A stretch of DNA of 39,325 bases. Source: Candidatus Paceibacter sp. (GTDB taxonomy: Bacteria > Patescibacteriota > Patescibacteriia > Magasanikbacterales > UBA922). Position numbers and translations under genes: made by a program. The notes beneath the pieces were generated by a model that was not told where the DNA came from, made no database searches, and worked only from the letters and a program-made list of their open reading frames with translations. The stretch is from positions 1-39,325 of the forward strand of contig DYFM01000012.1 of the NCBI GenBank assembly GCA_020725175.1, given 5' to 3'. This document shows, one piece after another, positions 1 to 39,325 of this stretch. Position 1 is the stretch's first letter. Every line of letters begins with the position of its first letter.

Positions 1-2
1 CT

Positions 3-443
3 CCAGAAGATACGACTCCGCTCGTTACACCTACAACCACCGAGGATGAGGTACCAAAAGACAATGAATCACCAGAGCAACCAATTGACCCGGCGCTTCG
101 TGATGAAGAAATTTTGTTTGGGACACCGGTTGATACCGATGAAGATGGATTGGAGGATATTCAAGAGCAGCAACTTGGTACTGATCCGGCAAATTGGGAC
201 ACAGATGGCGATGAACTTGGAGACGCGGAAGAAGTCAATGTTTGGAAAACCGATCCGTTGAATCCTGACACGGATGGTGATTCCTATCTGGATGGTTCAG
301 AAGTGCGAAATGGATACAATCCGGCGGGACCGGGAAAAATTTTTGAAATCCCGACCGCCACCAGTTCACCAGCTACTTCAACTGAGCCAACAAATTCTTC
401 AGTCACGCCTTCATCAGAGCCGGCTCCTACTACCGGATCATAA
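3..443 (+). CDS. C-terminal part of a Ca-binding / thrombospondin type-3 repeat protein (5' truncated by window edge)
   Basis: Frame is open to the left edge; DTDEDGLEDIQE, DTDGDELGDAEE, DTDGDSYLDGSE repeats; Pro/Thr/Ser-rich tail. Confidence 0.8.
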   Translation, partial: PEDTTPLVTPTTTEDEVPKDNESPEQPIDPALRDEEILFGTPVDTDEDGLEDIQEQQLGTDPANWDTDGDELGDAEEVNVWKTDPLNPDTDGDSYLDGSEVRNGYNPAGPGKIFEIPTATSSPATSTEPTNSSVTPSSEPAPTTGS

Positions 444-471
444 ATATTCTTTTTTCGCTTTCTCTCTTTGT

Positions 472-1707
472 ATGTTCGGAAAACGTCCACCTGAACAAGT
501 ACCTGAACCGGAAATTTCCGGTACAATACAAACCATTCCGGAAGTTTTTTACGCGGGCAATGATCCGATTATTTACCATACCAAAGAAACAACCGGCGGG
601 AGAGAAGGAACTGCTCCTATTACTCCACCACTTCGGAAGTCTTCGTCTTCCAAAACCACCCCGGTTACTCCTCGACAGCGAAAAAAAGTGTACATCATAG
701 GGGGTGTAGTGGTATTTGTTCTCATTATAGCTGGAGCGACGTGGTATTTCGTTGATCAAGAAAGACAACGTCTTTTGGCAGAACGAAACCAAAATCCACC
801 GCCACCACCGCCGGTAACCACTCCGGCTACTCCCCCCGTCGATGAAGTACCGGTAGTGGTACCAACGTCTACTGAAGTAGTAGCTACCTCAACCGAAGCA
901 AGCACTCCCACTACGACCCCCTCTCCCCTTGACCTGCCGATTATGTATCCAGGAACGCTTCTTATTGACACACCGGATTTTGACGCGGATCAGCTGACGG
1001 ATCAAGAGGAAGAAGTATTTCGAACCGACGGGAGTGTTTGGGATACTGATGGTGATGGGTATCATGATGGGCGAGAAGTATTCAATCTCTACAATCCAAC
1101 CGGTACGGCTCCGGAAAAGTTGATTGACTCCGGGTTGGTACGAGAGTTTATTAGTCCGACGTGGCAGTATCGTCTCTACTATCCGGCGGTTTGGGAAACT
1201 GGCATTGTTGATACTGATTCTCGACAAGTGTTATTTAGTTCGATTACCGGAGATTATGTTGAGGTGCGAGTCATTGATCGTGAACCGGGACAATCATTTG
1301 CTGATTGGTTTTCTCTTTATGCAAGTGATCAGCAATATTCTTCTCTTCGTGAAATTACAAACCGTTTTCAAGAACAAGGATTTGAGCGAGCCGATGGATT
1401 GGTGGGATACTATGTTCAAACAGAGCGAGTGTACGTGATTGTGTATCACCCGAGTGCGACCGCAACCAGTGTTCCATTTCGCAATGTGGTTCGGATGATG
1501 ATTCAGAGTTTCCGTCCATCACGTTTACCGGGAACTTTACCAAGTCAACAGTTTGTTGTCACCTCAACACCGTCGCAGGTGAGTACCACACCGACCAGTA
1601 CTGATGTTGAAAATCCTGAAACAGAAACCACCAGTACCGTGTCGGTTTCTGAAGTTTTAGATACAAGTAACACCACTTCTTCAGAACAGGCGGTACAGGG
1701 GGGATAA
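472..1707 (+). CDS. Membrane-anchored TSP3-repeat protein with extracellular domain
   Basis: Start likely at MFGKRPPEQ inside the 274..1707 ORF; TM segment VYIIGGVVVFVLIIAGATWYFV; DFDADQLTDQEE / DTDGDGYHDGRE repeats. Confidence 0.8.
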   Translation: MFGKRPPEQVPEPEISGTIQTIPEVFYAGNDPIIYHTKETTGGREGTAPITPPLRKSSSSKTTPVTPRQRKKVYIIGGVVVFVLIIAGATWYFVDQERQRLLAERNQNPPPPPPVTTPATPPVDEVPVVVPTSTEVVATSTEASTPTTTPSPLDLPIMYPGTLLIDTPDFDADQLTDQEEEVFRTDGSVWDTDGDGYHDGREVFNLYNPTGTAPEKLIDSGLVREFISPTWQYRLYYPAVWETGIVDTDSRQVLFSSITGDYVEVRVIDREPGQSFADWFSLYASDQQYSSLREITNRFQEQGFERADGLVGYYVQTERVYVIVYHPSATATSVPFRNVVRMMIQSFRPSRLPGTLPSQQFVVTSTPSQVSTTPTSTDVENPETETTSTVSVSEVLDTSNTTSSEQAVQGG

Positions 1708-1718
1708 GACAGTATTGT

Positions 1719-2171
1719 ATGCCCTATACGTTATATACACGAGTAAAACGAGGTGTTTTCTCACGTCGGTTGACGCATGAGGTTGTGGAGAAAACGCTGA
1801 AAGAGTTGAACGCTGCGAGTGCTGTGCTTAGTGTTCATTGTATTGGAGACACTCGCATGCGCCGACTCAATGCAACCTATCGAGGAAAAGACAAAACTAC
1901 GGATGTTTTGTCTTTTTCATCTCGAGAAGGTATGCGTATTGACATGAATTCCGCCGAAGAACTGGAAGATTGGGGAGATATTTTTATCAATATCCCACAG
2001 ATTTATCGACAAGCGAAAGAATTTCTTGTTCGACCAAAAGAAGAGTATGCCCGGATGCTTATTCATGGTATTCTCCATTTGGCAGGATATGATCATATCA
2101 AACCAAAAGACGCGCGCGTCATGTTTCCACTTCAGGAAAAGATTTTGCGAAGTATCAACATTGACGGATAA
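1719..2171 (+). CDS. ybeY: rRNA maturation endoribonuclease YbeY
   Basis: Motif HGILHLAGYDH and NATYRGKDKTTDVLSF. Confidence 0.95.
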   Translation: MPYTLYTRVKRGVFSRRLTHEVVEKTLKELNAASAVLSVHCIGDTRMRRLNATYRGKDKTTDVLSFSSREGMRIDMNSAEELEDWGDIFINIPQIYRQAKEFLVRPKEEYARMLIHGILHLAGYDHIKPKDARVMFPLQEKILRSINIDG

Positions 2172-2315
2172 CTGTGTAGAACATGTCAGATAGGAGTAGG
2201 AATATAGCTGTTCATTGTGTTGGAAAGTGTTCGAGAATATGTGATGTCCGGGTAGGTAATTAGTTTGTTAGTAGCACGTAGTTTTCAACGTGTGTGACAA
2301 AGATATGCATAACAT

Positions 2316-2678
2316 ATGATTCATCGTTTTTTTTATAGTTTTTATTACGCGTACCGAGGTATAGTATATGTATTTCGGCATGAGCTAAATTTTCGTTTAC
2401 AATTACTGACAGGAATTGTGGTTGTTTTGTTTGGTTGGTTTGTGGGGCTGCGACGTTCGGAATGGGCGGTGGTTTTGTGGTTGATATTTCTAGTTTTAAT
2501 TTTGGAATTGTTAAATTCGGCGCTAGAAAAGTTTGTTGATATTTTGCGACCACGGTTGAGTGGACAAGTAGAAATTGTCAAAGACATGATGGCGGGGATG
2601 GTGCTGTTGGCTTCACTCGCGGCTTTTTGTATTGGTAGTATCATTTTTTACCCATATGTCGTTGAGCTATTTTGGTAA
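2316..2678 (+). CDS. dgkA: Diacylglycerol / undecaprenol kinase family
   Basis: Small 3-TM protein; HELNFRLQL and ELLNSALEKFVD motifs. Confidence 0.85.
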   Translation: MIHRFFYSFYYAYRGIVYVFRHELNFRLQLLTGIVVVLFGWFVGLRRSEWAVVLWLIFLVLILELLNSALEKFVDILRPRLSGQVEIVKDMMAGMVLLASLAAFCIGSIIFYPYVVELFW

Positions 2679-2868
2679 ATATGATACAATGCGTAGTAGA
2701 TTGTTTTAAAGAAAAAAAGGAAGGTGTGGATAGAACAACGTTTCTGTTCAGAATACAGTAGAAAAAAAGGTGTGCCTCCGCCTTGTTATTTATCCATGTG
2801 GTGTATGCGACGAAATACACTGTTTCGTCAAAGATTGCCGAGAATTTTAGCTTATGCTCTCAGGTATG

Positions 2869-4128
2869 AAAAAACAACATCATCTTGAACTTATTACTGC
2901 ACTTGATTTAGGATCGAGTTCCATTCGTATTGCTGTTGGTCAGATGGGAAATACCATGGAAGGTAAGTCGGAGGTGCAGATGATAGGGATGGTAGAGGTA
3001 CCATCAGAAGGAATTCATCGTGGGGTTATTACCAGTATTGAAGAAACAGTCTCTTCATTGTCACACGCGCTTGAGCAAGCGGAACGATTGATTGGAGTGC
3101 CTATCGAGCATGTGTGGGTAGGTATTTCCGGCAGTGATGTTTTGTCTCAAGAAAGTCGCGGTGTCATAGCAGTAGCCAAACCAGATGGAGAAATTTCCAG
3201 CGATGACGTGCATCGTGTTCTTGAGGCTGCTAAGACTGTGGCGGTACCACTCAACTATGAAATATTACATGTTATTCCCAAAAGCTATAATGTTGATGGA
3301 CAAACTGGAATCAAAGATCCGGTAGGGATGACCGGAATTCGGATGGAAGTAAACGCCCAAATGATTTACGCGGTCAGTTCTCACTTGAAAAATATCACCA
3401 AAGCCATTTATCGTACCGGTATTGATATTGATGATTTGGTCCTCTCCGTTCTGGCTACCGGGGAAGCGGTAACGACTTCTCGGCAGCGAGAACTTGGGGT
3501 GGTAGTAGTCAACATGGGTGGCTCATCTACCAGTCTGGTCGTGTACGAGCATGGTGATATTATCCACACGGCAGTGATTCCCCTCGGTGCGGAACATGTG
3601 ACCAATGATCTCGCGATTGGGTTGCGTACGTCGATTGATATTGCTGAGCAAGTAAAAGTGGAATATGGTACATGTGTGCCGGGAATGGTCGAAAAGAACG
3701 CCTCACTTGATTTGCAGGAAGTAGGCGGGGCACAGTCAGAACTGATTTCATTACAGTACGTTGCGGAGATTATACAGGCTCGAACAGAGGAGATATTAGA
3801 AAAAATCAATGAAGAACTGCAAAAAGTTGGGTACAATGGAAAATTACCGGCCGGAATTGTCTTTACCGGTGGTGGCGCGAAATTACATGGTCTGGTAGAA
3901 CTCGCGAAACAACAACTTTCTTTACCGGCTCGTATCGGGGAGCCGATGTTTATTGGTGGGTCATCACAGCACGCCAATGATCCGGCGTTTGCTCCGGTCA
4001 TCAGTTTGGTCAAATGGGGTGCGGCTATTTATGATGAAGGCGGACGTCGATCGACTTCTCGATTGAGTGGCGGGGCAAACAAAGCACTTCAAAAAGTACA
4101 AAACCTTTGGCGTTCGCTCATGCCATAA
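2869..4128 (+). CDS. ftsA: Cell division protein FtsA (start 2854 or 2869)
   Basis: ITALDLGSSSIRIAVGQ and FTGGGAKLHGL actin-fold motifs; directly upstream of ftsZ. Confidence 0.95.
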   Translation, partial: KKQHHLELITALDLGSSSIRIAVGQMGNTMEGKSEVQMIGMVEVPSEGIHRGVITSIEETVSSLSHALEQAERLIGVPIEHVWVGISGSDVLSQESRGVIAVAKPDGEISSDDVHRVLEAAKTVAVPLNYEILHVIPKSYNVDGQTGIKDPVGMTGIRMEVNAQMIYAVSSHLKNITKAIYRTGIDIDDLVLSVLATGEAVTTSRQRELGVVVVNMGGSSTSLVVYEHGDIIHTAVIPLGAEHVTNDLAIGLRTSIDIAEQVKVEYGTCVPGMVEKNASLDLQEVGGAQSELISLQYVAEIIQARTEEILEKINEELQKVGYNGKLPAGIVFTGGGAKLHGLVELAKQQLSLPARIGEPMFIGGSSQHANDPAFAPVISLVKWGAAIYDEGGRRSTSRLSGGANKALQKVQNLWRSLMP

Positions 4129-4282
4129 TATTTTACAATCTTTAACACACGTGCTCCAAAAAACATTGTCAAGTGTCTGTAGAAAACGAACGTACGCTCG
4201 ACAAGTCTAATTTTTTTGGTGTGTAGTGTGTGTTTTTTATTTCCTGTTTCCTACAACTTATACACAGTCTGACATAATTTCC

Positions 4283-4312
4283 TTGACATACCTTCTTGAA
4301 TCAAGGTACACT
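4283..4312 (+). promoter_or_regulatory. Putative sigma70 promoter upstream of ftsZ
   Basis: TTGACA-N18-TACACT. Confidence 0.55.
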
Positions 4313-4375
4313 ATGAGTACCCTTTTTGCTCAATAGAGAGAAAATTGAGTACAAAATGTATTCAAATGTACAAGT

Positions 4376-4480
4376 TATGTACGAACGTACGAACTATATA
4401 TACAAACATACGAACTACGAAGTCGCGAAGTAAACTCGTCAGTTCGTATGTTCGTACTACTGTTCGTACGTTCGAACATA
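4376..4480. repeat. Large imperfect inverted repeat built from CGTACGAA/TTCGTACG-type units, just upstream of ftsZ
   Basis: Left arm 4376-4416 is near-complementary to right arm 4441-4480, ~24 nt loop. Confidence 0.85.
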
Positions 4481-4520
4481 CATATATTGTTACCTGAAAT
4501 TCATATTTAGATTTGCCATT

Positions 4521-5864
4521 ATGCCACAAGTAAAACCAGACATTGAAACATTTGCTAAAATTATTGTAGTTGGAGTTGGTGGATCTGGCGGTTCCGCAGT
4601 CATGCGAATGGTACAAAATGGTATTCGTGGTGTTGATTTTGCCGTGATGAATACTGATGTTCAGGCGCTTCATCACAATCCAGCGCCGCACAAACTGCAT
4701 ATCGGTCGCACGGTCACACGCGGACTTGGGGCAGGAATGGATCCGGAGATGGGAAAGCGAAGCGCGGAAGAAGCGCAAAATGAAATACGTGAAATGTTGA
4801 AAGACGCGGATATGGTGTTTATTACCTGTGGTCTTGGGGGTGGTACCGGTTCGGGAGCTGCTCCGGTCATTGCCGAAATTGCTCGAGAAATGGGAGCTTT
4901 GACTGTCGGGGTCGTTACCAAACCATTTGCGTTTGAAGGTCCGCAGCGAAATCGCATTGCTGATGCCGCGTACGCTGAACTATCTCGCAATGTCGATACG
5001 ATCATTACTATACCAAATGATCGAGTACTACAAATTATTGATAAAAAAACGTCACTTATTGACGCGTTTGCTATTGTAGATGATGTGTTGCGGCAAGGTG
5101 TTCAAGGAATATCTGAATTGATTACCGTACCGGGACTCATCAATGTTGATTTTGCCGATGTCAAGACAATTATGAAAAATACCGGTTCGGCTCTTATGGG
5201 TATTGGTACCGGAAGTGGTGATAACCGCGCGGTTGAAGCGGCTCGAGCAGCCATTTCTAGTCCCTTGCTTGAAATTTCCATTGACGGCGCGCGAGGAATT
5301 CTCTTCACGATTACCGGTGGATCAAACTTGGGGATGCAAGAAGTTGCTGAGGCCGCAAAGGTAATTACGAGTTCTGCTGATGATGATGCCAAAGTAATTT
5401 TTGGAACGGTCATTGATGAGTCCATGGGAAATGATGTCCGAATTACTGTTATCGCTACTGGATTTGAAGATCGTGAAAAAGAGCGGACACATGTCGGGAT
5501 GAATACTGAAGAGGGGATGCCAAAAAAGAAGAGTGTGTATTCTCCGTCATTGTTTACTAAGAAAAAAGTCGCTCCGGTTGAACCGGCACCGATCATATCA
5601 TCGGCAATTTCTGGAGAAGAGTCGGTTGAAATAGATGATATGTTTGACGAGGTGGAACCAAAAACACAGGAACCAACTCCGATTTCATCTGACAAACGAA
5701 CTCCATTTTTCTCCTCTCGTTCGTACCAATCGCAAACACCACCACCATCTCGTTTTTCTCCCTCGACACCGCCGTCATCACAACCTACTTCAGCTCAACC
5801 AAAGAAACAGGATGACGATTTGGAAATTCCTACCTTTATTCGCAAAAAGATGGGGTTGGGGTAA
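4521..5864 (+). CDS. ftsZ: Cell division protein FtsZ
   Basis: Tubulin signature [22 protein letters not shown]-terminal [12 protein letters not shown]. Confidence 0.98.
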
Positions 5865-5954
5865 TTTGATGAAGTGAGAAAACTTATAAAACAAGAACAC
5901 TTGAGAGGGTTTGTAAAACGTGGAAAGCTGGTTGAGAATTACTTGTTGATGTTT

Positions 5955-5978
5955 AAAATCCTCCGTCAGGGGGATTTT
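5955..5978 (+). terminator. Hairpin downstream of ftsZ
   Basis: aaaatcctccgtcagggggatttt. Confidence 0.5.
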
Positions 5979-6074
5979 GCATGTGTGGCGAAATTGTGGT
6001 ACACTGAGAGAAAAGTTGATTAAAGTGTTTCGTTGGTTGTTTTGCCTTTTTTCGTTTTGTTTGTTTTACAGTCT

Positions 6075-6554
6075 ATGTATTGTCCGGTTTGTCACTCCAA
6101 AGAAACCAAGGTGGTCGATTCTCGTATGACGCAGGATGGGTTTTCTGTTCGCCGACGCCGTGAATGCGAGACATGTTCATATCGTTTCTCAACCGTTGAA
6201 CATGTGGAACTTTTAGATACTATCGTGGTTAAGCGAGATGGAGAACGAGAGGCGTATTCTCGTAGCAAGTTGGAAAAAGGAATACTTCAGTCGTTGGTAA
6301 AACGACCGTACACGCAGGAAATGTTTGATAAGTTGCTTGGGGCGATAGAACGTGATATTCAGAAAAAGAAAAAGCGAGAGATCACGAGTAAAGATATTGG
6401 TGACATAGTCATGAAACAACTTAAAAAATTTGATACGGTAGCGTACATTCGATTTGCATCTATCTATCGTTCATTTGAAGATGTTGATACGTTTAAACAT
6501 GAAATCGCGACGTTGACGGAAAATGGAAAAAGAAGAAAAAGGAGGGGGAATTAA
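6075..6554 (+). CDS. nrdR: Transcriptional repressor NrdR
   Basis: MYCPVCHSKETKVVDSR zinc ribbon followed by ATP-cone. Confidence 0.95.
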   Translation: MYCPVCHSKETKVVDSRMTQDGFSVRRRRECETCSYRFSTVEHVELLDTIVVKRDGEREAYSRSKLEKGILQSLVKRPYTQEMFDKLLGAIERDIQKKKKREITSKDIGDIVMKQLKKFDTVAYIRFASIYRSFEDVDTFKHEIATLTENGKRRKRRGN

Positions 6555-6584
6555 CTTGTTCTTTGTCTTATTAATTACTTTGCC

Positions 6585-6810
6585 TTACGGATTACGGATA
6601 ATACGGAGTTACTGATATTTTACGGATTACTGATAATACGGAGATACTGATATTTTACGGATTACTGATAATACGGGGGTACGGATAGTTGTTTTGTAGA
6701 ATAGGCAGAGTAGGTCCATAAAACACAAGGGCGTATTCTGCTTACTCTGCTTACTAGCCTATTCTGCCACTACCAATTCTCCGTACCTCCGTATTATTGG
6801 TAATCCGTAA
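6585..6810. repeat. Intergenic inverted-repeat array of ACGGATTA/ATACGG units with inner GCAGAATAGGC/GCCTATTCTGC arms (copy 1)
   Basis: ttacggattacggataatacgg... ends in ...ccgtattattggtaatccgtaa. Confidence 0.85.
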
Positions 6811-6834
6811 AGTAAATATTTATACACCATTCTT

Positions 6835-8079
6835 ATGACCAACAAATCTCTATCATTTTATATTCTCATTGCCTTTCTTGTTTCCGCAGTTTCCGGTGCT
6901 GTGTTTGGCGCATTTGTGAGCTATCGACTTATTGAGGATAATCGATCCGCCTTTCAGCCACGTGAAGAAACAAGTGGGACGTTGCGAGAAACTATTTACA
7001 CTGACGAAGAAAGCGCGACCATTGACGTGGTGGAAAAAGTGAATCCGGCAGTAGTAAGCGTAATTGTAAAAAAAGATATATCACGTCTTCCAAATTCAGG
7101 TTCTCCATTTTATTTTGACAATTTTTGGGAAGATTTTCCGTTTCAACCGTTTCCAAATCCTCAACCAAACACAGAGCCAAATCCGGAAGAGCCGGAGTTT
7201 CGTGCGGTGGGAGGGGGAAGTGGGTTTATTGTTGAGGCAGATGGGCTGATTGTGACCAATCGACACGTGGTTGACGATGAGACGGCACGTTTTTCAGTGG
7301 TTTTGGCAGATGGTACTGAGCATGAGGCGTCGGTAGTTGCCAAAGATCCGGTGTTTGATGTCGCGTTTTTACACATTGATGCAGAAAACTTACCGATTGT
7401 TGAGTTAGGAAATTCTGATTCACTTAAGCTTGGACAAACAGTGATCGCAATTGGTAACGCCCTGTCCGAATTTGGAAATACTGTTACTCGCGGTGTCGTG
7501 AGTGGAATTAATCGTCGTGTCGAGGCTGGAGATCAAACTGGGCGAACGGAGATTATTGAGCAAGCCATTCAAACTGACGCGGCCATTAATCCGGGCAACT
7601 CTGGTGGTCCGCTGGTCAATTTGGCTGGACAAGTGGTTGGGATAAATACGGCAGTGTCACAACAAGGACAGCTCATTGGATTTGCAATACCCATTAATAG
7701 TGTAAAAAAGATTGTGGAGAGTGTGCGAGAGACCGGAGAAATTGCTCGTCCTTGGCTCGGGGTTCGCTATGTTCCTATTACTCCACGATTGGCTGAACAA
7801 AACAATTTGTCGGTCACCTATGGTGCCTTGGTGCTTGGTGGACAAACGGTTGAAGAGTTGGCGGTTATTCCTGGTTCTCCGGCTGACGAGGCAGGGATAG
7901 AAGCCAATGATATTATTCTTGAGGTAAATGGCGTAAAGCTGGAACATAAAGATTCCTTGTCAAAAGAAATTGCAAAGTATGATATCGGGCAAGAAATTCC
8001 CTTAAAGATTTTAGATAATAATAAAGAAAAAACTGTAACGGTGCGTTTGAAAAAGTTTCCGGGCTTGGGAAGGGAATAA
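6835..8079 (+). CDS. HtrA/DegP-like trypsin-like serine protease with PDZ domain, membrane anchored
   Basis: TNRHVVDD, DVAFLHID, GNSGGPL catalytic motifs; N-terminal TM; C-terminal PDZ. Confidence 0.93.
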   Translation: MTNKSLSFYILIAFLVSAVSGAVFGAFVSYRLIEDNRSAFQPREETSGTLRETIYTDEESATIDVVEKVNPAVVSVIVKKDISRLPNSGSPFYFDNFWEDFPFQPFPNPQPNTEPNPEEPEFRAVGGGSGFIVEADGLIVTNRHVVDDETARFSVVLADGTEHEASVVAKDPVFDVAFLHIDAENLPIVELGNSDSLKLGQTVIAIGNALSEFGNTVTRGVVSGINRRVEAGDQTGRTEIIEQAIQTDAAINPGNSGGPLVNLAGQVVGINTAVSQQGQLIGFAIPINSVKKIVESVRETGEIARPWLGVRYVPITPRLAEQNNLSVTYGALVLGGQTVEELAVIPGSPADEAGIEANDIILEVNGVKLEHKDSLSKEIAKYDIGQEIPLKILDNNKEKTVTVRLKKFPGLGRE

Positions 8080-8150
8080 AACAAGAACATCCATCTTTGC
8101 ATGAAGGTGAAAAACATTATTAGGCTATCTACTTATTCTATATATCTTCT

Positions 8151-9590
8151 ATGAAAAAAAGAACGAAAATTGTGTGCACCATCGGCCCGGCGTGTGAGAC
8201 CGAAGACACCATAGCAGCAATGGTGAAAGCAGGTATGAACGTTGCTCGATTGAATTTTTCTCATGGAAGTTATGAAAATCACCAGATGTTAATAGACACC
8301 ATTCGAACAGTAGAAGAAAAAACCGGACATCCTATTGCAATAATACAAGACTTACAAGGACCGAAAATCCGGATTGGAGCACTGCCTCCAAAAGGGATCG
8401 AGCTCAAGAAGGGCGAGACGGTTGTATTTGATACGGCGATTGACCAGTATGACGATGAAGTTATTCCGGTAGATTATAAAGACTTACACACATATATTGA
8501 GCCAAAACAACGCCTTCTTCTCGCGGATGGTAAGATCGAAACAAGTGTAGTAGATGTTGTGGGAACTCGTATTACTGCCCTGGTGGTTGTGCCGGGAACA
8601 ATTACTTCTCACAAAGGAATAAATCTACCGGATTCCAATCTTACAATTAGTGCGATGACCGATAAGGACCGGCGAGATGTTCGATTTGGAATTGAACATG
8701 ATGTTGATATGATTGCGTTGTCGTTTGTGACATCGGCTAAAGATATTCTGGATTTAAAATTTTTGATTCAGGAATATCAAAAAGAACTTGGAAAAGAAGA
8801 TAGAGAGGGGATTCGGATTATTGCGAAAATAGAACGTCAAGAAGCGGTAAAACGGATTGACGAAATTTTGGATGTTGCCGATGGAATTATGATCGCCCGA
8901 GGAGATCTTGGGGTGGAGGTACGGGCTGAAGAAGTTCCACTTCTCCAAAAACGGTTTATTGATCTTGCGCTGGAAAAAGCAAAACCGGCTATTGTAGCTA
9001 CCCAAATGTTGGATTCTATGCAAGTAAACCCTCGCCCTACCCGGGCAGAGGTTTCAGATGTCGCCAATGCCGTGATTGATCATGCGGATGCGGTTATGTT
9101 GTCCAATGAAACCGCGACTGGAGCCTATCCGGTAGAAACTGTTGAAATGATGGCGAAGATTATACATGAAACCGAACTTTCGGAGTACGACACCTTACCA
9201 CTTCGTCGCTATTCTCGCCATGATAAGCAGGCGGATATTGTAATGAGTGAAATGTCACGTGTTTTAGCTGAAGATATTGGTGCCAAAGCGATATTGGCGG
9301 CTTCAATTTCCGGAGATACCGGACGACTTATCAGCCGCTACCGTCCGGAACTTCCTATAGCTGTAGCAACAGAAGATCGACGGGTGCAGCGTCAACTCAA
9401 TTTATCGTGGGGAGTGATACCGTTTTTGCTTGATACGTGTCATACGATTGAAGAACTCATTGAACGCTCGATGGTGGAACTGAAAACCATGCGCTTGGTA
9501 AAAGACGGAGATCATATGGTGGTGGTGGCAGGGGAGCCGGTTGGACAGGCTGGCCATATCAATTTGTTAGTGGTGCGGGAGGTGAAGTGA
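8151..9590 (+). CDS. pyk: Pyruvate kinase
   Basis: RTKIVCTIGPA, ARGDLGVEV, ATQMLDSM motifs. Confidence 0.97.
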   Translation: MKKRTKIVCTIGPACETEDTIAAMVKAGMNVARLNFSHGSYENHQMLIDTIRTVEEKTGHPIAIIQDLQGPKIRIGALPPKGIELKKGETVVFDTAIDQYDDEVIPVDYKDLHTYIEPKQRLLLADGKIETSVVDVVGTRITALVVVPGTITSHKGINLPDSNLTISAMTDKDRRDVRFGIEHDVDMIALSFVTSAKDILDLKFLIQEYQKELGKEDREGIRIIAKIERQEAVKRIDEILDVADGIMIARGDLGVEVRAEEVPLLQKRFIDLALEKAKPAIVATQMLDSMQVNPRPTRAEVSDVANAVIDHADAVMLSNETATGAYPVETVEMMAKIIHETELSEYDTLPLRRYSRHDKQADIVMSEMSRVLAEDIGAKAILAASISGDTGRLISRYRPELPIAVATEDRRVQRQLNLSWGVIPFLLDTCHTIEELIERSMVELKTMRLVKDGDHMVVVAGEPVGQAGHINLLVVREVK

Positions 9591-9672
9591 TAGGTTTGTG
9601 TAAATATTGGTTTTTTGATATACTTCTTATACTATTTGTAATTACTTCTTTAATTAATAGTTCCAACTTTAT

Positions 9673-11052
9673 ATGCGTTTTTCTTTCATGGTACTAAGTG
9701 TTGTTATTATTTTTACGTTCTTCTCACCATCTTCAACTCAAGCTACAGATTGCCCGGTTGAGACAGAAAAAGCGTATAAAGCACCGAAAGAAACATCTGT
9801 TTACTACGTTACTTCCGCATGTACCAAACGAGCTTTTGATAAGTCAAACGTTTTTTTTACCTATTTTGATTCTTGGAATGATGTGTTACAGGTAGAAACA
9901 AAAGTTCTTTCTTCTATTCCAAATGATCAGCTTGGTTTTATGCCGTGGGGGCCAAAATACGATCCGAAATACGGTGCTCTGGTAAAAACAGTAAATGATC
10001 CAAAAGTATATTTTTTACTCGGGAATGAAAAACGATGGGTGGATAGCGAAGAATCATTTCTTTATCTTGGGTACAAATGGAACTGGATTGAGGATGTAGA
10101 TTCTCGATTGCTAGATAAATATACCCCAGGGAAAGAAATTACTTACTTGCCGGATGTTTCTACAATGATCCAATTCTTTGTATTTCACCCGAATTATACG
10201 CTTATTAAAAGAAATGATGATCCAAAAGTATATCGACTTGAACCGCATCCGTTAGATCCAAAACGAACTGTGGCTCGTCATATTGCCAATGAAGAGGTGT
10301 TTTCTTCATTAAACTACCGAATGGACAGAATTATTGAAGTACCTAATACGAAAAAAAATGGTACAAAGGTTTTGTTTAGTGATAACTTTGTAAGAGACTT
10401 TTCAGAGGAAAATGTTGTTGACTCCTTGGCTACTGCCCTCTTAGGAGATCCTATTTTATCAGGTAAAGATGTTTTTACTATAAATGTTGATGAAGAGCTT
10501 TTAAAGATAAAGAAAAGTTCTGTTTCAAAAAATAATTATTTGCATAGTGAACCCTTGTATGGGCTGTCTTTTGAGTATCCAAAAAAGTGGCATGTGGAGC
10601 ATGTGCCTTCATTTTTATCTTTAATGGGGTACTACCAGTTGGGAATTTTACCAGAAGGAGTTAGTCCTCCGGAAACCGCTGACCAAACAGTAGATATGGT
10701 TGTTGTATCTATGTATCCGGGAGAACTTATTAAAGATCAAGTGTCAAGAGGGAGTAATATCTTTGATACAGAAAGTTTGTCTGATGATATGACCGTATCC
10801 GAACTAGCGGTACAATATGGTGCAATGATAGGATATAAGGCTGATGATATAAAATCGGAATACCATCCAGTTTTGGGTGAGACATTACGTATTAATGGTA
10901 AGGGTGTTGGTAAGAATGAAGATTTACTGTTTGCAAAAAATGGAAAAAATCTGTACGTAGTTTCAGTAACTTATACTTCTGAAACTGAAGCGGAGTACAA
11001 GGAGGTGTATTCAAAAATAATAGATTCCATAAAGTACATTTCGTTACAGTAA
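9673..11052 (+). CDS. Secreted protein with repeated [D]DPKVYxL...KR.. modules and a C-terminal YPxxW domain
   Basis: Signal peptide; three related segments (SVYYVTSACTKRAF; DPKVYFLLGNEKRWV; DPKVYRLEPHPLDPKR). Confidence 0.75.
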   Translation: MRFSFMVLSVVIIFTFFSPSSTQATDCPVETEKAYKAPKETSVYYVTSACTKRAFDKSNVFFTYFDSWNDVLQVETKVLSSIPNDQLGFMPWGPKYDPKYGALVKTVNDPKVYFLLGNEKRWVDSEESFLYLGYKWNWIEDVDSRLLDKYTPGKEITYLPDVSTMIQFFVFHPNYTLIKRNDDPKVYRLEPHPLDPKRTVARHIANEEVFSSLNYRMDRIIEVPNTKKNGTKVLFSDNFVRDFSEENVVDSLATALLGDPILSGKDVFTINVDEELLKIKKSSVSKNNYLHSEPLYGLSFEYPKKWHVEHVPSFLSLMGYYQLGILPEGVSPPETADQTVDMVVVSMYPGELIKDQVSRGSNIFDTESLSDDMTVSELAVQYGAMIGYKADDIKSEYHPVLGETLRINGKGVGKNEDLLFAKNGKNLYVVSVTYTSETEAEYKEVYSKIIDSIKYISLQ

Positions 11053-11053
11053 T

Positions 11054-14000
11054 ATGAGTTTTGTGTCGAATAAACAAAATAACAAAACAGAAGCCAATAT
11101 CCTTTGGTTTTCCGATATCTCCATTCATGATGTACCGCTGGTGGGTGGAAAAAACGCTTCGCTCGGAGAAATGTATCAACATCTGACAAAAGATGGGATT
11201 TTAGTTCCAAATGGTTTTGCGATTACGGCACATGCGTACCGGGAGTTTTTTGTAGCCAATAATTTAGAAAAGCAAATAAAACCATTGTTAAGACATCTTG
11301 ATGTAAAAAATATTCCGGATTTGAAAAAAGCGGGAAAAAAGGTTCGTTCCCTTCTTCTCAAGGCATCGTTTCCGAAACAGCTCGAAAAAGAAATTGTAGA
11401 GCAGTATAAGACTCTTGGCGGAAAAACAAAAAACCTTTCTGTCGCTGTTCGTTCGAGTGCAACAGCTGAAGATTTACCGGACGCAAGTTTTGCCGGTCAA
11501 CAGGAAACCTTTTTAAATGTTCATGGTGAAAAAGAACTTTTGAAAGCGGTACGACAATGTATGGCCTCTCTCTTTACTGATCGGGCAATTTCTTACCGTG
11601 AGGCCAAAGGATTTGATCACTTATCAGTCTCTCTCTCGGTAACTGTTCAGGAAATGGTTGGATCAGATACCGGTGCCAGTGGAGTTATGTTTACTATGGA
11701 CACCGAATCGGGTTTTCCGGGGGTGGTGTTGGTTACTGCAGCGTACGGTCTTGGAGAGTACGTGGTTCAGGGCCGGGTGGTTCCGGATCAATACTATGTG
11801 TTCAAAGAGGGGGTGCGTCAAGGAAAAGAAGCTATTATTGGTCGACAACTTGGTTCAAAAGAAGCAAAATTGGTATATGGAAAAAGTGGTGGTACCAAAC
11901 ATCAAACGGTACTTAAAAAAGATCGAGACCGTTTTGTTTTGACTGATCAAGAGGTGGCTACCCTCGCACGCTGGGGTATGAAAATTGAAGAGCATTATCA
12001 AAAACCACAAGATATTGAATGGGCCAAAGATGGAAAAACCGGACAGCTTTACATAGTGCAGGCCCGACCGGAAACAGTCAAAGCACACCATGATCGTTCG
12101 GTCATAGAAGAATATAGTCTCAATAAAAAAGGAACGGTACTTCTCAAAGGAACAGCTGTTGGGCAGAAAATTGGAGCCGGTAAAGTACGGATTATTGAAA
12201 CCCGTGAACAAATGAAACAGTTTAAGGCAGGAGAAGTTCTCGTGACCCGCATTACTGATCCGGACTGGGAACCGATTATGCGGGTGGCTAGTGCGATCGT
12301 TACGGAACAAGGCGGTAAAACCAGTCATGCTGCTATTGTGGCGAGAGAACTCGGTATCCCGGCTGTTGTAGGAGCAAAAAATGCTCGCAAAATACTGAAA
12401 AATGGTAAGGCAGTCACGGTAAGTGCAGCCGAAGGGGAAGAGGGGGTGATTTACGCCGGAATTTTACCGTTTGAAGTCAAGCGCACTGAACTGAAACATA
12501 TTCCAAAAACGAAAACTAAGATTATGGTCAATGTTGGTGATCCGGATAATGCGTTTGCGTTATCTTTTTTACCACAAGATGGGGTCGGGTTGGCTCGAGA
12601 AGAGTTTATTTACACCAATTTTATTCGCATTCATCCGCTAGCGCTGTTACACTTTGACACACTCAAAGACAAGAATGCCAAGAAAAAAATTACCGAGATG
12701 ACGCGAGGGTACAAGAAAAAAAGTGATTATTGTGTTGATCGTTTGGCGGAAGGATTTGGGCGAATTGCGGCAGCATTTTACCCGAAAAAAGTCATTATTC
12801 GGTTTAGTGACTTTAAGACCAATGAATACAGTTCACTCATTGGAGGCAAAGAATTTGAGCCAAAAGAAGAAAACCCAATGTTGGGTTGGCGTGGAGCTAG
12901 CCGATATGTTTCAAAAGAATATCGAGAAGCCTTTCAGCTTGAGTGTCAAGCGATCAAAAAAGCGCGAAATGATTGGGGGCTTACCAATATTGTTCCAATG
13001 GTACCGTTTTGTCGGACCCCGGAAGAAGGAGAGCTTGTTATAAAAACCATGGAAGAGTTCGGTTTGAAGCGTGGAGAACATGGTCTAGCCGTGTACGTGA
13101 TGTGTGAAATTCCATCAAACGTTGTTTTAGCCGAAGAATTTGCGCGATTGTTTGACGGGTTTAGTATTGGATCAAATGATTTGACACAGCTGACGCTCGG
13201 GGTGGATCGAGACTCTTCCACGCTCAGTGACGCGTATGATGAAAAAAATGAAGCAGTCAAAACACTGATTCGTCAAGTAATTCGAGTTGCAAAAAAACAT
13301 AAAAAACCAATTGGAATTTGTGGGCAAGCACCGAGTGATTATCCGGAATTTGCGGAGTTTTTAGTGCGAGAAGGAATTGACAGTATTTCTTTAAATCCTG
13401 ATACGGTGGTACCGATACGAGAGCGAGTGGCTATTGTGGAAAAAACAGTTGGTAAGACTGGAAATCGCACCAATGGAAAACTACTGAGTTTAGTAGCGGC
13501 GGTTGGAATGCTTGCGGCTGGATTTATTGGACTTGGGGCAGGGTGTATGGATACACAGCAAGCGGTGGATATGTCAAATCAATCGTGGGCGGATGTTTCC
13601 CCAGCGACCATTCGAGAGCGATCCGAGCAAAAAATGGCTGAACAAAAACAACAAGAGTTTGCCGGACAACTGTCTACTCTTAATGTATCAGAGTTTGCAA
13701 CGTTTTCTTTGCAACATCCGGCTACCTGGTCGGTCTCTCATTGGAAAGGCGGGGTAACACTGACTGGTGAAGAAGGAGTGTATGTCAGTGTGTTTCGACA
13801 ACTGTTACCGCACCCAAAGCAAGGTGTTGTAATGGACCCAGTTACCGTAGCCGGGAAGACCGGTGTGCGGTATGTGACTACGTTACCAAATGGAAAAACA
13901 GTGACAGTTCTTGAAGTACCACTAGAAAATGGCGATGTAATGGAAATCAATAGTACTGCAGAAAATCTTGATGCACTACTTCAAACCTGGCAGTTTACCA

Positions 14001-14164
14001 CCAGTACCGATCCAGAAGCGGACGGATTTATCAATGCTTGGGATGTAAAAGAAAAACGATTTTGTGCAGCCATGGTGACGTACGCTCGTCAGGGTGAGGG
14101 GCAATGTATCGCTTACCCAACTCCTTGTGATGTTCCGGAAGGATGGCAGGTGTGTGAGCCATAA
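11054..14164 (+). CDS. ppsA: Phosphoenolpyruvate synthase with C-terminal lipobox/TM plus extracellular-type extension (continuous ORF)
   Basis: GGKNASLGEMY, GGKTSHAAIVARELGIPAVVG, SIGSNDLTQLTLGVDRDS, GICGQAPSDYPEF; then LLSLVAAVGMLAAGFIGLGAGCMD and FSLQHPATWSVSHW. Confidence 0.9.
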   Translation: MSFVSNKQNNKTEANILWFSDISIHDVPLVGGKNASLGEMYQHLTKDGILVPNGFAITAHAYREFFVANNLEKQIKPLLRHLDVKNIPDLKKAGKKVRSLLLKASFPKQLEKEIVEQYKTLGGKTKNLSVAVRSSATAEDLPDASFAGQQETFLNVHGEKELLKAVRQCMASLFTDRAISYREAKGFDHLSVSLSVTVQEMVGSDTGASGVMFTMDTESGFPGVVLVTAAYGLGEYVVQGRVVPDQYYVFKEGVRQGKEAIIGRQLGSKEAKLVYGKSGGTKHQTVLKKDRDRFVLTDQEVATLARWGMKIEEHYQKPQDIEWAKDGKTGQLYIVQARPETVKAHHDRSVIEEYSLNKKGTVLLKGTAVGQKIGAGKVRIIETREQMKQFKAGEVLVTRITDPDWEPIMRVASAIVTEQGGKTSHAAIVARELGIPAVVGAKNARKILKNGKAVTVSAAEGEEGVIYAGILPFEVKRTELKHIPKTKTKIMVNVGDPDNAFALSFLPQDGVGLAREEFIYTNFIRIHPLALLHFDTLKDKNAKKKITEMTRGYKKKSDYCVDRLAEGFGRIAAAFYPKKVIIRFSDFKTNEYSSLIGGKEFEPKEENPMLGWRGASRYVSKEYREAFQLECQAIKKARNDWGLTNIVPMVPFCRTPEEGELVIKTMEEFGLKRGEHGLAVYVMCEIPSNVVLAEEFARLFDGFSIGSNDLTQLTLGVDRDSSTLSDAYDEKNEAVKTLIRQVIRVAKKHKKPIGICGQAPSDYPEFAEFLVREGIDSISLNPDTVVPIRERVAIVEKTVGKTGNRTNGKLLSLVAAVGMLAAGFIGLGAGCMDTQQAVDMSNQSWADVSPATIRERSEQKMAEQKQQEFAGQLSTLNVSEFATFSLQHPATWSVSHWKGGVTLTGEEGVYVSVFRQLLPHPKQGVVMDPVTVAGKTGVRYVTTLPNGKTVTVLEVPLENGDVMEINSTAENLDALLQTWQFTTSTDPEADGFINAWDVKEKRFCAAMVTYARQGEGQCIAYPTPCDVPEGWQVCEP

Positions 14165-14266
14165 GTGATTTTTCGTTGTCAATTATCAATGTCTAGTACA
14201 AGGGTAGGTAATAGTGAGTAAGGAAAGAGGTAGAAATTAGGAATTAGATACTCAGAAATTCTCAAT

Positions 14267-15457
14267 ATGCATTCTCATTCCGATCATTCATCAGAAAGAA
14301 CTACTGGTTCTTTTTTTCGACTTGGGGCGTTTTTTATTTTTCTACTATTGACACTTTCTGGTATAGTCCTCTCGCTTCAAATAGAAAAAACAGCCAAACA
14401 AGATGTGGTTCCACCTGAATCACAGGCTGAAGAAACATATTTGAAAGGGACGATTACTCGTGTGGTTTCTGAAGAAGAAGTGGAAGGATTTGGAGAAACA
14501 CTGTTCCGGCAAACAATGGAAGTTCGCGTCAGTGAAGATGGTATCAAAACACCTCGAGTGCTGGATTATGAGATAGCGTACGGACAAAAAGATATCCGTT
14601 CACTTTCAGAAGGTGATCGAGTGGTGATAGCGAAAGTAGTATATCCAGATCAAGAAGAACCGGAATATTATATTTCCGATACCTATCGACTGAACACGTT
14701 GTGGCTAATTGTTGGGATACTTTTTGTGCTTGTCATTGCTTTTGCGCGTCAATACGGTGTCCGAGCGTTTGTTGGGTTGGCTTTAAGTTTCGCGGTCATT
14801 ATGGGGATCGTCGTGCCGCTTATTTTGGCTGGAAAAAATCCGCTACTGGTAAGTTTTGTCGGTACAATCCTCATTGCCTCTGCCGGGCTCTACATTGCGC
14901 ATGGGGTTAAAGCTCGAACCACTATCGCCTTTACCAGTACCTTGATTACCATTGCGATTGCCCTTTTGCTGTCTTGGGTATTTGTGAAAATGGCACACTT
15001 GTTTGGAATGGGAAGTGAAGAAGCATTTTACTTACAGTTTATTCCCGGTGGTGGAATCAATATCCAAGGACTCTTGCTTGGCGGAATTGTCATAGGTACA
15101 CTCGGGGTCTTGGATGATATTACGACTGCACAGGCTGCGGCAGTTGAGGAAATATATAATGCCAACCCTACATTTGGGTATGCTGAACTCTATCGTCGCG
15201 GTTCTTCAGTAGGTCGCGAACATATCGTTTCTTTGGTCAATACCTTGGTGCTCGCATATACCGGCGCTGCATTACCTCTTTTACTGTTGTTTCGAGTCTA
15301 TGAGCGTCCATGGTGGGTAACGCTCAATGGTGAAATCATTATGGAAGAAGTGATTCGGATGTTGGTTGGAAGTATCGCTCTGGTTTTGGCGGTGCCAATT
15401 ACCACATTTTTGGCTGCTCGATATTTCAGCCAGAGAGAAAAAGAGACTGAAAGATAA
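14267..15457 (+). CDS. YibE/F-like multi-pass membrane protein
   Basis: Multi-TM; GTLGVLDDITTAQAAAVEEI, SLVNTLVLAYTGAALPLLLLF. Confidence 0.85.
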   Translation: MHSHSDHSSERTTGSFFRLGAFFIFLLLTLSGIVLSLQIEKTAKQDVVPPESQAEETYLKGTITRVVSEEEVEGFGETLFRQTMEVRVSEDGIKTPRVLDYEIAYGQKDIRSLSEGDRVVIAKVVYPDQEEPEYYISDTYRLNTLWLIVGILFVLVIAFARQYGVRAFVGLALSFAVIMGIVVPLILAGKNPLLVSFVGTILIASAGLYIAHGVKARTTIAFTSTLITIAIALLLSWVFVKMAHLFGMGSEEAFYLQFIPGGGINIQGLLLGGIVIGTLGVLDDITTAQAAAVEEIYNANPTFGYAELYRRGSSVGREHIVSLVNTLVLAYTGAALPLLLLFRVYERPWWVTLNGEIIMEEVIRMLVGSIALVLAVPITTFLAARYFSQREKETER

Positions 15458-15480
15458 CAAGAAATACAAAAAAAAGATAC

Positions 15481-15508
15481 ACATCACGACCAAGTGATGT
15501 GTTTTGGT
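15481..15508 (+). terminator. Rho-independent-like terminator
   Basis: acacatcac-gaccaa-gtgatgtgt-ttt. Confidence 0.6.
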
Positions 15509-15592
15509 ATTTGCCAAAGAGAATCGGTTTGCGTATGCTATCAAGAGTAGGACGTAGATAGTGATAATCAGGTGGTGTATAAAGGAACTGTT

Positions 15593-16138
15593 ATGGCCAA
15601 AAAAATTCACATTGAACCAGAAATTATTGAAGCAGCACAATATGGTGATGTGCGCAGTTTTGAACTTATTTTATTTGAGTGTGAACGGTCTGTATACAGT
15701 TTTATTTTTCGTATGGTGCAAAATACGGCCGATGCGGCTGACCTGACTCAAGAAACATTTCTGAAGGCCTATCAGTACTTATCATCGTATGATACACAAA
15801 AAACGTTTTCTACGTGGTTATTTGCAATCGGTCATCATGTGGTGGTAGATTGGCTTCGAAAAGAGAAGAGGCAAAAGACAGAACCGCTTATTTTTCAAGG
15901 AAATGAAGAGCACTTGTCGGGAGATCCTCATCCGTTACTCACATCCGCTCATGTAGAGCGACAACTCGATCTTGAGCAGGCGATCACTCGAATAAAGCCA
16001 GTCTATCGTGAAGTGGTGTTGCTCTACTATTGGGAAGGGTACACGTATCAAGAAATCTCTGAAACGCTCGAAATTCCGTTGAATACAGTCCGCACGTATC
16101 TTCGGCGGGGCAGAAAACAAATCAAATCATTTCTATAA
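15593..16138 (+). CDS. RNA polymerase sigma-70 family (ECF-type) sigma factor
   Basis: NTADAADLTQETFLKAYQYL; YREVVLLYYWEGYTYQEISETLEIPLNTVRTYLRRGRKQIK. Confidence 0.92.
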   Translation: MAKKIHIEPEIIEAAQYGDVRSFELILFECERSVYSFIFRMVQNTADAADLTQETFLKAYQYLSSYDTQKTFSTWLFAIGHHVVVDWLRKEKRQKTEPLIFQGNEEHLSGDPHPLLTSAHVERQLDLEQAITRIKPVYREVVLLYYWEGYTYQEISETLEIPLNTVRTYLRRGRKQIKSFL

Positions 16139-16149
16139 CACATATCCAT

Positions 16150-16536
16150 ATGACTCACGCATCTCCTCGTTTTTCATCTCAGCACGCACTTCCGGAAACG
16201 CTTCATGGACGCATTATGTCCAAGGTCAATAAAATTGAACAGCAACAACGGCAAGCTCGGCAGCGACTGGTTTGGTGGTATGGTAGTGTATTTTTGATTG
16301 GTATGGTGTTGATTTTTGTGGGTGTTATGGCTCGTTTTACACCTTCCTATGTTTCTCGTGTATTTGTATTGTTCGGGTGTATTATCGTATCTATTTCTTT
16401 ATCCAACATGATGAGGATGTATATGTTTTATTCCAAAAGAAAACGAGCTGTCTCCACCCCTATTACCCTCACAGTAGCGACCAAGTATCAAAAATCATTG
16501 AAACCAAAAAAAACGGATGAAACTTTTTCCGACTAA
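16150..16536 (+). CDS. Small 2-TM membrane protein, possible anti-sigma partner
   Basis: Directly downstream of ECF sigma; two hydrophobic segments. Confidence 0.5.
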   Translation: MTHASPRFSSQHALPETLHGRIMSKVNKIEQQQRQARQRLVWWYGSVFLIGMVLIFVGVMARFTPSYVSRVFVLFGCIIVSISLSNMMRMYMFYSKRKRAVSTPITLTVATKYQKSLKPKKTDETFSD

Positions 16537-16615
16537 AAACGTAGTACTGTATGTACAACATTGTGCCCATCTTCGTTGTAGCGATCACAAACGGCTTATT
16601 TTTAATGTATATGCT

Positions 16616-17470
16616 ATGCAAAATCTACAACATATGAATACTCTCAAAAAGATGATTGCCGGTGTGACAATCGTGGCAGTGGCTATCTCAATGACGCTCG
16701 TACTTGGTATGCAACAAGCGTCTGCCGCGACTCTACAAAACAATACGTCCGGATCCGTTTCCGGAACACAAGGCGGCACTTCGCTCGGTGAGTTAATCGT
16801 TCTCCAAGAAATTTTTCAGGATGGACAGGGTACTGATCAAAACACTTCTTTTTCTGATCTGGGAGAATTGATTGTGCTCAACAATTTGTTTAGTGGACAG
16901 AATGGACTATTTAGTTCTGGTGGTCAGTCTGGTTCATCTACGAGCGGACAAACTTCTCTTGGCGAACTCATCGTATTACAGAGTATTTTTGGAGACGGTG
17001 AACAACAAGCGATGAATGGAGCGACCGATGGTACAACGGATACAAATCAAGAAAATCAAGGTACCTTTTCTGATTTAGGAGAATTGATCGTTCTCAACAA
17101 TCTGTTTAGTGGTTCCTCTGTTTTTGGATCCGGCCAACAAACAGTAATAGTAGAACGAGGGGACACACTAGCCGGTATCGCTGAAACGTATCTTGGTGAC
17201 GCAAGTCGTTGGCCAGAAATTGCCGCAATGAATAATATTTCAAACCCGCGCAATCTTCAGATAGGTCAGCGATTGGTATTGCCAAGTAGTCAAACAACCG
17301 GTAGTGGAATGATGAGTGGGCAAACTAATCTTGGAGAATTGATAGTCTTACAGGGAATATTTGATAGTGAAGGACAAAATGGCGGTGGTGGACTAGGTAA
17401 CTTCTCAGAACTCGGAGAACTTATTATTCTAAACAACTTGTTTAGTAATGGACAAGGTGGTCTCTTCTAA
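16616..17470 (+). CDS. Secreted LysM-domain protein with six LGELI[VI]L[QN] repeats
   Basis: Signal peptide ending ASA; LysM VERGDTLAGIAETYLGDASRWPEIAAMN; repeated LGELIVLQxIF / LGELIVLNNLF. Confidence 0.85.
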   Translation: MQNLQHMNTLKKMIAGVTIVAVAISMTLVLGMQQASAATLQNNTSGSVSGTQGGTSLGELIVLQEIFQDGQGTDQNTSFSDLGELIVLNNLFSGQNGLFSSGGQSGSSTSGQTSLGELIVLQSIFGDGEQQAMNGATDGTTDTNQENQGTFSDLGELIVLNNLFSGSSVFGSGQQTVIVERGDTLAGIAETYLGDASRWPEIAAMNNISNPRNLQIGQRLVLPSSQTTGSGMMSGQTNLGELIVLQGIFDSEGQNGGGGLGNFSELGELIILNNLFSNGQGGLF

Positions 17471-17490
17471 CTCTTTTGAGAGTAGATTCC

Positions 17491-17522
17491 AAAACACCCA
17501 TCAGGAGAGATGGGTGTTTTCT
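17491..17522. terminator. Terminator hairpin
   Basis: aaaacacccatc-aggaga-gatgggtgtttt. Confidence 0.75.
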
Positions 17523-17540
17523 GTATTGGAATCTAGCATG

Positions 17541-18797
17541 TTATTTATTTAGGGCGTTGGTCTTTACCGTCACCACAGACATGCCTTGTTTTAGGAGTTC
17601 TCTTCGCAATCCTTCTTCATGCTTTGCGCCGTATTGCAAAACTAGAACTGATTCACTGGTCTGTTCCAATAGTTTTCGGGCATTTTCAGCGGTTTCCTTA
17701 TTTCGTTGTTCGAGTACGAGCGCCTTTATCTCTTGTTCGTTTTTGGTAAGAAGCTCTTGGAGTTGTTTCGCGGAAGAGAGAGACGCGTACGGATTGTTAG
17801 CACGACTCGGAGCGCTCTGCTGCCTGGTTGGTACGGAAGTATTTTCTTGTACTTTGGCAAGAGAGATAAAATGGTCAAGCGCTTTTTTTAGTTTCAGATC
17901 TTTCGTCTTCTCGGTAAATATGACGAGAGACGGAGCAGGTTTGGAAATATGTTTCAGGTACTGTTGCAACAATTGCTCTTGAGTATTTTGACTTAGAAAC
18001 GACTGTCCAAGTGATGATGTGTGAGGTGTTTGCTGGCGCACTTGTGCCAAACGATCTTGAAGATATAGATGTTCTCGCACTAATATTCGACTTTTCTCCA
18101 TGGTGGTAGGCTGTTCCGCTCCGGTATACACAATTGGTGTATTTGGGTTGGTGTTCATGAGATATGGTGCGCCAAGAAGGAGAAGTTCTCGTTCGGATCT
18201 GCGGAGTTCTTTATCAAGTTCTTTTTGAATAGTATGAACTTCTGTTGATGAGTAAGGTGATTGTTGGAGCGCTTGTGTTACTTGTGCGCTGGCGGCAATC
18301 ATTTGTTCGTGGACAGATAGTTTTTTTTGAATTGCGCGCAATTTTTGTCCCTCAACCGGCCCCTCCATTTCTCCTTCCAACATGACAAGCCGAAGAGGTG
18401 TGGAGGCGGTGATAGTGTTCAGAACTTGAAGGGTTTCACGTTGCTGCTGTTCCGCTTGGTTATTGGTTGCGTCATGTGAATCCGTACCGGGAGTAATATG
18501 AATCTGTGGAAAAAATAAGACGGTTTTTTGGCTACCTGGCACCAAGTCAAATTGAATGTCTTGAATAGGGAGTGATGAAACAACTGCCTGTTCATTGAGG
18601 AGGATGGAAAGTGATGTTTGAGGATTCGTCTCAAGAGCAGTTTTATTGTTCTGAGGATGAAGTGATAAAAGAGAGGACTCTTTTGGTAACAGTACCTGAG
18701 ACGTACCGATAATGGAAAGAACGGTAAGTCCAAATACAGTTGTTTTTACTCGATGTTTCTTAAGAAAAGAACCAAGAATGTGTAAAGAAAAAGGCAT
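17541..18797 (-). CDS. Secreted hypothetical, possible TraB/ChaN (TIKI)-like fold
   Basis: N-terminal TM/signal; FFPQIHITPG, LVMLEGEMEGP, VYTGAEQP motifs. Confidence 0.55.
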   Translation of the reverse strand: MPFSLHILGSFLKKHRVKTTVFGLTVLSIIGTSQVLLPKESSLLSLHPQNNKTALETNPQTSLSILLNEQAVVSSLPIQDIQFDLVPGSQKTVLFFPQIHITPGTDSHDATNNQAEQQQRETLQVLNTITASTPLRLVMLEGEMEGPVEGQKLRAIQKKLSVHEQMIAASAQVTQALQQSPYSSTEVHTIQKELDKELRRSERELLLLGAPYLMNTNPNTPIVYTGAEQPTTMEKSRILVREHLYLQDRLAQVRQQTPHTSSLGQSFLSQNTQEQLLQQYLKHISKPAPSLVIFTEKTKDLKLKKALDHFISLAKVQENTSVPTRQQSAPSRANNPYASLSSAKQLQELLTKNEQEIKALVLEQRNKETAENARKLLEQTSESVLVLQYGAKHEEGLRRELLKQGMSVVTVKTNALNK

Positions 18798-18889
18798 AGA
18801 ATTTGATACTAACTGACAAAGACCTGTCAGTGCATACTTTATGTATACTGATCCGAAGGCAATGGATCGTATTACTGTATGCGAGCGGT

Positions 18890-18917
18890 AGTATACCCTC
18901 TTTCGTGCACATGTCAA
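18890..18917 (-). promoter_or_regulatory. Putative sigma70 promoter
   Basis: Reverse strand TTGACA-N16-TATACT. Confidence 0.55.
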
Positions 18918-19000
18918 GTTTTTTTGGCTAAAATAAGGTAAAAAAATTCATTCATTCCTATATCCGCTCAGTATATAAACCATTGAAAAAAATATCCTAT

Positions 19001-19028
19001 TTGCAAATAATTTTATACTTTGTATACT
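19001..19028 (+). promoter_or_regulatory. Putative sigma70 promoter of the lipoprotein gene
   Basis: TTGCAA-N16-TATACT, followed by SD-like aggaga before ATG 19062. Confidence 0.5.
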
Positions 19029-19061
19029 ATCTATACGGTAATTATAACTAGGAGACGCTCT

Positions 19062-19877
19062 ATGAGAATATCACATTATCTCGTTATTGGTTTAATTGGT
19101 GGATTGTTTCTGACGGGGGCAGGTTGTTTTAATTCGGAAGAAACAACCAATCAACCGGCCGGACAGGGACAAACAACTTCTGAGCAACAGCAAACACCAC
19201 CTGAGCAAAACAATCAGGATCAGACGAGTGAATCTGCTTTGTCTGACCAAGTGGTGGCAGACGCGGCTACTCTATTGAATGTAGGTCAAGATCAAGTATC
19301 AGTGACTTCGGAGGGTCAGGTAGGTCGATTTGCCAAAGGAAGTGTGTCAATTCAAGGTAGAAATGAATCGTACACGTACGTTGCAAAAAATGAGAGTGGA
19401 ACTTGGCAAGTAATTAGCATTACTGCGAACGATCTGTTGTGTGACGTGTTGCAACGTGCCCAAGTTCCTGAATCTTTGCAAAGCGGGTGTGTGTCCGCTG
19501 AAGTGTACATAAAAAATATTCTTCAATCATTGAATGATACTACGAATATTAATTTTTCAACGCCGGAAGAGCGGGAATTTCAAGAGTCAGCTCAAAAAGA
19601 AGGGAAGCGGGCGACAGTTACTGTCTCAGGGCAGCAGATGACGGTTCAAAACTTGCGTGATGCTGAGGTTGAGCAAATTCGGGAGTTTTTTAAACAACGT
19701 GGTTTTACTTTTTCTAGTCAAACCATTCAAGGAGTGGAGGTGGTACGGTTTACCAGAGAGCACGAGGTACTATGTGTATTGTTACGTCCTGGTTCTGGAG
19801 CGACGCCAGCCATGAGTTCTTCTGTAGGTTGTTGGGTGTTGTCACCAGACGTGGTGCGTGAACAGGTAAATCAGTAA
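19062..19877 (+). CDS. Lipoprotein, unknown function
   Basis: MRISHYLVIGLIGGLFLTGAGC lipobox. Confidence 0.8.
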   Translation: MRISHYLVIGLIGGLFLTGAGCFNSEETTNQPAGQGQTTSEQQQTPPEQNNQDQTSESALSDQVVADAATLLNVGQDQVSVTSEGQVGRFAKGSVSIQGRNESYTYVAKNESGTWQVISITANDLLCDVLQRAQVPESLQSGCVSAEVYIKNILQSLNDTTNINFSTPEEREFQESAQKEGKRATVTVSGQQMTVQNLRDAEVEQIREFFKQRGFTFSSQTIQGVEVVRFTREHEVLCVLLRPGSGATPAMSSSVGCWVLSPDVVREQVNQ

Positions 19878-20704
19878 ACCGATACGGTCGATGTTTCCAA
19901 AAGGTCTTGAATGGCTCCAATACTTTTTTCAGTTACCTCCGCACCGGTGTTGACAATAATATTTCCGTCAATTTTTTCGGTAAAATAGTCCATAAATCGA
20001 TACGATCCACTGGAGGCGATAAACGGTTCAATAATGATGTCAGAGTGAGTTAGAGAATATTGCGTCAAGTGATAGCGCATAATACTCAGACTTCTCGCTG
20101 AGATGTATCGGAGAGAATGTTTTTTTTCTTCGGAAAATTGTTCATTTTTTATGTAGTTGTCGAGGTTGATAGAGATAACAATGTCAGCGCCCATATGTCG
20201 TACTACTTCATCTGGCACCGGTTGGCTCACGCCGCCATCCACTAACAGTGCGTTTTGATAAGAAAATGGAGCAAATAACGAGGGGATAGACATACTACCA
20301 CGGAGCGCTGCACTGAGTGGGCCGGTTTGCAGGATGACCGGAGATCCGGTGATGAGATCGGTTGCTACAGCCGCAAATGGAATCTTCGTATCAGTAAAGT
20401 CTTTTCCTTCGAGCCAGGTGTGAAGCAGGCGCTCCATTTTTTCACCTTTAATAAGTCCGCCACGCATCGTCGGCTCCAGAAATGCTCGGAGTTTTTCTTT
20501 TTGTCTCCCGACCGTCGCTTCTTCTAGTGCAGCTTCGTCTTGAAATAGAGAAAAATGTGCACCAACCCAGGCGCCAATACTCGAGCCAGCAATGTAGTCT
20601 ATGGGAATGTTGTGTTTGAGAAATGTTTTGATGACGCCGACATGAGCGAGTCCTCGAATGCCGCCGCTTCCCAAGGCGAGACCTACGGTTTTTCGTTTGG
20701 TCAT
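19871..20704 (-). CDS. Patatin-like phospholipase family protein
   Basis: GSGGIRGLAHVGV, nucleophile elbow GSSIGA, DGG motif LVDGGVSQPVP. Confidence 0.93.
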   Translation of the reverse strand: MTKRKTVGLALGSGGIRGLAHVGVIKTFLKHNIPIDYIAGSSIGAWVGAHFSLFQDEAALEEATVGRQKEKLRAFLEPTMRGGLIKGEKMERLLHTWLEGKDFTDTKIPFAAVATDLITGSPVILQTGPLSAALRGSMSIPSLFAPFSYQNALLVDGGVSQPVPDEVVRHMGADIVISINLDNYIKNEQFSEEKKHSLRYISARSLSIMRYHLTQYSLTHSDIIIEPFIASSGSYRFMDYFTEKIDGNIIVNTGAEVTEKSIGAIQDLLETSTVSVY

Positions 20705-20831
20705 GTGAGAGTTTTCTACTACTTGTACCGGGATATATTCTCCGGTTCAAATGGCTAAATGATGGAGATACTATAGACCTTTGTGTTGAGGGAGTCAATC
20801 TCTGTTTGATGAATATTTGATGAAACGTAGA

Positions 20832-20862
20832 AACAAAAAACCTCCATCACATGACGGAGGTT
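20832..20862 (-). terminator. Terminator downstream of tRNA-Asp
   Basis: Reverse strand cctccgtcatgtgatggaggtttttt. Confidence 0.7.
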
Positions 20863-20866
20863 TGTG

Positions 20867-20940
20867 CGGACCGGACGAGACTCGAACTCGCAACTTCTGC
20901 CGTGACAGGGCAGTGCTCTAACCAGTTGAACTACCGGTCC
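20867..20940 (-). tRNA. tRNA-Asp (anticodon GTC)
   Basis: GGACCGGTAGTTCAACTGGTTAGAGCACTGCCCTGTCACGGCAG...GTTCGAGTC...CCGGTCCG cloverleaf. Confidence 0.95.
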
Positions 20941-20960
20941 AAATATCCCTCAAGTGAGGG

Positions 20961-21077
20961 TTAGGCTGCTTTTTGAGCGGCTTTTTGTACACGCTTTTGT
21001 TTCTTTTTATCGCGACGAATTTTCGCCAGTTCTCGTTTTACTTTTTGAAGCGCGTTGTGTTTTTTTCTCATTCCCAT
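20961..21077 (-). CDS. 38-aa highly basic peptide MGMRKKHNALQKVKRELAKIRRDKKKQKRVQKAAQKAA (not in the ORF track)
   Basis: Manual translation of reverse strand; Lys/Arg rich; between tRNA-Asp and rplT. Confidence 0.5.
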   Translation of the reverse strand: MGMRKKHNALQKVKRELAKIRRDKKKQKRVQKAAQKAA

Positions 21078-21189
21078 AAAAATTCAAATAGGTTCTATTT
21101 TAACGTGGACATAGCATACAGAATTTTTTTCATTCTGTCAATAGAACATTGTTCTCTTGTGGAAAACATATTTCACCGACCATTCTCGC

Positions 21190-21216
21190 AAAAAACACCG
21201 GCTGGTTGCCGGTGTC
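21190..21216 (-). terminator. Terminator of the infC-rpmI-rplT operon
   Basis: Reverse strand acaccggcaaccagccggtgttttttg. Confidence 0.75.
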
Positions 21217-21223
21217 GTACGTG

Positions 21224-21568
21224 TTATTTGGTGGTATTTACCAGTTCGGTAAAGAGGGTTGGGTGATCCTTGGCAATGTCAGACATGACTTTGCGGTTTA
21301 GGATAATTCCTTTGGCTTTCAAGAGACCACTAAATTTGCTGTAGGAAAGTCCTTGTTCTCGAAGAGCGGCGTTCAAGCGAACCAACCAGAGAGAACGCAT
21401 GGTTCGTTTCTTCACGCGTCGGTCTCGGTAGGCATGTGCTCCGGCTTTGATACTGGCAACTTTCGCGACTTTCAGCAAATTTTTTCTTCCACCTTGGAAT
21501 CCCTTCACGCGTTTGTGTAGGCTTTTGCGTTTTTTTAGGTGGGCTACCCCACGTTTTACTCTAGGCAT
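21224..21568 (-). CDS. rplT: 50S ribosomal protein L20
   Basis: MPRVKRGVAHLKKRKSLHKRVKGFQGGRKNLLKVAK. Confidence 0.97.
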   Translation of the reverse strand: MPRVKRGVAHLKKRKSLHKRVKGFQGGRKNLLKVAKVASIKAGAHAYRDRRVKKRTMRSLWLVRLNAALREQGLSYSKFSGLLKAKGIILNRKVMSDIAKDHPTLFTELVNTTK

Positions 21569-21583
21569 ATAGAAGACTCAAAA

Positions 21584-21799
21584 TTACTGATACTGAGGAT
21601 ATGGAATAGCGCGAACAATTTTTTTCTTATGAGCGATTGATTGTTCGTTGTCTTTGCGTTTGATACGCTTCTTTTTCCCGGTTTGGCGGGCATTGAAATG
21701 GTCTTGACCATCATGGCGTTTCAAGATTTTGGTGCCTTTGCGAGACGTTTTTACTTGAAATCGTTCAGAGATAGCCTTTTTGGTTTTTAATTTCGGCAT
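21584..21799 (-). CDS. rpmI: 50S ribosomal protein L35
   Basis: MPKLKTKKAISERFQVKTSRKGTKILKR. Confidence 0.95.
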   Translation of the reverse strand: MPKLKTKKAISERFQVKTSRKGTKILKRHDGQDHFNARQTGKKKRIKRKDNEQSIAHKKKIVRAIPYPQYQ

Positions 21800-21901
21800 A
21801 TAGTTGTGTACAATTGGTGCAACTTTAGGGAAACGTAAAGTGGCATGAGTATAGCGTTTTTCTTCTCGAAAGTCAAGGGTTGTTGTGAATAGCTTTTTTG
21901 G

Positions 21902-22450
21902 CTAGCGTTTTACGTAAATAGCGGTTACTTTGTTTCCTTGTTTGGTAGGCTCTTGTTCTGTGCGAAGTGGTACCGAAGCTTCAAGCATTGCTTTAAACTT
22001 GTTCAAAGTTTCAAAGGCAAGTTCGGGGCGTGCATTTTCTCGGCCGCGCAAAATAATTTCTGCTTTTACTTTATCGCCTTCGTTCAAAAACCGCTCAGCT
22101 TGTTTTTTGCGAATATCCATGTCATGTTGACCAATCCGGACTGACAGGCGAATTCCTTTGAGTTCGCTGACATGAGATTTCGCTTTTTGTTTTCGAGCTT
22201 CTTTTTCTTTTTGATATTTGAAGGCGGTAAATTCGAGTATTTGTGCCACCGGCGGCTCGGCTTTTGGGTTGACAATCACCAGATCCAGTTCTTCTTCACG
22301 CGCTTTGGTGAGTGCTTCGCGAAGGGTAAAAATACCGACATTATTTCCTTCGGCATCAATAAGTCGGACCTCTTCGGCACGAATTTTTTCATTGACCGCG
22401 TAATGAGGGATAAGCGGCTTTTGTGGTCTCTTTTTGCGGGATATTCTCAT
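21902..22450 (-). CDS. infC: Translation initiation factor IF-3
   Basis: MRISRKKRPQKPLIPHYAVNEKIRAEEVRLIDAEGNNVG; start placed inside the longer ORF. Confidence 0.95.
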   Translation of the reverse strand: MRISRKKRPQKPLIPHYAVNEKIRAEEVRLIDAEGNNVGIFTLREALTKAREEELDLVIVNPKAEPPVAQILEFTAFKYQKEKEARKQKAKSHVSELKGIRLSVRIGQHDMDIRKKQAERFLNEGDKVKAEIILRGRENARPELAFETLNKFKAMLEASVPLRTEQEPTKQGNKVTAIYVKR

Positions 22451-22573
22451 AATACAAAAAAGCATTAAAACATGAAAGCAAGAAAGCAAATGAACTATGC
22501 ACAATGGTCTGCAGTATATGCCGCAAGTCTTGTTTTTATGCTTTACTGCTTTTATGTTTTTATGGCGATAGTG

Positions 22574-22964
22574 TGGAGATGCCGGGACTTGAACCCGGGT
22601 CTAGACGTGTTGACTTTATGATCTTCATGTGTAGTATTCTTTGGTGTTTTGGTAGATCGGTCAAAAGAACACAAAAGCCGATGTACCTAGCTTCAGAAGG
22701 GTTCGAAATCATGAGTGAAGCGCCCGTAATTTCTACACTCGATGGGTTGACACCGCCTGATTCCTATCGAGTATCAGAGAGGCGATGGCTGTCGCGCTTA
22801 GGCGACGGCAGGTGCGAATGAAGGCATTGCAAATGCGTTGGCAAATGCAGTCTTCACGCGACTTACTAAGTTTGCACTTAGGGATTGTCTCGGATTTACG
22901 AGGAGAGACACCTCGACATGCACACAAAGACAACAGAATTCGCCTATCGAAGCCTGTCATCCCC
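22574..22964 (-). ncRNA. ssrA: tmRNA (SsrA); tag ORF 22875->22798 encodes ANLVSRVKTAFANAFAMPSFAPAVA*
   Basis: 5' GGGGATG pairs 3' CATCTCC; T-arm GGGTTCAAGTCCC; resume codon GCA; next to smpB. Confidence 0.93.
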
Positions 22965-22973
22965 ATTATTTTT

Positions 22974-23112
22974 TTACGGATTACGGATAATACGGAGGTA
23001 CGGATAGTGTGTGGAGACAGAATATGCTGTGGTGTTTTATATGCTTACTCTGCCTATTCTGCTTACGAGCTTACTCTGCAAAACAACTATCCGTATTATC
23101 CGTCATCCGTAA
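22974..23112. repeat. Intergenic inverted-repeat array, copy 2 of the 6585-6810 family
   Basis: ttacggattacggataatacggaggtacggatag ... ctatccgtattatccgtcatccgtaa; inner cttactctgcctattctgc. Confidence 0.85.
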
Positions 23113-23117
23113 AATTG

Positions 23118-23561
23118 TTAAAGAACTTTCATTGCCCGTCTCACTTCTCGCTCTGTTTCTCGTTTTTTGATACTGGAGCGTTTGTCGTGGGACTTTTTTC
23201 CGCGAACTAAAGCGATTTTTAATTTGATTCGCTGACGAGTAGTATACACGGAAAGAGGGACGATTGTCAAGCCTTGTTCAGCGGTTTTTCCGCGTAAATA
23301 AGAGATTTCTTTTTTTTTGAGAAGGATCTGGCGAGGGTGAGTCGGGTCATACTGTTCGGCACGTGCAAATTTGTAAGGACTAATATGCGCGTTCGTCAGG
23401 ATTGGTGAATTCTGATGAAACGTAATAAATGATCCTTTTAGATTGATTTGCCCGCTTCGTACTGATTTTACTTCGGCTCCGGATAACACAATGCCGGCTT
23501 CAAACTCTTCGAGCACTTCATAGTCAAATAAGGCTTTTTTGTTGGTTGCGTAGGTAGGCAT
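23118..23561 (-). CDS. smpB: SsrA-binding protein SmpB
   Basis: ATNKKALFDYEVLEEFEAGIVLSGAEVKSVRSGQINLKGSF. Confidence 0.96.
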   Translation of the reverse strand: MPTYATNKKALFDYEVLEEFEAGIVLSGAEVKSVRSGQINLKGSFITFHQNSPILTNAHISPYKFARAEQYDPTHPRQILLKKKEISYLRGKTAEQGLTIVPLSVYTTRQRIKLKIALVRGKKSHDKRSSIKKRETEREVRRAMKVL

Positions 23562-23686
23562 ATTAGCGTTGATACAGAGGAATATATCATATTGAACTAG
23601 AAAAAGCTAGGGGGAGGAGGAAGTGGGGTAGTTCTGTTGTATTTTGTTTGATTTTACGCTATACTATTTTCAAGTTTCCGTATTTT

Positions 23687-24742
23687 ATGCAGCAGACTGA
23701 AGTGACGTGGAATATTAGTACCAAGACGATTTTCAAGCTCCTCGCTATTGGACTTGGACTCTATGTGGTGTACCTGGTTTGGAATATTTTACTCCTTTTG
23801 TTTGTGGCACTTATTTTAGCTACTCTCATTGATCCGTTTGCGCATTGGTTGGAAGAGAAAAAGATTCCTCGTGGCCTGGCGGTAATTATTGTATATATTG
23901 GATTATTTGGGTTAATAGGGTTGGCGATTTTTTTATTGGCACCAATTTTGGCCCAAGATCTACCGCAGTTTTATAGTAACATCAAGAGTATGGTTCAGGG
24001 GGCTGAAGAGCATGAAATTTGGCGCGGAGTCATGCAGTGGTTTGGACTTTCTGAAGCTGCGGTTCCGGCGGGAGACACCATTCGCGTAGTGCCGAGTACC
24101 AGCCCAACCCAGGTAGATTCGGCCGCTATTTGGGGGGTGTTTACTACGATTAGCGGGCTCATGGCTGGGGTATTTTCTTTGTTGTTGGTTTTGGTTATTA
24201 CGTTTTATCTGGTTGTTCAAGAAGATCCTTTGAAAAAGATTTTGAATTCAGTTGTTCCCGATCAGTATGTCCCGTACTTTTCTCGCTTGATAAAAGAGGT
24301 ACGCGACAAACTCGGCTTTTGGCTACGCGGGCAATTGGTGCTGAGTGTGGCGGTGGGTTGTTTGGTTGGTGTCGGGTTAGGGATCTTGGATATCAAATAC
24401 GCTGCTGTTCTTGGTCTTCTGGCGGCATTACTCGAGTTTGTACCGTATGTCGGTCCGATCCTGGCGGCAATTCCAGCGGGAGTGTTTGCTTTTTCGCAAG
24501 GAGGGGCGTGGAAACTGATCGCGGTTATTTTACTATATATCATTATTCAACAGTTAGAAAATCATATTCTTGTTCCCAAGATCATGCAACGAGCCGTCGG
24601 ATTGAATCCGATTGTCAGCATCGTCGCGATCCTTATCGGCTATAAATTGGCCGGTGTTGTGGGAGCGTTGCTTGCTATTCCGGTAGCAACAGCGTTAAGT
24701 GTAATAATTAAAGATGTTTTGGCGAAACAAACAATCGAGTAA
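23687..24742 (+). CDS. AI-2E family transporter / permease
   Basis: Multi-TM; EFVPYVGPILAAIPA and QQLENHILVPKIMQRAVGLNPIVSI. Confidence 0.9.
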   Translation: MQQTEVTWNISTKTIFKLLAIGLGLYVVYLVWNILLLLFVALILATLIDPFAHWLEEKKIPRGLAVIIVYIGLFGLIGLAIFLLAPILAQDLPQFYSNIKSMVQGAEEHEIWRGVMQWFGLSEAAVPAGDTIRVVPSTSPTQVDSAAIWGVFTTISGLMAGVFSLLLVLVITFYLVVQEDPLKKILNSVVPDQYVPYFSRLIKEVRDKLGFWLRGQLVLSVAVGCLVGVGLGILDIKYAAVLGLLAALLEFVPYVGPILAAIPAGVFAFSQGGAWKLIAVILLYIIIQQLENHILVPKIMQRAVGLNPIVSIVAILIGYKLAGVVGALLAIPVATALSVIIKDVLAKQTIE

Positions 24743-25154
24743 TTGGATCCTGGTGTTTTTTGGTCTGATTGCGGCTGGAATTATCGTTGCGATTGCTGTT
24801 TTGATCATGCTTTTGTTTTTGCGTCGACCGGTAGTTCAAGAATCGTTGCGATCAATTCAAGAACAGGGAAGTGTGGCCGTAATCGGTACATCGCCTGAGG
24901 AGGTGAAAAATACATATGTTTCTACTATAAAAAAATTAAGAGAAGATCTTGATGCACAAGAAGTATCGTCTGAAGAAGTAATGAGTAAAACCAAGGGAAC
25001 ATTACTTCGAGTACGAGTGCCAAAAGAACTGTTGGATCAACACTTGAACGTTTTTTTGGCAGTACAAAAAATGGAAGCAGAAGGAGTAACACCTGAAGAA
25101 AAAACCGAGCTACTGCGTTTGCTTGGAGAATTAATGTCTGGAGATTCACTGTAA
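24714..25154 (+). CDS. Hypothetical single-TM protein overlapping the upstream permease gene
   Basis: N-terminal TM ILVFFGLIAAGIIVAIAVLIMLLFL. Confidence 0.7.
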   Translation: MFWRNKQSSNWILVFFGLIAAGIIVAIAVLIMLLFLRRPVVQESLRSIQEQGSVAVIGTSPEEVKNTYVSTIKKLREDLDAQEVSSEEVMSKTKGTLLRVRVPKELLDQHLNVFLAVQKMEAEGVTPEEKTELLRLLGELMSGDSL

Positions 25155-25338
25155 AATCGAATCCGCTCACAGCCCCAGGCGTGCACAGCAAGGCGGACGA
25201 GGGTCTTATTCCTCGTAGCTTCCGCCATAGATAGTGTGGCGGACACGTGCGGCGGGGAAATTCATTTGTTTTTTTGAAATAGGCCGCGGATAAAAACGGA
25301 TACAATGAATAAAGACGGATTTTTAACAACAGTTTATC

Positions 25339-26154
25339 ATGAAACCTCGACCGTTTATTCAAAAACTTATTGGCATTATTGCTGGAGTACTTAGTAGTAT
25401 CTTTTTTTTAGCACTCGAAATTTTACCGCGCTTGTTTAGTGAGCGCGAAGAATCATTACAACTCCGAATCGGAATTGGTGTTGCTGTTTTGTTGTGGTTT
25501 GGTATGTTGTCTCTCATGTACATCTTTGTCCGACGAGTTGGGGCAATGAGCCGTGATCGGGTGATTCAAGTATGGGTGACGGTAGTATCGTTCACTGCCC
25601 TTCGTTTGGTTATTGAAGTTCCTTTTTTAGCATTATTTCTCATGGTCATCTTGGGTTTTTTCGTTGCGCTGTTGTTTGGGTGGGCTGATAATGAGGGGCA
25701 AGTGATGCATGTGCAAAAAATTATCCGCCGTCTGGTAGCTGGATTATGGGTGTTTAATGCATACGCGTTGGTAACAGTGCTGTTTGCACTTAGTTCTTTT
25801 TTTCAGCAACAAGTGCCTTTTTTTCTCTTATCCCTTCTTGGTGCCGTAGTGTTGGGGGGTGTGTCGTGGATGATTTGGTTGTTATATTTTCCTGAAAAAG
25901 AACAGCAAGACCGGCTCCTGTCAGCTGGGGTGTTGTCACTTGCCATGTTTCAACTTTTTTGGATTATGAAATATCTTCCCTTGGGATATTTGGTGCTGGG
26001 GATTATGATTACTTGGGTTTGGTACGTCCTTCAATTATTCTTTCGATTCAATTTTTCTAGCCAAGGTATTTTATGGAAAGATCAGCGGGTATTTCTGTTG
26101 ATGAATGTTGTCTTGTATATGTTCATGCTGGTGTTTTTGGTGAGGTGGATATAA
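25339..26154 (+). CDS. Hypothetical multi-pass membrane protein
   Basis: Several TM segments in 271 aa. Confidence 0.75.
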   Translation: MKPRPFIQKLIGIIAGVLSSIFFLALEILPRLFSEREESLQLRIGIGVAVLLWFGMLSLMYIFVRRVGAMSRDRVIQVWVTVVSFTALRLVIEVPFLALFLMVILGFFVALLFGWADNEGQVMHVQKIIRRLVAGLWVFNAYALVTVLFALSSFFQQQVPFFLLSLLGAVVLGGVSWMIWLLYFPEKEQQDRLLSAGVLSLAMFQLFWIMKYLPLGYLVLGIMITWVWYVLQLFFRFNFSSQGILWKDQRVFLLMNVVLYMFMLVFLVRWI

Positions 26155-26162
26155 TTTGGAAA

Positions 26163-26384
26163 GTTTACGGGTTTACAAGTTAGCAAGTTGGCAAGTTGGC
26201 AAGTTGGTAAGTAATTTTTTATATGTAAACATCTTGAAATAAGATTATCACAATGAGCACTTTTCAACTTACCAACACTATCAACCTACCAACTTCCAAA
26301 CTTGTCAACCTGTCAACCTGTCAACTTGCCAACTTGCAAACTTGCCAACTTGCTAACCTGCAAACTTACTAACCTACCAACCCA
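26163..26384. repeat. Intergenic array of ~8-nt units (AAGTTGGC) facing an inverted array (CAACTTGC/CAACCTGT)
   Basis: aagttagcaagttggcaagttggcaagttgg versus caacttaccaac...caacctgtcaacttgccaacttgcaaacttgcc. Confidence 0.85.
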
Positions 26385-26390
26385 ATCCGT

Positions 26391-27464
26391 ATGTCTTCAG
26401 CCCCTCATCTTCCGCCAAAATCATGTAGTATCAAATGGCATGAGCGATTGCGTTCATTGCCTTGGTTGTTGTTTTTTATTCTCGTGTCTGCTTTGGTTTC
26501 CGGAGCAACTGCCATTTTGATTTCATCATGGATTGTGCCAAGTATTTTACCGTCTGGACAGTCGGTGTATATGGTAGGAAGGACAGTTGACGGCGAAGCA
26601 ATACCAGATCCGAGATTTCAGTTTATGGTAGAAGAACGAATTATTGAGATCTATGATACCCGAAAAAAAGTTGATGATACGTTTTATCCGGTGACTTCTC
26701 ATATTGCTTCGGCGATGACTCTGAGTTCTGATGGATGGGCTGTGGCACACATTCCTTCTTACACACCTGGTCAAGAGCTTCATTGGGAGGGAGTAGGGCA
26801 AAATGGACAGACACTTTCGATTGAACAAGTGACCGTGAATCCGATTCAAGAATTGGTGTATATCAAATTTTCCGGAACCGGACGACCGTTTACCTTATTT
26901 GCCGAATGGCGTTCGGTCAGTAATGGTACCGGAGTTTGGACTATTTCTTCCACCGGTCAGTGGCAAACGGATATGCTGTTAGGGCCGGAAAAACGTTCTG
27001 CAGAATCTTCATTATCTCTTTGGGTGCCACACTATGCATACCGGTTGATCTCTTCTTACCCAGCTGGCACTTTGGTGATTACTGAGGCGGGAAATTTTAT
27101 CGGAACAGTCGATACACAGGGTTTTGTTATTGATGCGTTCTTTACCTTTGAAAAACGCGGCAATATTTTTTCCGGAGAAGCAATCTCGTATGAATCTCTT
27201 CCTGTCCGCGGTACCCTCGTTGATGGTTTTGTCGGTTCGGAGGCGCTCAATGAAGTAAGTGGGTTCCTCGTGGAATCATTTGAAACCAAAGCCACTTCTT
27301 CCCTACAGGTGGGTGATGTAATTGTCCGTATTCAGGATGAGCGCTTGCAAGATACCTGGCTCTGGCGGCAACTTCTCGTCGCACCGGAGACGGTGGAATT
27401 GACGATCATTCGCGATGGTGAGATGGAGCGGGTGGGGGTGAAAAAACAAAACATTGCATTTTAG
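26391..27464 (+). CDS. Membrane-anchored protein with C-terminal PDZ-like domain
   Basis: N-terminal TM; C-terminal LQVGDVIVRIQDERLQDTWLWRQLLVAPETVELTIIRDGE. Confidence 0.7.
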   Translation: MSSAPHLPPKSCSIKWHERLRSLPWLLFFILVSALVSGATAILISSWIVPSILPSGQSVYMVGRTVDGEAIPDPRFQFMVEERIIEIYDTRKKVDDTFYPVTSHIASAMTLSSDGWAVAHIPSYTPGQELHWEGVGQNGQTLSIEQVTVNPIQELVYIKFSGTGRPFTLFAEWRSVSNGTGVWTISSTGQWQTDMLLGPEKRSAESSLSLWVPHYAYRLISSYPAGTLVITEAGNFIGTVDTQGFVIDAFFTFEKRGNIFSGEAISYESLPVRGTLVDGFVGSEALNEVSGFLVESFETKATSSLQVGDVIVRIQDERLQDTWLWRQLLVAPETVELTIIRDGEMERVGVKKQNIAF

Positions 27465-27594
27465 TTTTCTTATGTGTTTATCTCAAAAGAGAATTATAAG
27501 AAGGACAGTGGTTCATCAGTTTTTCTTCCAGTGTGATTGGTAAAGCAGGGAAATTTTTGCTATACTATTTGTGTCTATTTTTACTATTACGTAT

Positions 27595-28194
27595 ATGCAA
27601 CATCCGTTGAGAAAACTATTACAAAGAATTCGGTTTATTTTTTTGATAGCAATAGTTACTGCGGTCGTGACAGGCGCGGTTTCCTTATTATTTCCCTTAG
27701 AATATCGTGCTGATGCTGAAGTGCTGGTTATCCCTAAAACACGATTTGGGGTTGATCCATATACAGTAGCCAAATCTGCTGAACGAGTGGCCGAAGGAAT
27801 AGCGGGAGTTATCCCAACAAATGATTTTTATCGTCAGGTGATTACCAATTCTAATTACGCGGTAGATGCTCAAGCGTTTAAACGAGAAACGGAGATCGAA
27901 CAACGTCGAGCATGGGAAAAAACGATTATCCCTACCGTGATTTTTGGCAGTGGTATTGTTCGGGTGAGTGCGTATAGTGTTTCAAGAGAGCAGGCTGGAG
28001 TGTTGGCTGGCGCGGTAGTAGATACGATCGTGGCAAAAGGAAATGAGTACACCGGTGCGGATGTTGTTATGAAGGTGGTGAATCCGCCGGTTATTACCAA
28101 CTGGCCTGTTCGTCCAAATATTCCTACCAATATCGCGCTTGGCTTTTTGCTTGGTGCTGTTGTGAGTGGGATTTGGGTAGTCCGGAGGACATAA
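27595..28194 (+). CDS. Wzz-like polysaccharide chain-length determinant family protein
   Basis: Two terminal TMs; FPLEYRADAEVLVIPK; NWPVRPNIPTNIALGFLLGAVV. Confidence 0.75.
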   Translation: MQHPLRKLLQRIRFIFLIAIVTAVVTGAVSLLFPLEYRADAEVLVIPKTRFGVDPYTVAKSAERVAEGIAGVIPTNDFYRQVITNSNYAVDAQAFKRETEIEQRRAWEKTIIPTVIFGSGIVRVSAYSVSREQAGVLAGAVVDTIVAKGNEYTGADVVMKVVNPPVITNWPVRPNIPTNIALGFLLGAVVSGIWVVRRT

Positions 28195-28383
28195 AAACAG
28201 CAACTGCTTTTAAATTCGCTCACAGCCCTACCTAAAGGTGGGCAAGTGCTGTGAACTTCTAGTAGAGAAACTCTTTAATTTGCTCCAGTACATTTAGTTT
28301 GAGTTTGTAAATAATTAAAAACAGTTCTAACAAAATTATTTACCATAGGTAAGTATGAGCAGTTACTTTTAACCGTGTGTTTT

Positions 28384-31300
28384 ATGAGTACTACCGAACC
28401 AGGAGGAGGTCATCCTGAACATCCTTGTTTAATAAAAGATGAAGGTCGGCATAGTGTTCCGACTGAGTTTGAAATACCTACTTCCGAAGGAGTACGATCC
28501 GTAAGGGTTGGAGAGAATGAGATTGTTGAGGATGATGTTGTTGTGTTACGGCGGGTTAAAGAAAAAAATGAACATGGAATGCCTGTTAAATATGGTTCTC
28601 CCTTTGCCGTCTCGAGAGAAAAAATTTCTTCTTCAGATGTTCAGCCTGGGCAGGTGATTTTGTACCAGCCCAAAGGGAAAAATGCGTCGGAATTTGAAGT
28701 AACAGAATTGAGAAGAAATCCTCGAGTGGTAGTTTCCTTAATTGCCTCTGACAATCCAGAGGAAGTCATAACTCGGGTGAGTCCCTCTGTGGCAAGAAGA
28801 ATGTTAGCGAAAACTCGAAGGGTTGAGGAAAGTGAAACTGGTATCTCAACAACTATTACAACAGAGGAAGGGTCGGAAGATGCTCAGCAACAAATACGTC
28901 AAGAGTTGGAAAGCAAAACACCTGCTGAATTGGCTACCATGTTAAGTCAAAAGTTTTCAAGTCCGGAAATCATACATTTAACTAACATATTGTTGTTTGT
29001 TGATTCGTCTGGAGTTTTTTCGGGGGTTGCAAAGTCTCTACTTGTTGCATCGAGCACCAATGATGTGCAGGAAAATTTTGTAATTAGTGTGTTACAAGAA
29101 AATTTGAAAGTTTCTAGAGAGAGGATGTTGCCTATTATTGAACAGAATCAGTGCGTTCAAAAAATGTTTACAAGATGCAAAACATTCATGACCTTAGACG
29201 AAACGAGTAAGAACGAATTTTTACACGAAGTTTTGTCATACATCTTAGATGGGCTTGTGTATAAAAATTTTGAGACCATTGATCGTGCTCTAAACATGAA
29301 CCTCTTACAAGAACCCTTTGCGCGTGTTTTGAAAAAGAAGTCGATTGATACATTGTTTTCATATTATGACAAAAAATATCCCCGTATCTCCAAAAACGTG
29401 CAGCAAGCACTTGTGAATAAATATAAGAACGATGATGTAGTGTATTTTTTATCCTATAGTTTAGTTTTTGATTGGTCCGAAGAGGATGTTATTAAGGCTC
29501 TCACAAATGAGAGTAGTCCTGTTTACTCACCAGAACTGCAAGTAGAAAAATCAGCGAGGGAACATCAATTGCCAATGAGTTGGGAAGGGTTAGAAAGTTA
29601 TATTCGTTCAATATCTAATGAGGAGGTCAAAGAGTTGTTTCAAGGAATTTGGTCATTAATAGATGGTGAGGATGAAAATGATGTGATAGATCAACAAATG
29701 CTTCTAGTAAAAGTAAATGAAATTTTAAAACAGGATGTTTCTCAAGATGATAGGTTACGAAATCTGAAGGATGTGTTCACAGAAGAGAGAGAAAGGTTGC
29801 AATCGAAAAAAATACTTGAACAGATTCAACGGTGGCATCTTCAGGACAGTCATCCTATACGAGAAGGAATGGCATTGCTAGATATCATATATGGAAATGA
29901 CATGGTCCAGGATAAAATGATCTTTCTTTCTTGGTTGCATCAAAAAACTATCGGAAGAAAACAAACTATAATAAAGGAAATTGAAAAAGTGGGTTTTGTT
30001 TTTTTACAAAAAGTTCGAGAGCATTTGCAAGATATTGTTGCACCAATTACAAATAATTTTGTTATAGCTACTAAAATAAATGAGTTTAAACATGTATTGT
30101 CAGTAGCGGATTTTGATTGGGATGCACAGGAATTATCGTTGTTAAAAATGTTTTTACGGATATTGAGAGAAGAAGACTGGGATCAACCTAAGGCGATAGA
30201 GAAAGCAGGTCTTAAAATAGACGAACTAGTTAATGAACAAAAAAATGTTAATAAGGAAATACAGTTTACAGAAATGACTGATGTGCGTGATAAAGCAAAT
30301 TTAATTATTTATGATCCTCTTGTTTATAGTCCGTATAAAAAAATTCTAGATTTTTTTAATCATAACATAAAAACGCGCGATAGGATTAACAAAAAAATTC
30401 TTCTGGAGATAAGAAGTATTGTGAGTGGTCAAAGTAAATATAGTGAGGCTAGAGATTCGGCAATAAAAGCTCTTGAAGAAATGTTAAGGTCAATAAAAGA
30501 CGGGCGATTTGCTGTGGAAGAAGGCGGTGAGACGACTGTCACACCGGCACCCCCTTCTAGACCAAAAGTACCATCTATTCATAGCCCAATAATTACTAGA
30601 CCAGGAATAAGTCATCCTTCGCCTGGACTAAAAACTCGCCCTGGATTGGGAATAGCGGATACTGTGCAAGTCCCTCTTTCTCGTGAAACAAAAAAAACTT
30701 CCTGGTGGAGTATGAAAAAATTAGCTTCAATTCTTGGTTTAGTGGGAACCTTTTTTACACAATCATCATTTAATAAAGACGCCGCAGAGAGGTTAAAACA
30801 CGAGGATGAACAAAAAAAACCGGCTTCTTCTTTTCAAAATCCGTTCGGAGTAAGAGATACTGCGAAAGAGGTGGAAAAGGCGTTTCAGGCTGTTAAAGGT
30901 GCTTTTACTCCTAAAAAAGAAAATGTTAAAAATGTAGAAGAGCCTGTTTCAGAACAACCCCCTGTTTTGCAACTAAATTTAGAAACACAAACTCAAGATA
31001 AAGATGTCTATGAGGTGGTAGATGATCAAGGCAAAGTAATTGGCACTGTTACACCAAAAGAACCGATTGTGCAACGTGTTCCCGACAAAAAAACAACTCC
31101 ACCGCTAATTCAGGAAGTGGCAAAAAAACCTTCTGAAAGAACTGTAGCTGATCGACCGGATGTTGATCTGGATGAAACTGATATAGTGGACTCTTTTCAG
31201 GATTATGGTTTTGAACCAAAAGTTATTAAAAAAGGTGATTCACCCTGGAGATTGATCGCTGAATCTTTGCGAGAAAGATTTGGGGAAAGATTTGAAAGTT

Positions 31301-31569
31301 TGCCGCGAGGAAGTAGAATATATGTAATTGATTATATTAAAGATGCGTATGTAAAATTAAAGTATGGTGTTGATAAAAAACAAGTAAAAGCTTTGAAAAA
31401 AAATGATTTTCGATTTTGGTCCGGTGACAGCCTTGATCTCAACAAAATTTTGGATGTAACCGGTATAACCCTGTGGGAAATCCAACGTAAGATGAGTACT
31501 GTGGATCCATCAAGTCCCTTTTGTGATAAAGTTTTATTACAAAAATTAAATACAAAGTTTGGAAAATAA
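28384..31569 (+). CDS. Large (~1060 aa) hypothetical protein with C-terminal TM and LysM-like region
   Basis: Long ORF; start at MSTTEPGG; KKLASILGLVGTFF; KVIKKGDSPWRLIAESLRERF. Confidence 0.75.
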   Translation: MSTTEPGGGHPEHPCLIKDEGRHSVPTEFEIPTSEGVRSVRVGENEIVEDDVVVLRRVKEKNEHGMPVKYGSPFAVSREKISSSDVQPGQVILYQPKGKNASEFEVTELRRNPRVVVSLIASDNPEEVITRVSPSVARRMLAKTRRVEESETGISTTITTEEGSEDAQQQIRQELESKTPAELATMLSQKFSSPEIIHLTNILLFVDSSGVFSGVAKSLLVASSTNDVQENFVISVLQENLKVSRERMLPIIEQNQCVQKMFTRCKTFMTLDETSKNEFLHEVLSYILDGLVYKNFETIDRALNMNLLQEPFARVLKKKSIDTLFSYYDKKYPRISKNVQQALVNKYKNDDVVYFLSYSLVFDWSEEDVIKALTNESSPVYSPELQVEKSAREHQLPMSWEGLESYIRSISNEEVKELFQGIWSLIDGEDENDVIDQQMLLVKVNEILKQDVSQDDRLRNLKDVFTEERERLQSKKILEQIQRWHLQDSHPIREGMALLDIIYGNDMVQDKMIFLSWLHQKTIGRKQTIIKEIEKVGFVFLQKVREHLQDIVAPITNNFVIATKINEFKHVLSVADFDWDAQELSLLKMFLRILREEDWDQPKAIEKAGLKIDELVNEQKNVNKEIQFTEMTDVRDKANLIIYDPLVYSPYKKILDFFNHNIKTRDRINKKILLEIRSIVSGQSKYSEARDSAIKALEEMLRSIKDGRFAVEEGGETTVTPAPPSRPKVPSIHSPIITRPGISHPSPGLKTRPGLGIADTVQVPLSRETKKTSWWSMKKLASILGLVGTFFTQSSFNKDAAERLKHEDEQKKPASSFQNPFGVRDTAKEVEKAFQAVKGAFTPKKENVKNVEEPVSEQPPVLQLNLETQTQDKDVYEVVDDQGKVIGTVTPKEPIVQRVPDKKTTPPLIQEVAKKPSERTVADRPDVDLDETDIVDSFQDYGFEPKVIKKGDSPWRLIAESLRERFGERFESLPRGSRIYVIDYIKDAYVKLKYGVDKKQVKALKKNDFRFWSGDSLDLNKILDVTGITLWEIQRKMSTVDPSSPFCDKVLLQKLNTKFGK

Positions 31570-31590
31570 TAGTTTCGTGAGAAAGACATA

Positions 31591-31620
31591 AAAAGACCAG
31601 CCTGAGCTGGTCTTTTTTTG
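31591..31620 (+). terminator. Rho-independent terminator
   Basis: aaaaagaccagcctgagctggtctttttttg. Confidence 0.85.
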
Positions 31621-31649
31621 GCTATATAGAAATAAATTTATCTTTTATA

Positions 31650-31679
31650 TTGATAAAATAACTTGCATATATATAAAAT
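31650..31679 (+). promoter_or_regulatory. Putative promoter of GC island 1
   Basis: TTGATA-N18-TAAAAT. Confidence 0.45.
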
Positions 31680-31710
31680 ATCATGAAAAATAGCTATATG
31701 GAGGTGACGT

Positions 31711-32274
31711 ATGAAAAAACTGCCAAGAGGACGGCAGGTGGCGGTAGCGGGCGGAGTACTCGCCGTCGCTACCCTGGTCGTCCTCATCGTGGCGGTCGGC
31801 TATTATGCCGTGAAGACGGTAGACATGGCCGACCGCCTCACCCGCCTCGAGCTCAGAGATGGGCTCGAGGCGGACGGCCGGCTGGCGGCCGTGGACGCCA
31901 GCACCGAACAACTGTTTCTGGAGGGGGCCGTCGCCCGCATGGAAGCGCGGCGGCTGTCCACCCTCCTCGCGGAGCATAGCGCTGAACTCGCTATGCTCCG
32001 CACCACGAAAACCGAGCTTGCCCGGCTTCGTGAAGAAGTCGGGCAGCTCATGAGCGAGGTGGAGGTGCTCAGTCTGCTCGTGCTGAGCCCACCACCGGCA
32101 GATTCGTCGCCCTCCGCCGGTCCTGCGCGCCGTTCATTCGGCGTGCGGGCGGAGGGGGGTGTGGTCCTCATTTTCCGGTCCCGAGCCGAGGCCGAAAAGG
32201 CCATCGAGCTCGGGGCCGTTGAAGTCGCCGGGGAGAGCTTGCTCGTGCTCTCCCCGGAAGTACTCAGTTGGTAG
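31711..32274 (+). CDS. GC-island 1 gene A: TM plus coiled-coil protein, unknown
   Basis: SD ggaggtgac before ATG; TM VAVAGGVLAVATLVVLIVAVGYYAV; coding region made of consecutive hairpins. Confidence 0.8.
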   Translation: MKKLPRGRQVAVAGGVLAVATLVVLIVAVGYYAVKTVDMADRLTRLELRDGLEADGRLAAVDASTEQLFLEGAVARMEARRLSTLLAEHSAELAMLRTTKTELARLREEVGQLMSEVEVLSLLVLSPPPADSSPSAGPARRSFGVRAEGGVVLIFRSRAEAEKAIELGAVEVAGESLLVLSPEVLSW

Positions 32275-32327
32275 ACAACCGCCGGCGGTTTGGGCACGGT
32301 GCTTGGGCCGCTGGCAAGGAGGGTGAA

Positions 32328-33347
32328 GTGAGTTCGAAAAAACAGGCGGCGACCATCAGGCTCCTCCTGGTGGTCGCGCTCCTGGTCCCGGTTTCGGCCC
32401 CGGGACAGGAGCTGGCGTCGGACCTTCCGACGCCGATCGACGTGGTGCCGGTCCCGAAGTACATCGGGCCGTGTCCGCTCCAAGCGGACGCGGTTCAGTA
32501 CATCTGGACCGGCGAGGCTGGTGAAGAGGTGCCGGCCGGCTTCGAGCCGAAATGCCCGGCTGGCACGATTCCTGGGGTGGTGGGTACTGCCGACCACCAC
32601 CCTCGCGCCCGTGAGGGGCAGGACCTCCTCGATTCACTCGGGCGGGCAGCGAAAGTTGCTCCGCCCGGGTGGACGGGTGAGTGGTGTGGTTTGGGACCCA
32701 CACCGATCCTGTCCCGAGGCAAGCCGGTGGCGGCGGTGGCGTGTGTCACGCTGCCGCCGTTACCTGAACCAGGCCCCCCTGGCCCGCCCGGACTGCCCGG
32801 GCAGCCGGCCGAGCCAGGTCAGCCCGGACCAGCGGGCGACCCGGCTCCGGCCGGGGCACTCAGCGTCGGTGCGACGACGCGAGTGCTCGGCATCGGGGGG
32901 CAACAGTTGTTTCTAGCTGGAGTGAGGGGGCGGTGGGCCATACCGCTCCGCTACGGCCAGGAATTCGCCGTTCAACTCTTTATCGACGGTGGGGGAAGCC
33001 TCGCCGACGAAATGGAGTGGACGGCGGCGATGACGACCGGGGGCGGTGTGGAGTACCGTCCGTGGAATTTCCTTGGCGTGACTGCCGAGGGGTTTTACGG
33101 GCGGTCGAGCTGGCACATGTTTGGTGGGTGGTTCCGGCAGTTTGCCGGGGCCACCGCCGGGCTTGATGCCCGCCCCATCGCCCTCGGGGGGACCCAGAAC
33201 GCTTTTTGGCGAGACTTCCTCTCCCTTCGGGGAGGGGTCGGGATCGCCGAGGTCTGGTTCCCCGGCGGCATCAACTCCGACACCGTCATGGTGTGGGAGT
33301 TCGGTGCCGCGTTGATGTTCCGGTTTGGCGGCGAAAAGAGTAAGTAG
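32328..33347 (+). CDS. GC-island 1 gene B: secreted 4-Cys / collagen-like / beta-rich protein
   Basis: SD aggagggtga before GTG 32328; signal peptide; PKYIGPCP..CPAGTIPGVVGTADHHP..WCG; GPPGPPGLPGQPAEPGQPGPAG. Confidence 0.85.
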   Translation: MSSKKQAATIRLLLVVALLVPVSAPGQELASDLPTPIDVVPVPKYIGPCPLQADAVQYIWTGEAGEEVPAGFEPKCPAGTIPGVVGTADHHPRAREGQDLLDSLGRAAKVAPPGWTGEWCGLGPTPILSRGKPVAAVACVTLPPLPEPGPPGPPGLPGQPAEPGQPGPAGDPAPAGALSVGATTRVLGIGGQQLFLAGVRGRWAIPLRYGQEFAVQLFIDGGGSLADEMEWTAAMTTGGGVEYRPWNFLGVTAEGFYGRSSWHMFGGWFRQFAGATAGLDARPIALGGTQNAFWRDFLSLRGGVGIAEVWFPGGINSDTVMVWEFGAALMFRFGGEKSK

Positions 33348-33374
33348 TCGCCAACCGGAACTCAGACGCCCCAT

Positions 33375-33450
33375 GCTCTGCCGGGGCAAATATGGCAGAG
33401 CTACCCACGACGTCCGGGAAACGTGGACGTAGGGGTGTGGGCACGATGAG
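33375..33450 (+). other. Structured GC-rich 3' region of island 1
   Basis: gctctgcc/ggcagagc (33375-33401), acgtcc/ggacgt, gggcac/gtgccc stems. Confidence 0.55.
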
Positions 33451-33511
33451 CTTTCTCTTAGTGCCCCCTTCAACAATCTTTCTTAATTTGATGGAGAGAG
33501 TGCTGAGGGAA

Positions 33512-33540
33512 AAAAATTCACACCTCTTAACGAGGTGTGA
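33512..33540 (-). terminator. Terminator-like hairpin for reverse-strand transcription
   Basis: Reverse strand ttcacacctcgttaagaggtgtgaattttttt. Confidence 0.65.
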
Positions 33541-33553
33541 AGTTGTTTAGAGG

Positions 33554-33833
33554 TGTAAGAATTAACAGCGTTGTATAAACTTTTGAATCCCAATAAACAT
33601 AAACAGGTGCACCAATTGCTCTTGAAAGTATTTCATATAACAAAGTCTTTTCTTCATAATTACTCCCGAAAGATATTACGATTTTTGGCCTCGCGAGGCC
33701 AAAAATCGTAATATTATTTCGCAAAATTGTGTCCGTAAATGTTTGACAGAGCATTAAAGTATCTAAAGCAATTGTTTCACTAAGTGCTTTCATGTAATTT
33801 TAAAAAGTATATACAACGCTGTTAATTCTTACA
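33554..33833. mobile_element. 280-bp element with 24-bp perfect terminal inverted repeats and a 42-bp perfect central palindrome; nature uncertain
   Basis: TGTAAGAATTAACAGCGTTGTATA at 33554-33577 and its exact reverse complement at 33810-33833; palindrome 33673-33714. Confidence 0.55.
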
Positions 33834-33852
33834 GATAAGATCAAAAATAATT

Positions 33853-34698
33853 TTATTCACTAGTTTCGGTTGCTTTTTTTTGGAAAATAAGCAGATTTGT
33901 TCCCAAAGTCTTCTTTTTTGGAAGTTTTTTGAGTTGATACTTTTTTTCATTGATTGTATATGATAGGAATGGTAAGTTTTTAGCTTCTTCACCTGCTTGA
34001 TCTGCGGCTGTTTCTAGTAGTTTGGTATAGGTTTCAAAAATACCTGCTGGTGCTTCCTCTGGATAGAGTTCATCTATAATTGTTTTTGCATCGCTATAGC
34101 TCATCTCAAATCTTTCCGGAGTACTGTTTTGCCAGCTTTCATCATCTGACACCGGTGTAAAATAATCAGCAAGACTTTCATTATCGAGTTGGTATGTTTC
34201 TTGTTGATCTTTTCTTACTACCCCGAGAAGGATAAACTTTGGATTAGAATAAATTCTCTCAGCGACACCATGATATTTTGTGCAAGCAACAAATCCATTC
34301 TCCGCCAGTGCCTGGAGTGGGGTATCAATAGGAACTCCATCCCCGGGATTTGAGAGAAGAAGAAAATCTATTGGTTTTTCTGGTGCCCAAGAAGTAGCGG
34401 ACTCTTCGTGTATATCACGGCTATCATCAGTCATGGTTGTTACGCAGGATGCATTATTGTCGGCATAAATAATTTGAGAATTTGGAAAAGCTATTTCCGG
34501 ACTGATGTCTGTTCCACAAAATGGATAGTAGACAATATGTGGGTTGATATTGAGGAGATGTCCTCCTTCTTGAAGGAAGGTTACGAGTTCTGGATTGGAG
34601 CGAGGCTTTTCGACTTGCTCGGGTTGTTCGGGACTGGTTGGTACTACTCCTCGAAGTTTGTCCATGAGTGAAGGGGGACTGCCAGGAGGTTTTGCCAT
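33853..34698 (-). CDS. Hypothetical protein, possibly Rossmann/methyltransferase-like fold
   Basis: HIVYYPFCGTDISPEIAFPNSQIIYADNNASCV. Confidence 0.65.
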   Translation of the reverse strand: MAKPPGSPPSLMDKLRGVVPTSPEQPEQVEKPRSNPELVTFLQEGGHLLNINPHIVYYPFCGTDISPEIAFPNSQIIYADNNASCVTTMTDDSRDIHEESATSWAPEKPIDFLLLSNPGDGVPIDTPLQALAENGFVACTKYHGVAERIYSNPKFILLGVVRKDQQETYQLDNESLADYFTPVSDDESWQNSTPERFEMSYSDAKTIIDELYPEEAPAGIFETYTKLLETAADQAGEEAKNLPFLSYTINEKKYQLKKLPKKKTLGTNLLIFQKKATETSE

Positions 34699-34983
34699 AT
34701 GAAAGAATAGTTAGATAAAAAAGAAATTTTCACTGTTGATTATTATGTATAGGCGTATCTATAAAATAGCACATTTTTATATTAAAACAAAGTGTATTGC
34801 TGGTGAGTATGCGGTTTATTTATAAGGAAAATCGGTTATATGATAGCTTTTAATATGTTTTTTCATAGTATTTCAGTGGTAAGTGATTCACATGTATATG
34901 TTGCTAGAAATAGATAAAAATTGTATCAGATAAACTATATATTCCTAAAAGAATTGCTATCTTTGAGGGGGTATTTAATAACC

Positions 34984-35012
34984 TTGACAAAGGAATAAAT
35001 ATATGGTATACT
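34984..35012 (+). promoter_or_regulatory. Putative sigma70 promoter of the epimerase gene
   Basis: TTGACA-N17-TATACT. Confidence 0.7.
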
Positions 35013-35100
35013 TCTTGGTATTTTTCTCATTGTGAGAGGGTTTTGTGTGTCGCATGTGGACAACTTCTCACATAATAATTTGAGAAATAATCGCTCAATT

Positions 35101-36087
35101 ATGCAATATGTCGTCACCGGCGGGGCGGGGTTTATCGGGGCCAATCTGGTCAAACAACTCCTCCAAGACGGACACAATGTAACAGTACTCGACAACTACG
35201 CGGCCGGAAAGTTTGCCAATCGGCACCATGCCGGTGCTACGTATATCGAAGGTGATATTCGTGATCGAGAGTTGGTGCGCTCAGTACTTGAAGGTGCCGA
35301 TGGAGTATTTCATCTGGCAGCTTTACCTCGCGTGAGTTATTCAGTTGAGCATCCGGAAGAAACCCATGATGTCAATGTCAATGGGACACTTATCGTGCTG
35401 ACGGCCGCGAAAGAAGCCAAGGTAAAGCGGGTGGTCTTTTCGTCTTCGGGAGCAACCTATGGTGAAAGTACTGTGCCGACATTGACGGAAGAAGCAGCAA
35501 AACACCCAACTACTCCATATGGAGTGCATAAACTCATGGGAGAGCAGTACTGTGAATTATTTGCCCGGCTGTATGATCTTGAGACAGTGAGTTTGGTGTA
35601 TTCCAATGTTTATGGACCGTACTTTGACCCTCAAGGAGCATACGCGTTGGTGGTAGGAAAGTTTATTGATCAGCGACAACAGGGTTTGCCATTGCCAATT
35701 TGTGGTGATGGGGAATATTACCGCGATTATATTCATGTAGATGATGTGGTTCGTGCCAATATTATGGCCATGAATTCGACGCTCGTAGGTGATGGAGAGG
35801 TCATCAATATCGCAACCGGTGAAGCAACGTCAGTCAATCAATTGGCGGCAATTGTGGGTGGAGAGACGCTGACAGTGCCACCTCGCCCCGGAGATCTCCG
35901 TCGAACAGTTTTGAGTAGTGAAAAAGCCACGTCGCTTCTTGGCTGGAAACCCTCGGTTTACTTGCCGGATGGTGTACTCAATTTGATGAAACAGATGGGA
36001 GTGTCGACAGAAGCACTGGTACGAAAAAAGAAAAAACGCTCGCCCTTTTGGTCGCCGCTGTTCTCTGCGGTTTCAGTGAAACAATAA
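35101..36087 (+). CDS. NAD-dependent epimerase/dehydratase (GalE-like SDR)
   Basis: MQYVVTGGAGFIGANLVKQLL; YGVHKLMGEQY; YRDYIHVDDVV. Confidence 0.93.
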   Translation: MQYVVTGGAGFIGANLVKQLLQDGHNVTVLDNYAAGKFANRHHAGATYIEGDIRDRELVRSVLEGADGVFHLAALPRVSYSVEHPEETHDVNVNGTLIVLTAAKEAKVKRVVFSSSGATYGESTVPTLTEEAAKHPTTPYGVHKLMGEQYCELFARLYDLETVSLVYSNVYGPYFDPQGAYALVVGKFIDQRQQGLPLPICGDGEYYRDYIHVDDVVRANIMAMNSTLVGDGEVINIATGEATSVNQLAAIVGGETLTVPPRPGDLRRTVLSSEKATSLLGWKPSVYLPDGVLNLMKQMGVSTEALVRKKKKRSPFWSPLFSAVSVKQ

Positions 36088-36090
36088 TCA

Positions 36091-36121
36091 AACACACTGC
36101 GATTTGGCAGTGTGTTTTTTT
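36091..36121 (+). terminator. Rho-independent terminator
   Basis: acacactgc-gatttg-gcagtgtgtttttttt. Confidence 0.8.
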
Positions 36122-36148
36122 TGTTGATTACAATCACAGTACAGTATA

Positions 36149-36177
36149 TTGACAAAAAGTAAAAAATGTGCTAAAAT
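36149..36177 (+). promoter_or_regulatory. Putative promoter of GC island 2
   Basis: TTGACA-N17-TAAAAT. Confidence 0.65.
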
Positions 36178-36208
36178 ATGTAGTCATTTGTCAGCTTTTT
36201 TGTATAAG

Positions 36209-36260
36209 TTGTGGCTCATATTGTTTTCTTTTATGTAAAAGAAAACAATATGGCCCACAA
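36209..36260 (+). promoter_or_regulatory. Long AT-rich hairpin containing the start codon (ATG 36250) of GC-island 2 gene
   Basis: ttgtggctcatattgttttctttt-atgt-aaaagaaaacaatatggcccacaa; 23 of 24 positions pair (one G-T, one C-C mismatch). Confidence 0.9.
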
Positions 36261-37305
36261 GCCATTCCCCGCCGCAGGGCGGGGGACCACTGTTTTTACG
36301 GTGGTCCTGATCCTCGCCATTGTGGCGGGGATCCTTTGCCCGGCCACGGTGGCTGGGCAAGAAACTTCCGCAGGGCTGACCCAGCCTGCGGCGGCTGAGG
36401 TGGTCAATCAGACCCCTCAGCCGAAATTCATCGGCGCCTGCCCCACCCAGGGCGGCGGCGTCGAGTGGATCTGGGTTGGCCGGCGGGGGAGCGTCCCTCC
36501 CGCCGGTCAGTTCCAGTGCCCCGAGGGGACCATCCCCGGGGTAGTTGGAACCGCCGATGCCCACCCGGAGGGTCGTGGTGGGCAGGACGATCTTGACGGC
36601 GCGCGGGCCAGCGCCGTCGCCCCGACCAACTGGGATGGTCGGTGGTGCGGGGTCTCTGCCACGGCAGTAGACTCCGCTGGTCCGGGGTCGGCAGCGATTG
36701 CCTGCATCGCTGCCCCCCCCTCCCCTAAGTCGCTGAAAGGCGACAAGGGGGAGAAAGGCGAACCAGGAGAGCCTGGTCGCGACGGGATCGACGGTGAGAG
36801 CATCGTCGGTCCCGCAGGTCCGCCCGGGGCGAGCATGGTGCTCGCCCCCTTCACCGGCGCGGCGGCCGGTGGAGACGCTGACGGCCGACTCTTCGTTTCG
36901 GCGAAGATCGGTCTCGAACTCCGTCTGGAGCAGTTCGTGCTCGAGGCGGAGGTCAGCGGGGCACACGCCCCCGAGGGATCCCTGGACCGTCGCTGGTCCG
37001 GGGAGGTGACGGCGCGCATCGGTGGCGCCGTTCACCGGTCACTCGACCTCCTGGCCGTTGGGAAATTCGGCCAGGAGTCGTTTGACCCCCTCGGGGGGTG
37101 GATGCGGCGCAGCTGGGGAGCTGGCGCCGCGGTGGACTTCCGTCCACTGGCGCTCGTCTCGGAGCGTTGGTGGGCGGAGGTGTTGGAGGTTCACCTCCAG
37201 GCGGTCGGCGGCCAGGAATGGCAGCCAGGAGACCTCCTGGAGGACGCCCGCCCCACCTTCGGGTGGGAAGCGGGTGTGAACCTCCGTTTCCCGATCGGCC
37301 TGTAA
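36250..37305 (+). CDS. GC-island 2 gene: secreted 4-Cys / collagen-like / beta-rich protein, paralog of 32328-33347
   Basis: Signal peptide; PKFIGACP..CPEGTIPGVVGTADAHP..WCG; KGDKGEKGEPGEPGRDGIDGE. Confidence 0.85.
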   Translation: MAHKPFPAAGRGTTVFTVVLILAIVAGILCPATVAGQETSAGLTQPAAAEVVNQTPQPKFIGACPTQGGGVEWIWVGRRGSVPPAGQFQCPEGTIPGVVGTADAHPEGRGGQDDLDGARASAVAPTNWDGRWCGVSATAVDSAGPGSAAIACIAAPPSPKSLKGDKGEKGEPGEPGRDGIDGESIVGPAGPPGASMVLAPFTGAAAGGDADGRLFVSAKIGLELRLEQFVLEAEVSGAHAPEGSLDRRWSGEVTARIGGAVHRSLDLLAVGKFGQESFDPLGGWMRRSWGAGAAVDFRPLALVSERWWAEVLEVHLQAVGGQEWQPGDLLEDARPTFGWEAGVNLRFPIGL

Positions 37306-37329
37306 AAGGGTCGGCCGGGACACCTGAGG

Positions 37330-37550
37330 GAGCTTGTCTGCCCCTCTATCCAAAAACCCCGCCATTCGAGAATGGCGGGGACAGACAGCTACGGGCCTTC
37401 TCTCCTTCGGCCCTCAGCACCAGCTGAAAATGAAGGGGACGGCGCGCGTCTAGCCGTAAGGACGCAAAAATGGGCCCCGACGAAGGTCGTCGGGGTAGGG
37501 GGAGCTGGGTGAGGCGGCGGTGATCAGACTCGATCAGCCGCCTCGCCCCC
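37330..37550 (+). ncRNA. Structured GC-rich region downstream of island 2 gene (3' UTR or ncRNA)
   Basis: Stems 37357-37380, 37475-37495 and a 17-bp stem 37507-37548. Confidence 0.55.
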
Positions 37551-37608
37551 AACACAGTCTTCCGATGCAGGTTTGTATAGGGAGAGTGGGTTGGTGGGAT
37601 GAGTAAAA

Positions 37609-37647
37609 AAATAAAAAACTTCATCAATATGATGAAGTTTTTTATTT
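37609..37647. terminator. Bidirectional terminator hairpin
   Basis: aaataaaaaacttcatc-aatat-gatgaagttttttattt. Confidence 0.8.
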
Positions 37648-37666
37648 CCTTTGTGAATATCAGGGA

Positions 37667-39097
37667 TTACTTTTTTCTTTTCCCTCCCTTTTTTTGTCTA
37701 GACTGGGGATTAGTAGTTTTCCCTTTTTCTCTGCCCTTTTCTCTGCCCTTTTTTTCTTTCGTTGTTTCCAATCTTCCGCCGTACCTTCTTGCTGCTTGTG
37801 AAGGAGATTCATCGCCCACTAAGGCATGAACGGGTTTTTTGGTTGTACTTCTCATGAGATATCGTACCGGGTATTGCCTGCCACCACTCCCTTTTTCTGC
37901 TAATGTGTCTACATAGAAGACTGGACATAATTCTCCTTCTATCCAGCTGAGATGACTTCCTTTACCTCGTCCAAACCGCCATAAATCTTTGTTTTCTGGA
38001 TCTTTTTTGTTTGGTTCGTACTTGAGTATTTTTCCGGCGAGACCAAGAAGAATAAGTGGTTTATTTTCTTGTAGCAAAGACTGTAATTCCTTAATGATTT
38101 CTTCTAACACTGTTTTTTTGGTTTGCGATAGCTCTCGACAAGATTTTTTTAATGGTTCGTTAGAAGAAGTTTTTCCTTGCTCAATATTATTCATGAGGTC
38201 TCGGATGTTACCTTGTAAACGTTCGACAGCCGAAACAAATTCTTTCAAGTCGGTAGCGAGTTGATAGGTCTCAGTAAACTCTTTTTTTGTAGCGGCTGTC
38301 TTCCGGTCTGGAACTGCCCAGAATTTTTTCCCATATTCAACTTGTTGTTGTTCTTGAGGAGAATCGGTAGGAAAAGTACGTAATACTGCTTGGAGGGATG
38401 CCATGTTTTTTGATTGCAGTCGTGAATTGACTCTCTCCTGAATACCTTTTGCTTCCTCCTGAAGTACCAAAAAAGTTTCTTGACGCAATTCTTCCAGTTG
38501 TCGTACCGCATCAGCATATTCTTTAGACTTGATTTTACTTTCCAGTGATCCGGCTGCGTCTCTAGCTTCTTTTAATGTTCGTACCCAATTGATGCTTTCT
38601 TCAGAAGAGATACTTACTGTCTCGATATCACTACGAAGTTGTGCTGATAGCCAGTTCATCTCCGTGTCGGTGGTATCTGCTAGTGCAAGATTTGATACTT
38701 CGTCTAAAATTACTTTGATTTGAAGTAGTTGGGCTCGTAGATCGATAGCTCGTATCAGAAGTGATTGGATTTTTTTTCTATCTACTTTTTCGTTTGGTTC
38801 TAAACTTTCAAATAATTGCGCGCTTGTCTCCTCTTCTACTCCCTCACTTTCGTCATTAGTTTCATTGTCAGCAGCTTGTACAAGAGTAAAATTTCTCTCC
38901 AATTCTTCTGCGAGAGTATTGCGTTGGTCAAGCAATCTACCTAGGTCTGGAAGTTTAAATTCCTTTTGAATATCAGCAAAGGTGAGTGGTTGGTTGCGTT
39001 CTATAGCTTGTTGACGAAGCTCCTCAATTCCTTGTAGACGTTCTAGTTGTTTATGTTCGATTGTGTGTTGTTTTTCTGAAGTGGGTTGGGGTAACAT
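37667..39097 (-). CDS. Hypothetical coiled-coil-rich protein with highly basic C-terminus
   Basis: Long helical/charged ORF; KKGREKGREKGKTTNPQSRQKKGGKRKK tail. Confidence 0.7.
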   Translation of the reverse strand: MLPQPTSEKQHTIEHKQLERLQGIEELRQQAIERNQPLTFADIQKEFKLPDLGRLLDQRNTLAEELERNFTLVQAADNETNDESEGVEEETSAQLFESLEPNEKVDRKKIQSLLIRAIDLRAQLLQIKVILDEVSNLALADTTDTEMNWLSAQLRSDIETVSISSEESINWVRTLKEARDAAGSLESKIKSKEYADAVRQLEELRQETFLVLQEEAKGIQERVNSRLQSKNMASLQAVLRTFPTDSPQEQQQVEYGKKFWAVPDRKTAATKKEFTETYQLATDLKEFVSAVERLQGNIRDLMNNIEQGKTSSNEPLKKSCRELSQTKKTVLEEIIKELQSLLQENKPLILLGLAGKILKYEPNKKDPENKDLWRFGRGKGSHLSWIEGELCPVFYVDTLAEKGSGGRQYPVRYLMRSTTKKPVHALVGDESPSQAARRYGGRLETTKEKKGREKGREKGKTTNPQSRQKKGGKRKK

Positions 39098-39163
39098 ATT
39101 AATTAGGTAAAATTGTTATGATGAATAATGATAAGCTTATATGATAATAACAATATCATTCCC

Positions 39164-39192
39164 TTGACAGAAAGTCAATACTATGCTATACT
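39164..39192 (+). promoter_or_regulatory. Putative promoter of a third GC-rich island
   Basis: TTGACA-N17-TATACT. Confidence 0.65.
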
Positions 39193-39237
39193 ATGTTGTT
39201 TTACGGTTAATGATTCGTTCTTGTACAATTTATTTTT

Positions 39238-39325
39238 CGCTTGCACATCATTTTTTCTTTAGGTTTTTTGCCTTAACATAGGGAAAAAATGATGCGCGAG
39301 CGTCTATCCCGCCGTGAGGCGGGGG
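39238..39325 (+). other. Start of a third GC-rich hairpin-coded gene: AUG-containing AT-rich hairpin followed by GC hairpin, cut by window edge
   Basis: cgcttgcacatcattttttctt / gggaaaaaatgatgcgcgagcg stem (one mismatch), then cccgcc-gtga-ggcggg. Confidence 0.65.

Follow-up and report, generated by a model that had tools for sequence, protein, structure and literature searches.

The structured 3' tail of a GC-rich bacterial gene as the end of a message predicted to fold throughout

Introduction

The hairpins that follow the stop codon of a GC-rich gene in the window, by which we mean the whole 39,325-nt stretch of DNA analysed here, lie far beyond chance, but they constitute neither a separate ncRNA nor a 3' element of a specific kind; one unit ends with them. 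The message to which this tail belongs is predicted to fold along its whole length, in a unit composed of promoter, gene, tail and terminator. We judge it somewhat probable that, in this small-genome lineage, a few chromosomal genes form a discrete class with a surface-protein cluster at its centre, and that their messages are hyper-structured from the start hairpin to the 3' tail; nature would then have its own version of designed super-folded mRNAs, and cells a gene-expression strategy undescribed in the literature searched. Among open-licence papers, we found none on such structured messages in these bacteria.

Results

Transcription unit of island 2

The unit opens on the + strand with a promoter at 36149-36177 (TTGACA, a 17-nt spacer and TAAAAT, with TG before the -10 element; 11 of 12 consensus matches), which follows the epimerase gene and its terminator-like hairpin (36090-36117). 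The leader (36178-36249) gives a z of -5.4, and a 25-bp start hairpin at 36209-36260 (+ strand), 92% complementary and with a 2-nt loop, buries the ATG at 36250. The gene (36250-37305, + strand; alternative start GTG at 36211) has a GC content of 70%, compared with 41% for the genome, and encodes a protein of 351 aa with a signal-peptide-like N-terminus, a short collagen-like stretch and a strand-rich C-terminal part, the predicted structure of which is poor (mean pLDDT 37). It is followed by the structured non-coding 3' tail (37306-37600, + strand, about 300 nt; z -6.3) and by a perfect 18-bp A+T-rich hairpin with A and T runs at 37609-37647 (+ strand), the putative terminator of the unit and possibly also of the converging gene at 37667-39097. 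The neighbours of the unit are ordinary bacterial genes.

The minimum free energy (MFE) of 36205-37600 is -917 kcal/mol, or -0.66 kcal/mol per nucleotide, and almost all of the fold consists of short local hairpins; the background pairing level is regained beyond 37600 and outside the transcription unit generally. The tail is assigned to the throughout-folded message because of these two features together. A reading made from the sequence alone had placed a structured stretch at 37330-37550, after the stop codon. The hairpins that it described there are real, but its limits were too narrow and the structure does not begin at the stop codon: it extends from the start hairpin, via the coding sequence, to the terminator.

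Fold of the 3' tail

The tail (298 nt) folds with an MFE of -153.4 kcal/mol, compared with -117.8 +/- 5.6 kcal/mol for dinucleotide shuffles, none of 200 of which was as low; an independent run gave z values of -6.1 for the sense and -4.3 for the antisense strand. Three + strand hairpins were recovered at the places claimed for them, with pair probabilities of about 0.97-1.0 and of 0.35-0.85 for terminal pairs. These are CCCCGCCATT-CGAG-AATGGCGGGG at 37357-37380 (10 bp; 0.97-1.0, loop-closing pair 0.73), CCCCGACGA-AGG-TCGTCGGGG at 37475-37495 (9 bp; 1.0, loop-closing pair 0.75) and a 17-bp bulged hairpin at 37507-37548, which consists of a 12-bp part with one U.G pair (A.C in the opposite strand), a 2-nt bulge and a further 5 bp. 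The hairpin TCAGC-ACCA-GCTGA (37414-37427, + strand) lies inside a longer stem of the MFE fold. Perfect hairpins of at least 9 bp number four, a count that includes overlapping windows of the same hairpins, against 0.006 expected from dinucleotide shuffles.

Two further proposals fared less well. The outer stem AGCTtGTCTG/CAGACAGCT has a pair probability of about 0, and forcing it would cost 9.6 kcal/mol. A pseudoknot suggested at 37431-37465 is geometrically possible, and its GCGTC/GACGC stem is predicted (37446-37465, + strand; pair probability 0.96-0.99), but the ACGGC/GCCGT half (37439-37457, + strand) is possible without being favoured, with a probability of 0 in the nested fold; an H-type motif of this size was found in 4.8% of shuffled tails.

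The tail had been described as having no obvious open reading frame (ORF), and it indeed holds no start-to-stop frame of at least 80 codons on the + strand. Past its TAA, the gene meets no further in-frame stop for 68 codons, until TGA at 37510-37512, as is unsurprising at 62% GC. The GC content by codon phase, 0.75/0.57/0.77 in the gene, becomes 0.66/0.63/0.57 in the tail, such that the coding pattern is lost.

Structure at synonymous sites

Synonymous codons were permuted within each gene, which leaves protein, codon usage and GC content as they were. Against these shuffles, full-length folds of three island genes gave z values of -16.5 (island 2), -13.4 and -15.0, whereas five control genes from the same window gave +0.4 to -1.3. 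With 200-nt tiles and 100 shuffles, the values were -11.4 for the island 2 gene (isl2), -10.1 and -10.8 for the second and first genes of island 1 (isl1b and isl1a), -10.6 for the island 3 gene (isl3), -11.0 for C20 and -9.2 for C14. Perfect hairpins of at least 7 bp number 13 in isl2, compared with 2.2 in synonymous shuffles (maximum of 7 in 200). In a genome scan that covered 453 of the 1013 ORFs, longest first, four genes had z values of -12 to -18, one had -6 and the rest lay near 0. An artefact of GC content was considered and rejected on three grounds: the genes of the GC-rich control phage phiC31 (61-69% GC) have a mean z of -0.47, the shuffles keep codon usage, and a GC-poor relative also contains outliers.

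Other structured genes of the genome

The first gene of island 1 (31711-32271, + strand, 187 aa; z -10.8 sense, -9.1 antisense) encodes a protein of membrane or coiled-coil type by inspection and has a strong GGAGG ribosome site. The second (32268-33347, + strand) encodes a paralogue of the island 2 protein (38% identity, E 2e-46), and its segment 32355-33344 gives z values of -10.1 sense and -7.2 antisense. A comparison with the region 33350-33450 had been proposed; the island 1 tail there (33348-33548, + strand), which ends in a terminator-like hairpin, is also structured, with a z of -5.3 for 33345-33560, including that hairpin, and -2.9 for 33348-33500 alone.

Island 3 is represented in the window by a promoter, a start hairpin and the first codons (39164-39325, + strand) and is cut by the contig end. 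Its start hairpin (39238-39302) holds the start codon in the 3' arm, analogous to that of island 2. The island probably continues at L034:1-1430 on contig C28, across a putative join C23/C28 in a draft genome of 33 contigs; the z values there are -10.6 for L034:1-1173 and -4.5 for the tail. Contig C28 opens with a matching GC-rich gene of the cysteine-rich, collagen-like lipoprotein type with its own structured tail. GC-rich genes of the island 3 type also lie at contig ends in several relatives, and assemblies may therefore lose such genes.

Further structured GC-rich genes are located at L059:1962-2876 (z -11.0, the same z as C20), L055:278-925 (-9.2, the same z as C14), L063:11526-12383 (- strand; -5.1) and L074:16918-17628 (-4.5). 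These four lie outside the surface-protein cluster, and one product is NUDIX-like. In total, this genome contains about six to eight hyper-structured genes.

The window also holds a quasi-palindrome of about 290 nt at 33545-33845 (- strand; MFE -94.4, z -9.1), the tip of which, at 33673-33714, is a perfect palindrome of 42 nt. At L044:680-860, a partial copy (73% over 126 nt) keeps the tip CCTCGCGAGG, and the stem beneath it differs on both sides with pairing still intact. The quasi-palindrome differs in kind from the island messages and is a candidate for an ncRNA or for a mobile hairpin element. A REP-like palindrome, CCGCCCAAGGCGGGTCCGCCTCGGGCGG, occurs in more than 20 copies in the genome, for example at L034:1399-1430.

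Relatives

In a single-contig relative of the same family (G027, 32% GC; 800 kb scanned), 700 ORFs have a median z of -0.5. The outliers include L265:10512-11537 (z -14.0), L268:12349-13044 (-9.8), L264:609-1292 (-7.5) and four genes of one cluster at L237:6417-12068 (-7.8 to -9.1); the hyper-structured genes of this relative number about seven, including a surface-protein gene cluster. Two other outliers, L234 and L251, were left out as apparent overlaps with tRNA genes, judged from their translations. Even by eye, hairpins can be made out in the coding sequences L265:10512-11537 (46% GC) and L268:12349-13044 (39% GC), the products of which are an unknown protein and a weakly acetyltransferase-like (GNAT-like) protein, respectively. 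In other relatives, GC-rich genes have a mean z of -3.1, compared with -0.6 for low-GC genes, and many of the former encode cysteine-rich, collagen-like or lipoprotein-like proteins.

The isl3 protein and a lipoprotein of G027 have similar C-terminal parts (E 3e-4), and homology also links the adjacent strand-rich genes in G027, G023 and G059. The sequences suggest a surface-protein cluster conserved across relatives, in which we infer a place for isl1b and isl2 by position and appearance only. By inspection, a terminator follows close after the stop codon in G027; long structured tails were seen only in the genome to which the window belongs. The one homologue of the island 2 protein was its paralogue in the same genome, with none in 58 related genomes or in the set of genome contigs, and its matches in viral contigs were confined to the collagen stretch. 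C20 had no homologue in 143 other genomes. In a scan with ThrRS, the best matches (50-58% identity) were spread over several lineages, Microgenomates and Gracilibacteria among them, so that placing the genome in the Patescibacteria is tentative.

Discussion

Message lifetime or translation

The reading that we prefer, and to which we give an even chance, is that selection has favoured a generically double-stranded, nuclease-resistant and long-lived mRNA, a function that we infer. On this view, selection for strong pairing would have acted on the transcript from end to end while its protein was still encoded, and the tail would be the 3' UTR. Such a message would form a near-continuous row of short GC-rich hairpins, with the start hairpin at the 5' end and the terminator at the 3' end as closures; little single strand would be left for ribonucleases, cutting would therefore be slow and the mRNA unusually long-lived. 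The beneficiaries would be a few proteins, mostly of the cell surface, and the tail may keep the untranslated end folded where ribosomes give no shield. In exogenous designed mRNAs, although not in bacteria, coding-sequence structure lengthens functional half-life (PMC6883848), and design algorithms exploit coding-region structure for this purpose (PMC10499610). Several points weigh against the long-lived mRNA. Structure in the coding region would be melted by translating ribosomes, the half-life precedent is non-bacterial, and the long structured tails were seen only in the genome of the window; as to a focus on surface proteins, some members (the NUDIX-like and the weakly GNAT-like products) are not obviously of that kind. 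Of the earlier suggestions, that of a 3' UTR needed for stability comes nearest, in that the tail is bounded by the stop codon and by a terminator-like hairpin of the same unit and continues the structure of the coding sequence.

The main rival, which we regard as unlikely but worth serious attention, is that the start hairpin and the ORF-wide structure throttle translation, slowing initiation and elongation, for instance in step with secretion and folding, and that the tail is a by-product. It holds this position because in E. coli the structure of an ORF is a predictor of its translation efficiency (PMC5318159), and all the more because start codons are buried here: the island 2 ATG lies inside the 25-bp hairpin and the island 3 start in a hairpin arm. 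Many members also look secreted, and the same E. coli relation makes selection for high output alone an odd proposition. On the other hand, a weak ribosome site would be a cheaper route to the same effect, the first gene of island 1 has its strong GGAGG site, and a structured untranslated tail of 300 nt is left unexplained.

Density rather than shape of pairing

Over the 313 codons across which isl1b and isl2 can be aligned, 3 of 325 base pairs are common, which is within the range of shuffles, and the third-position identity is 0.37 while the protein is conserved. Compensatory changes showed no excess in alignable homologues of related genomes compared with an identity-keeping control. A conserved shape was rejected on these two results; individual pairs are unconserved, and it is therefore pairing density rather than shape that appears to be selected. 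One exception was seen by eye, a signal-peptide hairpin common to isl2 (36306-36333) and isl3 (L034:51-78), with a matched C-G to G-C change between the copies.

Ordered structure in RNA viruses has been proposed as a shield against attack on single-stranded RNA. Pairing that is generic and not shape-specific is the expected product of such pressure, so that the messages might here be shielded from toxins that cut single-stranded RNA, from defence nucleases or from hybridizing or antisense RNAs; no such nuclease was found here and only a few genes would be protected, and we consider this improbable. It is less probable still, to the point of being very doubtful, that the RNA itself is the product, as a scaffold or as an RNA for export or packaging that carries its signal in the tail. 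Extreme predicted stability and a structured non-coding tail would suit such an RNA; against it, what is conserved between the paralogues is the protein and not the third positions or the base pairs, and the tails have neither a common sequence nor an Rfam match. The specific packaging signal once suggested for the tail is unsupported for a like reason, since the three island tails share no sequence (blastn, 7-base words) and base pairs are unconserved even in the alignable coding regions.

Sense RNA rather than DNA palindrome

Palindrome-perfecting mutation, or selection for cruciform DNA, would act independently of strand, and the strongly structured antisense strands, the almost complete lack of an energetic sense bias in island 3 and the abundance of palindromic repeats in the genome are all consistent with it. 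Helices were located by Watson-Crick pairs only and the single mismatches inside them counted, G.T and A.C being expected in about equal number if the origin lay at the DNA level. On the sense strand, 53 G.U were found against 8 A.C (p 3e-9), compared with 61 against 45 in synonymous shuffles; the ratio was 17:2 in island 3 alone and 24 to 8 in the structured genes of the relative, and the tails alone, with two G.U and no A.C, give too few to judge. The sense minus antisense z in six genes was -2.3, -4.3, -3.6, -1.1, -3.8 and -3.0, or about -7 combined by Stouffer's sum. By these predictions the folded object is the sense RNA; given the mismatch count, a DNA-palindrome origin fits poorly, and we regard it as largely refuted and most improbable.

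Whether the tail is a separate element

We likewise hold it most improbable that the tail acts as a discrete ncRNA or as a specific 3' regulatory element: its compact hairpins and possible pseudoknot would suit one, but its pairing is no denser than that of the gene upstream, a scan for sigma-70-like promoters found no + strand site between 36177 and 37600, none of 4227 Rfam families reached its gathering threshold in the region (matches to the tail at permissive E values lay far below the thresholds), and the 1.24-Mb genome holds no second copy, just the tail's own palindromes and chance matches. The independent ncRNA envisaged by the sequence-only reading is thus not borne out. A conserved 3' UTR element, in the sense of the same structure after homologous genes, was not found among the island tails, where island 2 could be compared with paralogues only, there being no homologue in the 58 related genomes. 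The earlier reading would have abandoned its proposal if no conserved structure followed the homologues; this is the case for any specific structure, but not for dense structure. The search for related tails comes back empty because density is maintained rather than particular stems.

Relation to known systems and implications

The long-lived, densely paired message that we prefer has several partial counterparts. Like the genome-scale ordered RNA structure (GORS) of some positive-strand RNA viruses, it combines dense pairing over coding and non-coding RNA, beyond what shuffles of sequence order give, with no single conserved shape: the pairing excess covers the whole molecule, the sense strand is the paired one, and pairs vary while density is kept. 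Unlike in those viruses, the RNA is not a viral genome and involves no RNA replication, but comes from a chromosomal gene with a promoter among ordinary bacterial genes; the structured genes are few and are outliers in their own genome, with z measured against synonymous shuffles. As in the mRNAs of LinearDesign (PMC10499610) and Mauger et al. (PMC6883848), codon choice raises coding-sequence pairing, which in those mRNAs lengthened half-life; the engineered messages differ from the present ones, which are apparently evolved and bacterial and include the start region and the 3' UTR. The ORF-wide mRNA structure of E. coli (PMC5318159) is similarly a property of whole ORFs, but there it concerns translation differences across the genome, whereas the present case is one of a few extreme outliers among genes without detectable synonymous-site structure.

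Bacterial mRNAs can be stabilized by 5' stem-loops and 3' terminator hairpins. The island 2 message is likewise closed by hairpins at both ends; unlike such messages, its interior is also folded and its 5' hairpin covers the start codon. That a handful of genes here and in a relative are predicted to fold in this way, and nearly all others are not, suggests an unrecognized means of giving particular messages a long life or a tight throttle. If this is true, the synonymous sites of a few bacterial genes would be under strong selection for message folding, and these genes would be a natural system in which to ask whether the lifetime or the translation of bacterial mRNA is set by the structure of the coding region, a question so far studied mainly through designed mRNAs and genome-wide correlations. 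Synonymous shuffling together with the count of G.U against A.C would provide a simple finder for such genes, and the finding would draw attention to a conserved locus for surface proteins in small-genome bacteria, which are poorly understood.

Follow-up and report, generated by a model that had tools for sequence, protein, structure and literature searches.

The right edge of the window, the 39325-base stretch of DNA analysed here, which is the entire contig C23, carries the probable beginning of a third hairpin-chain gene, of which positions 39164-39325 (+) are the promoter, the leader and the first codons. By hairpin-chain gene we mean a chromosomal protein-coding gene in an island of elevated GC whose leader, codons and 3′ end are all folded into local hairpins. 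As the window spans all of contig C23, the edge at 39325 is an assembly break. A sigma-70-type promoter, TTGACA-N17-TATACT, with TG before the second hexamer, was found at 39164-39192 (+); it gave an 11/12 match with extended TG and resembles the promoter at 36149-36177, a likeness already pointed out in a previous sequence-only reading of this DNA. Downstream of it lie a start hairpin at 39238-39302 (+), which in its 3′ arm buries both ATG 39289 and ATG 39292, and a second hairpin, UCCCGCC-GUGA-GGCGGGG, closed by a GNRA loop, at 39307-39324 (+). The joint fold of the two was -45.6 kcal/mol as compared with a mean of -21.8 kcal/mol for shuffles (z -7.9), and none of 200 dinucleotide shuffles folded as well. 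The score of the first stem (20.0) was the second of the whole window, behind only 36209-36260 (20.5), and the best hairpin of each whole-window shuffle (n = 12) scored between 10.5 and 13. The reading frame 39289-39325 (+), ATG ATG CGC GAG CGT CTA TCC CGC CGT GAG GCG GGG G, encodes MMRERLSRREAG... in its first 12 codons and is open to the edge, where the contig end cuts it. The two-hairpin start module, the buried ATG codons, the GUGA-capped second stem and the promoter that had been proposed for this edge were thus all recovered, and so was the idea of a third unit (unit C) which shares its architecture with unit B, the stem sequences being unrelated.

Two complete units precede unit C in the window. 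The GC content is near 0.66-0.70 in units A (31711-33545) and B (36149-37650) as against 0.35-0.48 in the surrounding genes. Both units are flanked on either side by lower-GC chromosomal genes, and together with unit C they account in 3.4 kb for 30 of the window's 48 strongest hairpins. Unit A comprises gene A1 (31711-32274, +), encoding a membrane-anchored coiled-coil-like protein of 187 aa, gene A2 (32334-33347, +, the exact start being uncertain between 32331 and 32355), encoding a secreted collagen-like paralogue of B, and a hairpin-rich 3′ end (33348-33545, +) with a terminator-like stem at 33517-33541; both coding regions are hairpin chains. Unit B starts with the promoter TTGACA-N17-TAAAAT (36149-36177, +; 11/12 match, 17-base spacing), followed by the strongest hairpin of the window (36209-36260, +), which holds GTG 36211 and ATG 36250, and by a second hairpin, CCCCGCC-GCAG-GGCGGGG (36265-36286, +). 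Its hairpin-chain coding region (36250-37305, +; GC 0.70) specifies a secreted collagen-like protein of 351 aa, and its hairpin-rich 3′ UTR (37306-37650, +) ends with a terminator-like stem (37609-37647) common to the convergent gene. Burial of the start codon is not found in every unit, as A1 has an open GGAGG ahead of its ATG. A2 and B are 39% identical, matched the Pfam Collagen model with about 17.6 bits, below the cut-off of 27.2, and gave a joint structure prediction of low confidence (pLDDT 36). No relative of this protein family was found in 46 genomes of the family, 61 relatives or viral contigs; the sole genome-contig match, in an Omnitrophica genome (L014), was rejected as an unrelated methyltransferase-like ORF with a common WTGEWCG motif. 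Just 3′ of unit A, a MITE-like element (33559-33835) was observed whose terminal inverted repeats are 23 bp long (GTAAGAATTAACAGCGTTGTATA) and which has a palindrome at its centre (33669-33718), and a tmRNA gene lies at 22571-22964 (-).

In order to separate folding from coding, predicted energies were compared with those of synonymous-codon shuffles (z values from 12-40 shuffles). On the sense strand A1, A2 and B gave z values of -13 to -14, and the unit B coding region ranged from -13 to -17, as against -1.8 to +1.2 for seven other genes of the window. Raised folding began past the promoter and faded at the terminator-like stem. Together with two further genes of the source genome described below (C28 and L113), A1, A2 and B carried 12-20 kcal/mol per 100 nt of extra folding (z -10 to -17). 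The overall range of hairpin-chain genes was -10 to -20 kcal/mol per 100 nt in the source genome and -5 to -23 in its relatives, and most of the coding regions were 9-23 kcal/mol per 100 nt too stable. By the same method, genes of the RNA phage MS2 reached -7.4 to -10.2 kcal/mol per 100 nt. High GC alone was ruled out as the cause by 34 genes of phages Mx8 and phiC31 (GC 0.64-0.68; mean -0.25, extreme -2.2 kcal/mol per 100 nt) and by 38 Escherichia coli genes (mean -1.1, extreme -4.7), and collagen repeats alone were ruled out by the phiC31 collagen fibre gene (+0.6). Uninterrupted helices were mostly 2-12 bp and nearly all shorter than 17 bp. The GC of paired bases was about 0.75 as against 0.5 for unpaired ones, so that the stems partly explain the high GC of the islands. 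Unpaired AU-rich sites numbered 2-13 per kb as against 19-24 in ordinary genes, a scarcity that comes mostly from high GC and exceeds that of synonymous shuffles only partly.

The remainder of unit C was sought by scanning 3 kb at either end of each of the 32 remaining contigs of the source genome. Only one of these 64 ends, the left end of contig C28 (L044 1-1176), lies in such a unit, which is GC-rich and hairpin-packed with a 5′-open frame (z -12.7 to -14.4 against synonymous shuffles). Its product combines a lipoprotein-like signal with collagen and Dicty_CTDC repeats, and scored 35.2 bits against Pfam Collagen, above the cut-off of 27.2. The codons for LILAIVAG form the same hairpin in C28 and in unit B, with one C-G/G-C pair swapped. 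As a gene begins in C23 and breaks off, while one in C28 runs in the same direction and lacks its 5′ end, a join of the two contigs is the simplest reading, and the C28 left-end gene probably continues unit C across a putative C23-C28 junction that would join MMRERLSRREAG to NPLNSLSTTLRGGLRAALILAIVAG. The O-antigen ligase and glycosyltransferases beside C28 would be in loose agreement with the sugar epimerase near the C23 end. The sequence-only reading had foreseen beyond the edge a GC-rich ORF for a protein of the IGxCP...GTIPGVVGTAD...WCG type; C28 supplies a candidate for the GC-rich, open, hairpin-packed ORF but lacks the IGxCP/GTIPGVVGTAD motif, and the only copies of that protein in the assembly are the two inside the window. 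The last ordinary gene of C23 (37667-39097, -), encoding a 476-aa orphan between units B and C, is without relatives in the 46 genomes searched from the family. Several further elements were seen near the C28 unit. The 12-mer TACAACGCTGTT of the MITE-like element recurs, among the loci examined, only after this unit, and intergenic repeated palindromes of the CCGCCCAAGGCGGATCCGCCTTGGGCGG type lie at L044 1395-1620. A tRNA-Arg(gcg) and a predicted tRNA-Gly (L044 1680-1898 and 2090-2300) both have in front of them a TTGACA promoter together with a short leader or small RNA whose sequence complements parts of the tRNA concerned (CTATCTTCGCAGG; GGTAAGGCTGC), and a terminator hairpin, an arrangement that looks like anti-tRNA regulatory RNA.

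The range of the class was surveyed in contig ends and sampled stretches, covering about half of the source genome and parts of other genomes. Genome size and gene content suggest that the source organism belongs to a small-genome phylum of the Patescibacteria type. A mechanical scan of 314 ORFs in 400 kb of the source genome gave a mean z of -0.3, and its three strongest outliers were three GC-rich ORFs, namely an orphan (L113), a NUDIX-like gene (L111) and an ORF in L102, for which the scan took the strand opposite the likely gene (16918-17628). A pattern search for a promoter common to L111 and L102 matched only L111. The closed genome of a member of the same family (G027, 33% GC) contains a packed MYG1 exonuclease-family gene, a DEAH helicase and a surface-protein cluster, and an assembly artefact was ruled out by this closed genome and by the intact conserved enzymes in the islands. 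In G083, from another family of the same order, an island holds MYG1, NDK and small orphans; here two 94%-identical intergenic modules of 114 nt (L139 14963-15076 and 16249-16362) lie in gaps between hairpin-packed genes, the gap upstream of MYG1 included, and could possibly be a common leader or a cassette boundary. In other genera of the family, related genes for Cys-rich lipoproteins had a folding excess that was weaker but clear, and some GC-rich islands in relatives showed none. Samples of more remote genomes within the class or phylum also yielded GC-rich, fold-rich candidate ORFs (L233 12430-17218 in G158, L239 in G297 and L227 15857-18828 in G172), several of these outliers being without identified proteins, so that the class may range more widely and some of its members may be non-coding. 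A search of PHROGs gave matches only to collagen-type tail-fibre, NUDIX and acetyltransferase families.

The conserved enzymes revealed that the hairpin chain is a property of the island and not of the protein. MYG1 was present in two of 88 genomes of the order (G027 and G083), both copies being hairpin-packed, whereas at 11 other loci of the phylum it had ordinary neighbours, native GC and an excess of at most 4.1 kcal/mol per 100 nt, usually near zero; likewise, G083 has a normal NDK and, in addition, the hairpin-packed one. The two packed MYG1 genes, which are 47% identical, have 3.0% of their base pairs in common against a null of 2.7%, and A2 and B have 2.5% against 2.4%. Thus, orthologues and paralogues share base pairs only at the null level, indicating that hairpin content is kept and hairpin positions are not.

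As the search for stems was strand-symmetric, with G.T and A.C treated alike, the mismatches in the stems could be used to distinguish RNA from DNA as the selected molecule. Stems contained 187 G.U as against 69 A.C pairs (73%), compared with 54% in shuffles of the same sequences (p 7e-10) and a G.U share of 53.9% in the stems of ordinary genes of the source genome, and an independent replicate set gave 74 against 36 (p 0.006). UNCG or GNRA tetraloops amounted to 14 of 47 in the sense and one in the antisense direction, with 7 of 96 in shuffles; the replicate set was weaker in this respect (4 of 34 sense, one antisense). Both the excess of G.U over A.C and the sense-strand loops suggest selection on the transcribed RNA, and in hairpin-chain genes it seems to be the RNA itself that is selected, even though transcription-linked, strand-biased C to T change could account for some of the extra G.U pairs; it would not produce the tetraloops. 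It is unlikely that the structures arose at the DNA level, by template-switch (quasi-palindrome) mutation or as cruciform or single-stranded DNA signals with RNA folding as a by-product. The raised GC of the islands and the fast turnover of hairpin positions would fit such an origin, as would the strong structure of the antisense strands (z -2.5 to -12), which is unavoidable for any inverted repeat. However, G.U pairs were about 2.7-fold more frequent than A.C pairs, RNA-stable tetraloops lay on the sense strand, nearly all genes had a sense excess larger than their own antisense excess, and elevated folding set in past the promoter and faded at the terminator-like stem. REP and MITE palindromes are likewise short perfect inverted repeats, but they are repeated and intergenic, whereas each hairpin here is unique and mostly inside codons; across 118,019 genomes, perfect inverted repeats were concentrated between genes (PMC13155455). 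Integron cassette arrays carry their hairpins at the attC ends and not through the coding regions as here, and no integrase was detected among the neighbouring genes tested with Pfam.

We are highly confident that the predicted structure recurs, is biased to one strand and goes beyond what codon-preserving nulls give. As to function, we tentatively propose, giving it slightly less than an even chance, that RNA self-structure is selected as such and yields RNase-resistant, start-gated messages, with unit C likely continued by C28. According to this model, synonymous sites would shape the whole transcript into a continuous run of local hairpins, the selected property being self-structure of the sense RNA and no particular hairpin. 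The resulting compact message would expose few accessible single-stranded AU-rich stretches and might thus be left intact by ribonucleases, either cellular or freed under attack or dormancy, so that accessory proteins could be made late or over a long time. The start codon of units B and C would in addition be held within an extra-strong AU-rich stem beside a GC clamp, and initiation would need this stem to be opened by ribosome standby, a helicase or warmth; the outcome would be a stored message with gated translation. Helices that are nearly all shorter than 17 bp would limit cutting by RNase III. Such cutting of the stems could nevertheless occur, and it counts against shielding. Unpaired AU-rich stretches are the kind of site used by RNase E, and in E. 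coli more structured coding sequences go along with higher mRNA abundance (PMC4619774). The short helices, the few unpaired AU-rich sites and this relation in E. coli favour shielded, long-lived messages.

Control of translation speed, in which hairpins slow or pace the ribosomes for co-translational folding or export, appears rather improbable. Many members are indeed lipoproteins or secreted and contain repeats of the collagen-like, TSP3 or Dicty_CTDC kind, but a cytosolic location is probable for the MYG1, NDK, NUDIX and DEAH-helicase members, the untranslated ends are structured too, and the paralogues have no common positional pattern.

It is still less probable that the genes came from, or shuttle through, an RNA or single-stranded replicon such as an ssRNA-phage-like element, whose imprint the chromosomal copies keep. 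Structure at or above the MS2 level and the accessory nature of the copies (a second NDK, MYG1 outside its usual operon, mostly orphans) speak for it; as in the Leviviricetes (MS2), coding regions are laid out in dense local hairpins far beyond synonymous shuffles. Unlike those phages, however, the genes described here are chromosomal, have sigma-70-like promoters, lie in scattered short islands and are mostly more structured than MS2. The viral contigs searched contained no relatives, maturation, coat and replicase genes of the Leviviricetes were absent from the PHROGs matches, and the neighbouring proteins searched included no replicase, reverse transcriptase or capsid gene. Furthermore, A2 and B are both still packed in spite of their divergence, which implies that structure is maintained in place.

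That the edge stems merely regulate one gene, as an RNA thermometer or attenuator in its leader, is very unlikely: in units B and C the module does sit between promoter and coding region and its ATG-holding, predicted AU-rich stem resembles thermometers and ribosome-occluding leaders, but the hairpins run beyond the leader at equal density, into the coding regions of A and B and on to their 3′ ends, the stem sequences are unrelated between units, and no Rfam family matched, covariance models at gathering score finding only tRNA and tmRNA.

Selection for RNA self-structure has precedents of a different extent. In the genome-scale ordered RNA structure (GORS) of RNA viruses, folding excess is spread along the whole coding RNA, as was found here; in the papers found, GORS is a trait of viral RNA genomes, whereas the present cases are single genes of bacterial chromosomes whose neighbours have no excess. 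A weak genome-wide bias in local mRNA folding is known in bacteria (Peeri and Tuller, 2020; PMC7063772). It likewise reflects stable folding selected inside coding sequences, as judged against synonymous nulls, but is spread over the genome and modest, whereas the excess reported here is limited to a small number of genes, in most of which it reaches 9-23 kcal/mol per 100 nt. The open-access literature searched describes no class of hairpin-packed coding genes, either for this phylum or for bacteria at large, and hairpin-chain genes are apparently an undescribed bacterial gene class.

We put at about even the chance that the small-genome bacteria of this lineage, and perhaps of the wider phylum, keep a class of accessory genes with end-to-end hairpin-chain messages, in which synonymous sites carry a second layer of information selected for RNA self-structure with no fixed hairpin, and which would lend these messages the character of an RNA phage genome, be it for storage, export or RNase-proof expression. 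Hairpin-chain units may also break assemblies or sequencing, of which contig C23 appears to be an example. Known selection on folding in bacterial coding sequences is weak and genome-wide. The genes reported here are individual chromosomal ones, some of them from conserved families (MYG1, NDK, DEAH helicase), and are as structured as an RNA phage genome or more so, unlike members of these families elsewhere. This contrast amounts to a natural experiment on a cell's reasons for encoding messages in hairpins, and allows a direct test of the idea that the lifetime and translation of an mRNA are controlled by structure over its whole length.
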